From Paracoccaceae bacterium (GTDB lineage: Bacteria > Pseudomonadota > Alphaproteobacteria > Rhizobiales > Stappiaceae), in NCBI GenBank assembly GCA_002709505.1, contig PARB01000030.1, positions 55,816-119,815 of the forward strand: 64,000 nt of DNA, given 5' to 3'. A model generated the notes under the pieces. That model saw nothing but the letters and a program-made list of their open reading frames with translations. It made no database searches and was not told the DNA's origin. Position 1 is the stretch's first letter; each line of letters starts with the position of its first letter. The translations under genes and the position numbers were made by a program. Below are positions 1-64,000 of the stretch, one piece after another.

Positions 1-816
1 GAGCTCTTCGAGGAGCTTCCCGAGGTCGGAGACCCGGAGCGGCCGCGGCTGGTGTTCTTCTTCGACGAGGCGCATCTCCTGTTCGACGAGGCGCCCAAGG
101 TGCTGGTGGAAAAGGTGGAACAGGTGGTGCGCCTGATCCGCTCCAAGGGCGTCGGCGTCTATTTCGTGACCCAGAACCCGCTCGACGTGCCGGACGAGGT
201 GCTGGCCCAGCTCGGCAACCGGGTGCAGCACGCGCTGCGCGCCTTCACCCCGCGCGAGCAAAAGGCCGTGCGCGCGGCGGCCGAGACCTTCCGCCCGAAC
301 CCGGATCTCGACACCGAACAGGTGATCATGGAGCTTGGCGTCGGCGAGGCGCTGGTCTCCACGCTGGAGAAGAAGGGCGTCCCCTCGGTCGTGCAGCGCA
401 CGCTGATCCGCCCGCCCTCCTCCCGCCTCGGCCCGCTGGAGGACGGTGAACGCCGCGAGATCGTCGCCGCCAGCCCGCTTGCCGGGATCTACGAGCGCAT
501 CGAGGACCGCGACTCGGCCTTCGAGGTGCTCAAGCGCCGGGCGGAGGAAGCCGCCCTGATGGAAGCGCGCCAGCTGGAGCGCGAAGCCGAAGAGGATCGC
601 CGGCGCGGCGAACCGCGGCGCACGCGCTCGGGGTTCGAGCTGCCCGACTTCGGCCGCGACGACCGCCCCAAGACCCGCCGGCGGACGACCACCCGCCGCT
701 CGCGAAGCGACAGCGTGGTGGAAACGGCGGCGAAATCCGTCGCCCGCTCGCTCGGCTCCGCACTCGGGCGCGCCCTGGTGCGCGGAATCATGGGGTCGTG
801 GAAACGGGGCTTCTGA
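1..816 (+). CDS. HerA-like/DUF853 ATPase (YjgR-type), C-terminal part, 5' truncated by window
   Basis: Frame open from base 1; Walker B-like [49 protein letters not shown] typical of DUF853 proteins. Confidence 0.85.
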
Positions 817-1162
817 GGTCGCGATTCCCCTGTGAGCGTCTGACCGGGTCCACCGGCTCGGCGCACCGGCGCCGCCCGCGGCGAAACCTCCCGTCGCGGG
901 GACGCGGCGGCAAGCCCACAGGCGCCGGAAAACGGCCACATTTATAATCCTGAGGAATTGACTCCAGTTTTATTGCGATTTATGCCGAGGCCATGACCCC
1001 CGGCGCGACCGCCGGCGGCAAACATCCGCGGCGCCCGACCCAGCCCATCCGCAAGGCCCGGCCCGCTCCCACGACATCAAGGAGAGATTGCGCGCGGGCG
1101 CCGCGCCACGGCGGAGCTGTGCCCGCTGCGGCACGCGCATGCCCGGCGCCGACCGGCACGCC

Positions 1163-3310
1163 ATGACCAACACCCGCACCCTCTTGCTCTGCGCCACCGC
1201 CCTTTGCGCCACGCTCGCCCCCTCGCTTCCCGCGCTCGCCGAAGACGCGCCCCTTTGGGGGCCGCATCTGGAGGTCGGCGGCAAGGTCGGCACGAAAACG
1301 GATGTCGGCGAGACGACGCTCTTCGTGCCGCTGTTCCAGACGTTCGACCGGCTGATCTACACCGACATTCGCGGCAGTTTCGGCTCGCCCGGATCGCAGG
1401 AATTCAACGCCGGTCTCGGCGTTCGCCAGATCATCGACAACCGCTGGATCGTCGGCGCCTACGGGTTCCTCGACTACCGTCGCTCACAGCACAACAACCA
1501 TTTCACGCAAGTGACCCTCGGCGCGGAAGCCATGAGCGAGCGTCTCGGCCTCAGCGCAAATGTCTATCTGCCGTTCGGCAAGACCGTGCATCAGGCCGCC
1601 GCGCATGATGCGGCAAGCGTCGGCGACGCCTCGATCACCGTGCGCGGCGGCGAGGAACGCGCGATGCGGGGCGTTGACGCGGAAGCCAGCGTCCTGACCG
1701 GCCTCAGCCTCCTGGGCGACGGCAGCGACGCGCTGTGGCTCCATGGCGGCGGCTACGCCTTCTGGGAGGACAAGGCCGATACGGTCTGGGGTCCGCGCGT
1801 GCGCGCCGAATACCGCGTCGACGACGTCCTTTTTGCGGGAAGCCGCGTCAGCCTCATCGCCGAATACCAGTATGACGAACCGCGCGGGTCGCAAGGCTTC
1901 CTCGGAGCGCGGCTCAGGCTGCCGCTGCAGCGCGTCGACGATGACGGTAGCTCCCGCCTTACCCCCCTGCAGAAGCGCATGACCGAAACCGTCACCCGCG
2001 ATGTCGACATCGTCGCCCAGGCCGGCGCCTTCGGCCGGGCGGTCACCGGCATCGACGCGGCGACCGGCAATGCGCTCGACGATCTCGCGATCATCGATCC
2101 GGCCGCCGGCGACCTCGCCCAGCAGATCGACGCGGCCGGCAGCAGCCGACAGGTGTTCATCAACGGATCGGGCGGCGAGATCGCCATCGACGACACGATC
2201 CGCCTCACCGCCAACCAGCGCGTCGCCGGTGCGTTCAATGTGCGCAACCCGCTCACCGGCCGGGTGATGCGGGTCGGCGACACACGGCTGCACGGGACCG
2301 ATGCGTCGCGTGATCTCTTCGCGATGGCCGACGATACCGCACTGTCCGGCCTGAGCCTCACCGGCGGACGGCACGCGGTCACCTCCGACGGCGCCGACCG
2401 CGTCGCGCTCGCGGATCTTTCGATTTCGGGCGTCGCCGGGGCGGGCATCAACTTCGAGAACGGCACTGGTCTGTCGGTGGCGCGCGTCGCGCTCTCCGAC
2501 ATCAGTTTCGAGGGCGCCAACGGCTTCAGCAACTTCGATCCGACGGCAACGCTCAGCGGTGTCGGCGTGCGTCTCAACCGGGCGAGCGACGTGACGATCA
2601 AGGCGGTCACCGCCGCCCGGGTGGGCATGGGCCTCTTCGCCAATGTCTCGCAGGACCTGACGCTAAGCGACATCGACATCTCCAACACCGCCAAGGAAGG
2701 CTTTGTCTTCCACTATGTCCATGGCGCGACGCTTGATCGGGTGAACGTTGCGCAGACGACGGCCGACGGCGCCGCCTTCGTCGCGTCGGGCGACATCGCC
2801 TACCGCAACTCGACGCTCTCCGGGCTGGGCGCGCTGCCCAACATCGGCAAGCGCAGCGGCATCAACATCTCCGCCTACAGCGGCGACGGCTCGATTATCG
2901 TCGGGGCGGAATCGAACACCGGCTATGACTTCGAGAACCTGACGATCTCCGGCGCCAGCAACAGCGGCATGATGATCATGGGCATTCGCGACTCACGCTT
3001 TGCCGACATCAAGATCTCCGACGTCGACATCATCGGCATCCAGCTCATGCAGATGCTCACCCCCTCGGACAACATCGCCTTCGACACCGTTTCAATCGAC
3101 GGCGCGGGACGCGCCGGCTTCTGGATGATGGGCGATTTCGCAAACCTCACCGGGACCGTCGCCGTCAGCGGAACCCCGGCACCCTGCGGCCGCTCGCCCT
3201 ACATGCCGACAACGCTGACGCAACCCGGCGGCGGCACGCTTGCAATCAACGGCGCGACCCTCGCCCCCGGAGACGTCGCGACCACCTGCGCTGCGGTCGC
3301 GAACTTCTAG
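1163..3310 (+). CDS. Inverse autotransporter (intimin/invasin-like beta-barrel) with C-terminal parallel beta-helix-like passenger
   Basis: Signal peptide MTNTRTLLLCATALCATLAPSLPALA; GGKVGTKTDVGETTLFVPLFQ...YTDIRGSFGSPGSQEFNAGLGVRQIIDNRWIVGAYGFLDYRRSQHNNHFTQVTLGAEAMSERLGLSANVYLPFG matches the inverse autotransporter beta domain pattern; C-terminus has repetitive beta-helix-like turns. Confidence 0.75.
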   Translation: MTNTRTLLLCATALCATLAPSLPALAEDAPLWGPHLEVGGKVGTKTDVGETTLFVPLFQTFDRLIYTDIRGSFGSPGSQEFNAGLGVRQIIDNRWIVGAYGFLDYRRSQHNNHFTQVTLGAEAMSERLGLSANVYLPFGKTVHQAAAHDAASVGDASITVRGGEERAMRGVDAEASVLTGLSLLGDGSDALWLHGGGYAFWEDKADTVWGPRVRAEYRVDDVLFAGSRVSLIAEYQYDEPRGSQGFLGARLRLPLQRVDDDGSSRLTPLQKRMTETVTRDVDIVAQAGAFGRAVTGIDAATGNALDDLAIIDPAAGDLAQQIDAAGSSRQVFINGSGGEIAIDDTIRLTANQRVAGAFNVRNPLTGRVMRVGDTRLHGTDASRDLFAMADDTALSGLSLTGGRHAVTSDGADRVALADLSISGVAGAGINFENGTGLSVARVALSDISFEGANGFSNFDPTATLSGVGVRLNRASDVTIKAVTAARVGMGLFANVSQDLTLSDIDISNTAKEGFVFHYVHGATLDRVNVAQTTADGAAFVASGDIAYRNSTLSGLGALPNIGKRSGINISAYSGDGSIIVGAESNTGYDFENLTISGASNSGMMIMGIRDSRFADIKISDVDIIGIQLMQMLTPSDNIAFDTVSIDGAGRAGFWMMGDFANLTGTVAVSGTPAPCGRSPYMPTTLTQPGGGTLAINGATLAPGDVATTCAAVANF

Positions 3311-3334
3311 ACGGGAACGCGCATTCCGAAACCG

Positions 3335-3363
3335 GCCGGCGGGGGAGGAACCCTCCCGCCGGC
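3335..3363 (+). terminator. Hairpin downstream of inverse autotransporter (no clear U-run)
   Basis: gccggcggg (3335-3343) / cccgccggc (3355-3363). Confidence 0.45.
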
Positions 3364-3527
3364 TCTCGGTGTTTTCACCGCGCCTGCCTTCAGAGGCCGG
3401 GATATGCATATCGACAGCCCCCTCCCCTTGCCACGTCCTGCGTTCTGGCGCAGTGTTGCGGTCCCCGATTTGGCGTCTGGCACGGGTTTCCCGGCGCGGC
3501 GCAATCCTTTCATACCGGAGCAGTTTC

Positions 3528-4919
3528 ATGTCCCAACTCGACCGGGTCCTGTCGCGCATTGACGCCGATTTCGACGCCTCGTTGTCCCGCCTGTTCGACC
3601 TGTTGAAGATCAAGAGCATTTCAACCGACCCGGCGTTCAAGGGCGACTGCCGCGCCGCCGCCGACTGGCTGGCGCGCGAACTGACCGGGATCGGCATTGC
3701 CGCAACCGTGCGCGACACCGACGGCCATCCGATGGTGGTCGGTCACAAGACCGACACGGACAAGCCCGGCCCGCATGTGCTGTTCTACGGCCACTACGAC
3801 GTGCAGCCCGTCGACCCGCTCGACCTTTGGGAATGCGATCCATTCGAGCCGCGCGTCGTCACCCGCGAGGACGGCAGCAAGATCATCGTCGCGCGGGGTG
3901 CTGCCGACGACAAGGGCCAGCTGATGACCTTCGTGGAGGCCGCGCGCGCCTGGATCGCGGAGACCGGCGGGCTGCCGGTCAGCGTCTCGGTGCTGCTGGA
4001 GGGCGAGGAGGAAAGCGGCTCGCCGTCGCTGCATCCCTTCCTGGAGGCCAATCAGGACGAACTCTCCTGCGATCTGGCGCTTGTCTGCGACACCGGCATG
4101 TGGGACCGCGAGACGCCGGCGATCACCACCATGCTGCGCGGGCTCGTCGGCGAGCAGATCACCATCACCGCCGCCGACCGCGACCTGCATTCGGGCATGT
4201 ACGGGGGCGCCGCGCGCAATCCGATCCATGTGCTGAGCGACATCATCGCCGGACTGCACGATGAAAACGGCAAGGTGACGCTGCCGCATTTCTATGACGG
4301 CGTGATCGACATGCCGGAGGACGTCACCGCGCTGTGGGACAAGCTCGGCTTCGATCACGAGGCGTTCCTGGGCGGCGTCAACCTCAAGCATCCGGCAGGC
4401 GAGGCCGACCGCAGCGCGCTGGAGCACATCTGGACGCGGCCGACCTGCGAGATCAACGGCATCTGGGGCGGATATACCGGCGCCGGCTTCAAGACCGTGA
4501 TCCCCTCGCAGGCGCATGCCAAGATTTCCTTCCGCCTGGTCGGCGATCAGGACCCCGACCAGATCCGCCTCGCCTTCCGCACCTATGTGCGCGAGCAGCT
4601 GCCGGACGACTGCGAGGTCACCTTCTCCAAGCACGGCGGCAGCCCGGCGCTCAGGCTTGATTTCGACAGCCCTGCGCTCGCCAAGGGCCGCAAGGCACTC
4701 TCCGAGGAATGGGGCAAGGAAGCCGCGCTGATCGGCTGCGGCGGCTCGATCCCCATCGTCGGCGACTTCAAGTCGATGCTCGGCATGGATTCCATGCTGA
4801 TCGGCTTCGGCCTCGACGACGACAAGGTGCATTCGCCCAACGAGAAATACGAAATGTCGAGCTACCACAAGGGCATCCGCTCCTGGGCCCGCGTGCTCGA
4901 CGCGCTTTCGCGGGACTGA
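3528..4919 (+). CDS. M20 family dipeptidase / metallopeptidase
   Basis: ATG at 3528 in the 3240..4919 ORF; VLFYGHYDVQPVDP, GAADDKGQ, LEGEEESGSPSL, RDLHSGMYGG motifs. Confidence 0.9.
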   Translation: MSQLDRVLSRIDADFDASLSRLFDLLKIKSISTDPAFKGDCRAAADWLARELTGIGIAATVRDTDGHPMVVGHKTDTDKPGPHVLFYGHYDVQPVDPLDLWECDPFEPRVVTREDGSKIIVARGAADDKGQLMTFVEAARAWIAETGGLPVSVSVLLEGEEESGSPSLHPFLEANQDELSCDLALVCDTGMWDRETPAITTMLRGLVGEQITITAADRDLHSGMYGGAARNPIHVLSDIIAGLHDENGKVTLPHFYDGVIDMPEDVTALWDKLGFDHEAFLGGVNLKHPAGEADRSALEHIWTRPTCEINGIWGGYTGAGFKTVIPSQAHAKISFRLVGDQDPDQIRLAFRTYVREQLPDDCEVTFSKHGGSPALRLDFDSPALAKGRKALSEEWGKEAALIGCGGSIPIVGDFKSMLGMDSMLIGFGLDDDKVHSPNEKYEMSSYHKGIRSWARVLDALSRD

Positions 4920-4930
4920 CACAGACAGCG

Positions 4931-4956
4931 CCGCGGCCCGTGTGTTCGGGCCGCGG
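4931..4956. other. Intergenic perfect hairpin between M20 and LOG genes
   Basis: ccgcggccc (4931-4939) / gggccgcgg (4948-4956). Confidence 0.5.
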
Positions 4957-4982
4957 TGCCCGACGACACGACGGGACATCCG

Positions 4983-5564
4983 ATGAAATCGATTTGCGTC
5001 TTCTGCGGCTCCAGCATGGGCCGGCGGCCGGACTATGAAGAGGCAGCGGCCGAAACCGGACGCGCCATCGCGCGCAGCGGCCGGCGTCTCGTCTATGGCG
5101 GCGCCAAGGTCGGGCTGATGGGCGTTGTCGCCGATGCCGCCCTTGCCGAGGGCGGCGAGGTGATCGGCGTGCTGCCGGTCGCGCTGGAAAAGAAGGAACT
5201 GGCGCACGAAGGCCTGAGCGCCCTTCACGTCGTCTCCTCCATGCATGAGCGCAAGGCGATGATGGCCGACCTGTCGGACGGCTTCATCGCGCTTCCCGGC
5301 GGCGCCGGGACGATGGAGGAACTGTTCGAGATCTGGACCTGGGGCCAGCTCGGCTACCACCGCAAGCCCTGCGGCCTGCTGAATGTCTCGGGCTTCTACG
5401 ACGGACTGCTCGCCTTCCTCGACCTGCAGCGCGACGAGGAGTTCGTGCGCCCGGAAATGCGGGCGATGGTGGCGGTGGAGGAAACCCCCGACGCCCTGAT
5501 CGCGGCCTTCGAGCGCTATCAGGCGCCGAAGACGCCGAAATGGATCAAGCGCAGCGAGACCTGA
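4983..5564 (+). CDS. LOG family protein (TIGR00730 Rossmann fold)
   Basis: VFCGSSMG, LVYGGAKVGLMG, ALPGGAGTMEELFE (PGGxGTxxE motif). Confidence 0.92.
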   Translation: MKSICVFCGSSMGRRPDYEEAAAETGRAIARSGRRLVYGGAKVGLMGVVADAALAEGGEVIGVLPVALEKKELAHEGLSALHVVSSMHERKAMMADLSDGFIALPGGAGTMEELFEIWTWGQLGYHRKPCGLLNVSGFYDGLLAFLDLQRDEEFVRPEMRAMVAVEETPDALIAAFERYQAPKTPKWIKRSET

Positions 5565-5599
5565 GACGGCGACCGGCGTTCACCGCCGCCGCGCGTCCC

Positions 5600-6280
5600 T
5601 CAGCTGAGCGCCAGCAGGCCATTGAGGTCGCTGAGCACCGCCGCCGGCGGCAGGTCGGTGTATTCATCCGCCGCGCCGGCCCGGTTCACCCAGACGGTGC
5701 GGAAGCCGAAGGCGGTGGCACCGGCAATGTCCCAGCGGTTCGACGACTGGAAGGACACGGCCTCCGGATAGACGCGGAAGTGGTTGGTGACGATCTCGTA
5801 GACGTCCTGACGGGTCTTGTAGGTCTTCAGCAGGTCGGTGGAAAACACCTCGTCCAGCAGATCGTCGATGCCGGCAGCGCGCGCCGCCGATTCCAGCATC
5901 GCCGGCGAGCCGTTGGACAGGATCGCGAGACGATGGCCGTCGTCCTTCAGGCGCTTCAGGACGGTGGGAACCTCCGGGTAGCAGTCGAGCTTCCAGTAGG
6001 CGTCGAGAAGACGCTGGCGAAGCTCCGCGTCGTTCTTTCCAACGATCGCCATCGCCGTGTCGAGCGCCTGTTCGGTCAGCGTCCAGAAATCGAGGTAGCG
6101 GTCCATCAGGGCGCGCGTCCAGGAGTATTCCAGCTGCTTGTCGCGCCACACCGACGACAGCCGCTGCGCCTCCGGCCCCAGGTCTCCGGCATAGCGGCGC
6201 ACCGCCGCGTGCACGTCGAAAAGCGTGCCATAGGCATCGAAGACGAAAGCGGAAACGGGCTTGGACGACGGATGCGACAT
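5600..6280 (-). CDS. Haloacid dehalogenase type II (HAD superfamily)
   Basis: VFDAYGTLFDVHAAV, LSNGSPAML, SSNRWDIAGATAFGFRTVWVNR; ATG chosen at MSHPSSKPV. Confidence 0.88.
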   Translation of the reverse strand: MSHPSSKPVSAFVFDAYGTLFDVHAAVRRYAGDLGPEAQRLSSVWRDKQLEYSWTRALMDRYLDFWTLTEQALDTAMAIVGKNDAELRQRLLDAYWKLDCYPEVPTVLKRLKDDGHRLAILSNGSPAMLESAARAAGIDDLLDEVFSTDLLKTYKTRQDVYEIVTNHFRVYPEAVSFQSSNRWDIAGATAFGFRTVWVNRAGAADEYTDLPPAAVLSDLNGLLALS

Positions 6281-6586
6281 GGGCGGGCCTCGGTTGGTTG
6301 CCGATTTTTTGTTCAGATGCCGAGCAAACAGCCATCGCCGCTTGAGGTCAATGCTTTTGTGCAGCGCACAAAAGCCTGGCACGACAGCCCGCCTGCGTCG
6401 GGAGGAACATGCCGGGGGACAAATTCCGGAAATTGCCGGTAGGCGGTCGATCGTATTTCCTCATCGGGGAATTTCAGAACTTTCCGTCTCTTTTTACCGT
6501 TAAGCGCGGCAGGGTCTTGACCTGACAGAGGGATCGGCGTTCGATCCCGACCATTCACGAATTTGAATTCAATCAAGGAGAGCGGT

Positions 6587-7444
6587 ATGGCCGAGTGGTC
6601 GCAGACCTGGAACTGGATCGACGGGCAGTGGCTGGATGGCAATCCGTCGATGATGGGCCCGCGCAGCCATGCATCCTGGCTGGGGTCGAGCGTCTTCGAC
6701 GGTGCGCGCGGTTTTGACGGCCTGACGCCGGATCTGGACCTGCATTGCCAGCGACTGAACGATTCCTGCGTCGCGCTCGGCATGAAGCCGACGATGAAGG
6801 TCGGCGAGATGATCGAGCTTGCCCAAGAGGGCATGGCGAAATTCGCGCCGGGAACGGCCGTCTACATCAAGCCGATGTATTGGGCGGAAGGCGAAGGTCC
6901 CGGCGTGATCGCGCCGGATCCCGACAGCACCCGCTTCTGCATGTGCCTGTTCGAGGCCGCCATGGCCCCGGCCGACACCGCGATCACGCTCACGCTCTCG
7001 CCGTTCCGCAGGCCGACGCTGGAGACCATGCCGGTCAACGCCAAGGCGGGGTGTCTCTACCCCAACAACGCGCGCGCCATCGTCGAGGCCAGGTCGCGCG
7101 GCTTCGACAATGCGATCGTGCTCGACATGCTTGGCAATGTCGCCGAGCTGACCACCGCAAATGTCTTCATGGTGAAGGACGGCGAGGTGCACACCCCGGC
7201 GTGGAACGGCACCTTCCTGAACGGCATCACCCGCCAGCGCGTCATCAAGCTCCTGCGCGATGCGGGAACCGTCGTGCATGAGCGCACGCTCGGCTACGGC
7301 GATTTCCTCGATGCCGACGAGATCTTCTCCACCGGCAACTACTTCAAGGTGGTCCCGGTGAAGCGCATCGAGGACCGCGACATGGAGCCGGGTCCCATGG
7401 CCGCGCGCGCGCGCGAACTCTACTGGGACTTCGCAAAGGGCTGA
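6587..7444 (+). CDS. Branched-chain amino acid aminotransferase family
   Basis: SSVFDGARGFDG, KAGCLYPNNARAIVEARSRGFDNAIVLDMLGNVAELTTANVF, fold-type IV PLP signature. Confidence 0.88.
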   Translation: MAEWSQTWNWIDGQWLDGNPSMMGPRSHASWLGSSVFDGARGFDGLTPDLDLHCQRLNDSCVALGMKPTMKVGEMIELAQEGMAKFAPGTAVYIKPMYWAEGEGPGVIAPDPDSTRFCMCLFEAAMAPADTAITLTLSPFRRPTLETMPVNAKAGCLYPNNARAIVEARSRGFDNAIVLDMLGNVAELTTANVFMVKDGEVHTPAWNGTFLNGITRQRVIKLLRDAGTVVHERTLGYGDFLDADEIFSTGNYFKVVPVKRIEDRDMEPGPMAARARELYWDFAKG

Positions 7445-7476
7445 GACGCGGTCTATTCGTCCGGCGTGCGTTTCGA

Positions 7477-8655
7477 TCAGGCGCGCGCCGGGCGCAGCGT
7501 CAGGAGTGCCGCGACCACGAGAAGAGCCGCCGCGCACAGCGACGGCCAGAAGAAGCTTCCGGTCAGGTCGGCGGCATAGCCGGCAAGGGTCGGCCCCAGC
7601 ATCTGCCCCAGCCCGAAGCAGGCGGTCATCATCCCGAGCACCGTCTTCGGCTCGCCGCCCGACAGGCGCCGCGCCTCGACCAGGCCGAGCGAGGTGATGC
7701 CCATGAAGGTGCCGCCGAGGAGAACCGCCGCGAGGACGGCGCCGGCCGCGCCCGGAACCAGCACGCTTGCGGCAACGCCGACCGCCTCCACCGCACAGGC
7801 CAGCGAAAAGGCGCGCATGCCGCCGAGCCGCGCCGACACGCGCCCCCAGATCCAGACCGAGACCGCCGCCGATACGCCGACCGCCGTCCAGGCCGGCGTT
7901 TCGTAGACGGAGAGCGTTTGCGACGCGCGCAGAATACTGGTGAGAAAGGTCGCGGTCACGACGTAGCCGACCCCGAAGAGCGCATAGGCAACGGCAAGCC
8001 GGACCAGCGCCGGGGACGGGCGGGCGATGCGCGCAGCAGGCGCCGGCGCCGCGTCCGCCGCAGATGGACGAGGCTCGACGGCGTCATCGCTCGCAACCAG
8101 GCAGATCCAGGCACCGATGCCCAGCACCCCGGCAAGCGCGCCGGCGCCGATCCATTGCCCCTGCCACGCCGCTCCGCTACGGACAAGCACACCGACCAGA
8201 ACCGCAGACACCGCGATCCCGACACCGACGCCGGCGAAATGCAGGGCGGCAAGGCCCGTCCTGTTCATGCGCGCCAGGCGCTCTAGCACCAGTGTCGAGG
8301 AAAACACGAGAACCCCGGCGCTGGCGATGCCGCCCAGGAAGCGCCAGAGGGCGAGAACCGGCAGCGCCGCATCCATGGCCATGAGGCCGGTGGTCGCCAC
8401 GCTGGCGATGAGGCTTGCGCGAAAGCCGCTGCGCACGGCGGATCCGGCAAGCGACATGGCGGCAAGCGCGCCGACCAGATAGCCGAGGAAATTGGCCGAA
8501 GCGACCATCCCCGCCTCGGACGCACTCAAGGGGATTTCCGCACTCATCGAGGGAAGGATCGGCGTCAGGGCAAAGCGGCCGATCCCCATCGCAACCGCAA
8601 GCGCGCACAGGCCGCCGAGAGCAAGCCGCACGGGCGAACCGCCAGCCGCAGGCAT
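7477..8655 (-). CDS. YbfB/YjiJ family MFS transporter
   Basis: ALAVAMGIGRFALTPILPSM, multiple TM segments; ATG at MPAAGGSPV. Confidence 0.85.
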   Translation of the reverse strand: MPAAGGSPVRLALGGLCALAVAMGIGRFALTPILPSMSAEIPLSASEAGMVASANFLGYLVGALAAMSLAGSAVRSGFRASLIASVATTGLMAMDAALPVLALWRFLGGIASAGVLVFSSTLVLERLARMNRTGLAALHFAGVGVGIAVSAVLVGVLVRSGAAWQGQWIGAGALAGVLGIGAWICLVASDDAVEPRPSAADAAPAPAARIARPSPALVRLAVAYALFGVGYVVTATFLTSILRASQTLSVYETPAWTAVGVSAAVSVWIWGRVSARLGGMRAFSLACAVEAVGVAASVLVPGAAGAVLAAVLLGGTFMGITSLGLVEARRLSGGEPKTVLGMMTACFGLGQMLGPTLAGYAADLTGSFFWPSLCAAALLVVAALLTLRPARA

Positions 8656-8886
8656 TATAGGGGTCTCCCGACGGAGGCCGGCGCCCGCCGTTTCGCGACC
8701 ACGCGCGACACGGCACCATGTCGCGCTTTGCGTGAACCGTCCCGGAAATATCGAGCAAGGGGAGCGGAAGTGCCGTTCATTTTGAGTGTCTTTCGCGGGC
8801 CCGGCGACAGGTGGGGAAAAAGCGGCCAATACCAGAGGCACGCTTGTACCACGAGGAACGTCATCCCTCCATCGGCAGTCGGCCGG

Positions 8887-9339
8887 TCAGCCTTTCAACC
8901 ACATTTCGGCATTCTCGAACGGCATGCCCTCGTCATCCTCGGCCCGTCGCGACCGCTCCGTGAAGCCGAGCGCCTCGTAGAACGCGTAGGCCCGTGCGTT
9001 CGCGGTATAGACCTCCAGCCCCAGTTCGCCCTTGCGTTGCAGTGCATGCGCGATCAGCGCCCGTCCGATCCCCTGTCCATGATGGCGCGGCGTGACGAAC
9101 AGCCCGCCAATGAAACTGTCGAGCAGACTGATAAAGCCGACAGGCTGCGATCCCCGACAGGCCACCCAGGTTTCCGAATTGGGGAGATACTCGCTCTCGA
9201 TCAGTGCGCGCTGCTCACGCAGGCGATCCCGGCCGACGAAGGCATGTGCCTGAAGCGAAGCCTCGAGCCAGATGCCCGACAGCGTTTCAAGGTCCGTCGC
9301 GGCGTCATAGGCGCGGATGTGCGTTTCAAGGAGAGTCAT
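8887..9339 (-). CDS. GNAT family N-acetyltransferase
   Basis: FVTPRHHGQGIGRALIAHA, LEVYTANARAYAFYEALGF. Confidence 0.88.
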   Translation of the reverse strand: MTLLETHIRAYDAATDLETLSGIWLEASLQAHAFVGRDRLREQRALIESEYLPNSETWVACRGSQPVGFISLLDSFIGGLFVTPRHHGQGIGRALIAHALQRKGELGLEVYTANARAYAFYEALGFTERSRRAEDDEGMPFENAEMWLKG

Positions 9340-9523
9340 GATGGCTGCGGAGACACGCCTGCGATCCGGTGGAGGGAAAACCCCATGCGCTCGAAACGAG
9401 CCCTGGCTCCTGCCCTGACACTTGCAACACCAGTGGGTAGGCGAAACGCAGGCGCCGGCAGTCGACCGGCGCCCCTTCGTTCAGATGCGTCTGGCGCGGG
9501 TCAGACGATCCGCGCCGGGCGGT

Positions 9524-10246
9524 TCACAGCCGGATCTGCCCGTAGCGCAGCGCCTCGACGACCGTATGCGTCTTGTTGGACGCATTCAGCTTGGCGCTCG
9601 CGTTTTGAAGATGGGCATGCACGGTGCGTTGCGAGATGTCGAGCAGCCCGGCGATGTCGCTGGCGGTCTTGCCAAGGGCGGTGAGTTCGAGCACCCGGCG
9701 TTCGCGTGCGGAGAGATCCCCCGGCCGCTGCGCCGAAATCACGCCCAGATCGATCAGCCGGCGGAAGGCGGCGTTGCAGATCAGTTCCAGATTGGACAAC
9801 TCGATCTTGCCGGCTTCCAGATGGGAGCCGCCGCCCAGAACGAGCGCCTGGAACGGATGCGTCTCGGTCACCGGAACCACCACCACGCGCGTGTCGCGAC
9901 CGAGCGATGCAAGCAGTTCGGAATGCGACATGTCGCCTTCGGTCACATCCCAGATGAACGGGCGGTTGCGCATGAGGCCCAGCATCAACGCGCTGTCATC
10001 CGCATCGAGATCGGAGCGTTCGATACCGCCGGCGCGATTGTCAGCCCAGCGGAACCTGTGCACCAGTCCGGAAATCGGCCGGTTGGGCATTGGAAGCCCT
10101 GCCGCGAGGATATGGGTCGCACCCAACCGGCGCAACTGGGTCTCAATGATATCAAGGACATGCTTTCCGGTCTGGGCGTCGGCGATTGCCTGTGCCCGCG
10201 CCTGCATTTCCGTAGGGTCAGCCATGCGTTCCTGCCTTTCCGTCAT
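9524..10246 (-). CDS. LuxR-family regulator with N-terminal autoinducer-binding-like domain (LuxR solo)
   Basis: C-terminal LSARERRVLELTALGKTASDIAGLLDISQRTVHAHLQNASAKLNASNKTHTVVEALRYG; N-terminal W/D/P pattern of Autoind_bind; no luxI adjacent. Confidence 0.82.
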   Translation of the reverse strand: MTERQERMADPTEMQARAQAIADAQTGKHVLDIIETQLRRLGATHILAAGLPMPNRPISGLVHRFRWADNRAGGIERSDLDADDSALMLGLMRNRPFIWDVTEGDMSHSELLASLGRDTRVVVVPVTETHPFQALVLGGGSHLEAGKIELSNLELICNAAFRRLIDLGVISAQRPGDLSARERRVLELTALGKTASDIAGLLDISQRTVHAHLQNASAKLNASNKTHTVVEALRYGQIRL

Positions 10247-10705
10247 CTCGCCAAGGCTCCTGGAGAGCCCGGACGATCCTGTCGGTCGATTCGAACCACA
10301 TTCACTGCGTCAAAATCGCAGGACGCCCCGCTCGAAACCGATGTCCCAGCAACATCGACCCGCCTCGTCCGTACACCATCCCCCGATGGATATTTCCCGA
10401 AAAAACGTCTCACCAGACTATACCTCAGCCCTGTCCCAATCCAGAATCTTTGCCAATGTCGTTGTTTTGACCCGGACCACCCCCGAGGCACCGGCTCCGC
10501 CCGGATCGCTGTGGAAATCCGATTAACCGATTCTGGAAACCACACGATCCCATTGGCAAGGCTTTACTTTTTTCAGATGACCGAAACCAGCTTATCGCGA
10601 CGATTGTGTTGATTAAAAGGACGTATTAATGTTTTTTGCAACCTTAACGTTAACAAATCGTTTCCGGCTTTGGCGCATTCTTACTGACCTGCCATCAAGT
10701 AACAG

Positions 10706-10736
10706 TGTCAATTTTGACAGTATCGTCAAAGTTGAC
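10706..10736. promoter_or_regulatory. Two tandem palindromic operator-like sites
   Basis: TGTCAATTTTGACA (10706-10719) and GTCAAAGTTGAC (10725-10736) in an AT-rich intergenic region. Confidence 0.45.
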
Positions 10737-10939
10737 GGAAAAAACGGCGCACCGGACCGCGGCTGTCCCGCGTCGCCGCAACAGGCAGCGGCTTCCCTCC
10801 TGGCCTCGCCCCTCAGCCAGAGGCCTTGCCGGTGTTCGCACAGGCCTTTCGCGCCGGGGGCATGGATGCTAAGTCCGGGCGGCGACCCTGGCCGGACCGT
10901 TCGACGGCCGGCGGTCAGCCCCCCACAACGAGAGGCGCC

Positions 10940-11524
10940 ATGCGGTTTTTCAAACGCTTTTTCCCGGTTGTTCTGATTTCGGTTCTGGCCGGTGCCTGTT
11001 CGCCGACGCTTGACACCGGACCGGTCACCGTCGCGCGAACCTCGAATATCACACTCGTCAAAATCACGGATGCGGGCGCGGGTGGCATCACGTCCGAAAC
11101 GGTCTATTCCGAGAAGGCGGTCGCGCAGGCCTTGCCGGGCTTCACGGCAGAGGGCTTCCAGTCGGCAACTGAGGACAGGACCGAATGGGCCATCGGCGCC
11201 TTCAATGCCGACGGGTTCCAGGTTCTGCAGATCTACAAGGGCGGCGACGGCAAGGTGCGCGCGGTGCATGGCGTGACCCATCACCTGCAAGGGCCGAACG
11301 GCGAACGCATCGGCATGACCTTTGCCGAGGTCGGCACGTCGCGTAGCGACTGCCGCGTCGGCCGCAACCTGTGGCGCGGCATGGCGATCTGCAAGGCCGA
11401 CGGCAGCGACAATGTCACCCTCGTCTATGCTATCTCGCAATATGCCGGCCCCTTCGACCGGCTGCCGCCCAGCGACCAGCTGCGGGAAGCGGCGATCCAG
11501 CGCATCATCTGGACCGCGCCCTGA
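10940..11524 (+). CDS. DUF1131 family lipoprotein (YfeY-like)
   Basis: Lipobox VLAGAC; IGMTFAEV...CRVGRNLWRGMAICKADGSDNVTLVYAISQYAGPFDRLPPSDQLREAAIQRIIW resembles E. coli YfeY C-terminus. Confidence 0.75.
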   Translation: MRFFKRFFPVVLISVLAGACSPTLDTGPVTVARTSNITLVKITDAGAGGITSETVYSEKAVAQALPGFTAEGFQSATEDRTEWAIGAFNADGFQVLQIYKGGDGKVRAVHGVTHHLQGPNGERIGMTFAEVGTSRSDCRVGRNLWRGMAICKADGSDNVTLVYAISQYAGPFDRLPPSDQLREAAIQRIIWTAP

Positions 11525-11594
11525 GGCAAAGCGGGAGGCAAACCCGGCGGCACTCGGTCCAGCGCATGCCCCCCGCAGAGCCGACCGGTGCCGC

Positions 11595-13175
11595 CTAAGC
11601 CTGCTTCAACCGGGCGATACCTTCCGGCGCGGCGGTGTTTTGCAGAAAGCCGGTTGCCTCGGTGAAGGTCATCGGGCGCGCGAACAAATATCCTTGGCCG
11701 AACTTGCAATCGAGACTCTTCAATTGCGCGAGCTGTTCGGGCCGCTCGATCCCTTCCGCCGTGGTCGGAATATCCAATCCGTCCGCAAGAGCGATAATCG
11801 ATTTCACGATCTTCAGTCGCTTCTTATCCTTGCCGACGGCTTCGACGAAAGCGCGGTCGATCTTGATATAGTCGAAGGTCAGATTGGACAGTTGCGAAAG
11901 GCTTGAGTAGCCGGTTCCGAAATCATCGAGGGCGAAGGTGACCCCTTCCTTGCGCAGGCTGTTGATGACGGCTGTTGCGGTGTCCAGATCGCGCACAAGC
12001 GCGCTTTCGGTCACTTCGATCTCCAGCTGTCGCGGCGCCAAACCGGTGTCGGCGAGGATGGCGAGAATGCGATGGGCGAGAAGGCGGTCGCCCATCATCG
12101 ATGGCGCAACGTTGAACGCGATCTTCAAATGCGCCGGCCAGTTCAGCGCATCCGTGCAGGCGCGGCGCAGCAGGTTCTCCGACAACTCGATGATGATGCC
12201 GATGTCATCGGCGATCTGGATAAACTCGTCCGGCGGGATGAACTGTCCCGGAGCATGCTCCCAACGGGCAAGCACCTCGAACCCGCGCACGTTTCCCGTC
12301 TCCAGGTCGATCAACGGCTGATAGTGCGGAACGATGGCTTTCTCGCGCACGGCACGGCGAAGCTGCTGTTCCAGCTTGGCGCGTCCGCTCATCGCCCCGT
12401 CCATCGCCGGGTCGTAGTGCATGGCACATCCCCGACCCGCCTTCTTGCCGCTGTAAAGCGCATAGTCCGCCCGCAGAAGCAGATCCTTCAAGGTCGCCGC
12501 CTGTCGATCCGAGGGAGCAGCGATGCCGACGCAGGCTCCGATCTCGACGTGAACGCCCTTGATGGCAACCGGACAACTCAAAAGCGAGATGATCTCTTCA
12601 GCCCGCGCCGTCAGTTGCAGGGCCGGCGCGGTCTTGCAGATCACAACGAACTCGTCGCCGCCAAGACGCACGACGATGTCGTCGGGAAACAGGCGCCGGA
12701 GACGCTGAGCGATGTCCGCCAGCAGCGCATCTCCGCCATCGTGTCCGATCAGGTCGTTGACCCTCTTGAAGCCATCCAGGTCGATCGCAAGAACGGCGTG
12801 GCATTGCATGCCGCCCCGCTCCGCGATCATCTGCACCGCCTGCTGCTCCAGAAAGCGACGGTTCGGCAATCCGGTCAGCGCATCGTGAACCGCGGTCCAG
12901 CTGGCCTGGGTTTCCGCCGACCGCCGGAAGCGCGCCTCCCGTCGGAAATCGTTCATCCGACGCACCGCAAAAACGAACCCCATGAGACCGGCGCAGATCA
13001 ACCCGACCAGCACCTCATCCAGTTCAAGCGCTTCATGCGCTTCGATAAAATCATGAAGCTGTTCGTAAGCATCGTTGTGGACCGCCACGGCCCAGAGCAT
13101 CAACGCCACTGCGCTCAAGAGCAGAAGCTCCGAATAAACGCCGATGCTGATGCGCCAGAATCGCTTCTTCTTCAT
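11595..13175 (-). CDS. Bifunctional GGDEF/EAL c-di-GMP protein
   Basis: DALTGLPNRRFLEQ, RLGGDEFVVI, HYQPLIDLETGNVRGFEVLARW; two N-terminal TM segments. Confidence 0.93.
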   Translation of the reverse strand: MKKKRFWRISIGVYSELLLLSAVALMLWAVAVHNDAYEQLHDFIEAHEALELDEVLVGLICAGLMGFVFAVRRMNDFRREARFRRSAETQASWTAVHDALTGLPNRRFLEQQAVQMIAERGGMQCHAVLAIDLDGFKRVNDLIGHDGGDALLADIAQRLRRLFPDDIVVRLGGDEFVVICKTAPALQLTARAEEIISLLSCPVAIKGVHVEIGACVGIAAPSDRQAATLKDLLLRADYALYSGKKAGRGCAMHYDPAMDGAMSGRAKLEQQLRRAVREKAIVPHYQPLIDLETGNVRGFEVLARWEHAPGQFIPPDEFIQIADDIGIIIELSENLLRRACTDALNWPAHLKIAFNVAPSMMGDRLLAHRILAILADTGLAPRQLEIEVTESALVRDLDTATAVINSLRKEGVTFALDDFGTGYSSLSQLSNLTFDYIKIDRAFVEAVGKDKKRLKIVKSIIALADGLDIPTTAEGIERPEQLAQLKSLDCKFGQGYLFARPMTFTEATGFLQNTAAPEGIARLKQA

Positions 13176-13575
13176 TGTTTCCTCAGCGCGAAACAGCCAC
13201 ACCCCAAACAGAATTTATCAGCGGGACCTCTTTCGTCCAAGTTAATGAAAAATGTTTTATCACTTTAATTAAAAAACAGAATTGAACCCGAAGTACAAAA
13301 TCAACAAATTCAAGCCAGAATATACATAAACAAGTTTTGCAACTTGAATTACGCAACGACACTTCCCAGCCGAAGCGTGCCGTTGCGCCGCAATTCTATG
13401 ACGTTTTTTCGATTCGTGCAGTTTTTCAAGGCTTCAGGCCGGGATGCGGCATGCGCGCCGACAGGTGCGAATACCCCCTTCCCCGGACGAACCACGCCGG
13501 GCGCCGGATGTTCCGTTTCGGGACGTGCGCCCGGCACGGCATTTGCGTGGCTGCGGATGCGGAAGGACCAACGAC

Positions 13576-14985
13576 ATGGAACGAAACAGTCAGCGCATCG
13601 CAACTGCAGGCATTTCCCGGCGCACCCTGCTCCTTTGCGGGGCGGGTACCCTTGCCGGCGCGGCTCTCGCCGGAGCCTCGCTGCCGGCGCGCGCGGCCGT
13701 CCGGGTCGCGGACCTGCGCGGCACCATCGACGCGGCCGAATTCGGCATCCGCCCGGGTGCTGCCGACGATCAAAGCAGCCTGATGCAACAGGCGATCGAC
13801 GCCGCCGCCCAGCGCGGGCGCGCGCTGTTTCTTCCCGGCGGACGCTATACGGTCGCAAACCTGCGGCTGCCGTCGGGGACCAAGCTGGTCGGCCTGCCGG
13901 GACAGACCCGTTTCGACTACCAGGGCGGCGGCCACCTGATCTATTGCGAGAAGGCCAAATCCGTCGGCATCGAGGGCATCCATTTCGACGGCGGCAACCG
14001 CTTCATCGGCGAATACGCCCCGGCCCTGCTGCATTTCGCCGACGCGCAGGATGTCGCCATCGAGGGCTGCACCGTCACCGGCAGCACCAAGATGGGCCTG
14101 GCCCTCGACCGCTGTTCTGGGCGCGTGGCAAACTCCACGATCTCGGGCGCGCGCCTGGCGGGCCTTCGCAGCGTCGAGGCGAGCGGACTGGCGATCACCG
14201 GCAATCATGTGCACGACTGCGCCAATGGCGGCATTCTGGTGCATCGCTGGCGCGAGGGCGACGACGGCACCATCGTCTCCGGCAACCGGGTGGAGCGGAT
14301 CTTCGCCCGCGAGGGCGGCACGGGCCAGAACGGCAATGGCATCAACATCTTCCGCGCGCACAACGTCATCGTACGCGGCAACCGCGTCGCCGATTGCGCC
14401 TTTTCCGCGATCCGCTCCAACGGCGGGTCGGGGATCATCATCGAGGGCAATTCGTGCCTGCGCTCGGGCGAGACCGCGATCTACTCCGAGTTTGCCTTCC
14501 AGGGCGCGGTGATCGCCGACAATCTGGTCGACGGCGGCGCCATCGGCATTTCCATCGCCAATTTCCTCGATGGCGGGCGGCTCGCGACCTGTTCCGGCAA
14601 CGTCGTGCGCAACATCGTTGACACCGGTCCCTATCCGGCCGAGGTGCAGGGCTTCGGCATCGGCATCGCGGTGGAGGCGGACACCGCCCTCACCGGAAAT
14701 GTGGTGGAAAACGCCGCGCGCATCGGCGTGCACATGGGCTGGGGCCCCTATTTGCGCGATGTCGCGGCAACCTCGAACGTGCTGCGCGACTGCCCCATCG
14801 GCGTCGCGGTCACCGTCGTGGAGGGCGCAGGACCCGCCCTGATCGCCAGCAACATGATCACCGGCGCCCGACAGGGCGCGGTCGTCGGCCACCGCTGGAA
14901 GGAGGCGACGACGGGCGATCTGACGCGGGAGGATGCGGCCAGCCGCTTCCCGCATCTCTCGGTGAGCGGAAACGTGGTGCGCTGA
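13576..14985 (+). CDS. TIGR03808 family TAT-translocated repetitive protein (parallel beta-helix)
   Basis: Tat signal SRRTLLLCGAGTLAGAALAG; repeated GN.V.. right-handed beta-helix pattern. Confidence 0.82.
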   Translation: MERNSQRIATAGISRRTLLLCGAGTLAGAALAGASLPARAAVRVADLRGTIDAAEFGIRPGAADDQSSLMQQAIDAAAQRGRALFLPGGRYTVANLRLPSGTKLVGLPGQTRFDYQGGGHLIYCEKAKSVGIEGIHFDGGNRFIGEYAPALLHFADAQDVAIEGCTVTGSTKMGLALDRCSGRVANSTISGARLAGLRSVEASGLAITGNHVHDCANGGILVHRWREGDDGTIVSGNRVERIFAREGGTGQNGNGINIFRAHNVIVRGNRVADCAFSAIRSNGGSGIIIEGNSCLRSGETAIYSEFAFQGAVIADNLVDGGAIGISIANFLDGGRLATCSGNVVRNIVDTGPYPAEVQGFGIGIAVEADTALTGNVVENAARIGVHMGWGPYLRDVAATSNVLRDCPIGVAVTVVEGAGPALIASNMITGARQGAVVGHRWKEATTGDLTREDAASRFPHLSVSGNVVR

Positions 14986-16005
14986 TCAGGCCCGCAAGCC
15001 GTCGAGCGCGCCCTCGACCGCCCGCACGTCACCGACGTGGATGCCGTTCCAGTTGACCAGCCGCGGCGCGACCCAGGGCGCGAGCGCGGCATGTTCGTCG
15101 TCGGAGAGATCGAGCAGCTGCGCGAGCACGCCGGCCATCATGGTTTCCGCCGCCCGCGTCGCGCCGTCCTCGCATTTCAGCGCGACGCCGATGCCGAGTT
15201 CCGGGATCGCGGCGGTGAAAACGCCTTCCGCGCCGGTCTTGACGAAGACGCGCCCCGAAAAGGCCCGCATCACATCGGTGCAGAACCGTTCGGTGCCGGC
15301 GACCATTTCCGGCACGCCCGTGCAGGCGTCATAGAGCCGCTGCGCAGCCTCGGCGCGGGCCGGCTCGAGACCGGTTCCCGTGCCGAGGCGCGCGAAGGCA
15401 TAGGCCAAACGGTCGAGCGGCATGGCATAGGTCGGGATCGAACAGCCGTCGGTGCCCCTCGCCATGTCGGCAAAGGACATGCCGCTCATCTCTTCCATGG
15501 CGGCGCGCGCCTCGCGCTGCACCGGGTGCTCCGGCTCCACATAGCCGCGCGGATCGACGCCGAGGGTGCGCGCCAGGCCGACGAAACCGGCGTGCTTGCC
15601 CGAGCAGTTGTTGTGCAGCGGGCAGGGAGAGGCATCGGCGCGGTGAAGGATGGCGACGTCTTCCATGCGCTTGGGCCAGTGGCTGCCGCATTCCAGCGCG
15701 CTTTCGTCCGCGCCCGCCTTCATCAGCATCACCCGCGCGGCGTTGACATGCATCGCCTCGCCGTTGTGCGACGCGCAGGCAAGGGCAAGCTCCGCATCGC
15801 TCAGGTCGAGTGCCTCGGCCGCCCCCGATTCCACCAGCGGCAGCGCCTGCAGCGCCTTGACGGCGGAGCGGGGAAACACCTGCCAGTCGGCATCGCCCAC
15901 GGAAGCGACGCGCTTGCCGTCGGCATCGACGATGACGATGGCACCGCGATGACGGCTTTCAATGGCCGTGCCGCGCGTGACCTCGACGAGAACGGGATTT
16001 TCCAT
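14986..16005 (-). CDS. L-asparaginase II family protein
   Basis: NPVLVEVTRGTAIESRHRGAIVIVD, CASHNGEAMHV, NNCSGKHAGF. Confidence 0.87.
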   Translation of the reverse strand: MENPVLVEVTRGTAIESRHRGAIVIVDADGKRVASVGDADWQVFPRSAVKALQALPLVESGAAEALDLSDAELALACASHNGEAMHVNAARVMLMKAGADESALECGSHWPKRMEDVAILHRADASPCPLHNNCSGKHAGFVGLARTLGVDPRGYVEPEHPVQREARAAMEEMSGMSFADMARGTDGCSIPTYAMPLDRLAYAFARLGTGTGLEPARAEAAQRLYDACTGVPEMVAGTERFCTDVMRAFSGRVFVKTGAEGVFTAAIPELGIGVALKCEDGATRAAETMMAGVLAQLLDLSDDEHAALAPWVAPRLVNWNGIHVGDVRAVEGALDGLRA

Positions 16006-16006
16006 C

Positions 16007-17215
16007 TCAGGCTTCTCCCGCAATCGCCAGCGACGGCGCCGCGCGACCGGCGATCCAGGCGCCGAGACGCTCCAGCGCCGCATCGATGACCGCGTCCTGC
16101 TTGCAGAAGCAGAAGCGGATGAAGTTCGTCGGCGCGTCGGCCACATAGAAGGCGGAGACCGGCACGGCGGCGACCCCGGCTTCCTCCACCATCAGCCGGC
16201 AGATCTCCGCGTCGTTCCCCTCGATCCCCAGCGGGGAGATGTCGCAGGTGGCGAAATAGGTGCCCTCGCAGGGAAGAACGCCGAAACCCAGCGCCGCAAG
16301 TCCGCTGGCGATCCGGTCGCGCTTGGCCTGCATCTCGTCGCACAGGCCGGTGAAATAGCTGTCGTCCTTGCCAAGGCCGTAGGCGACGGCCCGCTGCAGG
16401 TTGGGCGGCGTGGTGAAGGTGACGAACTGATGCGCCTTGGCGATCGGCTCCAGGAGCTTCGGCGCAGCGGTGATATAGCCGACCTTCCAGCCGGTGAGCG
16501 AGAAGGTCTTGCCGGCAGAGCCGATGCGCACGGTGCGCTCGCGCATGCCCTCGATCGCCATCAGCGGCAAATGCCGGCGCCCGTCGAACAGGAGGTGCTC
16601 GTAGACCTCGTCGCAGATCGCATAGACGCCGTGCTCGAGGCAGAGCCGAGCGATGGCCTCCAGCTCCTCCACCGAGAACACCTTGCCGGCCGGGTTCATC
16701 GGGTTGTTGATCAGGATCGCCTTGGTGTTTTCGGTGAAAGCGTCCTCGAGCGCGCGCAGGTTCAACCGCCAGTCCGGCGGAGTCACGCGCAGGCGCACCG
16801 GGATCCCCCCTGCCCGCTTCACCAGCGGCAGGTAGCAGTCATACAGCGGCTCGACCAGGATCACCTCGTCGCCCGGCTCCAGCAGCGCCAGGAGGGTGTC
16901 GGCCAGCGCCTCGGTCGCACCCGACGTCACCATGACTTCCGTCTGCCAGTCGACGTCGAGACCGTAGAACCGCTTGTTGGAGGCGGCAACCGCCTGGCGC
17001 AGCTCGGGCAGGCCCAGCATCGGCGGATACTGGTTCGGTCCCAGCATTAGCGCGTCGGCGGCCATGCGACGCACGTCCTCCGGACCGTCGACGTCCGGAA
17101 ATCCCTGGCCGAGGTTGATCGCCCCATGCGCGATGGCAAGCCGGGACATGGTCTCGAAGATCGTGGTGGGAAGGCCGGTGAACACCGGATTGGTCGGCTT
17201 CATGCTGTCTTGCAT
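16007..17215 (-). CDS. Class I/II PLP-dependent aminotransferase
   Basis: GAINLGQGFPDVDGP, NQYPPMLGLPELRQAV, NNPMNPAGKVFS, IGSAGKTFSLTGWKVGY. Confidence 0.9.
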   Translation of the reverse strand: MQDSMKPTNPVFTGLPTTIFETMSRLAIAHGAINLGQGFPDVDGPEDVRRMAADALMLGPNQYPPMLGLPELRQAVAASNKRFYGLDVDWQTEVMVTSGATEALADTLLALLEPGDEVILVEPLYDCYLPLVKRAGGIPVRLRVTPPDWRLNLRALEDAFTENTKAILINNPMNPAGKVFSVEELEAIARLCLEHGVYAICDEVYEHLLFDGRRHLPLMAIEGMRERTVRIGSAGKTFSLTGWKVGYITAAPKLLEPIAKAHQFVTFTTPPNLQRAVAYGLGKDDSYFTGLCDEMQAKRDRIASGLAALGFGVLPCEGTYFATCDISPLGIEGNDAEICRLMVEEAGVAAVPVSAFYVADAPTNFIRFCFCKQDAVIDAALERLGAWIAGRAAPSLAIAGEA

Positions 17216-17299
17216 CCTTGCATCGCGGCTCTCCCCCCGGATCGACCGCCCGTCTCCGCAGGGTTGTAGTCATTCGCCAGGCCGACGTCCAGACGAACG

Positions 17300-17337
17300 C
17301 GCGATGGGCCGCGGACGCCGGTCCGCGGCCCATCGCG
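17300..17337. terminator. Large perfect hairpin, 17-bp arms with 4-nt loop, downstream of homospermidine synthase
   Basis: cgcgatgggccgcggac (17300-17316) gccg gtccgcggcccatcgcg (17321-17337). Confidence 0.6.
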
Positions 17338-17345
17338 TCAGGCGC

Positions 17346-18902
17346 TCAGTGCACCAGGACGTTGCGGAACTGCCAGGGATCGCTCTCGTCGATGTCCTCG
17401 GGAAACAGGCCCGGACGGTCGGTGAGCGGCGTCCAGTCGGTGTAATAGCCGTTGACCGGACCGAGATAGGGTTTTTGCACCTCAAGGCAGCGGCGATAGT
17501 CCATCTCGTCCGCCTCGACGATGCCGGCCTCGGGGTTTTCAAGCGCCCAGACCATGCCGGCGAGCACGGCGGAGGTCACCTGCAGGCCGGTCGCGTTCTG
17601 ATAGGGCGCAAGCTTGCGGGTCTCCTCGATGGAGAGCTGCGAGCCGTACCAATAGGCGTTCTTGGCGTGGCCGTAGAGCAGCACGCCCAGTTCGTCGATG
17701 CCGTCGGCGATCTCGCTCTCGTCCAGCACATGCAGCTCGGGCTGCACCTTGCCGGCCGCGCCGAACAGCTCGTGCAGCGAGAGCACCGCGTCATTCGCCG
17801 GATGGTAGGCATAGTGGCAGGTCGGGCGATAGACGACCTTCTTGCCCTCGCGCACGGTGAAAAAGTCGGCGATGGAAATCGACTCATTGTGCGTGACCAG
17901 AAAGCCGTATTGCGGCCCCGGCGTCGGGCACCAGGTGCGCACACGGGTGTTGGCGCCGGGCTGCTCCAGGAAGATCGCCGCCTTGCAGCCCTTCTTCTGT
18001 TTCTTCGCGTTCTTCGGCTTCCAGTTTTCGTGCGTGCCCCAGCCAAGCTCGGCCGGCTGGAACCCTTCCGACAGGAATCCTTCCGCCGACCAGGTGTTCC
18101 AGAACACGTTCATCGGCTTCGGCAGGCGGGCGCGCTGGGTGTCGCGCTCGGCAATGTGGACGCCCTTGACGCCGACCTTCTTCATCAGCTTCGCCCAGCC
18201 CTTGCGGGTGGTCGGCTCCTCGAAGGTGCAACCAGTGTCGCGGGCGATGTCGACCAGCGCCTGCTTGACGAACCAGGACACCATGCCCGGATTGGCGCCG
18301 CAGCAGGAGACGGCCGTGGTGCCGCCGGGGTTCTTCTTCTTCTCGCGGCGCACGGTCTCGCGCAGCGCGTAGTTGGTGCGCGAGGCATTGTCGGCGGAGG
18401 TGTCGAAATAAAAGCCGAGCCAGGGCTCGACCACCGTATCGATGTAGAGCACGCCGAGCTCGCGGCAGAGCTTCATCAGGTCGAGCGAGGAGGTGTCGAC
18501 CGAAAGGTTGACGCAAAAGCCCTGCCCCTTGCCTTCGGTCAGAAGCGGGGTCAGCACATCGCGATAGTTGTCGCGGGTGATCGCCACCTTGGAAAACCGG
18601 TAGCCGCGCTCCTCGACCATCGCCCGGTCGGTGTCGACCGGATCGATCACCGTCACCCGCGAGGCGTCGAAGCCGAAGTGCCGCTCGATCAGGGGAAGCG
18701 TGCCCTTGCCGATGGAGCCGAAGCCGATCATCACGATGGGGCCCGAGATCGTGCCATGAACCGGATAGGCCGGAGCTGCCGGCGCGGGCGCGTCCATTGC
18801 CTTCTCGGCTGCCGGCGCAGGCGTTGCAGCGGTCTTCGCGGCACCGCGCGGCGCGGGCTTGCGGCGGGGCTTGGTGACCACGGGGGTGTCGTCGTTGCTC
18901 AT
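17346..18902 (-). CDS. hss: Homospermidine synthase (saccharopine dehydrogenase-like)
   Basis: IVMIGFGSIGKGTLPLIERHFGFDASRVTVIDP, CRELGVLYIDTVVEPWLGFYF, AISCCGANPGMVSWFVKQAL-type motif. Confidence 0.9.
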   Translation of the reverse strand: MSNDDTPVVTKPRRKPAPRGAAKTAATPAPAAEKAMDAPAPAAPAYPVHGTISGPIVMIGFGSIGKGTLPLIERHFGFDASRVTVIDPVDTDRAMVEERGYRFSKVAITRDNYRDVLTPLLTEGKGQGFCVNLSVDTSSLDLMKLCRELGVLYIDTVVEPWLGFYFDTSADNASRTNYALRETVRREKKKNPGGTTAVSCCGANPGMVSWFVKQALVDIARDTGCTFEEPTTRKGWAKLMKKVGVKGVHIAERDTQRARLPKPMNVFWNTWSAEGFLSEGFQPAELGWGTHENWKPKNAKKQKKGCKAAIFLEQPGANTRVRTWCPTPGPQYGFLVTHNESISIADFFTVREGKKVVYRPTCHYAYHPANDAVLSLHELFGAAGKVQPELHVLDESEIADGIDELGVLLYGHAKNAYWYGSQLSIEETRKLAPYQNATGLQVTSAVLAGMVWALENPEAGIVEADEMDYRRCLEVQKPYLGPVNGYYTDWTPLTDRPGLFPEDIDESDPWQFRNVLVH

Positions 18903-19031
18903 GGCGGCGATCCTTTGCGTTTTATGGCGCAGTGCACGGCCACATTCGGCACGCGATACGGCAGTACGATGACAGCAACCGGCCGCTTGCGCGACCGATT
19001 GCCGTTTCGGAATTCGGGTGGGGTGGAACAG

Positions 19032-20162
19032 TCAGATGACGTAGGAGCGCAACGGGTCGAAGCCGTTGAACGCGATCGACGAATAGGTCGTCGTATAGGC
19101 ACCGCAGGCCTCGATCAGCACCTTGTCGCCAATCGACAGGCTCACCGGCAGCTCATAGGGCGTCTTTTCATAGAGAACGTCGACGCTGTCGCAGGTCGGG
19201 CCGGCCAGCACGCAAGGGGTCTTGCGGTCGCCGTCCTTGTCCGTGCGGATCGGATAGCGGATCGCCTCGTCCATCGTCTCGGCCAGGCCGTTGAACTTGC
19301 CGATGTCGAGATAGACCCAGCGGATCTCGTCTTCCGCAGCGGACTTCTTCGAAATCAGGACGACTTCCGCCTCGATCATGCCGGCGTCGCCGACCATGCC
19401 GCGGCCCGGCTCGATGATCGTCTGCGGGATGCGGTTGCCGAAATGGGTGTTGAGACCGCGCAGGATCGCCTCGCCGTAGTGGGGAACGCCCGGGATGTCC
19501 TTGAGGTAGCGTGCGGGGAAGCCGCCACCCAGGTTGACCATGGACAGCGTGATGCCGCGCTCCGCCATCTCGCGGAAGATCGCCGCTGCGGAGGACAGCG
19601 CACCGTCCCACGCCTCGACATCGGCCTGCTGCGAACCGACGTGGAACGACACGCCATGAGCAACGAGGCCAAGGCGATGGGCATGCTCCAGAACGTCGGG
19701 CGCCATGTCCGGCGCGCAGCCGAACTTGCGCGACAGCGGCCAGTCGGCGCCGGCACCGTCGCAGAGGATGCGGCAGAACACCTGGGAGCCTTGCGCCACG
19801 CGGGCGATCTTCTCCACCTCGGCTTCGCAGTCGACGGCAAAGAGGCGCACGCCCAGATCGAAGGCCCGCGCGACGTCGCGCTCCTTCTTGATGGTGTTGC
19901 CGAAGGAGATACGGTCCGGCGTCGCGCCGGTGGCCAGCACCATTTCGATCTCCGCCACCGAGGCGCAGTCGAAAGAGGAGCCGAGACGCTCGAGCAGGGC
20001 GAGGATCTCCGGAGCCGGATTGGCCTTCACGGCGTAGAACACGCGCGTGTCGGGCAGCGCCCGCTCGAAGGCGAGATAGTTGTCGTGGACAATGTCGAGA
20101 TCCACGACCACGCAGGGTCCATCGTCTCGTCGCTGGCGCAGGAAGTTCTTGATACGCTCCGT
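19032..20162 (-). CDS. Type III PLP ornithine/lysine decarboxylase
   Basis: VFYAVKANPAPEIL, SFDCASVAEIEMVL, FHVGSQQ, GGGFPARY, AGPTCDSVDVLYE. Confidence 0.9.
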   Translation of the reverse strand, partial: TERIKNFLRQRRDDGPCVVVDLDIVHDNYLAFERALPDTRVFYAVKANPAPEILALLERLGSSFDCASVAEIEMVLATGATPDRISFGNTIKKERDVARAFDLGVRLFAVDCEAEVEKIARVAQGSQVFCRILCDGAGADWPLSRKFGCAPDMAPDVLEHAHRLGLVAHGVSFHVGSQQADVEAWDGALSSAAAIFREMAERGITLSMVNLGGGFPARYLKDIPGVPHYGEAILRGLNTHFGNRIPQTIIEPGRGMVGDAGMIEAEVVLISKKSAAEDEIRWVYLDIGKFNGLAETMDEAIRYPIRTDKDGDRKTPCVLAGPTCDSVDVLYEKTPYELPVSLSIGDKVLIEACGAYTTTYSSIAFNGFDPLRSYVI

Positions 20163-20681
20163 CATGGCAGTCACCCGTTACCGAATTCCGTTCGCAGGGT
20201 CGCGCATGTGGCCGAGCGGGGCTGCCCGCTATGGAGACGGGCAACGGCTGGCAACATGTGCAGACGGTCGGGCATATGGTCGCCATCCCTCTTGGATGAA
20301 CGCCTGTGGCCGTCCCGCGATGAATGCCTTGGATTGGATCGGGTGTTCCGAACCGCACGGCCGGCAATGATGTAATAAGTGCCTCTTCAGTGACCCCGGG
20401 ACTTGGAAACCCGGCAGAGACCAAAAAAGCCCTCTTACGTCGTTGCTTTAAGCCGTCCGTTTTGCCGCTCTATCCGGAATCGGGTCCGGGCCCTGTTGAG
20501 CAGCTGCCATCGAAATTCGATTGGACGACCACGGGCACGTGCGAATTTGGGCACGAGTTGTATGAATCAACACGGCCCCCGATACAAGAAAAAACTTGGG
20601 CCAAAGACGCATTTTTTGCGCCTCGGGCCGATTTTCGCACAAACGCGCTTTTCTCAAGCCGGCGGCAGGCGCAAAACGCAG

Positions 20682-20707
20682 ACAGGCAGGGCCCTTGCCC
20701 TGCCTGT
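20682..20707. terminator. Perfect 11-bp hairpin downstream of EF-hand gene
   Basis: acaggcagggc (20682-20692) cctt gccctgcctgt (20697-20707). Confidence 0.5.
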
Positions 20708-20786
20708 TCCGCCGCCGCAACAGCGGTCGCGGCGGAGATCATATCCGTCGAAACGCGGGCGAATCGCCCGGTCGCGGACCGCGGCC

Positions 20787-21779
20787 TCAGTTGCCGCCGC
20801 GCTTGCCCTGACCCCAGCCGCCATGGTGGCGGCGGTGGTCTTCCATCGACAGGACACCGTCGCCGTTGCTGTCCATCATGGACACGATGCGCGAGGTCGG
20901 GCGCTCGACCTCCGCCTTGGTGACGCTCAGGTCGCCGTCGCGGTCAAGACGCTGGAACATGCGCACCATGCGCCGGTCCGAGCGCTTCACCCAGACGACC
21001 TCGAACTCGTCGAGCGACAGGGCATCGTCGGAATTGGCGTCCGCCTCCGCAAACAGCGCGGCGCGGGCGGCCTGGCGGGCCTCGCGGACCTCCTGCCGGG
21101 CATCACGGCCGGCCTGGTTCTGACCGCGCTTGCCGTCGCCGCGCATGCCGGGACCGCGCCCGTCGTCGTTGTTCATACCCATTCCCTGGCCCATCATGCC
21201 CTGGCCCCGGCCCTGTCCCATTTGTCCCATCATTCCCTGGCCCTGGCCCATCATGCCCTGACCCATCATGCCTTGGCCCATCTGGCCCATCATGCCCTGC
21301 CCCATCATGCCGGGGCCCATGTTCTGACCCATCATGCCGGGGTGCATGCCGCGTCCGCCGCCGCCCATCATGCGACCGCCGCGCGCCTCGAATTCCGCCT
21401 TGGACACGGAGCCGTCGCCGTCGGTGTCGAGACGCTGGAAGGCGCGCACCTTGAGATCGGAAAACTCACGGACGTAAGCCGCCTTGAATTCGTCGAGGGT
21501 CACGCCACCGCTCGTGTCGGCATCGGCTGCGGCATACATCTCCGCGACGGTCGTATCGATTTCCGCCTGCGTGATCTTGCCATCGGCGTCCGTGTCGAAC
21601 CGCTCCATGAAGCGCATGGCCATCTGGCCGCGCCCGTGGTGGCCGCGCGACATGCCCCAGCCATGGCCCGAGCCCTTGCCCCAGCCATGCCCGCCGCGAT
21701 CGGCGACCGCCGGCAACGCCACGGCGCCCGTGAGGGTCACGGCGAGAGCGGCGACTGCGATCTTCTTGAACCTGGTCAT
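20787..21779 (-). CDS. Secreted EF-hand protein with internal Met/Gly/Gln-rich repeat tract
   Basis: Signal peptide MTRFKKIAVAALAVTLTGAVALPAVA; EF-hand loops DTDADGKITQAE, DADTSGGVTLDE, DTDGDGSVSKAE, DANSDDALSLDE, DRDGDLSVTKAE, DSNGDGVLSMED; (M)MGQ repeats. Confidence 0.85.
   Translation of the reverse strand: MTRFKKIAVAALAVTLTGAVALPAVADRGGHGWGKGSGHGWGMSRGHHGRGQMAMRFMERFDTDADGKITQAEIDTTVAEMYAAADADTSGGVTLDEFKAAYVREFSDLKVRAFQRLDTDGDGSVSKAEFEARGGRMMGGGGRGMHPGMMGQNMGPGMMGQGMMGQMGQGMMGQGMMGQGQGMMGQMGQGRGQGMMGQGMGMNNDDGRGPGMRGDGKRGQNQAGRDARQEVREARQAARAALFAEADANSDDALSLDEFEVVWVKRSDRRMVRMFQRLDRDGDLSVTKAEVERPTSRIVSMMDSNGDGVLSMEDHRRHHGGWGQGKRGGN
21170..21345 (-). repeat. In-frame tandem repeat encoding MMGQ(G)-type units
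   Basis: Repeated cccatcatgccctgg/cccatcatgccctga units inside the EF-hand gene. Confidence 0.8.
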
Positions 21780-21999
21780 CGCGAAAAATCCTTTCGGCTG
21801 TGAGTGCGATGATCCAGAGGTAGGGGCTGCTTGTCGCAAAATTGTGCCCGCAAGCCGGCCTTTGTGTCGCAAGATGTGACGGTCTGTCAGTCTGTTACAA
21901 CTCATTACAAAGTCAGCCCTCCCTCCGGGACGCCACGGGCCTAGAAAGAGAAAAGCAGGAACGCCGGACGTCTGCCGGACCGGCGAAAGAGTTCAGGAC

Positions 22000-22728
22000 A
22001 TGAGTGAGCACGAACCGCATATCCTGGTCGTCGACGACCACCGCGACATTCGCGAGCAGCTGGCGCGCTATCTGCGCAAGAGCGGCTTGCGCGCCTCCGT
22101 CGCCGACAGCGCCGCACAGGCCCGCAAATTCCTGAAGTCCGCCGCCGTCGACCTGATCGTGCTCGACATCATGATGCCTGGCGAGGACGGGTTGTCGCTG
22201 TGCCGCTCGCTGGTCGAGACCGGAACCGTGCCGGTGATCCTGCTCACCGCCATGGCCGAGGACACCGACCGGATCGTCGGGCTTGAGATCGGCGCCGACG
22301 ACTATGTGACGAAGCCGTTCAACCCGCGCGAGCTGCTCGCGCGCATCCGCGCCGTGCTGCGCCGCGCCGCGCTGGTGCCGCGCGACCGCGACCCGGTCGA
22401 CGCCGAAACCCTGACCTTCGCCGGCTGGACGCTGGACGTTGCCAAACGCCTGCTTACCGGCGAGGACGGCGTCGCCGTGCCGCTGTCGAGCGGCGAGTTC
22501 CAGTTGCTGGTCGCTTTCCTCAAGCGTCCGCGCATGGTGCTGTCGCGCGACCAGCTGCTCGACCTGACGTCCGGCCGCACGCCCGGGGTGTTCGACCGCT
22601 CCATCGACAATCAGGTCAGCCGGTTGCGGCGCAAGATCGAGCCCGATCCCAAGACCCCCGAGCTGATCAAGACGGTGTGGGGCGGCGGCTATACTTTCAC
22701 CGCCGACGTTCAGGACACCGCATCATGA
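22000..22728 (+). CDS. OmpR-family response regulator
   Basis: ILVVDDHRDIREQL, LDIMMPGEDGLSL, GADDYVTKPFNPRELLARI, winged-helix C-terminus. Confidence 0.95.
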   Translation: MSEHEPHILVVDDHRDIREQLARYLRKSGLRASVADSAAQARKFLKSAAVDLIVLDIMMPGEDGLSLCRSLVETGTVPVILLTAMAEDTDRIVGLEIGADDYVTKPFNPRELLARIRAVLRRAALVPRDRDPVDAETLTFAGWTLDVAKRLLTGEDGVAVPLSSGEFQLLVAFLKRPRMVLSRDQLLDLTSGRTPGVFDRSIDNQVSRLRRKIEPDPKTPELIKTVWGGGYTFTADVQDTAS

Positions 22729-24155
22729 GCGACAGGCGGGTCCAGCTCTGGCCCGGCTCGCTCGCGGGACAATTGATCGCGCTCCTGCTGATCGCGCTGG
22801 TGGTCGCCCAGTGCCTGACGCTCTGGCTCTTTGCCGGCGAGCGGCGGCTCGTGCTGGTGGAAATGGCCCGCACGACGTTTCTGTCGCGCACGGTGTCTCT
22901 GGTGCGGCTCTTGGAAACGACACCGGCGGCCCAGCATGCGGACATCCTGCAGGCTGTCTCCAGCCCGATGCTGTGGTTTCATGTCGAGGACACGGCCGCA
23001 CTTGCCGAAACCGGCGAGCGCACCGGCGAAAAACGGATCGTGGACCTGCTGAAGGCGGACCTCGGCGACGATCGCGACGTGCGCGTTGACGTGGTGCCGG
23101 GTCCCCGCGCCCTTCGCGCGTTCGGGGAACACGCGCGCGACATGCATCGCCCGCCCCCCGGCATGACCGGCGACAGGCCCCGGCGCGACGACGGCACACC
23201 GCGCCGACGCTGGCACAATGGCCCGATCTCGCTCACCATGAGCGTCGCGCTCAACGACGGGCGCTGGCTCAACGCGGCAACCCGGTTTCGCCTGCCGACG
23301 CATTCCTTCTATCCGCTGCTTGTCTCCATCGCGCTGATGGCGCTGGCGATCGTGGGCGTCGTCGCCGTCACCATCCAGCGCCTGACACGCCCCTTGCGCA
23401 GTCTTTCGGCCGCCGCCGAACGGCTTGGCCGGGGCGAGGATGTCGAGCCGCTTGCCGAAACCGGGCCGTCGGAAATTCGCGGCACGGTGCAGGCGTTCAA
23501 TGTCATGCAGGACCGCCTCACCCGCTTCGTGCGCGACCGCACCCGGATGCTCGCAGCGATCAGCCACGACCTGCGCACGCCGATCACCTCCCTGCGCATC
23601 CGCGCGGAGTTCATCGAGGACGACGAAAACCGCGAGAAGATGATCGAGACGCTCGACGAGATGCAGCGCATGGTCGAGGCCGCCCTCGCCTTTTCCCGCG
23701 ACGAGGCCGCCCGGGAAGCGGCGACGAAGATCGACCTCGGCGAGTTCATCGACGCGATCGCGGAAGATTACCGCGACATGGGCCGCGAGGTCAGCGTCGC
23801 CCCGCCGCCGACGCGCGTCGTCGCGCGCTTCCGCCCGTTCAGCCTCAAGCGCGCCCTGCGCAACCTGATCGACAATGCCGTGCGCTACGGCGAGGCAGCC
23901 GATATTTCCGTTGAAGCCAGGGACGAGGCAGTGGTGATCCGGATCCGCGACCGGGGGCCCGGCATTCCGCAGGAGCGGATCGACGATGTGTTCGATCCCT
24001 TCGTCCGGCTGGAGGAATCGCGATCCGAGGACACCGGGGGCATCGGGCTGGGCCTCTCGATCGCCCGCTCGATCGTTCAGGCGCACGGCGGATCGCTGGT
24101 CCTCGCGAACCACCCCGAAGGCGGGCTTGAAGCGCGCATCACGCTCCCCGCGTGA
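22725..24155 (+). CDS. Sensor histidine kinase
   Basis: ATGA overlap with the response regulator; AISHDLRTPITSLRIRAE, NLIDNAVRYG, DRGPGIP, GGIGLGLSIARSIVQAHGG. Confidence 0.94.
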   Translation: MSDRRVQLWPGSLAGQLIALLLIALVVAQCLTLWLFAGERRLVLVEMARTTFLSRTVSLVRLLETTPAAQHADILQAVSSPMLWFHVEDTAALAETGERTGEKRIVDLLKADLGDDRDVRVDVVPGPRALRAFGEHARDMHRPPPGMTGDRPRRDDGTPRRRWHNGPISLTMSVALNDGRWLNAATRFRLPTHSFYPLLVSIALMALAIVGVVAVTIQRLTRPLRSLSAAAERLGRGEDVEPLAETGPSEIRGTVQAFNVMQDRLTRFVRDRTRMLAAISHDLRTPITSLRIRAEFIEDDENREKMIETLDEMQRMVEAALAFSRDEAAREAATKIDLGEFIDAIAEDYRDMGREVSVAPPPTRVVARFRPFSLKRALRNLIDNAVRYGEAADISVEARDEAVVIRIRDRGPGIPQERIDDVFDPFVRLEESRSEDTGGIGLGLSIARSIVQAHGGSLVLANHPEGGLEARITLPA

Positions 24156-24393
24156 CCGCGAAGCGATTCGCGAGCCGCCCGGGCGGCCGGACGAGAAAGA
24201 CCGTCGCAAGAACCTTCATCGGTTTCACGAGACCGCTTTCAGCCGACTTTCAACGCAATTTCATCGCTTTGGCGCAAAACCCTGCCCGCGCTTCCGCAAG
24301 CCGCTTGATTTCCGCTGCCCCGTTTCACAATGATGACGCCCGAAGGGGCTTTCGCGCAGACGCGCCCGAGCAGCCCGGGCAAGAGGAAACGGC

Positions 24394-24789
24394 ATGGCCA
24401 ACCTTGCTTCGCACTCATCGGACCGCCAGCGCTCCCGGACGGTGTCCAACGAGCGACGGTCAAGCCCCCGCGCGCAAGGCTCGACCCAGGTGATGGTGAT
24501 CACCATGCGCGGGCCGATTCCGGCGCGAATGCTCGACGTCAGCCTGACCGGCTGTCGCATCCAGTGCCCCGACCTGCCGAAATTCGCCATCAGCGCCCGG
24601 ATCGCCATTCTGTCCTACGGGCTTGAACTGCTGGCCGAGCAACGCTGGCGCAACGACATCCATTCCGGCTGGCGTTTCGTCTACAGCGCGCAGGAACAGG
24701 ACCGCCTCAAGGCTCTTTTGCGCCGCGACGCCTCCGGCGTGATGCTGAACGGCCGTCTGGGTCAGTCCTTCCGCAAAAGCCCGCATTGA
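24394..24789 (+). CDS. PilZ-like domain protein
   Basis: RRSSPRAQGSTQVMVITMRGPIPARMLDVSLTGCRIQ (RRxxxR ... D.S..G pattern). Confidence 0.6.
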   Translation: MANLASHSSDRQRSRTVSNERRSSPRAQGSTQVMVITMRGPIPARMLDVSLTGCRIQCPDLPKFAISARIAILSYGLELLAEQRWRNDIHSGWRFVYSAQEQDRLKALLRRDASGVMLNGRLGQSFRKSPH

Positions 24790-24793
24790 CGGC

Positions 24794-24820
24794 AAAAAGG
24801 GCGGCTCTTTCGAACCGCCC
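24794..24820 (-). terminator. Rho-independent terminator of malate synthase gene
   Basis: Minus strand GGGCGG..CCGCCC (24799-24820) followed by TTTTT (24798-24794). Confidence 0.7.
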
Positions 24821-24853
24821 CCTGTCTTGCCTTCAGGATCCCGAAAGATCCGC

Positions 24854-27028
24854 TCAGGAGCGCTGCGCCGCCTTCGCCTCGAGACGGCGGGCATGCAGCA
24901 CCGGCTCGGTATAGCCGGACGGTTGCTCGCGGCCCTTGAACACCAGGTCGCAGGCAGCCTGGAAGGCGATCGAGCCGTCGAAATCGTCCGCCATCGCACG
25001 ATACAGAGGGTCGCCCGCGTTCTGCCCGTCGACGACGGCCGCCATGCGCTTCATGGTTTCCATCACTTGGTCCTCGCTGCACACGCCGTGACGCAGCCAG
25101 TTGGCGATATGCTGGGAGGAGATGCGCAGCGTGGCGCGGTCTTCCATCAGGCCGACATCGTTGATGTCCGGCACCTTGGAACAGCCGATGCCCTGGTCGA
25201 CCCAGCGCACGACGTAGCCGAGAATTCCCTGCGCGTTGTTGTCGAGCTCGGCCTGGATTTCCTCCGCCGACCAGTTCGGCCGTTCCGCCACCGGGATCGA
25301 CAGGATATCGTCGAGGCTGGCCCGGCCGCGCGCCTTCAGCTCCGCCTGGCGGGCGGCGACGTCGACGACGTGGTAATGCAGCGCGTGGAGCGTCGCCGCC
25401 GTCGGCGACGGCACCCAGGCGGTCGAGGCGCCGGCGCGCGGATGACCGATCTTCTGCTCCAGCATTGCCTGCATCATGTCCGGCATCGCCCACATGCCCT
25501 TGCCGATCTGGGCGTGGCCGGGAAGCCCGCATTCCAGCCCGATGTCGACGTTCCAGTTCTCATAGGCCTGGATCCAGGCGGCCGCCTTCATGTCGCCCTT
25601 GCGGATCATCGGGCCGGCCTCCATGGAGGTGTGCATCTCGTCGCCGGTACGGTCGAGGAAACCGGTGTTGATGAAGCACACGCGAGCCGAGGCGGCGCGG
25701 ATGCACTCCTTGAGGTTGACCGTTGTGCGGCGCTCCTCGTCCATGATGCCCATCTTCAAGGTGTTGGGCTGAAGCCCCAGGGCCTGCTCGATGCGGGTGA
25801 ACAGCCGCTCGGAAAAGGCGACCTCCTCGGGTCCGTGCATCTTCGGCTTGACGATATAGAGCGAGCCGGCGCGGGAGTTCATCCGCCGGCCGCCGCCGTC
25901 GGGACCGCCGGTGCCGATGTCCTGCATGGCGATCAGCGCCGTCATCATGCCGTCGAGCATGCCTTCCGGCACTTCCTCGCCGTTGCGGTCAAGGATCGCG
26001 GGCGTCGTCATCAGATGGCCGACGTTGCGCACCAGCATCAGCGACCGGCCATGCAGCGACAGCTCGCCCCCCATCGGCGTGGTGTAGGTGCGATCGCCGG
26101 CCATGCGGCGCTCCACCGTCTTGCCGCCCTTTTCGAAGCTCGCGACCAGATCGCCCTTCAGCAGGCCGAGCCAGTTGCGATAGGCGACGACCTTGTCCTC
26201 GGCATCGACAGCGGCGACGGAATCCTCGCAGTCCATAATGGTCGAGACGGCCGATTCCAGAACGATGTCGGAGATGCCCGCCACGTCGGTGCCGCCGATC
26301 GGGCTGGCGCGGTCGATGACGATCTCGGCATGCAGGCCGTTCTTTGCCAGAAGCACGGCATCCGGCGCGGCGGCGGCACCGCGATAGCCGACGAATTGCG
26401 CCGGATCGGCCAACGTCATCGCCGCTCCGCCGGCACCGGCCACCTGCAAGGCGCCATCGACAACCGACAGGCCGGTCGCGTCCGTCCAGTCGCCGCTCAG
26501 CGCGAACCGCTCGTTGAGAATCGCGCGGGCAAAGGCGATCACCTCGGCGCCGCGGGCCGGGTCATAGCCGCCGCCCGACGGCAAGCTTCCCATGGCGTCG
26601 GTGCCATAGAGCGCATCGTAGAGCGACCCCCAACGGGCATTGGCAGCGTTCAGCGCGTAGCGCGCGTTGGTGATCGGCACGACCAGCTGCGGGCCGGCCA
26701 GCGTCGCGATCTCGGGATCAACATTTTCCGTGGTGACGGAAAACGCGCCGCCCTCGGGGACCAGATAACCGATCTCCTTGAGGAAGGCCTTGTAAGCGGT
26801 GAGGTCGACCGGGCCGGGATTTGCCCGGTGCCAGTCGTCTATGCGCGCCTGGAGGGCGTCGCGCTTGGCCAGGAGACCGCGGTTCTCGGGGGCAAGATCG
26901 TGGATGATCTGCGACAGGCCGGCCCAGAAGTCCTCAGATGACACGCCGGTCCCAACCAGAGCCTCGTCCTCGACGAAACGGTGAAGCTCGGCATCGACCT
27001 TCAGTCCAGCGATCTCGATACGGTCCAT
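24854..27028 (-). CDS. glcB: Malate synthase G
   Basis: [97 protein letters not shown]. Confidence 0.96.
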
Positions 27029-27378
27029 GGCCTCGGACACTCCCTGTGTTCTGTTCCGGTGCTGCGATCGAGCGGCGCTGCCGCGACCGCACCGGACAAT
27101 TGACGGTGCCGGACTTTCCCAAACAGAGCCCACCCGGTCAATCTGACACAAATAGAAAAGACTTGCTCCAAAATGGAAACAATAGCCGCTCCCTCCGCGA
27201 CCGGGGGCCGGCGTCCGGAGCCTTTCTCCGCCGCCGCTTGCATCCTTTCGCACAATTCGTCATACGATACCGGTCACGCCCGTCCGGTCACGCCGTCGCT
27301 GCCAGACCGAACACACGGGCTCATCTTTCCAGGGCGCCCTGCCGGTGCAGGGGTCTTCGTCCCGTTTCTGGCTGGTTC

Positions 27379-28329
27379 ATGCTGTCATCCCATCCCACTC
27401 TCCGCGCATGGTTTTTCGCGCAACCGATCCTGCTTTTGTGCCTGACCGCGCTGTTTTGGGCCGGCAACACGATCGCCGGACGGCTGGCGATCGACCAGGT
27501 CTCGCCGCTGGCGGTCGTCTTCCTGCGCTGGGTCGCCGTCTCGGGCATCATGGTCGCGCTCTACGGGCGCCAGGTGCGCGCGGAATGGCCGATCCTGAAG
27601 CGCCACCTGCCGGTCATGGTGCTGATGGGCATGTTCGGCTACACCGCCTTCAATGCGCTGTTCTACATCGCCGCCCACAAGACGACGGCGCTGAACCTCG
27701 GGATCATCCAGGGGTCGATGCCGATGTTCGTGCTGCTCGGCGCGCTCGTCATCCTGCGCACGCCGATCCGCGCGGTGCAGGCCTGCGGCGTGGTGCTGAC
27801 GATGACCGGTGTCGCCTTCATCGCCAGCCAGGGCGACCTGTCGCGGCTCGCGGGACTGGAAATCAACCCGGGCGACGCGCTGATGATCCTCGCCTGCCTG
27901 CTCTACTCGCTCTATGCGGTGCTGCTGCGCAAGCGGCCGGCCGTCTCCGGCATGGTGTTCTTCACCGTGCTCTCGGTGATTGCCGCCATCGTCTCGGTGC
28001 CGGTGTTCGCGGTCGAACTGCTGCAGGGCACCGAGCAATGGCCAACGCCCAAGGGCTGGCTCGTCGTCGCCTATATCTCGATCTTTCCCTCGTTCCTGTC
28101 GCAAATCTTCTTCATGCGCGGCGTGGAACTGATCGGCCCGGGCCGGGCGGGCGTCTTCATCAACCTCGTTCCGATCTTTTCGTCGTTTCTCGCCGTTGTT
28201 CTTCTTGGCGAACCCTTTCACTTTTATCATGCTGCAGCGCTGGTGCTGGTTCTGATGGGAATTGCACTTTCGGAGAGAAAAGGCCGGCAGCGGGAGGCCG
28301 TAGCGGCGCCCGGGCCCGATCACGGATGA
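27379..28329 (+). CDS. EamA/DMT family transporter
   Basis: ATG at 27379; 10 TM pattern, ALFWAGNTIAGRLAI, FINLVPIFSSFLAVVLLGE. Confidence 0.9.
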   Translation: MLSSHPTLRAWFFAQPILLLCLTALFWAGNTIAGRLAIDQVSPLAVVFLRWVAVSGIMVALYGRQVRAEWPILKRHLPVMVLMGMFGYTAFNALFYIAAHKTTALNLGIIQGSMPMFVLLGALVILRTPIRAVQACGVVLTMTGVAFIASQGDLSRLAGLEINPGDALMILACLLYSLYAVLLRKRPAVSGMVFFTVLSVIAAIVSVPVFAVELLQGTEQWPTPKGWLVVAYISIFPSFLSQIFFMRGVELIGPGRAGVFINLVPIFSSFLAVVLLGEPFHFYHAAALVLVLMGIALSERKGRQREAVAAPGPDHG

Positions 28330-28406
28330 CAACCCGGTCTTAACGTCGGCCCTCTAGACGAAGCTGATCGCCGGTCCCACCCGCCGTTCCTTGAGGTAAC
28401 CACGTC

Positions 28407-30929
28407 ATGCAAGCGCCGATCTTCATTGCCGCAATTGCCGGGCTGCTCGTGCTGATCTCGCTGATCCAGCCGCTGGCGCAGCGACTGAAGGTCACCTCCT
28501 CGGTGCTGCTGGCGCTGGTCGGCGTGGCGATCGGCCTGATCGCGGCCTGGCTGCTCTACACGCCGCGCACCGATGCCTTCAACGAGATCGCCGACGTCTT
28601 CGTCAACCTGCCGCTCGATTCGCAGGGCATCCTGAACATCTTTCTGCCGGTGCTCCTGTTCCAGACAACGCTGACGCTCGACGTGCGGCGCATGGCGGAA
28701 GACGCCGGCGTGATCTTCGTCATGGCCGTGGTTGCCGTTCTTGTCGCGACCGCCTTCATCGGACTGGCGCTTGCGCCCTTCGCCGGCCTCTCGCTCATCG
28801 CCTGCCTGCTGCTCGGCGCCATCGTCGCGACCACCGATCCCGTCGCGGTCGTGTCGATCTTCCGCGACATCGGCGCCCCGGCACGGCTCGGCCGCCTGGT
28901 GGAGGGCGAAAGCCTTTTGAACGACGCGGCCGCGATCGCGCTGTTCGTCATCCTGCTCGGCGCGCTGACCGGCGAACAGACCGCCGATCTAGCCAGCGGT
29001 CTCACCCTGTTTTTCTGGAAGTTCGCCGGCGGGATCGTCATCGGCTACATCGCCGGTCAGATCCTGGTGCATCTTCTGCCCCTGGTGCGCGACTTTCGCC
29101 TCGCCCAGGTGACGCTGAGCTTCGCCCTGCCCTATCTGGTCTACGTCAGCGCGGAGTATATGGCCGACGTGTCGGGGGTGGTCGGCGTGGTCATGGCCGG
29201 CATCGTGATCAATCTCACCGGCCCGTCGCGGGTGACGCCGGACGGCTGGACCTACCTGAACGACGTCTGGGAACAGATCGCCTTCTGGGCGTCGTCGCTC
29301 ATCTTCATGCTGGCCTCGATCCTGATCCCCAAGCTGCTGGTCGACGTCGGCCTCGACGACCTGCTGCTTCTGGCGATCGTCATCGTTGCAGCGCTTGCCG
29401 CGCGGGCGGTCGTTCTGTTCGGACTGTTGCCGCTGCTCAGCCTGCTCAACCTGTCGCAACCGGTCAGCATGCCGTTCATGACCGTGATGCTGTGGGGCGG
29501 CATGCGCGGCGCGATCACCCTGACACTGGCCCTCGGCGTCACCGAAAACGATGCAATCGACCCTGAGGTCCAGCAGTTCGTCGCGGTGCTCGCCACCGGC
29601 TTCGTGCTGTTCACGCTGCTTGTCTATGGCACCACCTTGAAGCCGCTGATCAAGATCTTCGGTCTCGACCGGCTGTCGCCGCTGGATAGCGCCCTGCGCG
29701 CCCAGGTGCTTCAGCTTGCCGGCTCGAACGTGCGCGAGGGCGTGGGTCAGGCGGCGGAGGAATACCGGATCGCACGTCCCGTTGCGGAGCGTGTCCAGGC
29801 CACCTGCCAGGACCGCGTGGAAGACGCGCCGGGCGCGACGGCGGCGGAGGAGGACATCCTCGACCGCGACCGCATTACCGTCGGGCTCGTGTCGATTTCC
29901 AACCGGGAACGCGAGATCGTGCTGCGTCACCTGCGCCAGCGCACGGCCTCGATTCATACGGCCGAGACGCTGCTGGCGAAAATCGGCAACATCGCGGATC
30001 GCGCGCGCGCCGGCGGGCGCATCGAGTACAACCGCGCCGCCCGCGACGCCCTGGCATTTCCCCGGACGATGCGAATGGCGCAATGGTGCCAGCGCCGGCT
30101 CAAATACGAAGGCTGGCTCGCCCGCCTGCTCGCCGACCGCTATGAAATGCTGTTGCTCAGCCGGATCGGCCTCGACGAGTTGATGGCGTTCAACCGGGAC
30201 AAGATCTCGGCGCTTCTGGGTGCGCGGGTTGCGGAAATCCTGAATGAGATCCTCGCACACCGCCATGAGGCGACGACCACCGCCCTGGAAGCGCTGCGCC
30301 TGCAATACCCCGACTATGCCGACAGCCTGGATCAGCGGTTCCTGCAAAAGGCCGCCCTTCGGATGGAGGAAGACGCCTACCGCGCGTTGCTGGCGCAAAA
30401 CCTCATCGGCCAGGAGCTCTATTCTAGCCTGACGAAGGCGGTGCAAGAGGCCCGCGCCAGGGCCGATACGCGGCCGAAGCTCGACATGGGCATGCGCACC
30501 GTCGAACTCACCGCCCAGCTGCCCCTGTTCCAGGACCTGCCGCAGGCGCGGATCGAGAAAATCGCCCAGCTGATGCGCCCGCTGTTCGCCGTCCCGGGCG
30601 ACAAGCTGATCTCGAAGGGCGGGCGCGGCGATGCAGCCTATTTCATCTCTTCAGGGGCCGTGGAGGTGATCACCGACACCCAGCGGATCCGCCTGGGACG
30701 CGGCGACGTTTTCGGCGAAATCGCGTTGCTGACGGGAGAACCGCGCACCGCGGATGTCAGGGCGCTGGGATATTGCAACCTGCTCGTCCTGTCGCGCGCC
30801 GACTTCCGGCAACTGATCGACAAGGACCCGGACCTGCAGCGCCACATCGCGGCCACGGCCGAACAGCGCCAGGCAATGAATGCCGAGGCAAGCGACGCGG
30901 AACAGCGGCAACCGCCCTCCGGCGCCTGA
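28407..30929 (+). CDS. NhaP-type Na+/H+ antiporter with C-terminal cyclic-nucleotide-binding domain
   Basis: N-terminal antiporter (ATTDPVAVVSIFRDIGAP, EGESLLNDAAAIALF, WGGMRGAITLTLALG); C-terminal cNMP domain (GGRGDAAYFISSGAVEVI, LGRGDVFGEIALLTGEPRTADVRA). Confidence 0.9.
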   Translation: MQAPIFIAAIAGLLVLISLIQPLAQRLKVTSSVLLALVGVAIGLIAAWLLYTPRTDAFNEIADVFVNLPLDSQGILNIFLPVLLFQTTLTLDVRRMAEDAGVIFVMAVVAVLVATAFIGLALAPFAGLSLIACLLLGAIVATTDPVAVVSIFRDIGAPARLGRLVEGESLLNDAAAIALFVILLGALTGEQTADLASGLTLFFWKFAGGIVIGYIAGQILVHLLPLVRDFRLAQVTLSFALPYLVYVSAEYMADVSGVVGVVMAGIVINLTGPSRVTPDGWTYLNDVWEQIAFWASSLIFMLASILIPKLLVDVGLDDLLLLAIVIVAALAARAVVLFGLLPLLSLLNLSQPVSMPFMTVMLWGGMRGAITLTLALGVTENDAIDPEVQQFVAVLATGFVLFTLLVYGTTLKPLIKIFGLDRLSPLDSALRAQVLQLAGSNVREGVGQAAEEYRIARPVAERVQATCQDRVEDAPGATAAEEDILDRDRITVGLVSISNREREIVLRHLRQRTASIHTAETLLAKIGNIADRARAGGRIEYNRAARDALAFPRTMRMAQWCQRRLKYEGWLARLLADRYEMLLLSRIGLDELMAFNRDKISALLGARVAEILNEILAHRHEATTTALEALRLQYPDYADSLDQRFLQKAALRMEEDAYRALLAQNLIGQELYSSLTKAVQEARARADTRPKLDMGMRTVELTAQLPLFQDLPQARIEKIAQLMRPLFAVPGDKLISKGGRGDAAYFISSGAVEVITDTQRIRLGRGDVFGEIALLTGEPRTADVRALGYCNLLVLSRADFRQLIDKDPDLQRHIAATAEQRQAMNAEASDAEQRQPPSGA

Positions 30930-30952
30930 GCCGGGAGGCCCGCCCGGCACGG

Positions 30953-32506
30953 TCACCCGTTCGACCGGTCCTGCGGGCCGTCGCCCTCGCCGGTCTGGCT
31001 CCACATCTGAATACGCCGATAGAGCGTCGAGGGACTGACCTTCAATGCGTTGGCGGCGCGCGGGATATTGCCGTCGCACAGCGCGATCGCCCGCTCGATG
31101 GCCGAGCGGATCACGGTTTCGAGCGGATCTATTGCGCCCGCGGCCGCGAGCCCGTCGTCCCGCGCGGCAGCTGTCGTTGCATCCGGCGCTTGTCCGACCT
31201 CGGCAGACGGGGAAGAGCGGGTGGACTGGAGCGCCCCGGCTTGCGGCGACACGCCGCCCGCCGCCGGTCCGTCAGGCGCGTCGAGGCCAGACGGGATCTG
31301 TGCGGCATCCGATCCCGAGGGCTGCTGTGGCTGCGGCCGCGTCAGCGGAAGCATGTCCGCCTCCATGAACTCCGCGTCGTTCAGCACCACCGCGCGGCGC
31401 ACGGTGTTCTGCAGCTGGCGGATGTTGCCGGGCCACGAATAGGCGAGCAGCGCGTCCTCGCACGCGCGGGTGAAGCCGCGAAACCGCTTGCCGTCCTCGC
31501 TGGAGTACATCTTCAGGAACTCGCGCGCGATGAGGAGAACATCGTCGTCGCGCTCGCGCAGCGGCGGCAGCTCGACCGGAACGACATGCAGGCGATAATA
31601 GAGGTCCTCGCGGAACCGGCCGGCGGCGACCTCCTCCTCGGGATCGCGGTTGGTGGCGCAGACGATGCGCACGTCGACCGGTTGGGGCGTGTCCTCGCCG
31701 ACCCGCTGGACGGTCTTTTCCTGCAGAACGCGCAGCATCTTCGACTGGAGGTCGAGATCCATCTCGCAGACCTCGTCGAGAAAGAGCGTGCCGCCATCGG
31801 CCGACAGGACCGCGCCGCGCCGGTCCGACAGCGCTCCCGTGAAGGCCCCGCGCGAGTGCCCGAAGATCTCGCTCTCCAGCATGCCGGAGGGAATCGCGGC
31901 GCAATTGATCGATATAAGCGGCCCCATGGCCCGGCGGCTCAGCGAATGCAGCGCATGCGCGCACAGCTCCTTGCCCGTTCCGCTCTCGCCGGTGATGAAC
32001 ACGGTGGCATTGGTCGGCGCCGCATTGCGCAGGATGCGATAGACCGTCTGCATGGCGAAGGAGCGGCCGATCATTCCCTCGAAGCGGTCGCCGTCCATCT
32101 CCTCGCCAAGGGCTTCCAGACGATTGGTGAGCATCTGCCGGTCGATGGCGTTGCGCAGCGTCACCCGCAAGCGGTCGGCGGAAAACGGCTTCATCACGAA
32201 ATCGAACGCGCCCTCGCGCATGGCCTCCACCGCCATGTTGACGGAGGCGGTGCCGGTGATCACGACGACCTCGCAGGGGACCTGTCGCGCCTTGATCCAG
32301 CGCAGCAGGTCCAGCCCGTTGCCGTCCGGCAGATTGACATCCACGACGACGACGGAAGGGGCCGCCCGTTCGACGGCCGCCTTGGCCGCAGCCGCGGTTT
32401 CCACCGCCTCCACGGCCCAGCCCTGCGGCGCAAGATAAGCCTGATACGTCTCCGCCAGCGCGCGCGTGTCCTCCACCAGGAGGACCATGGGTGAATTCCC
32501 TGTCAT
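30953..32506 (-). CDS. NtrC/LuxO-type sigma54-dependent response regulator
   Basis: Receiver VVVVDVNLPDGNGLDLL; AAA+ GESGTGKE, GAFTGA loop, GTLFLDEVCEM; Fis HTH at C-terminus (RAANALKVSPSTLYRRI). Confidence 0.94.
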   Translation of the reverse strand: MTGNSPMVLLVEDTRALAETYQAYLAPQGWAVEAVETAAAAKAAVERAAPSVVVVDVNLPDGNGLDLLRWIKARQVPCEVVVITGTASVNMAVEAMREGAFDFVMKPFSADRLRVTLRNAIDRQMLTNRLEALGEEMDGDRFEGMIGRSFAMQTVYRILRNAAPTNATVFITGESGTGKELCAHALHSLSRRAMGPLISINCAAIPSGMLESEIFGHSRGAFTGALSDRRGAVLSADGGTLFLDEVCEMDLDLQSKMLRVLQEKTVQRVGEDTPQPVDVRIVCATNRDPEEEVAAGRFREDLYYRLHVVPVELPPLRERDDDVLLIAREFLKMYSSEDGKRFRGFTRACEDALLAYSWPGNIRQLQNTVRRAVVLNDAEFMEADMLPLTRPQPQQPSGSDAAQIPSGLDAPDGPAAGGVSPQAGALQSTRSSPSAEVGQAPDATTAAARDDGLAAAGAIDPLETVIRSAIERAIALCDGNIPRAANALKVSPSTLYRRIQMWSQTGEGDGPQDRSNG

Positions 32507-32931
32507 CCGTGCAATCAACCACCCCTAGTGTTCGCTCCGGCGTCGCGTTCCGTGGTCAGCAGAGTGTTGCCGCAAAATGCGGTCACCGAAACGCCAGTGG
32601 GAACCAGACTAGGCGATAGGGACGCATTGGGAAACATGGAGTTTGTGACAAGGCTACAGGACGATGAAACCGCGCGCGCACGCCTTTGCCGGCGCTGCCG
32701 CGCTCCGTCGCGCGGCACAGCCCGGGTTACAGCCCCCGAGCCGGATCGGCATTTCGAAAGGGCAAGCCTTGCCGACGGTCCCCAACCGACCGCGCGCCGG
32801 CGGGATCTGTTACAGGCGACGTTACGGCGACAGGCACCTGTCTGCCGGTCTCCGGTTCCGTCCGCGCGGCGCGGGCGGGATGGGCTGGCAAGCCAAACGC
32901 GCCCCGGGCAGGAGCCGCGCCGCGGACCCAA

Positions 32932-35061
32932 TTACGCCGGCGCGAGATCGTCCGGCAGATCCATTCCGGCACGCGACAGTCCGTCCCGCAGCCGCTCCCA
33001 GGTCGCCGGATCGCTGATCGGGAAACAGTTGCCGATCCAGCGCGCGATTTCCGCGCGGCTTGGCGGGGACGGCCCGACCCAGCGCTCGCGAACCCGCGCC
33101 TCGAGCCGGATCCGCTGGGCCTGCGCCTCGATCTCCTGTCCGCTCAGCGCGAGTGCGGCGACATACCAGGCCTCGACGCCGAGATAACCGCCCTTGAGAT
33201 ACCGGAAGGCGGTGATGGCCTGCTCGTAGTTCCGGCTCAGGAACATGATGCCGACGAAATAGCTCCAGTGCAGCGGCGAGGTCAGGAGCCCGCTGTCGCG
33301 CAACTGGAAGGCAATCCGCGACGCCTCCTTGCCATGGCCGAAATAGGCAAGGCCATGCGCCCCCGACAGCAGCGTCCAGGGGTCGTTGTCGTTCAGCGCC
33401 AGCGCCTGGCGGTGATGCGCCTCCGCCTGGGCGAAGCGGCGCTGAAGCGCGGCCGTCCAGGCGGAACACAGATGCGCCCGCGCATCGAAGGGATCGATCG
33501 ACAGGGCAACGCGCGCCAGACCGGCGGCACGGTCGAGATCCTCCTGCAGCAATCCCTGCCCGGGAAAGATGATGTGCCGGGTGTTGATGATCTGCGCCAG
33601 GCAAGAGTAGGCGGGACCGAACCCGGGGTTTTCCTCGATGATTGCGGAGACGATCCGCTCCGCGCGCAAGGAGTTTTCCCGGCGCCAGGTGGCATGCAGA
33701 CGCTGCGCGACCAGAAGCCGGTCGTAATGTTCCACCGAGACGTCCGGCATCCGCGACATGCTGGCCAGACGTTCGGCGGAAATGGTCACATTCATCGCGA
33801 GCGCGATGTCTGCGACCAGCGCCGGCTGGCGGGCGAACAGCTCGTCGATCGCCAGTTCGGAATTGCGCCCCCAGACATAGGCATTGGAGCGGGAGTTCTT
33901 GACCGTGACGGAATAGGACAGCATGCGCCCCGACCGTATCGCGCTGATCGCCACCCGATAGAGCGGCGACAGGGACTGCGACAGATCCTCCGTCATTCCG
34001 TCGGCGACGGACCATTCCCGGAAGCGCACGAGCCGAGAGATGAGGTCGTGACGAAAGACCCGGGCAAGCCGCGTATCCTCGTCCGACAGCGTCACATGCA
34101 TGACCGGATCGACCACGATCACCGGCGGCGCATGCGCGGCGGCCGGCTCCTCCGCGAGGGACGGCGGCCGGGGATGCGCTCCAGCCCCGCCGGCCGAACC
34201 CGGGTCGACAAGGGAACCGTTCGGGGCGGGCCGGGACCCGGATACGGAACGTGCGGTGCCCGCGCGCTCCTGGGCCAGCCAATCCGCGAAATGCCCCAGC
34301 TTGATGTCGACGATCAGGGTCTGGGTTTCACGGGAGGGCTGCGCATCGAACTCCTCCTCCAGAAGGTTCCAGAGTTCCTCATAGGCGCGAAGGGCGGAAG
34401 TGTAATCCCCGCGCACGGCGCGCGCCGCAATGAAGGCGCGACAGGCCGGCTCATGCGTCGGATCGATGTTCAGCAGCGCAACCGCTGCTTCCTCGATGGC
34501 GTGCCAGTCCTCTCCGTCGAGCGCGATTCTCGGTTCCAGCACACCGCGCAGCTGGTCATGGAACTGCTGGCGCCGCACCCGCAGCCAGGCGGTGAACGGT
34601 TCGGACAGCATCTCGCCTCCCTCGACGAGACGCTCCGACAGACGCTTTTCGTCGATCAGCCGGCGGGGCACCTTGCCGTCGGCGGAAAACAGATCCTGAA
34701 TATCGGTCCGGACCCGATCGAGATCGAGCGTGATGTGAAGCTTGTCGCCGCCAAGCCCGTCGAAGCCGGCGGTCTCGAGAATACGTCTCAGGATCAGCAG
34801 GGTCTGGCGCAGCGACGAGCGGGCGTGATGATCGGAACTGTCTTCCCAAAACAGGTTGGCGGCGGTTTCGCGCGACAGACGACCGCCCGGCGACAGGCAC
34901 AAACGGGCAAGCAGGCCTTCCGCCTTGCGCGAGCGGAAGACGACCGGCATCCCGTCCACGTCGAACCGCGGAACCCCGAGAAGGTGCACATGCAACACCG
35001 ACGACCGGTCGGGCGCCTGCATACCGGCCTCCGCCTTATCGTTTCCGCCAATGTTGTCCAC
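32932..35061 (-). CDS. SARP-family (winged-helix + BTAD) transcriptional regulator with TPR-like C-terminus
   Basis: VHLLGVPRFDVDGMPVVFRSRKAEGLLARLCLSPGGRLSRETAANLFWEDSSDHHARSSLRQTLLILRR; BTAD-like GDYTSALRAYEELWNLLEEEFDAQPSRETQTLI; TPR-like repeats. Confidence 0.85.
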   Translation of the reverse strand: MDNIGGNDKAEAGMQAPDRSSVLHVHLLGVPRFDVDGMPVVFRSRKAEGLLARLCLSPGGRLSRETAANLFWEDSSDHHARSSLRQTLLILRRILETAGFDGLGGDKLHITLDLDRVRTDIQDLFSADGKVPRRLIDEKRLSERLVEGGEMLSEPFTAWLRVRRQQFHDQLRGVLEPRIALDGEDWHAIEEAAVALLNIDPTHEPACRAFIAARAVRGDYTSALRAYEELWNLLEEEFDAQPSRETQTLIVDIKLGHFADWLAQERAGTARSVSGSRPAPNGSLVDPGSAGGAGAHPRPPSLAEEPAAAHAPPVIVVDPVMHVTLSDEDTRLARVFRHDLISRLVRFREWSVADGMTEDLSQSLSPLYRVAISAIRSGRMLSYSVTVKNSRSNAYVWGRNSELAIDELFARQPALVADIALAMNVTISAERLASMSRMPDVSVEHYDRLLVAQRLHATWRRENSLRAERIVSAIIEENPGFGPAYSCLAQIINTRHIIFPGQGLLQEDLDRAAGLARVALSIDPFDARAHLCSAWTAALQRRFAQAEAHHRQALALNDNDPWTLLSGAHGLAYFGHGKEASRIAFQLRDSGLLTSPLHWSYFVGIMFLSRNYEQAITAFRYLKGGYLGVEAWYVAALALSGQEIEAQAQRIRLEARVRERWVGPSPPSRAEIARWIGNCFPISDPATWERLRDGLSRAGMDLPDDLAPA

Positions 35062-35126
35062 AATCGCCTCTGCCCCGTCGCCCTGTCGCAGTCTGACCGT
35101 GACTTGCCTCTCTCACGCTTTTTTCC

Positions 35127-35469
35127 TTGTTTTTTCAATGGTTGCGCAAATCCTTGAGCAATACAACCATTCACCTCCGCCCGCGTTCATCGCGCGCTCG
35201 CGAAAACGCGGCCGCATGCGCGTCCGCCCCGGCTTTCGGCGGATCAAGGTTGCTTCCTTGTACCAACAACACGCTCAGAGCGAAATCAGGGTCATGCCCG
35301 ATCCGCCCTCCATCACCGCGGTTTTTTGTGTTTTTCCGGCGCTTCCACGCGCCCTTCGGCGGCCCCGGTCTGCACCGGGCCCTGCAGCATCGTCCGAAAG
35401 CCCCGGGGGCCATCAAAATCACGGACATATAACGCTGGTTGTTTTTTCATAATTGTAACGAATGGTTGT
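35127..35469. repeat. Repeated motif in SARP upstream region: TTGTTTTTTCA plus AATGGTTG
   Basis: ttgttttttca at 35127-35137 and 35439-35449; aatggttg at 35137-35144; gaatggttgt at 35460-35469 and inverted (acaaccattc) at 35163-35172. Confidence 0.5.
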
Positions 35470-35836
35470 GCCCGGGTGTGAGTGGTTTTGCCACTTAGTT
35501 TGCAGGTTTCGTTCACAGCTGGCTCACTCGCAGCCGACTGAGGTCTGCCTGCCGTTTTCCGACCGGCGGGCGGCCCAGGAGCGGTCCCGGCGCACAGCCT
35601 GATGACGAGACTGACGACCAGACTGATGTCCAGACGACCTCCAACGACGGGATGGCGTCGACGTGTTTCAAGGGGTGGCCTTGGGGCGTTTGCACAGTCG
35701 CATCGCAAAGCCTTGGTTCGCCCCGAGGTCCGATGCGAAACGCCGCAAGTCACATGCGGACCGCAGCAAGCCTTTCTTCTGCGGGTCCAAACGTGACCCA
35801 ACTGGGCCGGGTTGATGTCAACCCGGCCCGCTTTTG
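35470..35836 (+). ncRNA. Candidate structured ncRNA ending in intrinsic terminator
   Basis: Successive stems: AGTGG/CCACT (35481-35495), GCCTGCCG/CGGCGGGC with one U-G (35547-35571), nested GGCGTTT+CGCATCG+CCTTGG/CCGAGG+CGATGCG+AAACGCC (35685-35744), GGACCGCAG/CTGCGgGTCC (35758-35788), terminator 35804-35835; no credible CDS. Confidence 0.45.
35804..35835 (+). terminator. Intrinsic terminator, perfect 12-bp stem plus TTTT
   Basis: gggccgggttga (35804-35815) tg tcaacccggccc (35818-35829) g c tttt. Confidence 0.7.
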
Positions 35837-36204
35837 AGGCACGGGCCGGTCCGACTGGCGCCGGCCGGCTGAAAGCTGTGATGCGGCGATATACATGGTG
35901 CTCCGTGCATGGGGCTCCGCGCATGGGACTCGAGCCGCCCGGGTCCGAGGGCGGCCGAAAGGGGACGCAAGTAGACCGCAGAGGGGTTTGAAGAGCAGAG
36001 GGGCAGAGAGCGCCAGAGAGGGTCCGAAGGGGCGGAAACGGCTTTCGCCCGACGCGACACACCTTCTTGAATTTGCCAAGGATCGCAGGCGCCTGCGCCC
36101 GGTCATGTGGCCCACGGTTTTCCAAGGCGCGATAGCGCCTCATTCATTGGCCTGGCGGCAAAGGGAATTCACATAGTCATACTTCCGGAATTTTCAGTCG
36201 CTCA

Positions 36205-36238
36205 TCGCCCGTCCGCGTCTCGCGGGCGGGCGATTTTT
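36205..36238 (+). terminator. Intrinsic terminator
   Basis: tcgcccgtccgcg (36205-36217) tct cgcgggcgggcga (36221-36233) ttttt. Confidence 0.75.
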
Positions 36239-36418
36239 CTCGCTCCCCTCCCCGGCTCCGCCTGACCGCGCCCGCGCGCATTCTTCTGCCGGCATGCGCT
36301 CCTGTTCGGGCCCCGGACACTCGGCGCGCCATCGCCGACCGGCCGCGAAACGCCCTTTTCCTTTCCCTCGCCCGTTCAAGACACTATTGATTCACAACGG
36401 GAAACAGAAAGGGTCCGC

Positions 36419-37339
36419 GTGAGCGCCTTGCCACCGATAGATGTCGCCGATCTGCGCGTGCTGGTGTCGCTCGCCAGCGAGCGGCATTTCGCGCGTGCCG
36501 CTCAGGCCTGCAACCTGTCGCAGCCGGCGCTTTCGACACGCATCCGTCGCATGGAGGAAGCGCTCGGCACACCACTGGTGCAACGCGGGCAGCGCTTCCT
36601 GGGGTTCACCGAGGCCGGCGAGCGGGTGCTTGCCCGCGCACGTCGCGTGCTTGCCGATCTGGACGGCCTTCGCCAGGACGTGACGGGCGGGGCGGATCTC
36701 TCCGGCCGCCTGAGGATCGGCGTGATCCCGAGCGCCACGCCGCTCGCCGGACGACTGGCGGCAGCACTCGCGCAAGACCACCCCAATGTGGAGGTCGTCT
36801 GCACCAGCCTGTCCTCGCGCATGATCGAGGCAGGCCTGCTGGATTTTTCCCTCGACGCGGGCATCACCTATCTGAACAACGAACCCCTGCACAACGTCGA
36901 TACCCTGCCGCTTCAACCGGAGAGCTATTGCCTCGTCGGATCGCGCGATCTGCTCGGGAAGAGCGAAGCCCCGGCCAGCTGGAAACAGGCGGCAGACTGG
37001 CCCCTCGCGCTGCTGACGAGCGACATGCAGAACCGGCGCATCCTCGACAAGGCCTTCGCCGATGCCGGGGCGACGCCACAGGTGGTGTTCGAGGCGAACA
37101 GCTTCCTCTCGATCTTCGGACGCGCGGGACGGACAACCTCCCCGGTCGTGGCGATCCTGCCGCGGATGATCGTCGACGAATTGAAAACCGATGCGCTCGG
37201 CATTCGCGAACTTGAAGCCATGCGCGTGCCGCCCGTGATCGGGCTGGTCGCGCCGCGCCGGAACCTGCAATTGCCGCTGACGTCCGCGCTCTGGCGCGTG
37301 TGTCTTGCGGCGCCGCAATCCGTTGATAACCTGTCATGA
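36419..37339 (+). CDS. LysR family regulator adjacent to formate dehydrogenase genes (GTG start)
   Basis: DLRVLVSLASERHFARAAQACNLSQPALSTRIRRMEEALGTPLVQRGQR HTH. Confidence 0.93.
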   Translation: MSALPPIDVADLRVLVSLASERHFARAAQACNLSQPALSTRIRRMEEALGTPLVQRGQRFLGFTEAGERVLARARRVLADLDGLRQDVTGGADLSGRLRIGVIPSATPLAGRLAAALAQDHPNVEVVCTSLSSRMIEAGLLDFSLDAGITYLNNEPLHNVDTLPLQPESYCLVGSRDLLGKSEAPASWKQAADWPLALLTSDMQNRRILDKAFADAGATPQVVFEANSFLSIFGRAGRTTSPVVAILPRMIVDELKTDALGIRELEAMRVPPVIGLVAPRRNLQLPLTSALWRVCLAAPQSVDNLS

Positions 37340-37422
37340 TCACGCGATTGCCAATCGCGATTTGAATTCGCTGGCAAATTCCCCGCCACTCGGTCGTTCG
37401 ACAACGAAGGGACAGGGTGGCA

Positions 37423-39123
37423 ATGCTGGGCGGAAGTCGCGGACCGTATTCAGGCGCGGTCGACAGGGGCCGGAAGGGCCGGAGCGGACGGCTCAAGGGG
37501 CGCGCGCTCGACGACGGCGCTCTCGACGACGTGCGCCGGCTGCTTGGCGAGGCGCCGCGCCGGCGGGATCTCTTGATCGAGCATCTGCACAAGCTGCAGG
37601 ATGAATTCGGCGGCCTGACCAGCGCTCATCTCAAGGCACTCTCCCACGAGATGCGCCTGTCGGAGGCCGAGGTCTTCGAGGTCGCGAGTTTCTACCACCA
37701 CTTCGACATCGTGAAGGACGGCGCGGATCTGCCGCCGCTGACAATCCGTGTCTGCGACAGCCTGTCGTGCATGATGGCGGGCGCGGAGCAACTGATCGCC
37801 GAGCTGGAAACGCAGACCGATCCGCGCGACATCCGCATCCAGCGCGCCGCCTGCCAGGGGCGCTGCGCCGAGGCGCCGGCAGCCCAGGTCGGGCGCAACG
37901 AGGTCGGACATGCGACCGCCGACGCCCTGCTGGCCGCAGCAAAGGCCGGAGAGACGGCCCCGCGTCCGGTCGAGGGTCTCAACCTCGAGGCCTATCGCGC
38001 CAAGGGCGGCTATGCGCTTCTGCAGGAGTGTCTTGCCGGCAAGCGCAAGCCGGAGGATCTGATCGCGACCCTGTCCGACGCGGGACTGCGCGGTCTCGGC
38101 GGCGCCGGCTTTCCGGCCGGGCGCAAGTGGGAGATCGTGCGCTCCTTCCCCGGTCCCCGGCTCATGAGCGTGAACGGCGACGAGGGCGAACCCGGAACCT
38201 TCAAGGACAGGCTGTTCCTGGAGCAGGACCCGCACCGCATGCTGGAAGGCGCGCTGATCGCCGCCTGGGCGGTCGGGGCGGAGCGCATCTATCTCTACAT
38301 GCGCGACGAATATCCCGGCGTTCTGGAGGTCTTGCGCCGCGAACTGGCGGAGCTTGCCGCAAGCGGCCTCACCGATCACGCCCCCATCGAGCTGCGGCGC
38401 GGCGCCGGCGCCTATATCTGCGGCGAGGAAAGCGCGATGCTGGAATCGATCGAGGGCAAGCGCGGCCTCCCCCGGCACCGCCCGCCGTATATTGCGGAGA
38501 AAGGCCTCTTCGGCCGCCCGACGCTCAACCACAACATCGAGACGCTGTTCTGGATCCGCGACATCATCGAGCATGGCGCGGAGCGCTTCGCGGGCCACGG
38601 CAAGGACGACCACTCGGGCCTGCGCTCGTTCTCCGTTTCGGGGCGCGTTCGCAAACCGGGCGTCGCGATCCTGCCCACGGGAAGCACGATCCACGAGATC
38701 ATCGAGGCCTGCGGCGGTATGGCCGAGGGCCATACGCTTGCCGGCTTCCTGCCGGGCGGCGCCTCCGGCGGGATCTTCCCCGCCTCCATGGCCGACCTGC
38801 CGATGGATTTCGGGACCTTCGAGCCGCATGGCGGCTTCATCGGCTCGCATGCGGTTGTGATCCTCTCCGACAAGGATGACATGCACGCGGTCGCGCTCAA
38901 CCTGCTGCGCTTCTTCAAGCACGAGAGCTGCGGGCAATGCACGCCGTGCCGGGTCGGAACGGAGAAGATGGTCGCCATGCTGGAACAGGGCGACTGGGAC
39001 GAAGCGCGTCTCGGCGATCTGGAACAGATCATGCGCGACGCCTCGATCTGCGGGCTCGGACAGGCCGCGAGCAATCCGGTCCGCTCCGTGCTGAATTTCT
39101 TCGCAAGGACAAGCGCGACATGA
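37423..39123 (+). CDS. NAD-dependent formate dehydrogenase beta subunit, fused NuoE/NuoF-like (Fdh1B/FdsB type)
   Basis: N-terminal thioredoxin-like 2Fe-2S region (VCDSLSCMMAG...AACQGRCAEAPA), then NuoF FMN/NAD region (GLRGLGGAGFPAGRKW, VNGDEGEPGTFKDR, GAYICGEESAMLESIEG), ESCGQCTPCRVG. Confidence 0.92.
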   Translation: MLGGSRGPYSGAVDRGRKGRSGRLKGRALDDGALDDVRRLLGEAPRRRDLLIEHLHKLQDEFGGLTSAHLKALSHEMRLSEAEVFEVASFYHHFDIVKDGADLPPLTIRVCDSLSCMMAGAEQLIAELETQTDPRDIRIQRAACQGRCAEAPAAQVGRNEVGHATADALLAAAKAGETAPRPVEGLNLEAYRAKGGYALLQECLAGKRKPEDLIATLSDAGLRGLGGAGFPAGRKWEIVRSFPGPRLMSVNGDEGEPGTFKDRLFLEQDPHRMLEGALIAAWAVGAERIYLYMRDEYPGVLEVLRRELAELAASGLTDHAPIELRRGAGAYICGEESAMLESIEGKRGLPRHRPPYIAEKGLFGRPTLNHNIETLFWIRDIIEHGAERFAGHGKDDHSGLRSFSVSGRVRKPGVAILPTGSTIHEIIEACGGMAEGHTLAGFLPGGASGGIFPASMADLPMDFGTFEPHGGFIGSHAVVILSDKDDMHAVALNLLRFFKHESCGQCTPCRVGTEKMVAMLEQGDWDEARLGDLEQIMRDASICGLGQAASNPVRSVLNFFARTSAT

Positions 39124-39599
39124 TCATTCGCCCGGCGACACAGGCGGATCTCGAGCGCTTCGCCGCCCTCGTGAGCGAGCTGGAACATCACTACGGATCG
39201 GACATCGACCCCGATCTGGTCCGGCAACGCCTTGCGGAGGGTCTTTCACGCTACCGGGATCTGGTGGTTCTTGTGGCGGAGGACGGCGACGCGCTGCTCG
39301 GCCATGCGACGATGTCGCCGCTCTATCCGGCCGGACGGGCCAATCCCGCCTTTTTCGTCAAGGACGTCTTTGTTTCCAGGAATGCTCGCGGCCGCGGGGT
39401 CGGCGAGGCGCTCCTTCGCGCCTGCGCGTCCGAGGCCCTGGCGCGCGGCGCGCCGCGAATGGACCTGAGCGTCGATGCCGACAATGAGGGCGCGATCCGG
39501 CTCTACCGACGATTGGGCGCGGTGGAGCCCGAGAAACGTTACCTGCGATGGGACGGCGAAAGCCTGGAAAAGCTTGCGGGAGCCCCGGACAATGACTGA
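39120..39599 (+). CDS. GNAT family N-acetyltransferase embedded in the formate dehydrogenase operon
   Basis: ATGA overlap with upstream gene; FVKDVFVSRNARGRGVGEALLRACASEAL, LSVDADNEGAIRLYRRLGA. Confidence 0.88.
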   Translation: MIIRPATQADLERFAALVSELEHHYGSDIDPDLVRQRLAEGLSRYRDLVVLVAEDGDALLGHATMSPLYPAGRANPAFFVKDVFVSRNARGRGVGEALLRACASEALARGAPRMDLSVDADNEGAIRLYRRLGAVEPEKRYLRWDGESLEKLAGAPDND

Positions 39600-42393
39600 C
39601 ACGATCACATTCACCCTCGACGGCCGAGAGGTCGAGGCAACCGCCGACGAGACCATCTGGGAGATCGCCAAGCGGGTCGGAACGGCGATCCCGCACCTGT
39701 GCCACAAGGATGCGCCGGGTTACCGCTCCGACGGCAACTGCCGCGCCTGTGTGGTGGAGATCGAGGGCGAGCGCACGCTCGCAGCCTCCTGCATCCGCAC
39801 GCCCACGGACGGCATGGTGGTCACGACAGCCTCCAGGCGGGCCGAAAAGGCGCGCGAAATGGTGTTCGAACTGCTTGCAAGCGACATGCCGCCGCGCAAG
39901 GAGGCACCGGACCGCGACGCCGATTTCTGGATCTGGTCGGAAACGGTCGGGGTCGAGAGCTCCCGCTTCGACAGCCGCTACGCGGAAACGACGCATCATA
40001 CCCGCGAAGAGCGCTGGGACGCGTCCCACCCGGCGATCGCCGTCAATCTCGACGCCTGCATCGCTTGCGGGTTGTGCGAACGCGCCTGCCGCGAGGTGCA
40101 GGTCAACGACGTGATCGGCATGGGCTATCGCGGCGGCGAGTTGCGCCCGATCTTCGACCTCTCCGATCCGATGGGCTCCTCGACTTGCGTTGCCTGCGGC
40201 GAATGCGTACAGGCCTGCCCGACCGGCGCGCTGCAGGAAAAAAGCGTAATGGACGCGCCCGCGCGCAAGACCGTGCTCACGGCCGAGCGCACCGTCGACA
40301 CGCTCTGCCCCTTCTGCGGCGTCGGCTGCCAGACGACCGTCCACGTCAAGGACGGGCAGATCATCAAGGTGGACGGGCGCGATGGCGCGGCCAATGAAAA
40401 CCGGCTTTGCGTCAAGGGACGCTTCGGCCACGACTACATCCGCCACCCGCACCGGCTGACCAAACCGCTGGTGCGCCGCGACGACGTGCCCAAGGCCGGC
40501 GACGCGATGCTCAACCCAGCCAATCCCTTCGACGTCTTCCGCGAGGCGACCTGGGAGGAAGCGCTGGAGCGCGCGGCCGGCGGACTGGCCCATATCCGCG
40601 ACACGATGGGCGGATCGGCCCTTGCCGGCTTCGGCTCGGCCAAGGGCTCGAACGAGGAAGCCTATCTGTTCCAGAAGCTCGTGCGGCAGGGCTTCGGCAC
40701 CAACAACGTCGACCATTGCACGCGGCTGTGCCATGCCTCCTCCGTTGCAGCGCTGATGGAGGGGATCGGCTCCGGCGCGGTCTCTGCGCCCTTCCGCGCG
40801 GCGGAAGACGCCGACTGCATCGTCGTGATCGGCGCGAGGCCGACGCAGAACCATCCCGTTGCCGCCACCTATCTCAAGCAGGCTGCCAAGCGCGGCGCGA
40901 AGCTCATCGTCATGGATCCGCGCGGCCAGGACCTGATGCGCCACGCCAGCCATTCGCTGCGCTTCACGCCGGGCAGCGACGTCGCAATGCTCAACGCCCT
41001 GCTGCATGTGATCATCGCGGAAGACCTTTACGACGCCGACTATGTGGCCAATCACGTCGACGGCTTCGAGGCGCTGAAGAACAAGGTCCGCGACTTCTCG
41101 CCGGAGGCAATGGCGAGCGTCTGCGGCATCGATGCCGACACCCTGCGCGACGTGGCACGCACCTATGCCACGAGCGAGCGGTCGATCATCTTCTGGGGCA
41201 TGGGCGTATCGCAGCATGTCCACGGCACCGACAACGCCCGCTGCCTGATCGCGCTGGCGCTCGTCACCGGCCAGATCGGGCGACCCGGCACCGGACTGCA
41301 TCCGCTGCGCGGTCAGAACAACGTTCAGGGCGCATCCGACGCCGGACTGATCCCCATGTTCCTGCCCGACTACAAGTCTGTCGAGAATGCCGACATCCGA
41401 AGCGCCTATGAAGATGCCTGGGGCCGCACGCTCGACCCTGCGCGCGGACTGACCGTCGTGGAGATCATGGACGCGATCCATGCCGGCGACATCCGCGGCA
41501 TGTACATCATGGGCGAGAATCCGGCGATGTCGGATCCCGACCAGATCCACGCGCGCGCAGCCCTTGCCAAGCTCGACCACCTGGTGGTTCAGGATATCTT
41601 CCTGACCGAAACCGCCTGGCACGCGGATGTGGTGCTGCCGGCCTCCGCCCATGCGGAAAAGCTCGGCACCTACACCAATACCAACCGCCAGGTGCAGCTC
41701 GGTCGCCCGGCCGTGGCCCTTCCCGGTGCCGCGCGGCAGGACTGGGAACTGATCGCCGAGATCGCGCGGCGCATCGGGCTCGACTGGCCGTATCAGCATG
41801 TCGGCGAGGTCTATGAGGAAATGCGGGCGTTCATGCCGTCACTCGCGAATATCTCCTTCGAACGCGTGGTGCGCGAGGGCTGCGTCACCTATCCGGCCTC
41901 AAGCGAGGATGCCCCCGGCGACGACATCATCTTCAAACGGGGCTTTCCCACCGCCTCCGGCAGGGGACGCCTGGTTCCCGCCGACCTCATTCCGCCCGAC
42001 GAGATGCCGGACGAGACCTATCCGCTGGTCCTGACCACGGGCCGCATGCTGGAGCACTGGCACACCGGCGCGATGACCCGGCGCTCGTCGACCCTCGATG
42101 CGCTGGAACCGGGGCCCGTGGCGGCGATGAACCCGCGCGAGATCGACGCCCGCGGCCTCAGTGCAGGCGACGCGGTGACGGTCACGACGCGCCGGGGCGC
42201 GATCACCGCAACCCTGCGCGCCGACCGCGACGTGGCGGACGGCATGGTGTTCGTGCCGTTCTGCTTCTTCGAGGCCCCCGCCAACCGGCTGACGAACGCG
42301 CAGCTCGATCCCTTCGGCAAGATCCCGGAGTTCAAATATTGCGCGGCGCAGGTGACCTCGCTGGGCGGGCTCCACCGCGAGGCCGCCGAATAG
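39592..42393 (+). CDS. NAD-dependent formate dehydrogenase alpha subunit (molybdo/tungsto-pterin)
   Basis: 2Fe-2S N-terminus, 4Fe-4S CIACGLCERACREVQ and CVACGECVQACPTGAL, CPFCGVGCQT, Mo-site VDHCTRLCHASSVAALMEGIGSGA (Cys, not Sec). Confidence 0.95.
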   Translation: MTDTITFTLDGREVEATADETIWEIAKRVGTAIPHLCHKDAPGYRSDGNCRACVVEIEGERTLAASCIRTPTDGMVVTTASRRAEKAREMVFELLASDMPPRKEAPDRDADFWIWSETVGVESSRFDSRYAETTHHTREERWDASHPAIAVNLDACIACGLCERACREVQVNDVIGMGYRGGELRPIFDLSDPMGSSTCVACGECVQACPTGALQEKSVMDAPARKTVLTAERTVDTLCPFCGVGCQTTVHVKDGQIIKVDGRDGAANENRLCVKGRFGHDYIRHPHRLTKPLVRRDDVPKAGDAMLNPANPFDVFREATWEEALERAAGGLAHIRDTMGGSALAGFGSAKGSNEEAYLFQKLVRQGFGTNNVDHCTRLCHASSVAALMEGIGSGAVSAPFRAAEDADCIVVIGARPTQNHPVAATYLKQAAKRGAKLIVMDPRGQDLMRHASHSLRFTPGSDVAMLNALLHVIIAEDLYDADYVANHVDGFEALKNKVRDFSPEAMASVCGIDADTLRDVARTYATSERSIIFWGMGVSQHVHGTDNARCLIALALVTGQIGRPGTGLHPLRGQNNVQGASDAGLIPMFLPDYKSVENADIRSAYEDAWGRTLDPARGLTVVEIMDAIHAGDIRGMYIMGENPAMSDPDQIHARAALAKLDHLVVQDIFLTETAWHADVVLPASAHAEKLGTYTNTNRQVQLGRPAVALPGAARQDWELIAEIARRIGLDWPYQHVGEVYEEMRAFMPSLANISFERVVREGCVTYPASSEDAPGDDIIFKRGFPTASGRGRLVPADLIPPDEMPDETYPLVLTTGRMLEHWHTGAMTRRSSTLDALEPGPVAAMNPREIDARGLSAGDAVTVTTRRGAITATLRADRDVADGMVFVPFCFFEAPANRLTNAQLDPFGKIPEFKYCAAQVTSLGGLHREAAE

Positions 42394-42429
42394 TCCTCCC
42401 GGCGCACCGGTCGGCGGCAACCGCCAACG

Positions 42430-42463
42430 AAAAAGGGAGTGCCGCCTGTTCCGCGACACTCCC
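42430..42463 (-). terminator. Intrinsic terminator of globin-coupled MCP gene
   Basis: Minus strand GGGAGTGtCGC ggaacag GCGgCACTCCC then TTTTT. Confidence 0.75.
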
Positions 42464-42502
42464 TGCCTTCCCGGGGAAACTCCCCGGCGTTGCGCCAATC
42501 GA

Positions 42503-43924
42503 TCAGGCGGCGGACTGCTTGCGTGCCTCGGCCCGGCGGTCCGGCCCCTTGTAGTTCGGATCGCGGCCCTTGCGCCGGTCGAGGGCGCCTTCCCGGATCT
42601 CGACGAAGAAGCCGCGGATCTGCTCGGCGATTTCCGTCGACTGGGTCCGGAGGCTGCCGGAGACGGAGAGGAAATCCTCCGCCGCATGCTCGGTCTTGTC
42701 GATGGCATCGTTCACGCCGGAGACGTTGCGCGTCAGCGTCATCGTGCCCTGGGCCGCGTGCTGCACGTTCATGGAGATCTCGCGCGTCGCGGCCCCCTGC
42801 TCCTCGATCGCTGCCGCAATTGCCGCCGTCAGCGTGTCGATCTCGCCGACGGTGGAGGAAATAGAGCCGATGGTATCGACGGCACGCGTGGTCGCTGCCT
42901 GCACCTCCGACACCTGATTGGCGATGTCCTCGGTCGCCTTGGACGTCTGGCTCGCGAGCTGCTTCACCTCCTGGGCGACGATCGCAAAGCCGCGCCCGGC
43001 CTCGCCGGCCCGTGCGGCCTCGATGGTGGCGTTGAGCGCCAGCAGGTTGGTCTGTTCGGCAATCGCCTGGATGAGACCGATCACGTCTCCGATCTTCTGG
43101 GCCGACGTCGAGAGACGGCCGATTTCCTTCGACGCGCTCTCGGTCACCGAGCTCGCCCGGCGGGCGACATCGGAGGCACCCGTAATCTGGCGGCCGATCT
43201 CCTCGATGGAGGACGACAGCTCTTCCGCCGCAGACGCAACGGTCTGGACGCTCACCGACGTTTCCTCTGAGGCAGCCGAGGCCGAGACGGCCTCTTGCGA
43301 GGCGGAACTCGCCACGTCCGACAGCGTGCCGGCCTGCTGCTGCATCCGGTCGGCGGTCTGGTCCACGGTCCGCAGGGATGCCTCGACCTTTTCCTTGAAC
43401 CGGTCGACCGCATCGCTCAGGTGGCGGGTCTGCGCTTCCTGCGCTTCCATCAGGATTTGCTGGTAGGTCGAAATCGCGAAATCGAGATCGAGCAGAACGG
43501 CCTTGTTCAGCACCTGCACCGACTGGATCGCCTTGTTCGGCGCGAAGCGGAACTTGCGCATGACAATGGCGATCAGCTCATTGAGAACGAATTGATAGCC
43601 GGCGATATACCAGCGCGGCTCAAGACCGATGCGGCTGTGGGCACGTCCGATGCGGTCGATGCTCTTCACATAGTCATCGTCGAAGGCGCCGGTGAACAGC
43701 CTCTTCCAGTGCTTCTTCTGTGCCGATTCAAGAGACGCCTGGCGATCGCCGACCAGAGCCGCCAGCTCCGGCTGCTTGACGATGTGGGAGTAGAACCTGT
43801 TCAGGATCTCATCCAGGCGCGGCTCCACGACCGGCCACATGCTTTGAAGACAGCGCCTCGCCTCTTCGTCGACCCGCGCGAATGCGACCCGCACCTCAGA
43901 CCTATGCTCATTTGTTGTCGACAT
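42503..43924 (-). CDS. Globin-coupled methyl-accepting chemotaxis sensor (protoglobin domain + MCP signalling domain)
   Basis: Protoglobin-like [29 protein letters not shown] signalling hairpin [47 protein letters not shown]. Confidence 0.93.
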
Positions 43925-44112
43925 CGGATCACCTCATTCAGCCACTGAAGCCAGAATGGGCAGACCCGGTTACAAATTAGATAACAACAAAGAATGTTTT
44001 ACGGAAAAATCATTCGGTCTCGAGAAAAACCCGGAGATATTCCCCAGAGTAAACAGAAGGGCGCCAGCAAAAATTCATATATCGCGAAAAATTACAGTAT
44101 TGAGCACCGAGA

Positions 44113-44132
44113 AATATGTAGATCTACATATT
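44113..44132. promoter_or_regulatory. Perfect 20-bp palindrome AATATGTAGATCTACATATT (lux/tra-box-like)
   Basis: Sequence equals its own reverse complement; resembles tra-box ATGTGCAGATCTGCACAT (14/18 over the core). Confidence 0.5.
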
Positions 44133-44260
44133 CCGCCTACCGTCACAGCTCGACGCCGCACGACCGCCCCCTCAGCCGGACTCGGCGGAGCGACAGGATG
44201 TAGCGGACAAAGCCTGAAACGAGTCGGCGAGCGCGGCAAGCATGTTTGAAAAAGCGCTGG

Positions 44261-44332
44261 CTGGGGCGGCAGGATTCGAACCTGCGAATGGCGGCACCAA
44301 AAGCCGCTGCCTTACCACTTGGCGACGCCCCA
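44261..44332 (-). tRNA. tRNA-Gln (anticodon TTG)
   Basis: TGGGGCG...CGCCCCA acceptor, anticodon arm GCGGC-TTTTGGT-GCCGC, T-arm CGCAGGTTCGAATCCTGCC. Confidence 0.95.
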
Positions 44333-44503
44333 ACGCGCGACGACGTGTATAACCAGCCCCTTGCGCTCACGCAAGAGTCGCTTCGGGCTGCGGCCGCTAC
44401 AGTCCCCAGGGCGTTCACATGAAACGCACCGGCGCGATCCATGGCACGAAGACCCCTGTCCAACGGACAGGAGCCCTCGTACGCCGGTTCTATGCGCGCG
44501 GCT

Positions 44504-46060
44504 TTATCGCGCGCCGGACGCCCACTCGGGGAGCGAGCCCGCCACCACGCCGAACACGGTCGTGAGGATCAGATACCCGAGCGTCGAGATCACCAGAAGC
44601 GCCGCGATGTTGTGAAGGCTTCCGTAGCGGGCCATCTGGGGAATGGTGACATGGCCTGAGGAGAACACCAGCGCGTTGGGCGGCGTTGCGACCGGCAGCA
44701 TGAAGGCCATCGATGCCGACAGCGCGGCGGGAACGGCGAGCATCAGCGGGTTTTCGCCGATGTTCTGCGACAACGCCGCCAGCAGCGGCAGGAAGGTGGC
44801 GGCCGTTGCGGTGTTCGACGTCACCTCCGTCAGGAGAAGAATGACAAGGGCGACGATCACGATCAGCAGAAGGATCGGAACGCCCCCGGCGATGCCTCCG
44901 ATCAGTCCGCCGATCCAGGTATCGAGGCCGGAGGCGGCCACCGCGCCGGCAAGGCTCAGCCCGCCGGCGAAGAGCATCAGGACGCCCCAGGGCAGCTTCG
45001 ACGCGGTCGTCCAGTCGAGCAGGGCGACCCGCGCCCCGGTCCGGTCCCGGCCGCTTCCCGCCGGGAGAATGAACAGGAGCAAGGCGGCCCCGATGGCGAT
45101 GCTGGCGTCATTCAGGCCCGGAACATAGGTCTGCAACCACGACCGCAGCACCCAGAGCACCGCCGCCGAGGCGAAGACGATGCCGACCATCGCCTCGGCC
45201 CGCGACATCTTTCCGAGTGTGCGCAGCTTGTCGCAGATCAGCTCGCTGGCGCCGCCGATCTCCTCTCGCGGAAGCCGGATGGCAAGGCGCGTGAGCAGCA
45301 GCCAGGAGATCGCCAGCATCGTTGCCGCCACAGGAACGCCGATCAGCATCCAGCGGCCGAAGCCGAGATCATAGCCGTAGGTCTGGCGCATCGCCCCGGC
45401 CAGCAGGGCGTTCGGAGGGGTGCCGATCAGCGTCGCGACACCGCCGATCGATGCCGAATAAGCAACACCCAGCATCAGCGCAAGGGCGAAGGCGCCGGCC
45501 TCCTTGCCGCCGGTTTCCTCCTGGATCAGCCCGATCACGGAGACTGCAATCGGCAACATCATCACCGTCGTCGCCGTATTTGACACCCACATCGACAGGA
45601 AGGCGGTCGCCAGCATGAAGCCGCCAACAATCTGAGGGCGGCGAGATCCCGTGCGCGAAACGATGGAGAGCGCGATGCGCTGGTGGAGGTTCCAGCGTTC
45701 CATCGCAGCGGCCAGCATGAAGCCGCCCATGAACAGGAAGATGGTGGCGCTGGCATAGGGCGCGGCGGCGGCCTTGACGGTGCTGGCGCCCGTCAACGGA
45801 AACAGGACCAGCGGCAGCAGGGCGGTGGCGGCAATGGGGATCGCCTCGGTGATCCACCAGATGACCATGAGGGCCGCGACCGCGACGACCCGCCAGCCGG
45901 CGACCGACAACCCCTCCGGCGGCGGCAACACCACCAGCAGTGCGAAAACGGCAAGCCCCGTCAGCATGGGCACAGGCCGCAAGGTGGCGCCCGAGGCCTC
46001 CTTTCCCGCCTGCCAGGACAGGCTCTGGTCCTGATGCGGGCCCTTCCCCTTGGTGGTCAT
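44504..46060 (-). CDS. DASS (SLC13) family sodium:dicarboxylate/anion symporter
   Basis: WWITEAIPIAATALLPLVLFPL, FLSMWVSNTATTVMMLPIA, SASIGGVATLIGTPPNALL, MAFMLPVATPPNALVFSSGHVTIPQM. Confidence 0.93.
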   Translation of the reverse strand: MTTKGKGPHQDQSLSWQAGKEASGATLRPVPMLTGLAVFALLVVLPPPEGLSVAGWRVVAVAALMVIWWITEAIPIAATALLPLVLFPLTGASTVKAAAAPYASATIFLFMGGFMLAAAMERWNLHQRIALSIVSRTGSRRPQIVGGFMLATAFLSMWVSNTATTVMMLPIAVSVIGLIQEETGGKEAGAFALALMLGVAYSASIGGVATLIGTPPNALLAGAMRQTYGYDLGFGRWMLIGVPVAATMLAISWLLLTRLAIRLPREEIGGASELICDKLRTLGKMSRAEAMVGIVFASAAVLWVLRSWLQTYVPGLNDASIAIGAALLLFILPAGSGRDRTGARVALLDWTTASKLPWGVLMLFAGGLSLAGAVAASGLDTWIGGLIGGIAGGVPILLLIVIVALVILLLTEVTSNTATAATFLPLLAALSQNIGENPLMLAVPAALSASMAFMLPVATPPNALVFSSGHVTIPQMARYGSLHNIAALLVISTLGYLILTTVFGVVAGSLPEWASGAR

Positions 46061-46190
46061 GACAGTTCTTCCTCCCCGAATTCCAGATCAGACGGCGCCG
46101 GGCACGCCGGACCCAGGGCGCATGATCCCCCGTCCGGCGCGCGCGTCCACGCGCCTTGCAATTGATGGCCCGCGCCCGGCGCGGCTGTGT

Positions 46191-47084
46191 TCAAAGAAAC
46201 GCGTCGAGCGCGGCAAGCAGGTCGTGCGGCACCTCCTCCTGGGGGCTGTGGCCACAATCGAGCGCATGACCGCGCACGTCGTCGGCCTTCTCGCGCCAGG
46301 TGGCCAGCACGTCATAGAGAGCCCCGACGGTTCCGCGCCCGCCCCACAGCGCCAGCAGCGGCGCGGTGACGCGGGCATGCGCGTCCTCGGCATCGTGGAC
46401 GAGGTCGATGGTGGCGGCGGCGCGATAGTCCTCGCAAACCGCATGCCGCATCGCGGGATCGCGATAGCAGCGGCGGTATTCCTCCATCACCCGCGGGTCC
46501 GAGGCGCCGGCGACCTTGATCTGACCCGCGATATGACGCTCGAGAAAGAAATCCGGATCCGCCGCGATCAGCCGTTCCGGCAAGGGATAGGGCTGGATCA
46601 GGAAGAACCACCAGAAGTACCGGCGGGCGAACTCCATGTCGGTGCGGGCATACATCGTCGCCGTTGGCGCGATATCGAGAAGGACCAGTTTTTCCACCGC
46701 ATCTGCATGATCCAGCGCCAGGCGATGCGCCACCCGCGCGCCGCGATCATGGCCGACGACCGAAAACCGCTCATGACCGAGGGCCCGCATCACGGCCACC
46801 TGATCGGCCGCCATGGCGCGCTTGGAATAGTTCACATGCCCCTCGCCGCCCTCGGGCTTTGCGCTGTCGCCGTAGCCGCGCAGGTCGGTGAGAACCACCG
46901 AGAACCGGCGGGCAAGCATCGGCGCCACCTTGTGCCAGCTCAAATGGGTCTGCGGGTGGCCATGCAGCAACAGCAGCGGCGGGCCCTCGCCGCCGGTGGC
47001 GGTGCGGATGCGGGTGCCGTCCGCATCGATGTCGCGCCAGGTGAAGCCTGGCAGAATGCCGGGAAACCCCGAAACCTCGCTCAT
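46191..47084 (-). CDS. Alpha/beta hydrolase, haloacetate-dehalogenase-like
   Basis: LLLLHGHPQTHLSWHKVAPML, VVLTDLRGYGDS, VVGHDRGARVAHRLALDH, FLIQPYPLPERLI; ATGA overlap with leuD-like gene. Confidence 0.85.
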   Translation of the reverse strand: MSEVSGFPGILPGFTWRDIDADGTRIRTATGGEGPPLLLLHGHPQTHLSWHKVAPMLARRFSVVLTDLRGYGDSAKPEGGEGHVNYSKRAMAADQVAVMRALGHERFSVVGHDRGARVAHRLALDHADAVEKLVLLDIAPTATMYARTDMEFARRYFWWFFLIQPYPLPERLIAADPDFFLERHIAGQIKVAGASDPRVMEEYRRCYRDPAMRHAVCEDYRAAATIDLVHDAEDAHARVTAPLLALWGGRGTVGALYDVLATWREKADDVRGHALDCGHSPQEEVPHDLLAALDAFL

Positions 47085-47698
47085 GCCGCGCCTCCCCGCG
47101 CGAGCCAGGGCGCCTCGGCGAAATAGGCGGCCTCAAATTCACGGATCTGCTCTTTCATCTGCAAGGTCGTGGCGATGCGGTCGCGCCCCTCCATCAGGGC
47201 CTGCCGCCGCGACGGCTCGATCTCGAACGCCAGACGCAGGCCGCCGCAGGTGACGGTCCTTTCCACAAGATCCACGGTGAGCTCCGCCCCATCGGGCCCG
47301 GCCGCGCGGAACAACCGGTCGCGGTCGTCCTCGCCAAGCGAGATCAGCAGCAGACCGTTGTTGGCGGCGTTGTCGGCGAAGATACCGGCAAAGGTGGTCC
47401 CGATCAGCGCGCGGATGCCGTATTGCAGCGTCCCCCACCCCGCGTGCTCCCGCGACGAGCCGCAGCCGAAATTCGGTCCGGTCAACAGGAAGCGGACATC
47501 GCGCATCGTCTCTCGGTTCAGGATGAAATCGGGCCGCGTCCGCCCCTTTGCGTCAAAGCGCAGATCGTGGAACAGGCCACGGGCCAATCCGGCACGGTCG
47601 ATGCCTTTGAGGAACACCTTGGGCATGATCACGTCGGTATCCACATTGGCGGCGGGCATCGGCGCGGCCATACCCGTAACACTCAGAAACTTCTGCAC
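47081..47698 (-). CDS. 3-isopropylmalate dehydratase-type small subunit (LeuD family)
   Basis: VDTDVIMPKVFLKGIDRAGLARGLFHDLRFD, GPNFGCGSSREHAGWGTLQYGIRALIGTTFAGIFADNAANNGLL. Confidence 0.92.
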   Translation of the reverse strand: MQKFLSVTGMAAPMPAANVDTDVIMPKVFLKGIDRAGLARGLFHDLRFDAKGRTRPDFILNRETMRDVRFLLTGPNFGCGSSREHAGWGTLQYGIRALIGTTFAGIFADNAANNGLLLISLGEDDRDRLFRAAGPDGAELTVDLVERTVTCGGLRLAFEIEPSRRQALMEGRDRIATTLQMKEQIREFEAAYFAEAPWLARGGAA

Positions 47699-49129
47699 TT
47701 ACATCTCCCGTGACGCAAGGCTGCGAACGTCGGCAAGCCGACCGGCGACGGCGGCGGCCGCCACCATCGCGGGGCTCATCAGATGGGTCCGGCCGCCGCT
47801 ACCCTGGCGGCCCTCGAAATTGCGGTTGGTGCTGGAGGCGCAGCGTTCGCCGGGCGCCAGCACATCGTCGTTCATGGCAAGGCACATCGAGCAGCCGGAC
47901 TGGCGCCATTCGAAGCCCGCCTCGATGAAGACGCGGTCGAGCCCCTCCGCCTCGGCGGCGCGGCGCACACTGGACGACCCGGGCGACACCATGGCCCGGA
48001 CGCCCGGGGCGACGCGGCGCCCGCGCAGGATCGCCGCCGCGTCGCGCAGGTCGGCAAGCCGGGCATTGGTGCAGGAGCCGATGAAGGCGCGGTCGATGGC
48101 GATCTCCTCGAACCGGACACCCGGTTCAAGCCCCATGTAGGCAAGCGCGCGGACCGCGTCCCGCCGCCGGTCTTCCGGCAGGGACGCCGGATCGGGCACG
48201 GCGCCGTCGATGGCGCCGGACTGGTCCGGGCTCGTGCCCCAGGACACCATCGGCGCGATCTCGCCGGCGTCGAGCACGACCTCGCGGTCGAAAACGGCCT
48301 CCGCGTCGCTCGCAAGTGCCTGCCAGACGGGTCTTGCGCGGGCGAGCATCTCCGCCGACGGTGCGCGCGGGCGCCCGGCGATATAGTCGAACACCTTGTC
48401 GTCCGGGGCCATCAACGCGACCCGCGCACCGCATTCCACCGACATGTTGCAGATCGTCATCCGCGCTTCCACGTCGAGCGTGTCGATTGCCTCGCCGACG
48501 AATTCCAGCGCATGACCGGCGGCGCCGTCGGCGCCGATCCCGCGGATCAGCGCCATGACGAGATCCTTGGCGGTGACGCCGACCGGCAGGTCCCCGACCA
48601 CGGTGGCGCGCATGGTCTTCAAGCGCGTGTAGGTCAGTGTCTGCGTCGCCAGCAGGTGCTCGATATCCGAGGTGCCGATGCCGAAGCCGACCGTTCCGAA
48701 GGCGCCATAGGTTGCCGTGTGGCTGTCGCCCGCCGCGATCACCAGGCCGGGAAGCACCCAGCCGAGCTCCGGCAGCACGACATGCTCGATCCCCTGACGC
48801 GGGTCGAGCACGTCGAACATCTCGATCCCGAAATCGCGCCCGTTTTCGGCGAAATAGTCGATCTGCCGCTGCGCGTTCGCATCCTCCACGGCGCCGCCGC
48901 GATCCGGGGCCGTCGAGTTGACATGATCGACGACGCCGAGTGCCGCTTCCGGCCGCCAGACATCACGCCCCGCATCCCGCAGGCCGGTGAAGGCCTGGGG
49001 GCTGGTGTATTCGTTCAGGACGGTGCGATCGACATAGAGCAACAGTTGCGACCCGGGGCCGTCCCGGTCGTCCAGCGCCCGTATCTTGTGCCGGTCGACG
49101 ATTTTGTCGTAGAGGGTTCGAGGCTGCAT
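47699..49129 (-). CDS. 3-isopropylmalate dehydratase-type large subunit (LeuC family)
   Basis: TLYDKIVDRHKIR, GDSHTATYGAFGTVGFGIGTSDIEHLLATQTL, FIGSCTNARLADLRDAA, Cys ligands SGCSMCLAMN; ATG chosen at MQPRTLYDK. Confidence 0.92.
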   Translation of the reverse strand: MQPRTLYDKIVDRHKIRALDDRDGPGSQLLLYVDRTVLNEYTSPQAFTGLRDAGRDVWRPEAALGVVDHVNSTAPDRGGAVEDANAQRQIDYFAENGRDFGIEMFDVLDPRQGIEHVVLPELGWVLPGLVIAAGDSHTATYGAFGTVGFGIGTSDIEHLLATQTLTYTRLKTMRATVVGDLPVGVTAKDLVMALIRGIGADGAAGHALEFVGEAIDTLDVEARMTICNMSVECGARVALMAPDDKVFDYIAGRPRAPSAEMLARARPVWQALASDAEAVFDREVVLDAGEIAPMVSWGTSPDQSGAIDGAVPDPASLPEDRRRDAVRALAYMGLEPGVRFEEIAIDRAFIGSCTNARLADLRDAAAILRGRRVAPGVRAMVSPGSSSVRRAAEAEGLDRVFIEAGFEWRQSGCSMCLAMNDDVLAPGERCASSTNRNFEGRQGSGGRTHLMSPAMVAAAAVAGRLADVRSLASREM

Positions 49130-49239
49130 TTCGAAAGCTCTCCTTCCTTCGGTGCCGAAGCTTAGTCTGACGAAGCGCGCGTCAGCCAATGCCGGTTGGC
49201 GATCAATTCATGCAGCAAACGACGGGCGGGACATCGACA

Positions 49240-50157
49240 ATGGAGACGAACTGGCTGGAAGACTTCCTGAAACTCGCCGAGGAGGGCAACTTCTCGCGCG
49301 CGGCGGAAGCACGCAATTCCAGCCAGCCGGCCTTCAGCCGTCACATTCGCGGACTGGAGGATTGGGTCGGCACAAAGCTCATCGACCGCGACACCCACCG
49401 CATTGCGCTCACCGAAGCGGGCGAGACCTTTCGCACAGTGGCCGAGGACGTGCTGCGCCGGCTTGCGCAGGGCCGCGACCAGGCCCGCGAGGTCGGCGGC
49501 GCGGAAGCGGGAACGCTGCGCTTCGCCGCGACCCATGCGTTATCCCTCACCTTCTTTCCCGACTGGCTGCGCGATCAGGGCGACGACCAGGACCTGGCAA
49601 CCGTCAGCCTGCTCGCCGACAACATGCAGGCGTGCGAAAAGATCATGCTGGCGGGCAAGGCCGATTTCCTGCTGTGCCACCACCACCCCGCGTCGCCCCA
49701 CCGGCTGGAGCCCGGCGGGTTTTGCTCGATCCGCCTGGGCGAGGACCGGCTGGTCCCGGTGTGCCTGCCGGAGGCGGACGGGCGGGCGCGCTTCGCCCTC
49801 CCCGGACGCGCGGACGAGCCTTTGTCCTATCTTGCCTATGACGATCGCTCGGGAATGGGACGGATTCTCGCCGCGGCCCAGGTGATCTCCGAACGCCGCG
49901 CGGCCCTTCGCCCCGTGTTTCGCTCGCATCTGGCGACCGCACTGCTGCGCATGGCGCGCGACGGCAAGGGAATCGCCTGGGCGCCGCACAGCCTGTGCGC
50001 GCCCGATCTCGCCAGCGGACGGCTCGTCCGGGCCGGGAGCGAAGACTGGGATGTGCCGATGGAAATCCATCTGTTTCGCCCGCGGGCCAGGCAGGGCCAC
50101 GCCGTCGAGAGCTTCTGGAGCCGCGCGCTCGCCGCGACCGGCCAGCATCAGGCTTGA
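49240..50157 (+). CDS. LysR family regulator divergent from LeuCD-like operon
   Basis: WLEDFLKLAEEGNFSRAAEARNSSQPAFSRHIRGLEDWVGTKLIDRDTHRIALTEAGE HTH. Confidence 0.92.
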   Translation: METNWLEDFLKLAEEGNFSRAAEARNSSQPAFSRHIRGLEDWVGTKLIDRDTHRIALTEAGETFRTVAEDVLRRLAQGRDQAREVGGAEAGTLRFAATHALSLTFFPDWLRDQGDDQDLATVSLLADNMQACEKIMLAGKADFLLCHHHPASPHRLEPGGFCSIRLGEDRLVPVCLPEADGRARFALPGRADEPLSYLAYDDRSGMGRILAAAQVISERRAALRPVFRSHLATALLRMARDGKGIAWAPHSLCAPDLASGRLVRAGSEDWDVPMEIHLFRPRARQGHAVESFWSRALAATGQHQA

Positions 50158-50421
50158 TTGCACCAAGCCGGCGCGCGGCGCGCGCCTTTTGCTCTGCGGG
50201 CAAATCCTCCAGCGCCACCCCCGCGCTCGCACATCCCCATTTCAGGCCAGGCCGAGGCCTGCAAAACCGGCCGGAACGGAGATCCTCGCACTCATCCACA
50301 GCCGCAATCATTTTCCGTTGGACGACAGGGTTGCGGAGGCGCGGGCGTGGTGATATTAACCCGCGACGCTTCAGAGAGACGCCGCCTTCCCGGGACGGAA
50401 AATCGCCTCTGAACGCGATAT

Positions 50422-50498
50422 CGGAGTGTAGCGCAGCCTGGTAGCGCACCTCGTTCGGGACGAGGGGGTCGCAGGTTCAAATCCTGCCACTCCGACCA
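50422..50498 (+). tRNA. tRNA-Pro (anticodon CGG), CCA encoded
   Basis: CGGAGTG...CACTCCGACCA; anticodon arm CCTCG-TTCGGGA-CGAGG; T-arm GCAGGTTCAAATCCTGC. Confidence 0.95.
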
Positions 50499-50573
50499 CT
50501 ATCTTCAAGCATTTAGCGATATTCGAAATAGGCCAACACAGGCGCCCCGACAGATATCCCGACAGAAATACAT

Positions 50574-50759
50574 TTATCTCAAATCGGGCAGATGCTTCCG
50601 CTTCAGATACCCTTGGGAAACGAGAGTGAAAATCAGCGCATCCCTGTTGGGTGAGCAGATGATCGTGACCTCATACAAGCCAGGGTCATCGCGCTTGAAG
50701 GCCCGCAAGGCGCTGGCGACCTGTTCTTCAGTCCATTCCTGCTCGCGGGTGGAAGTCAA
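50574..50759 (-). CDS. Small protein (61 aa) downstream of luxI, TTG start
   Basis: RBS-like AGGAGAG just upstream of [64 protein letters not shown]. Confidence 0.45.
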
Positions 50760-50855
50760 GCCTCTCTCCTGTCTGGATTGTCAATGCTCTCGCACAAGGA
50801 GAGGGTGCCGCATTCGGTCCGCCGCACCCTCAAAGTTGAATGACCGCCGCGGTCG

Positions 50856-51509
50856 TCAGGCAACGAGCGCGTAGAGAGGATCGGTGGGCACTGTCTTTTC
50901 GAGAACGCTTCCGGTGATCCCGCTTGCCTCCCGCAGCCCGTCGATCATCGCTTCGTCTGTTTTGAACAGCCCCGCGTAGGTCATCACCCGACCGAACCGC
51001 ATCGGGGTTCCGATCGTCTCGGCCTTGCAACGCGCCCGCTGAAAAAGCCGCGCCATCGTCGCGTCATACACTGAGACAATCTGACGAAGACGGATCAGCG
51101 ATCCGATTTCCGCCATTCCGAGGAGAAGCTCGGCGGTCACTTCATTGACCGCACCGGCTCTCCTGGCCTTGCAGGCATAATCCGGATCGATCGAGAACCG
51201 CGAACTCTCCCAGATCAACGGATCTGCAATTGTCAGATCGTCCGGGAGCAGTCCCGAAAACACGTCTCGCAACATGTTCGGCCCCGTTGTCGGCAGCAAA
51301 CGAACGCTGCCCCTCACATCGCCGTTCACTGGATCGATCGACAGCATATAGAGCGGATTCTGATCGTCGAACTCGTCGATCTCCCACCCGTCCTCGATGC
51401 GAACGTCCCACCGCAACCGATGATGGAACACCTCGGCACGAATGGTATGCATCCGATCGATTTCATACATATGACGCAACCGATCACAACCCTGAATAAG
51501 TCTGATCAT
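50856..51509 (-). CDS. LuxI-type acyl-homoserine lactone synthase
   Basis: R-x-EVFHHRLRWDV, EIDEFDDQNPLYMLSID, GSVRLLPTTGPNMLRDVF, WESSRFSI motifs. Confidence 0.93.
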   Translation of the reverse strand: MIRLIQGCDRLRHMYEIDRMHTIRAEVFHHRLRWDVRIEDGWEIDEFDDQNPLYMLSIDPVNGDVRGSVRLLPTTGPNMLRDVFSGLLPDDLTIADPLIWESSRFSIDPDYACKARRAGAVNEVTAELLLGMAEIGSLIRLRQIVSVYDATMARLFQRARCKAETIGTPMRFGRVMTYAGLFKTDEAMIDGLREASGITGSVLEKTVPTDPLYALVA

Positions 51510-51567
51510 AACAAGCTCCCCTGTTGGAACGACGGAATCATGACAAGGGAAAGCGCGCCGATATACT

Positions 51568-51581
51568 CCGTAAATTTACCG
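51568..51581. promoter_or_regulatory. Candidate lux-box-like palindrome upstream of luxI
   Basis: ccGTAAATTTACcg; inner 10 bp perfectly palindromic, one mismatch over 14 bp; between luxR and luxI. Confidence 0.4.
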
Positions 51582-51620
51582 AATAGACAATTTTAACTAA
51601 ATAAAACAAGCATCTATATT

Positions 51621-52337
51621 TCAAATTAGCCTCAAACGCAGCGCTCTTGTTACGGAATGCGTTGTATTCACGGCATTGAGCTTCAGACGTGAGAACTCCA
51701 TGTACGATTGAACCGTTCCACGGCGAATTCCCAGAATGATCGCAATCTCCTCATACGTTTTCCCCTCAGAAGCCCATTTCAAACACTCGATCTCTCGCTT
51801 CGTAAGGCGGGGAATAACTTCGCTAACTCGTTCAACTCTCAAGATCATTTCATGAACGACATTCGCGATAAGCTGGAAATCACGCATATAATGTGTTCGC
51901 AATCTGATCCACTCTCGATCTGTTTCCTCGCTGGTAATCGACAGCATGGCTGCCTCTCCGTTTACACCCCGGATTGGCATCGTCATGCCTTGCCTACCAA
52001 CACCAAACTCCTGGGCTTCGCCAAAGAATGTTTTCAGAGGGCCACTCGTCTTGTCGAAAGTCGACCAATCGGTCGGGAGCATGCGTTGCAACCCCGCACT
52101 CAAAACAGGGTCGATGGAGACATAGTCATTCTTCTTGTAATGCTGAACCCATGCATCATCATACGTTACGGCAAGATAGGGCTCCCGAGCAGTCAACTCA
52201 GGAATTCGCGCAGCAAAGTACACTACGTTCTTCAATCCGTAGGCGGCCCTGATCCGATCAAGAAGCGCCATTCCTTCATTTGGGTTGGCTATCGTGTTGA
52301 GCTGATCAATCACCTCTGAGAAGAACACATTTTTCAT
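51621..52337 (-). CDS. LuxR-type AHL-responsive regulator
   Basis: Autoinducer-binding domain (WVQHYKKNDYVSIDPVL, DWSTF, FGVGRQGMTMPIRG) plus GerE HTH (LTKREIECLKWASEGKTYEEIAIILGIRRGTVQSYMEFSRLKLNAVNTTHSVTRAL); start chosen at MKNVFFSEV behind GGGGGTGAG. Confidence 0.93.
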   Translation of the reverse strand: MKNVFFSEVIDQLNTIANPNEGMALLDRIRAAYGLKNVVYFAARIPELTAREPYLAVTYDDAWVQHYKKNDYVSIDPVLSAGLQRMLPTDWSTFDKTSGPLKTFFGEAQEFGVGRQGMTMPIRGVNGEAAMLSITSEETDREWIRLRTHYMRDFQLIANVVHEMILRVERVSEVIPRLTKREIECLKWASEGKTYEEIAIILGIRRGTVQSYMEFSRLKLNAVNTTHSVTRALRLRLI

Positions 52338-52387
52338 TCTCACCCCCACCAGCTTCACCTAGGAGTGGAAAATTTAGCACTATCGCG

Positions 52388-52567
52388 TCATGGGCGCGAA
52401 GCCTCTTGATTCAGGAGAATGCGACTGCCGATTTTATGAATGATATCGTCGACATCCTCCGACAGCTCCTCATCGAGCTCGCTCAGCTCTTCACGACAGA
52501 ACTGCAATGCTCCCATGACGTAGCTCAAGATACTCGTCGTGGTATCAGGTGGAAGTGCGCCTGCCAT
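52388..52567 (-). CDS. Unlisted 59-aa acidic small ORF upstream of luxR
   Basis: MAGALPPDTTTSILSYVMGALQFCREELSELDEELSEDVDDIIHKIGSRILLNQEASRP*; RBS GAGGAGAA about 6 nt upstream; below the ORF-track size cut-off. Confidence 0.6.
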   Translation of the reverse strand: MAGALPPDTTTSILSYVMGALQFCREELSELDEELSEDVDDIIHKIGSRILLNQEASRP

Positions 52568-52626
52568 TTTGCGTTCTCCTCAGTTGCCCACAATCCTAAA
52601 GAGGACACAGAGGCCTGCGTATTGCG

Positions 52627-52661
52627 CAATTCATGGGGGCAACGTTACCCCCGTAGAATTG
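52627..52661. promoter_or_regulatory. 35-bp imperfect palindrome in divergent intergenic region of the QS module
   Basis: CAATTC at GGGGG c AACGTT a CCCCC gta GAATTG. Confidence 0.45.
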
Positions 52662-52760
52662 TGGAGTTGACAAGGTCGCAATCCCAAACAATCGCAATGG
52701 TTGCTTTTTTCTAACAAAGATTGAAATATGCGTTTTCGAGATCAATGATCGAGCTTGGAT

Positions 52761-53066
52761 ATGACCAAAGCGGACAGCGGAAAAGAAATCATCAGGCGCA
52801 TTGAAGAGCTTGCTGCGTTTTTCCATCGGCGAGGGCTTCAAGAGGAGGCAGAAAGAATGGAGAGGATCCTTTTCTTTGCCCACTTCGAAGTCATTGGGAA
52901 CAGAGATGCAATCTCGTATATCGAAAGTCTTATGCCAAGCAATATCCAAATTTTAATCGCGCGAGACAGAAATGAAAACATCATTAAAGGATACTTCTCA
53001 ACCGAAGACCGGCTCAAATCAGGCAAACATTGTGACGATATACATGGAGAGCGGCACCTGCCTTGA
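52761..53066 (+). CDS. Hypothetical protein
   Basis: ORF MTKADSGKEIIRRIEELAAFFHRRGLQEEAERMERILFFAHFEVIGNRDAISYIESLMPSNIQILIARDRNENIIKGY; overlaps 52972..53202. Confidence 0.45.
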   Translation: MTKADSGKEIIRRIEELAAFFHRRGLQEEAERMERILFFAHFEVIGNRDAISYIESLMPSNIQILIARDRNENIIKGYFSTEDRLKSGKHCDDIHGERHLP

Positions 53067-53202
53067 GAGCACTATAGAAGAGGCCTTAATTGCGCTCGAT
53101 AGGCTTGAGCGACGCCTCAAGTTCGCCTCCCTACCCCATCGGCAGAAAGAACTTAGATTACGGATCGACGCCTATCGCAGAGCTTTGGAGAACCACGGTT
53201 GA
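52972..53202 (+). CDS. Hypothetical small protein (76 aa)
   Basis: ORF with coherent helical C-terminus ESTIEEALIALDRLERRLKFASLPHRQKELRLRIDAYRRALENHG. Confidence 0.4.
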   Translation: MKTSLKDTSQPKTGSNQANIVTIYMESGTCLESTIEEALIALDRLERRLKFASLPHRQKELRLRIDAYRRALENHG

Positions 53203-53270
53203 CCCCCTTGCCGCGGCGCCATCAATGCGCGTAGCTTGCAATCCAAAATTGAAGCTATTGGGGGGAATTC

Positions 53271-53606
53271 ATGTCGCTGAAAATCACCGGCCTTGCGGCC
53301 GCGACCGCTCTTGCTTTGGCCGGCTGCGCCAAGTCACCGGAATCGATCGCACCGGCCTACATCTCCCCCCTCCAGTACCAATCCCTCGACTGCTCTCAAC
53401 TGTCTGCCGAGTCAGCGCGGATTGAACAGGCATTGACGCAGGTTTCGGAACAACAGCGGAACGCCCGCACCAACGACACCGTTGGTGTCATCCTTCTCGG
53501 ACTCCCCGTCAGCTCGCTCTCAGGCGGAAACGTTTCTGACCAGGTAGCGCGCGTGAAGGGTGAGCAGGAGACCCTTCGCAAGGTCATGATTGAGAAGAAA
53601 TGTTAG
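53271..53606 (+). CDS. Small lipoprotein
   Basis: MSLKITGLAAATALALAGCAKSP lipobox; coiled middle region, C-terminal KKC. Confidence 0.7.
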   Translation: MSLKITGLAAATALALAGCAKSPESIAPAYISPLQYQSLDCSQLSAESARIEQALTQVSEQQRNARTNDTVGVILLGLPVSSLSGGNVSDQVARVKGEQETLRKVMIEKKC

Positions 53607-54028
53607 GCATAGGCGGCAATTTCCATGCGCTGGCCTTTCATGCCCGCCTTTCCACCAGCGATTAACTCGGTCAGGACAGAACGGCCCCGGCCATTGCGGA
53701 AAACCTATATACGGTCACGGCCGGTCGCTCGACTAGGGCCCGCTCGCTCCTCGCCGGGATTACAGCATCATTGGCGAGACGCGGTTCTGCGCCCCGCTAA
53801 CGCGCAGCGCCTACGAACACCGCGGCGGCGCGAAAACGATCGTTAACACGAAGCATCAAAGACGCTTGGCTTTATTTCATTTCCGCAAGCAAAATGATTG
53901 AAAGAAAAATAACCCTTCAAATCATGCAAAATTTCAAATTTTTTATCCAAATATGATTATACGAAAAACATATTATTTAATTGCTTTGAAGAATTTTATC
54001 TGACAAACTACTTAGCAAATCAGGAGGC

Positions 54029-54811
54029 TCACCAAGCCGTCCAGCCACCATCGACAGGCAACGTAGCCCCATTGATGTAACTTGCCGTTGGGGACGCGAG
54101 AAACGCGACAACACCGCCGATCTCGGATGCTTTCCCAATGCGCCCCAACGGGATCTTCTTCTCAAGACTTGAGATCAAATCGGGCGAACGTCTCTGAGTT
54201 TCTGGCGAGGGGAAAGCGCCTGGGGTCAGAACATTGAAGCGAATGCCCTCCGGCCCGAATTCACAGGCTGCATAACGAGTCCATTGGATGAGTGCCGCCT
54301 TGGCTGCGCCGTAGAAAGCGGCGTTTGCTCCATGTTTGTCCGGATAGACCCGAAGATCGGGACTTACGACGCCATACATGGAGGCGATGTTGACGACGGC
54401 AGCATCACCTCGCTTAGCTCTTGCGGCGCGCAGGTTCGGTAATGCACGCCTCACCAGCCTTTGCGCTGCGACGACCGCCACCTCATAACTTTCTCGGTAA
54501 CCGTCATCATCTGCAACCTCAACTGCTCCAGCCCCCCCCGCATAGGCGTTGTTGACCAAGATATCGAGGGGCTCTGCTCCAAGGCGCCCAAAAAATTCAT
54601 CGACCTGATCGACGTGGGTGATGTCGAAAGCGGCAGGAAAGGCCATGAACCCCTCCTTTGCAAAGTCCTCGGCAAGACGAGTAACCGTGGCCAAGTCCCT
54701 TCCGTTCAAATAAACCCCGGCACCGGCCGCCATCAGCTCTCGCGCAATACTCAGGCCAAAATAGCCAGTGGCGCCGGTTACAAGTGCCGTCTTGTCAGCA
54801 AGTGAAAACAT
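54029..54811 (-). CDS. SDR family oxidoreductase
   Basis: ALVTGATGYFGLSIAREL, LVNNAYAGG, AFYGAAKAALIQWTRYAACEFGPEGIRFNVLTPGAF. Confidence 0.92.
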   Translation of the reverse strand: MFSLADKTALVTGATGYFGLSIARELMAAGAGVYLNGRDLATVTRLAEDFAKEGFMAFPAAFDITHVDQVDEFFGRLGAEPLDILVNNAYAGGAGAVEVADDDGYRESYEVAVVAAQRLVRRALPNLRAARAKRGDAAVVNIASMYGVVSPDLRVYPDKHGANAAFYGAAKAALIQWTRYAACEFGPEGIRFNVLTPGAFPSPETQRRSPDLISSLEKKIPLGRIGKASEIGGVVAFLASPTASYINGATLPVDGGWTAW

Positions 54812-54826
54812 GCTTCCCTCCCTCTG

Positions 54827-55756
54827 CTACGCCCGCAGCCATCTAGCGGGGTCCAGGGTTTCTGTCCCAAGGTGCGGTCGTCCCGCCCGTATCCGGACAA
54901 GATCTCCCGAGGTCAAAGGCGCCGTCCGGCAGTTTTGCAGGTTCTCACGCATCTGGTCTACGGTTTCGGCCCCAACCACAAGACCATCGACCCAATCCTG
55001 TGCCCGGCCCCAGGCGAGGCACAGATCCTGCACATTCCGCCGCCGCCCCGCCCGAACCTCCGACAACAGCCAGCTTCGAACATTCCCTCCATTGGCAACA
55101 TGTGCGCGGTGCCAGTGGTCTGGCTTATCGGAAAGGAACAGCCCCTGCAGCAAGGAACTGCGCCCGTGGATGGTCAACGGCCGTTGTTTCCTGATACGCT
55201 GAACCTCCGGTAGCGCTCTGTCCCATCGATGATCGAGAATATTGACCGGCAACTGGATATGTCGGACGCAATCCTCAGAAAGAGCCTGCAAAAGTTCTTC
55301 CGGCGACTGCACCGACACACCAAACGCGGAAATACCACCAGCCTCAAGTTCGCTGTGCATGATGTCTGCAACTAGGCTGCCTTCCAGGCGATAATCTTCC
55401 CAGCGGTGCAGAAGGACCGCGTCGAGCCTGTGTCGTTTTAGGGACCGGCGCGACTCGGTGAGGCTGGAGCGCACGAGATCTGCCAGCTTAGAGGCATCTC
55501 TCCCCGACCCTTCATGCGTAAGGCGAAGCGGCAGCAACTTGGTTGCCAGTTTGACCGGCCAACGGCCGATAGCTTCAAGCGCCGTCCCGATGGCTTCCTC
55601 GCTTCCCGGATAGGCTCGCGCCGTATCTATCCAGCCGACACCAGAATCCCTAGCAAGACACAGGATCCTGCATACCGTCTCTGGAACCGGCGCTCCGGTC
55701 GCGTTGGCAATGCCATAGGGCGCGCCGAACTGGGCCCCACCGACTACAAGTTTCAT
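54827..55756 (-). CDS. Aldo/keto reductase
   Basis: VVGGAQFGAPYGIAN, VGWIDTARAYPGSEEAIG, RLDAVLLHRWEDY, DGLVVGAETVDQMREN. Confidence 0.9.
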   Translation of the reverse strand: MKLVVGGAQFGAPYGIANATGAPVPETVCRILCLARDSGVGWIDTARAYPGSEEAIGTALEAIGRWPVKLATKLLPLRLTHEGSGRDASKLADLVRSSLTESRRSLKRHRLDAVLLHRWEDYRLEGSLVADIMHSELEAGGISAFGVSVQSPEELLQALSEDCVRHIQLPVNILDHRWDRALPEVQRIRKQRPLTIHGRSSLLQGLFLSDKPDHWHRAHVANGGNVRSWLLSEVRAGRRRNVQDLCLAWGRAQDWVDGLVVGAETVDQMRENLQNCRTAPLTSGDLVRIRAGRPHLGTETLDPARWLRA

Positions 55757-55758
55757 TG

Positions 55759-57582
55759 CTATAGCCCCTGCTCTGGGCGCACGGTCTCCCCGACCCTGCC
55801 TTTGGGAAGACGCGTCTTGAGTTTCAACTCCTGGATAAGATCCTCATCCGACTGATACTTCACAAGCATCCTGGTGTTGGAGCCGGCAAGATCCGGCTGC
55901 CGGTCCAGTATCGAGAACACATTTTCCAGAGTGTGCGGAAGCCCAGCTTGCCCAAGCTGGTCAAACAGCGCCACGAACAGATCGTAGTCTTCCTGGTAAT
56001 CCATCGTGAGCCGATAGTCCCTGACAAGGTGTGGCGGCAGCGTGACGACATTCACGGAAAACACGTCGGGATTGTTTTCGAAATACCAGTTCATATATTC
56101 CGACATCGGCGCACCCCCGAGCCCTTCGAAGACCCGGCGCATTGCTTCGACGTTGATGATATGGGCACCTGTTCCCACCGCATCATTTTCCGCACGGGTA
56201 AAGTCGGCACCCGTTCTAAAATGGCTTTCCAGGAGATAGTCCGCGATTTCCGGAGAAATGACGGGATTGTCCCCGGTCGCACGCACGATTACATCAATCC
56301 CCTCGTCGCGGGCAAGATCGAGATAACGCTTCATCACATCGTCCGGGTCTCCTTGGAAAAACCCGCAGCCCATTTTTCGAGTGGCCGTCTCCAGAACAGC
56401 ATCCTGATTAAGGGTCGACGTCGCAAGATAAACCGCATCAACCCGTCGGATCCGCTGGCAGTTTTCAATGCAGCGTTCGATCATCGGCTGGCCGCCGAGT
56501 GGTAGCAGGGCCTTATTCTCCAGGCGCGAGGATTTCATCCGGCAGGCGATAACGGCCGCGATCCGCGCGGTTCTGAAGGAGGATTTAAAGAAAGCATCAC
56601 CCCGACCATGGGTACGCGCCAGAACTTGGCCGTCGCCCTGCAGATCACGGATCTGGTCAGGTGCAAGCGGGAAGCCGCCCTGACGACGAAAAATCAAATC
56701 CCCGGCGCCCACGAGCGAACCCTCGCGCTTATTCCTTGCACAGCAAGGCAGCAGACGGCTTTTGGTCAAATAGGCTTCTTCGGCACGGTTGATGAACTCC
56801 GACGAGAACGACTGCACCACCGCATGCAGATGCTGCTCCATCTGACGGACTTCCAAGGGTTCCAGCGCAGACATTGCGTCATACTCCGTCTCCGCCCGGG
56901 AAAGACAGACATGTTTCTCCACGCTTCGACATCCTAGCGCGCAAGCGATCGCCGGCAAGACCAAGGCATATGGATCGGTGGCACTGATGTGGTCTGCAAT
57001 GCCCAGATCAATGTCAGGAAACGCGGCCCGCAACACGGCAATCTTGTTGAGCTGGCAGTCTTCGATAGCAGTAGGATAGCTTTGAAAGCCGATCTGCAAC
57101 GTTGTGTTGGTCCTCAAGAAGCCAACGTCGGCGAGTCTATCCAGAATGCGTTCGATCTCACTGATTTCAAATCCGGAGACATTTGCAATCAGGCGTGTGC
57201 CGGCGAGATCGAACGCCTGCAGCAAATTTAGTACCTCTTCATTCTGGAGCATCGACGCCTGCAGCTTTACCCCGAATACCCTGTCCCTATTATCTAGGAA
57301 GACGGCAATGCAGTTGGCGTCCGCCATTTCGAGCCAGACATCGTAAAAGTGCGACGCACGCGCGATGATCCGGCCCCAGGTTTCGCGCGGTATCTCAAGT
57401 TTCCGGTAGATGTCGAAAAACTCAAACGATGGCGTCGCCAGCGTCTCCGCTGAAATAGGGTGGAACTTTAACCCTTTACGCTGGGTTTCTTCGCTGGGAG
57501 CCAGATGATCCATCAGGACGAACAGCCTGTCCGGATCGCCCGCGTGAACACTGGCGGTCTCAAAAATAAGGTAAGGACTCAT
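55759..57582 (-). CDS. Fusion: NeuB-like nonulosonate synthase domain + SpsF/NeuA-like cytidylyltransferase domain
   Basis: N-terminus FETASVHAGDPDRLFVLMDHLA..GLKFHPIS, QIGFQSYPTAIEDCQLNKIAVLRAAFPDIDLGIADHI, CRSVEKHVCLSR; C-terminus AAVIACRMKSSRLENKALLPLGGQPMIERCIENCQR, GCGFFQGDPDDVMKRYLDLA, VRATGDNPVISPE, RLTMDYQEDYDLF. Confidence 0.85.
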   Translation of the reverse strand: MSPYLIFETASVHAGDPDRLFVLMDHLAPSEETQRKGLKFHPISAETLATPSFEFFDIYRKLEIPRETWGRIIARASHFYDVWLEMADANCIAVFLDNRDRVFGVKLQASMLQNEEVLNLLQAFDLAGTRLIANVSGFEISEIERILDRLADVGFLRTNTTLQIGFQSYPTAIEDCQLNKIAVLRAAFPDIDLGIADHISATDPYALVLPAIACALGCRSVEKHVCLSRAETEYDAMSALEPLEVRQMEQHLHAVVQSFSSEFINRAEEAYLTKSRLLPCCARNKREGSLVGAGDLIFRRQGGFPLAPDQIRDLQGDGQVLARTHGRGDAFFKSSFRTARIAAVIACRMKSSRLENKALLPLGGQPMIERCIENCQRIRRVDAVYLATSTLNQDAVLETATRKMGCGFFQGDPDDVMKRYLDLARDEGIDVIVRATGDNPVISPEIADYLLESHFRTGADFTRAENDAVGTGAHIINVEAMRRVFEGLGGAPMSEYMNWYFENNPDVFSVNVVTLPPHLVRDYRLTMDYQEDYDLFVALFDQLGQAGLPHTLENVFSILDRQPDLAGSNTRMLVKYQSDEDLIQELKLKTRLPKGRVGETVRPEQGL

Positions 57583-60500
57583 CCCGAAAAGTTCCTTGCA
57601 ACGTGCCCCTCAACCGGCTTCGGATTCTGCTTTGACCAGTTTTCCACCTCCTCAACCAGCGCAGCGACAATCGATGACTTGTCTCCCGGGTCACCTCTCA
57701 GGAGGCGAACACACTCGTACCAAACATCCGAGCGCTCCGGTCCGATCTCCCGCCACCAAGTTTCTCCGTGATTGCTGAACAGCAGCCCCGGCGTTCCGGT
57801 CGCACCAGCGAGTTCAATGACGGCGGTACCCGGGCCAATGACGAGATCCAGATTGGACATCAGCGCGGCAACGCTATCGAAATCGTTGTACTGGTCGATA
57901 TCCTCGAGATTAATAATCTTACCCGGGTAGCGTTCACGGACCCAGTCTAGTTCTTCCTCGCAATCATCGTATTGAAGGTTCACGAAGGTAATGTCTTTGA
58001 GGGCAAACAGGGGTTCCAGTTCCTCGATGTCGAGATAGTGTACGTTGCGCATCGCATTTGTGAGTTGGCTGCGCCAGCTTAATCCTACCAATCTAGTGTT
58101 CTTGGGCAGTCGCTCGCGGAATGCCGAGGCCTTTACCGGATCAGGCTTCAGATAAGGCGTGCGTTTAAAGTCACTATAATCCTTGCGGAAATGCCAGATA
58201 ATTTCGGTAAAAAGCATAATTTTGTCTGCTTTTTCTACCGCTTCATGGCCATTGTTATCCAAAACCCGCCGTAAATCTGCGCCGGGTAGACGGTCAAATT
58301 CTCGATGCGGGAACTCGGCGCTGAACTCACGGGTTCTCCGCACCGGCGTCAGCCGGACTTGCGGGAAGGACCTGGAAAGAAGCGGCAGCAGTCGAGGGTC
58401 GCAGCACAAGCTAAAGGTGTCGTAGCCAAACCTATCACCGATCTCCGACAATAAAACGCTGTAGCGTATTTCCTCCGCTGGGCCGAAATCGCAGATAAGA
58501 AGGAGATCCTCCATCTGGAGCTCTTCTGAATTCTGGTATTTCTCCGCGCCATAATAAGCGATGAGCCGGTCTCGCATAGCGGTGTTGAGAAAGCAGCGGA
58601 AACCCCTTTCGATCTGCCGCAGCCCGAAGAAGATCGGCATGACCGGCCCTTCTAGCGGCAAGTCGATTTGGAGGTCTACACTCTCTAGGAAGTGCTGATG
58701 AGCAGTCTCAAAATGCCCCAAAATCTTTAGCAGGCGAAGCAGTTCCGTGTAGGTTGCCTTGCAGGGATCGCGAGCGACCGCCTGCTCCATAACCTGCACG
58801 GCACGCTGATAGTCGCCCACGCCCGCGAGGGCACGGGAAAAGGCCACCAGCGCGGTGTCGCTCCTGTCTCCCATTTCAATCAGTTCGGTCATGATTGTCA
58901 GGGCTTTTTGAGGTCGGCTCAGTTCCAGCCAGGCATTGGCTAGCCTAACCGACCGGGAGCCATCCATCGCAAGAATTGCATGGGACAGCGCAGCAGCATT
59001 TGACCGACCGAGAAATTCATTCAATCGAGCAAGCGTACGATTGACACGATCCGGGTTGAGAACCAGCTGAAGCGAAAAGGATTCTAGGATGTCTTCTAGC
59101 GTCTCATCGCCAGGCGTTGTTGACAAACACTCCACGTGATAGTTCACGCCAGCATTGTTGTGCCCTGATATATTCGCATACTTGAGCATGTCGGACAGGA
59201 GCCGCACAGAAGTTGTGTCGAAGGTCAGATCGGCGATCTTGATAGCAGGTAAAAGCAGGCCTGAATGGAGGTTCCCATTCAGCATCAGAGTGAGAACATG
59301 GTCCAGCGCCTTCTCATAATCCCTATGTTCGACAGCTCTTTCGCACATTGAATAAAGCAGCGCGACTTGTTCAAGGGTTTGAGGCAAAGGCTCGGAGGGT
59401 GCAGGTCCCCCGTCGTCATTGTCATCTGCAGCCAGGCCCGTGCGATTGTACTGAGCCTCCATCAGCTCGAACGATTTAGGGACTTCCTTGAGTTGCTCCA
59501 ACAGCCAGGCCCATTGGATGGCATCAGTATTCTTCGGACGAATTTTCCCGAGCCGTGTCAGAAAGTCGGCGTAGATATCGGGCGCGATGAACTGTCGGAC
59601 TTTGTTCAGGAATCTATTGCGTGCGTCGTCCGAATTCAGAACACCGCAAACCGCGTGAAGAAGGACAGACTGGTAGATCCTGCAACCAGGCGCCTTGAGC
59701 GTGCGGTGAAACGGAGCCTGGCAGATGAGCTCGTCAAAGTTCTCATGTGCCTGGCCCTTTTTCGCGAAAAGGAACGCCGGCCAATAGCTTGACTGAACTG
59801 TCGATTTCAGAACGTCCTTGCGCGGAGTCTCGTTGACCAGACTCTTGTGCGTCTTCTGGGTGATTACGATCCTGTCTGCAGATATGCGGCGGATCGCGGC
59901 CATCAAGCCGATATAGCTGTCGTCCAATGCGCCGAGGTATTTGGCATAAATAAGATAGGACCCTGCAAACAATTCAGCGAGGGAGAGCTGTCTCTTCCGC
60001 CGCAAAAGTGTAGCGCGGTCGTCGGTTAAGCCCCAGCCGGCATAGAACGGCGCGCCGAAAACCGTTACCTTCTTGCCTCTGAGCAGAGCCTCCAGACCGG
60101 ACAGAGACGTAACCACATATACATGATCAATTCCGTCGAGAAATTGGGGTAATCCTTCTTCCGGCGAGGCCAGACGGCATATTTTCTGTACCCTCGAGAG
60201 CCGCGTCTTACTCTTGTGCAGACCCTTATAGATCTCTGGATGCGGTCGGTAGATTATCTCGCTGGTCGGATTCTCGAAGGCTGCAATCTCGATGATGTCT
60301 TCCATGGTCCAGCCATCAACATTGCCCTTGCGCATGGACATGTCTTTGTCTACCTGGCCGATCACCGCAACACGCTTTTTGCCCGTGAACTTTTTGAACG
60401 GATCATTCTCGGTGGTGAGCGGCGGATTGTACTTGGAAATCCCAAGACGGCAAAGAAGTGAGATCAACTCTTCCGCCTGTTGCAGTAACTTCGGATTTGA

Positions 60501-61115
60501 CTGGAAATCGTAGTGATTTAGGACATCCTCTAAATCCGTTTGTGCCGAATGGTCATAGTGCAGAACGCCAGAGTAATCGAACACAAGAGAATACGGTGTC
60601 GTGTGGATGGCACCCAATTGGGCGGAGCGGACAAATCCATCTTCTACACGAGCATAGGCAATGTTCTTTTTCTTCAAATACGACAAAAGAAAATAAGGTT
60701 CATTATAACCCCAAATATATACGATTTTTGGCTTCTCAATCATCGCTCGAATAACGCCGGCGAAAAAGAAATAATTTTTCTTCATCGGCGCAAAAGCGCA
60801 TCTGTAATCGGAAAGGAAGTCTGCTACAAAACCAAATTTCCAGTCATTAAAACCAACCAACAGGGCGATGGGCTTCTTCCCACCTGGCTCCTTCCAGCTT
60901 TCCCCGACCAAAAACATCTCCTCAAGCCCGACCGGCGCTGGAGACAGTTCATGCGGATTGATCAGCGTGTAAGGGTACTCGTACTTGTCAGTTTTTCCCT
61001 GCCTTCTGATACGAAGGATGGCGCTCCGCAGGAACGTCTTGATCCGTTCTGGCTCGCCAAACTTATCTTGGAGGGAGGTGCGAAAGAACTTCTGAATGAC
61101 GCTCAGGTCTGCCAT
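57579..61115 (-). CDS. Large multidomain glycosyltransferase: KpsC/KpsS-like Kdo-transferase region + TPR region + C-terminal GT-B-like domain
   Basis: ARVEDGFVRSAQLGAIHTTPYSLVFDYSGVLHYD, EIIYRPHPEIYKG, VTSLSGLEALLRGKKVTVFGAPFYAGWGLTDDR (capsule synthesis family); central TPR-like repeats; C-terminal VGLSWRSQ...DLVIGPGTAVIELAGATGTPGLL. Confidence 0.82.
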   Translation of the reverse strand: MADLSVIQKFFRTSLQDKFGEPERIKTFLRSAILRIRRQGKTDKYEYPYTLINPHELSPAPVGLEEMFLVGESWKEPGGKKPIALLVGFNDWKFGFVADFLSDYRCAFAPMKKNYFFFAGVIRAMIEKPKIVYIWGYNEPYFLLSYLKKKNIAYARVEDGFVRSAQLGAIHTTPYSLVFDYSGVLHYDHSAQTDLEDVLNHYDFQSNPKLLQQAEELISLLCRLGISKYNPPLTTENDPFKKFTGKKRVAVIGQVDKDMSMRKGNVDGWTMEDIIEIAAFENPTSEIIYRPHPEIYKGLHKSKTRLSRVQKICRLASPEEGLPQFLDGIDHVYVVTSLSGLEALLRGKKVTVFGAPFYAGWGLTDDRATLLRRKRQLSLAELFAGSYLIYAKYLGALDDSYIGLMAAIRRISADRIVITQKTHKSLVNETPRKDVLKSTVQSSYWPAFLFAKKGQAHENFDELICQAPFHRTLKAPGCRIYQSVLLHAVCGVLNSDDARNRFLNKVRQFIAPDIYADFLTRLGKIRPKNTDAIQWAWLLEQLKEVPKSFELMEAQYNRTGLAADDNDDGGPAPSEPLPQTLEQVALLYSMCERAVEHRDYEKALDHVLTLMLNGNLHSGLLLPAIKIADLTFDTTSVRLLSDMLKYANISGHNNAGVNYHVECLSTTPGDETLEDILESFSLQLVLNPDRVNRTLARLNEFLGRSNAAALSHAILAMDGSRSVRLANAWLELSRPQKALTIMTELIEMGDRSDTALVAFSRALAGVGDYQRAVQVMEQAVARDPCKATYTELLRLLKILGHFETAHQHFLESVDLQIDLPLEGPVMPIFFGLRQIERGFRCFLNTAMRDRLIAYYGAEKYQNSEELQMEDLLLICDFGPAEEIRYSVLLSEIGDRFGYDTFSLCCDPRLLPLLSRSFPQVRLTPVRRTREFSAEFPHREFDRLPGADLRRVLDNNGHEAVEKADKIMLFTEIIWHFRKDYSDFKRTPYLKPDPVKASAFRERLPKNTRLVGLSWRSQLTNAMRNVHYLDIEELEPLFALKDITFVNLQYDDCEEELDWVRERYPGKIINLEDIDQYNDFDSVAALMSNLDLVIGPGTAVIELAGATGTPGLLFSNHGETWWREIGPERSDVWYECVRLLRGDPGDKSSIVAALVEEVENWSKQNPKPVEGHVARNFSG

Positions 61116-61850
61116 GGCAGGATCACAATATCTTTCTAACTAGGGAGAAAGCATTGGCTGCTTTCATCAATTTGACCGGCGCTACGTCCAGCGACAGAAG
61201 CGGTTGTAAAGCATTTTGAGCGGCCCTAGTCCTTCGGCGCATCCTTCCACTATAGCCCGTGCTTTAGCATGGAGTGGCACCCGAAGCGACTCGGCGGTCA
61301 TCCGCGCACCATCCCGTGAGCCTCGTAGAGAGCGGCTCGCTCTTGGCCAAATAGGCTTGCGAATGCAGAAACAAATCAAGCATGGCAGACTCCCATACCA
61401 TCCTGGATCACACTCCGCCATTCAATACAAATCAACAGGGCCCAAGCCTAGCGACAACAACACCGATTTCACCTCTGTCGCAATCCTGGAATTCGCTGAT
61501 CGGCATAGGAACAATTAGCATCTTATCGCTCCGGGTAAGCCGATACAGAATGCGTTCATTGAATCATTTGACGGCAGGCTCAGGGACGATAGGCTCAACC
61601 TGTTCCCAAGCCGATCCGATTCCCGTATCGCCTTAACGTAGTGGCGAGCTGATTAAAACGCCAAACGCCCACACTCGCGGCTAGGCTGGCCCACCCTAAC
61701 TGAATACGCCAAGACCTTTACCCGGCGCCGGGTCCATGGGCGACGCCCAATGGCCAGATCCTCGCCAATCCCCTTTCTTCCATCACGCTCAACCGGGCCA
61801 ACACAACGCCCGGAGTCTACGTCACACCAAATATAAAGAGGAGGGCAACA

Positions 61851-62180
61851 TCACCCCGCCCTATCACCACCGCCTCCCCCATTCCGCGTAAGCACCTGAT
61901 CGATCCGGCGGTTGAGTTCCGCCTGCCCCTGCCGAATGTCCATCAAGAGCTCACGTAACGCATCTTGAGACCGGTCGTGATCGTCGCGACGCACATACTC
62001 ATCACGAACGCGGTTTATCCGCTCGTGGAGTCGGTCATCACCTTCGCGCGAATGGCGAAGCGCATCCTCGTCTCCTTTTCGGATAGTTGCCAGCATGTGA
62101 CGATCCCGCATCAGCAACCCTCCAATGACGGTTGCAATACCGATCGCTACGGTGACAATCCACTTAAGATCATCTCCCAT
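61851..62180 (-). CDS. Phage-type small membrane/coiled-coil protein
   Basis: MGDDLKWIVTVAIGIATVIGGLLM TM then charged coiled coil; ATGA overlap with upstream Rz1-like ORF. Confidence 0.6.
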   Translation of the reverse strand: MGDDLKWIVTVAIGIATVIGGLLMRDRHMLATIRKGDEDALRHSREGDDRLHERINRVRDEYVRRDDHDRSQDALRELLMDIRQGQAELNRRIDQVLTRNGGGGGDRAG

Positions 62181-62452
62181 CACTGTCCCCGCTCCCCATG
62201 CCGCCGGCATTCCGGCCCGGTCCACACCTGCGCGTTGCACAGCCCCGCCGCCGTGACATCGATCTTGCGTTGATCCCGCGCCGTCGCGCCGCGCGCGCCG
62301 ATCAGATCGGTGCCGACGACGACGCGGATCGTCTCACGGATCTCGGCTTTCGCACCGACCGGTGCCGTGGTCATACAACCCGCCATCGTCAAGGCAGCGC
62401 CGAATAGCGTCGCGGCCGTCACGAGCCGCGTTCTTGAGGTCTTCCATGTCAT
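62180..62452 (-). CDS. Rz1-like outer-membrane spanin (lipoprotein), start embedded in Rz-like ORF
   Basis: MTWKTSRTRLVTAATLFGAALTMAGCMTTAPV lipobox; out of frame with 62334..62633. Confidence 0.6.
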   Translation of the reverse strand: MTWKTSRTRLVTAATLFGAALTMAGCMTTAPVGAKAEIRETIRVVVGTDLIGARGATARDQRKIDVTAAGLCNAQVWTGPECRRHGERGQ

Positions 62453-62633
62453 CTTTCGTCTCCTGCGCAGCCTCTTCGACAGCCTCGTTTCCCACCCGCC
62501 ATTCGGCAATCTCGACGTAAGCCCACAGCGCCAGCATCCCGGCGAGCACCAGCGCCGGCCAGCGCAACGCCGGCACCTTCCAGACCGTCGCCAGGACCGT
62601 CAGCAGCGCGCTCACGTCCAGCCCTCGAACCAC
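62334..62633 (-). CDS. Rz-like inner-membrane spanin
   Basis: TM WPALVLAGMLALWAYVEI then coiled coil NEAVEEAAQETKDDMEDLKNAARDGRDAIRR. Confidence 0.6.
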   Translation of the reverse strand: MVRGLDVSALLTVLATVWKVPALRWPALVLAGMLALWAYVEIAEWRVGNEAVEEAAQETKDDMEDLKNAARDGRDAIRRCLDDGGLYDHGTGRCESRDP

Positions 62634-63520
62634 CGCCGCACCGGCGCCGGCAGGCTGTCCCGGATCCGACCCCGGTTCGCCCAGGCGAGATAGGCGAGCA
62701 GGATCACGACGCCGGTGGTGCCGAGCGCATAGATGATCGTGGTCCAGTCGATGCCGACGGTCTCCTCGAGCGCCACGCCGGCAGCTCCGACGCCGCCGAC
62801 GACGCCCGTACCGCCCTTAGCCGCCGTCTTGCGCTCAAGCGCCCGCTTTGCCGTGGCGCGCGTTGCCGGGCCGAAAATGCCGTCAACGACCAGCGGCGGG
62901 TGGTGCGCCCGCTGAAACGCCTTCGTCGCGGCGCGCATGTCGCTGACGTCGTGCCCGAGCCGCCGCAGCAGCTCCGCATCCTCATGCGTCTGGTCGATGG
63001 AATCGGTCTTGCCGAGATCGCGCGGCGCCGGGCCGACGCCGATGTACTCGCCGGTCTCGAGCAGATGCGCCTCTTCCTTCCGCCGGCGCACCAGTCCGGG
63101 CAGACGGCGACCGCCGGCCGTGTTGTAGTTGTCGCGGAGGATCGCGGCCGCGCGCTGCACGTTGCCCGCCTTCAGCGCCTGCGCCCACCGCCATTTCAGC
63201 GCGCCGGGCCCAAGGTTATAGGTGACCGAACAAGCCGCATCGAACTGGTACTGCGGCAGCGGGCCGAAGGCTTGGCGGACCGCCGCGCCATACTCCTCGG
63301 CGATCAGCGCGCGCAACACCTGCAGCGCGCCATCCTTGGTGATCCGATCGCCCATCCGCAGGTCGCGGCCGTAGCGACCGCGCCACCATGCGGCGAAGAC
63401 CCGGCTGCGCATGGTGAAGCCGTAGCCGATGGTGAGCACACCGACCGGATCCCGGTAGGCGCTGGACACAAAGCCTTCGTGCCCGGCGATGAACGCCAGG
63501 CCGCTTTCGCTGATTTTCAT
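62612..63520 (-). CDS. Phage endolysin: GH24 lysozyme + peptidoglycan-binding domain + C-terminal TM
   Basis: FIAGHEGFVSSAYRDPVGVLTIGYGFT (E/D/T catalytic pattern), QYQFDAACSVTYNLG, AFQRAHHPPLVVDGIFGPATRATAKRAL, TM IYALGTTGVVILLAYLAWA. Confidence 0.9.
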   Translation of the reverse strand: MKISESGLAFIAGHEGFVSSAYRDPVGVLTIGYGFTMRSRVFAAWWRGRYGRDLRMGDRITKDGALQVLRALIAEEYGAAVRQAFGPLPQYQFDAACSVTYNLGPGALKWRWAQALKAGNVQRAAAILRDNYNTAGGRRLPGLVRRRKEEAHLLETGEYIGVGPAPRDLGKTDSIDQTHEDAELLRRLGHDVSDMRAATKAFQRAHHPPLVVDGIFGPATRATAKRALERKTAAKGGTGVVGGVGAAGVALEETVGIDWTTIIYALGTTGVVILLAYLAWANRGRIRDSLPAPVRRWFEGWT

Positions 63521-63595
63521 GGGAACGCCCTTTCGTCAGGCACAAAAAAAGCCGCCGGTAAGGCAGCTCATCGTGGTCGGTGATGTGTGGTCCGC

Positions 63596-63871
63596 TCAGC
63601 GCGCGGGCTTGCCCGCCTTGCCGGCCTTGCCGGCCATCGGCTCGCCGGACACCTCGCCCCGCGCCTCGGCAAGTGTGGCCTCCAACTTGGCGACCTTCTT
63701 TTTCAGCTCGGCGATCTGCTCCTCGGCCACGACCTTCTGCGCCTCGGCCACGGCGAGCGCGCCAGCCGTGTTCTGCGCGTACGATCGGATGAGGGTATCC
63801 ATTGAATGCCCCGCTTGGTACCCGGCCTGAATCCGCAGCGACTGGAGGTCAATCTGGTTCGTGTCGGTCAT
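63596..63871 (-). CDS. Phage-associated coiled-coil hypothetical protein
   Basis: MTDTNQIDLQSLRIQAGYQAGHSMDTLIRSYAQNTAGALAVAEAQKVVAEEQIAELKKKVAKLEATLAEARG. Confidence 0.5.
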   Translation of the reverse strand: MTDTNQIDLQSLRIQAGYQAGHSMDTLIRSYAQNTAGALAVAEAQKVVAEEQIAELKKKVAKLEATLAEARGEVSGEPMAGKAGKAGKPAR

Positions 63872-63902
63872 TGTCTGTCCTCTGTGTGGTTCGAGGTGTC
63901 TG

Positions 63903-64000
63903 TCAGGCCCAGGGCGCGGCGCGCGCGACCGGCGGGTTTTTCCGGACCTCAATCTGCTCAGCGATGATGGCCTTATGCTCGTCGACGTCGAGCGTGCCGG
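63903..64000 (-). CDS. C-terminal fragment of phage-region ORF, truncated by window end
   Basis: Open frame ...GTLDVDEHKAIIAEQIEVRKNPPVARAAPWA* running off the window. Confidence 0.4.
   Translation of the reverse strand, partial: GTLDVDEHKAIIAEQIEVRKNPPVARAAPWA

Follow-up and report, generated by a model that had tools for sequence, protein, structure and literature searches.

Does the four-gene cluster at positions 54,029 to 61,115 of the window (the whole 64,000-nucleotide stretch of DNA analyzed here) encode a complete route to a surface sugar, or is it one part of a larger capsule locus? The four ORFs were verified at the coordinates listed below; all lie on the minus strand and start with ATG, and their length, together with their conserved catalytic motifs, indicates that they are not chance reading frames. 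The order is KpsC/TPR/GT, NeuB/SpsF, aldo/keto reductase (AKR), and SDR: the first two genes overlap by 4 nt, 2 nt separate NeuB/SpsF from the AKR, and 15 nt separate the AKR from the SDR. Shared strand and close spacing support the reading of the cluster as a single operon, proposed in the first-pass annotation, and the genes and domains named there were borne out by the ORFs and by Pfam and structure matches. The GC content of the operon is low (55% versus 66%).

57579..61115, minus strand: fusion of a KpsC-like GT, a TPR region, and an OGT-like GT, putative dual-module capsule glycosyltransferase (1178-aa ORF; PF05159, TPR, and PDB KpsC match)
59859..60989, minus strand: KpsC-like retaining ulosonate transferase domain (residues 43-419; alignment to 6mgb/6mgd/8fuw)
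58551..59738, minus strand: alpha-helical TPR region (about residues 460-855; Pfam TPR and structure-model helices)
57618..58511, minus strand: C-terminal GT-B half, kin of OGT/SPINDLY-type TPR glycosyltransferases (about residues 869-1166; structure model)
55759..57582, minus strand: NeuB-like/SpsF fusion (607-aa ORF; Pfam domains, structure model with pLDDT 92, 51 related loci)
56572..57582, minus strand: NeuB-like TIM barrel of the second-NeuB clade and divergent SAF domain (residue alignment, tree, fold match)
55873..56565, minus strand: SpsF-type cytidylyltransferase domain, CTP_transf_3 (Pfam 6.5e-23; fold match to 6oew, TM 0.88)
54827..55756, minus strand: AKR (309-aa ORF, Aldo_ket_red; candidate catalytic residues D44/Y49/K73/H117)
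54029..54811, minus strand: SDR (adh_short_C2), putative nonulosonate-modifying dehydrogenase (260-aa ORF; YxxxK present)

The assignment of the 1178-aa protein as a KpsC-like transferase is supported. Pfam placed Capsule_synth (PF05159) at residues 132-375 (1.1e-28), and solved KpsC structures were matched at 5e-41 (phmmer against 6mgb, residues 133-395). E158 (EDGF), Q254-D258 (QxxxD), and H292 (PHP) align with Glu66, Asp160, and the His of KpsC-N, whose catalytic roles have been described (PMC10148158, PMC12887879). The protein shares these three residues (Glu of EDGF, Asp of QxxxD, His of PHP) with the KpsC Kdo transferase modules (GT107); in place of the tandem pair of KpsC proper, however, it has one KpsC module, after which come TPR and a GT of another kind, and its probable donor is a Pse-type sugar. 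Cousins of the KpsC modules include WbbB (GT99), KrkA (GT140), and KpsS1 (GT118), the last of which is the known Pse transferase of the superfamily and is nearer KpsS than KpsC (PMC12887879), a point against the reading favored below. The TPR matches were subthreshold in Pfam, around residues 725-792. The C-terminal GT gave no Pfam match; its structure model, with pLDDT mostly >90, gave Foldseek E values of 1e-7 to SPY/OGT and 4e-7 to Cps3D, which on the model places it among the OGT/SPINDLY-type TPR-GT-B enzymes. It is 37-43% identical to its counterparts in two related loci, L040 and L041.

Homologs of KpsC/TPR/GT are found in Pse capsule loci (L040, L041, and L125). In genomes of the same genus the gene adjoins PseI, PseG/H, PseF, and PseC and lies near PseB-KpsT-KpsM-KpsE; in S. 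chiapasense a full-length homolog of 1159 aa lies beside PseF/G/H/I and KpsE/T/M, and in S. meliloti Rm41 the KpsC domain alone lies beside the full Pse set. PseB, PseC, PseF, PseG, PseH, and PseI all occur in the same-genus genomes G079 and G083, in Rm41, and in locus L077, where SpsF stands for PseF. Relatives of NeuB/SpsF follow PseB-PseC in L042, L052, L069, L074, L075, and L077. The nearest known system is the rkp-3 K-antigen region of Sinorhizobium (S. meliloti Rm41, S. fredii), in which an RkpZ-like KpsC protein lies beside PseB/C/F/G/H/I and KpsE/T/M, with the full tri-domain homolog in S. chiapasense; rkp-3 of S. fredii makes a Pse polymer (PMC4270759). The genome studied here differs from rkp-3 in that the PseC-PseI block was not found, PseB and the exporter lie on a different contig, SpsF takes the place of PseF, and there are three additional genes, NeuB/SpsF, AKR, and SDR.

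These comparisons do not support two features of the first-pass annotation, which described a self-contained pathway without ABC exporter genes. Another contig of this genome, C55, carries a KpsE-KpsM-KpsT-PseB block that is syntenic with the capsule locus of G079 at 88-93% nucleotide identity and encodes a KpsE/M/T-type ABC exporter as in rkp-3. Relatives of the window genes sit with PseB, PseC, PseG, PseH, and PseI. In this 85%-complete assembly, PseB was the only member of the Pse set found, and PseC, PseF, PseG/H, and PseI were not, so that the six rkp-3 genes PseB/C/F/G/H/I do not occur together in it and the Pse pathway is seen only in the relatives. The DegT genes of this genome were considered as PseC and rejected, at 28-32% identity compared with about 60% in relatives. 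No physical link joins C55 to the window contig, C1, in the assembly. A single prophage splitting the capsule locus between C55 and the window is a guess; comparison of C55 (after PseB) with the window end for a shared att repeat gave only chance-length matches. A further point against one capsule locus is that KpsC/TPR/GT and PseB run toward each other in G079, an arrangement that differs from any simple C55-C1 join.

Gene content, motifs, synteny, co-occurrence, and clade membership are what the data show directly. In the reading that we favor, the four genes are probably part of a horizontally acquired, rkp-3-type K-antigen capsule locus for a polymer that includes a pseudaminic-acid-family nonulosonate. 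The original suggestion of a nonulosonate surface glycan is supported, at the level of sequence, by the relatives in Pse capsule loci. Synthesis of the sugar would begin with PseB, from the other contig, and continue through PseC, PseH, PseG, and a canonical PseI, four genes not found in this assembly. The SpsF domain would CMP-activate the product, and the AKR and SDR may change its oxidation state or its stereochemistry. The KpsC-like domain would then add the nonulosonate to the growing chain by a retaining Asp-adduct mechanism, with D258 as nucleophile and E158 as base, and the C-terminal OGT-like GT would supply a second sugar, while the TPR region would link the two GT modules and hold the chain. 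The polymer would be exported by KpsE/M/T. It is the identity of the sugar, the reactions, the polymerase role, and the link to export that we infer here; if they are correct, KpsC-like transferases extend to TPR-linked two-GT proteins of pseudaminic-type capsules.

Instead of polymerizing a capsule, the KpsC/TPR/GT protein might glycosylate flagellin or another protein, in the manner of FlmG, which combines TPR with a GT-B module and attaches Pse to flagellin (PMC7591256). The modeled resemblance of its C-terminal part to OGT/SPINDLY would fit such a role, as would a related TPR-GT beside flagellin in Azospirillum ramasamyi. We consider it unlikely, however: in Sinorhizobium as well as in this genus, the KpsC domain is found within capsule loci that include KpsE/M/T, no flagellin gene was recognized in the neighborhoods of KpsC/TPR/GT here or in L040 and L041, and there are known capsule polymerases that combine TPR with two GT modules (PMC11666461). 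FlmG and Cps3D/Cps7D share the TPR and GT-B modules (PMC7591256, PMC11666461), but neither has a KpsC-like module. That the protein is instead the Kdo-type lipid linker enzyme of an ordinary group-2 capsule, close to the Kdo linker role that the first-pass annotation gave for the KpsC family, seems very improbable. Among solved structures it is indeed closest to the KpsC Kdo transferases and has catalytic residues in common with them, but it has a single KpsC module rather than two, a separate KpsC/KpsS-like set is present on contig C92, and the Pse genes that keep it company point to a Pse-type sugar.

In the 607-aa fusion, Pfam detected CTP_transf_3 (6.5e-23) and NeuB (3.2e-15). The SpsF part contains the RxxSSR(L)xxK motif, and R348/S351/R353/K357 and D438 are invariant in 23 homologs. 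In three genomes with the fusion family (G113, G855, and G860), KdsB-like genes are the only other strong CTP_transf_3 candidates, which makes it likely that the SpsF domain is the CMP-activating enzyme, as originally proposed. In the NeuB-like part, E8, K39, K106, Y169, and H198 correspond to NmNeuB E25, K53, K129, Y186, and H215, and E222, H224, D235, and R300 to E234, H236, D247, and R314. The catalytic and metal residues E25, K53, K129, H215, E234, H236, and R314 (NmNeuB numbering) are kept in 13/13 close relatives; the SAF part is too divergent for Pfam detection, yet its Arg (R300) is conserved. The domain probably still binds metal and an amino sugar.

With these core residues conserved, a modeled fold that matches NeuB and PseI, and no other NeuB found in this assembly, the fusion might both make and CMP-activate the nonulosonate of this strain, its NeuB domain being the pathway synthase that the first-pass annotation took it for. 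Several observations make this doubtful. A separate canonical NeuB is on the same contig in 10/12 tested genomes with the fusion family, so the fused domain is a second NeuB and not the sole synthase; on the same count, NeuB/SpsF was rejected as a replacement for PseI. In the tree the fused domain forms its own clade, apart from 35 canonical NeuB/PseI sequences, and belongs to a separate second-NeuB family. At the pocket positions equivalent to S154 and S213, the close clade has Asn and Ala where nearly all canonical NeuBs carry Ser, and a published Vibrio cluster has an ordinary NeuB, with no second one reported (PMC7371886). We tentatively propose that this widespread family, in most cases fused to SpsF and often accompanied by AKR, works beside PseI on a different reaction, which could yield a second ulosonic acid or, before CMP activation, alter the nonulosonate or its acyl group. 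If so, it would mark an undescribed branch of bacterial nonulosonate chemistry that reaches many phyla, with Pelagibacteraceae and Prochlorococcus among its members. Automatic annotation would take the second domain for a synthase of sialic or pseudaminic acid, and predictions based on that label would give the wrong sugars for many bacteria. NeuB-like domains fused to SpsF recur in many phyla.

The AKR and SDR matched Aldo_ket_red (4.5e-22) and adh_short_C2 (4.7e-41). An AKR ortholog directly follows NeuB/SpsF in L077 (39% identical) and another is in L052 (36%); SDR orthologs in both loci are 48% identical, and the order NeuB/SpsF-AKR-SDR recurs in L077, in agreement with their earlier designation as nonulosonate-locus genes. 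The Vibrio B9-25K2 nonulosonate cluster likewise groups PseB, PseC, SpsF, AKR, and a dehydrogenase, with SpsF replacing NeuA/PseF, but there SpsF is fused to the AKR and the NeuB is ordinary, whereas here SpsF is fused to a second NeuB-like domain (PMC7371886). Bacillus subtilis shares NeuB and an SpsF-type cytidylyltransferase in its legionaminate genes, although SpsE and SpsF are separate and SpsE is the required synthase (PMC7439481). The exact four-gene order had no second instance among the related loci compared, and KpsC/TPR/GT adjoined NeuB/SpsF in 0 of 58. luxI and luxR adjoin the window genes, and G083 has a different KpsC-like gene at that site; given these neighbors, the main glycan locus may lie elsewhere, with the window genes forming a second one.

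Re-reading the ORFs of the window reproduced the four genes of the first-pass annotation, with the same strand, coordinates, and junctions:

57579-61115, minus strand, KpsC/TPR/GT protein (1,178 aa)
55759-57582, minus strand, NeuB/SpsF fusion (607 aa)
54827-55756, minus strand, aldo/keto reductase (AKR)
54029-54811, minus strand, short-chain dehydrogenase (SDR)

In a Pfam search, the KpsC/TPR/GT protein matched Capsule_synth and, below the cut-off, TPR. The fusion matched CTP_transf_3 and, weakly (56.7 bits), NeuB, with only the C-terminal portion of the latter domain covered; the AKR matched Aldo_ket_red, and the SDR matched adh_short_C2. The operon looks horizontally acquired, as its GC content is 54.8%, versus 66.1% in window positions 1-50000. 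It had been described as a self-contained pathway; instead, it is probably a fragment of a pseudaminic acid (Pse)-type K-antigen locus in a new gene combination, and the Pse steps after PseB are seen in the loci of relatives. Judged by gene neighborhoods, the four-gene order unites two modules, each at home in Pse loci elsewhere; the exact order had no second case among the loci compared.

The first module is the KpsC/TPR/GT gene. Two same-genus genomes encode a homolog of ∼1,190 aa (47% in the KpsC part, 37 to 43% in the GT part) that adjoins PseI, with PseG/H, PseF, and PseC in line, and faces PseB, KpsT, KpsM, and KpsE; in a third, G077, a more distant homolog lies near a NeuB gene. A full-length homolog (32% over 96%) sits beside PseF/G/H/I and KpsE/T/M on a Sinorhizobium chiapasense plasmid, and the KpsC part alone is found inside the complete rkp-3 Pse/K-antigen region of the S. 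meliloti Rm41 plasmid. The rkp-3 genes of S. fredii direct the synthesis of a homopolymer of pseudaminic acid (PMC4270759). Solved KpsC modules match residues 132 to 395 at 5e-41, with E158 (EDGF) aligned to the general base Glu66, D258 (QVDKD) to the nucleophile Asp160 of the QxxxD motif, and H292 (PHPE) to a conserved His. The structure model of residues 431 to 1178 comprises a helical repeat region, predicted less confidently, and a well-predicted GT half. In fold, this half comes closest to SPINDLY/O-GlcNAc transferases; the capsule multienzyme Cps3D ranks third among its matches. Since a TPR and two GT-B modules within one capsule polymerase are established (PMC11666461), we favor a putative dual-module polymerase. 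A Pse transferase, KpsS1 (GT118), is known in the wider superfamily (PMC12887879).

The second module contains NeuB/SpsF, for which 51 related loci were identified, spread over many phyla. In the close clade the fusion gene follows PseB-PseC: the order is PseB, PseC, NeuB/SpsF, AKR, SDR, PseG/H, PseI in Sphingomicrobium lutaoense, and PseB, PseC, NeuB/SpsF, AKR in G828, with PseG, SDR, and TPR-GT close by. The fusion model (pLDDT 92) matched NeuB/PseI and cytidylyltransferase structures. A 75-sequence tree placed the NeuB-like domains of the fusions outside the canonical NeuB group, and a canonical NeuB (>225 bits) shared a contig with the fusion or its split form in 10 of the 12 genomes searched, the exceptions being Marininema (no strong second match) and one incomplete MAG. 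All 13 close relatives retain the metal, base, and sugar-binding residues; the equivalent of S154 (NmNeuB numbering) is changed in all 13 and that of S213 in 12. Together with S132, we take these serines to help bind the PEP phosphate in NeuB. Ser213 and Asn184 are listed among NeuB active-site residues (PMC6795526). Besides the fusion, same-family cytidylyltransferases in genomes G113, G855, and G860 were only KdsB-like or below 26 bits, so the SpsF domain is likely the activator there.

The second-NeuB family is fused to SpsF in Pelagibacteraceae single-cell genomes, and the two are neighboring genes in those of Prochlorococcus; across this shared set (L084, L085, L092, L093, L095, and L113), a canonical NeuB is usually in the same locus. 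In Azospirillum ramasamyi (L127, 10254-25150), PseI and SpsF adjoin acyl-carrier, AMP-binding, ketoacyl-synthase, flagellin, and TPR-GT genes, which suggests an acyl-modified nonulosonate on flagellin.

AKR and SDR have plausible catalytic residues and align well to their S. lutaoense (L077) and G828 (L052) orthologs. A Vibrio Pse cluster carries SpsF fused to an AKR, followed by a dehydrogenase (PMC7371886), and the Acinetobacter baumannii SDR AciE, of the same Pfam family, sets the 8-epi-acinetaminic apart from the acinetaminic acid pathway (PMC5595891); on these precedents we favor a putative role in epimerization or redox tailoring.

KpsE-KpsM-KpsT-PseB of the window's own genome lie on contig C55 and are 88 to 93% identical to those of genome G079. 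PseC-like, canonical PseF, PseG/H, and PseI genes were not found in this assembly, which is 85.4% complete, so this is not proof that the genome lacks them. Phage genes (integrase and repressor) follow the C55 block, and the window contig terminates in a lysis cassette, upstream of the operon:

61851-63952, minus strand, phage lysis-type genes at the contig end (64000), including lipoprotein-like small ORFs
62612-63520, minus strand, endolysin (phrog_7) within this set
about 61530-61650, plus strand, candidate IS3-family transposase remnant (translation read by eye), between the phage genes and the operon

The C55 block and the window contig end may flank a prophage; no att repeat common to the two was found. 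On C55 (L123), the integrase/repressor/CII-like set starts directly after PseB (11557 onward). A KpsC/KpsS-like set of the same genome is on contig C92, where a second capsule-type locus (L046, 11447-15402) has three Capsule_synth genes, adjoined by a 2,541-aa ORF that is polyketide-synthase-like by eye.

Just downstream of the operon is a quorum-sensing pair, also of low GC:

50856-51509 and 51621-52358, minus strand, LuxI/LuxR

Window positions 50292-53194 are 76% identical to genome G083 (L048), where an IS3 element and another, different KpsC-like gene lie beyond luxR; this suggests a glycan-island site beside luxIR common to both.
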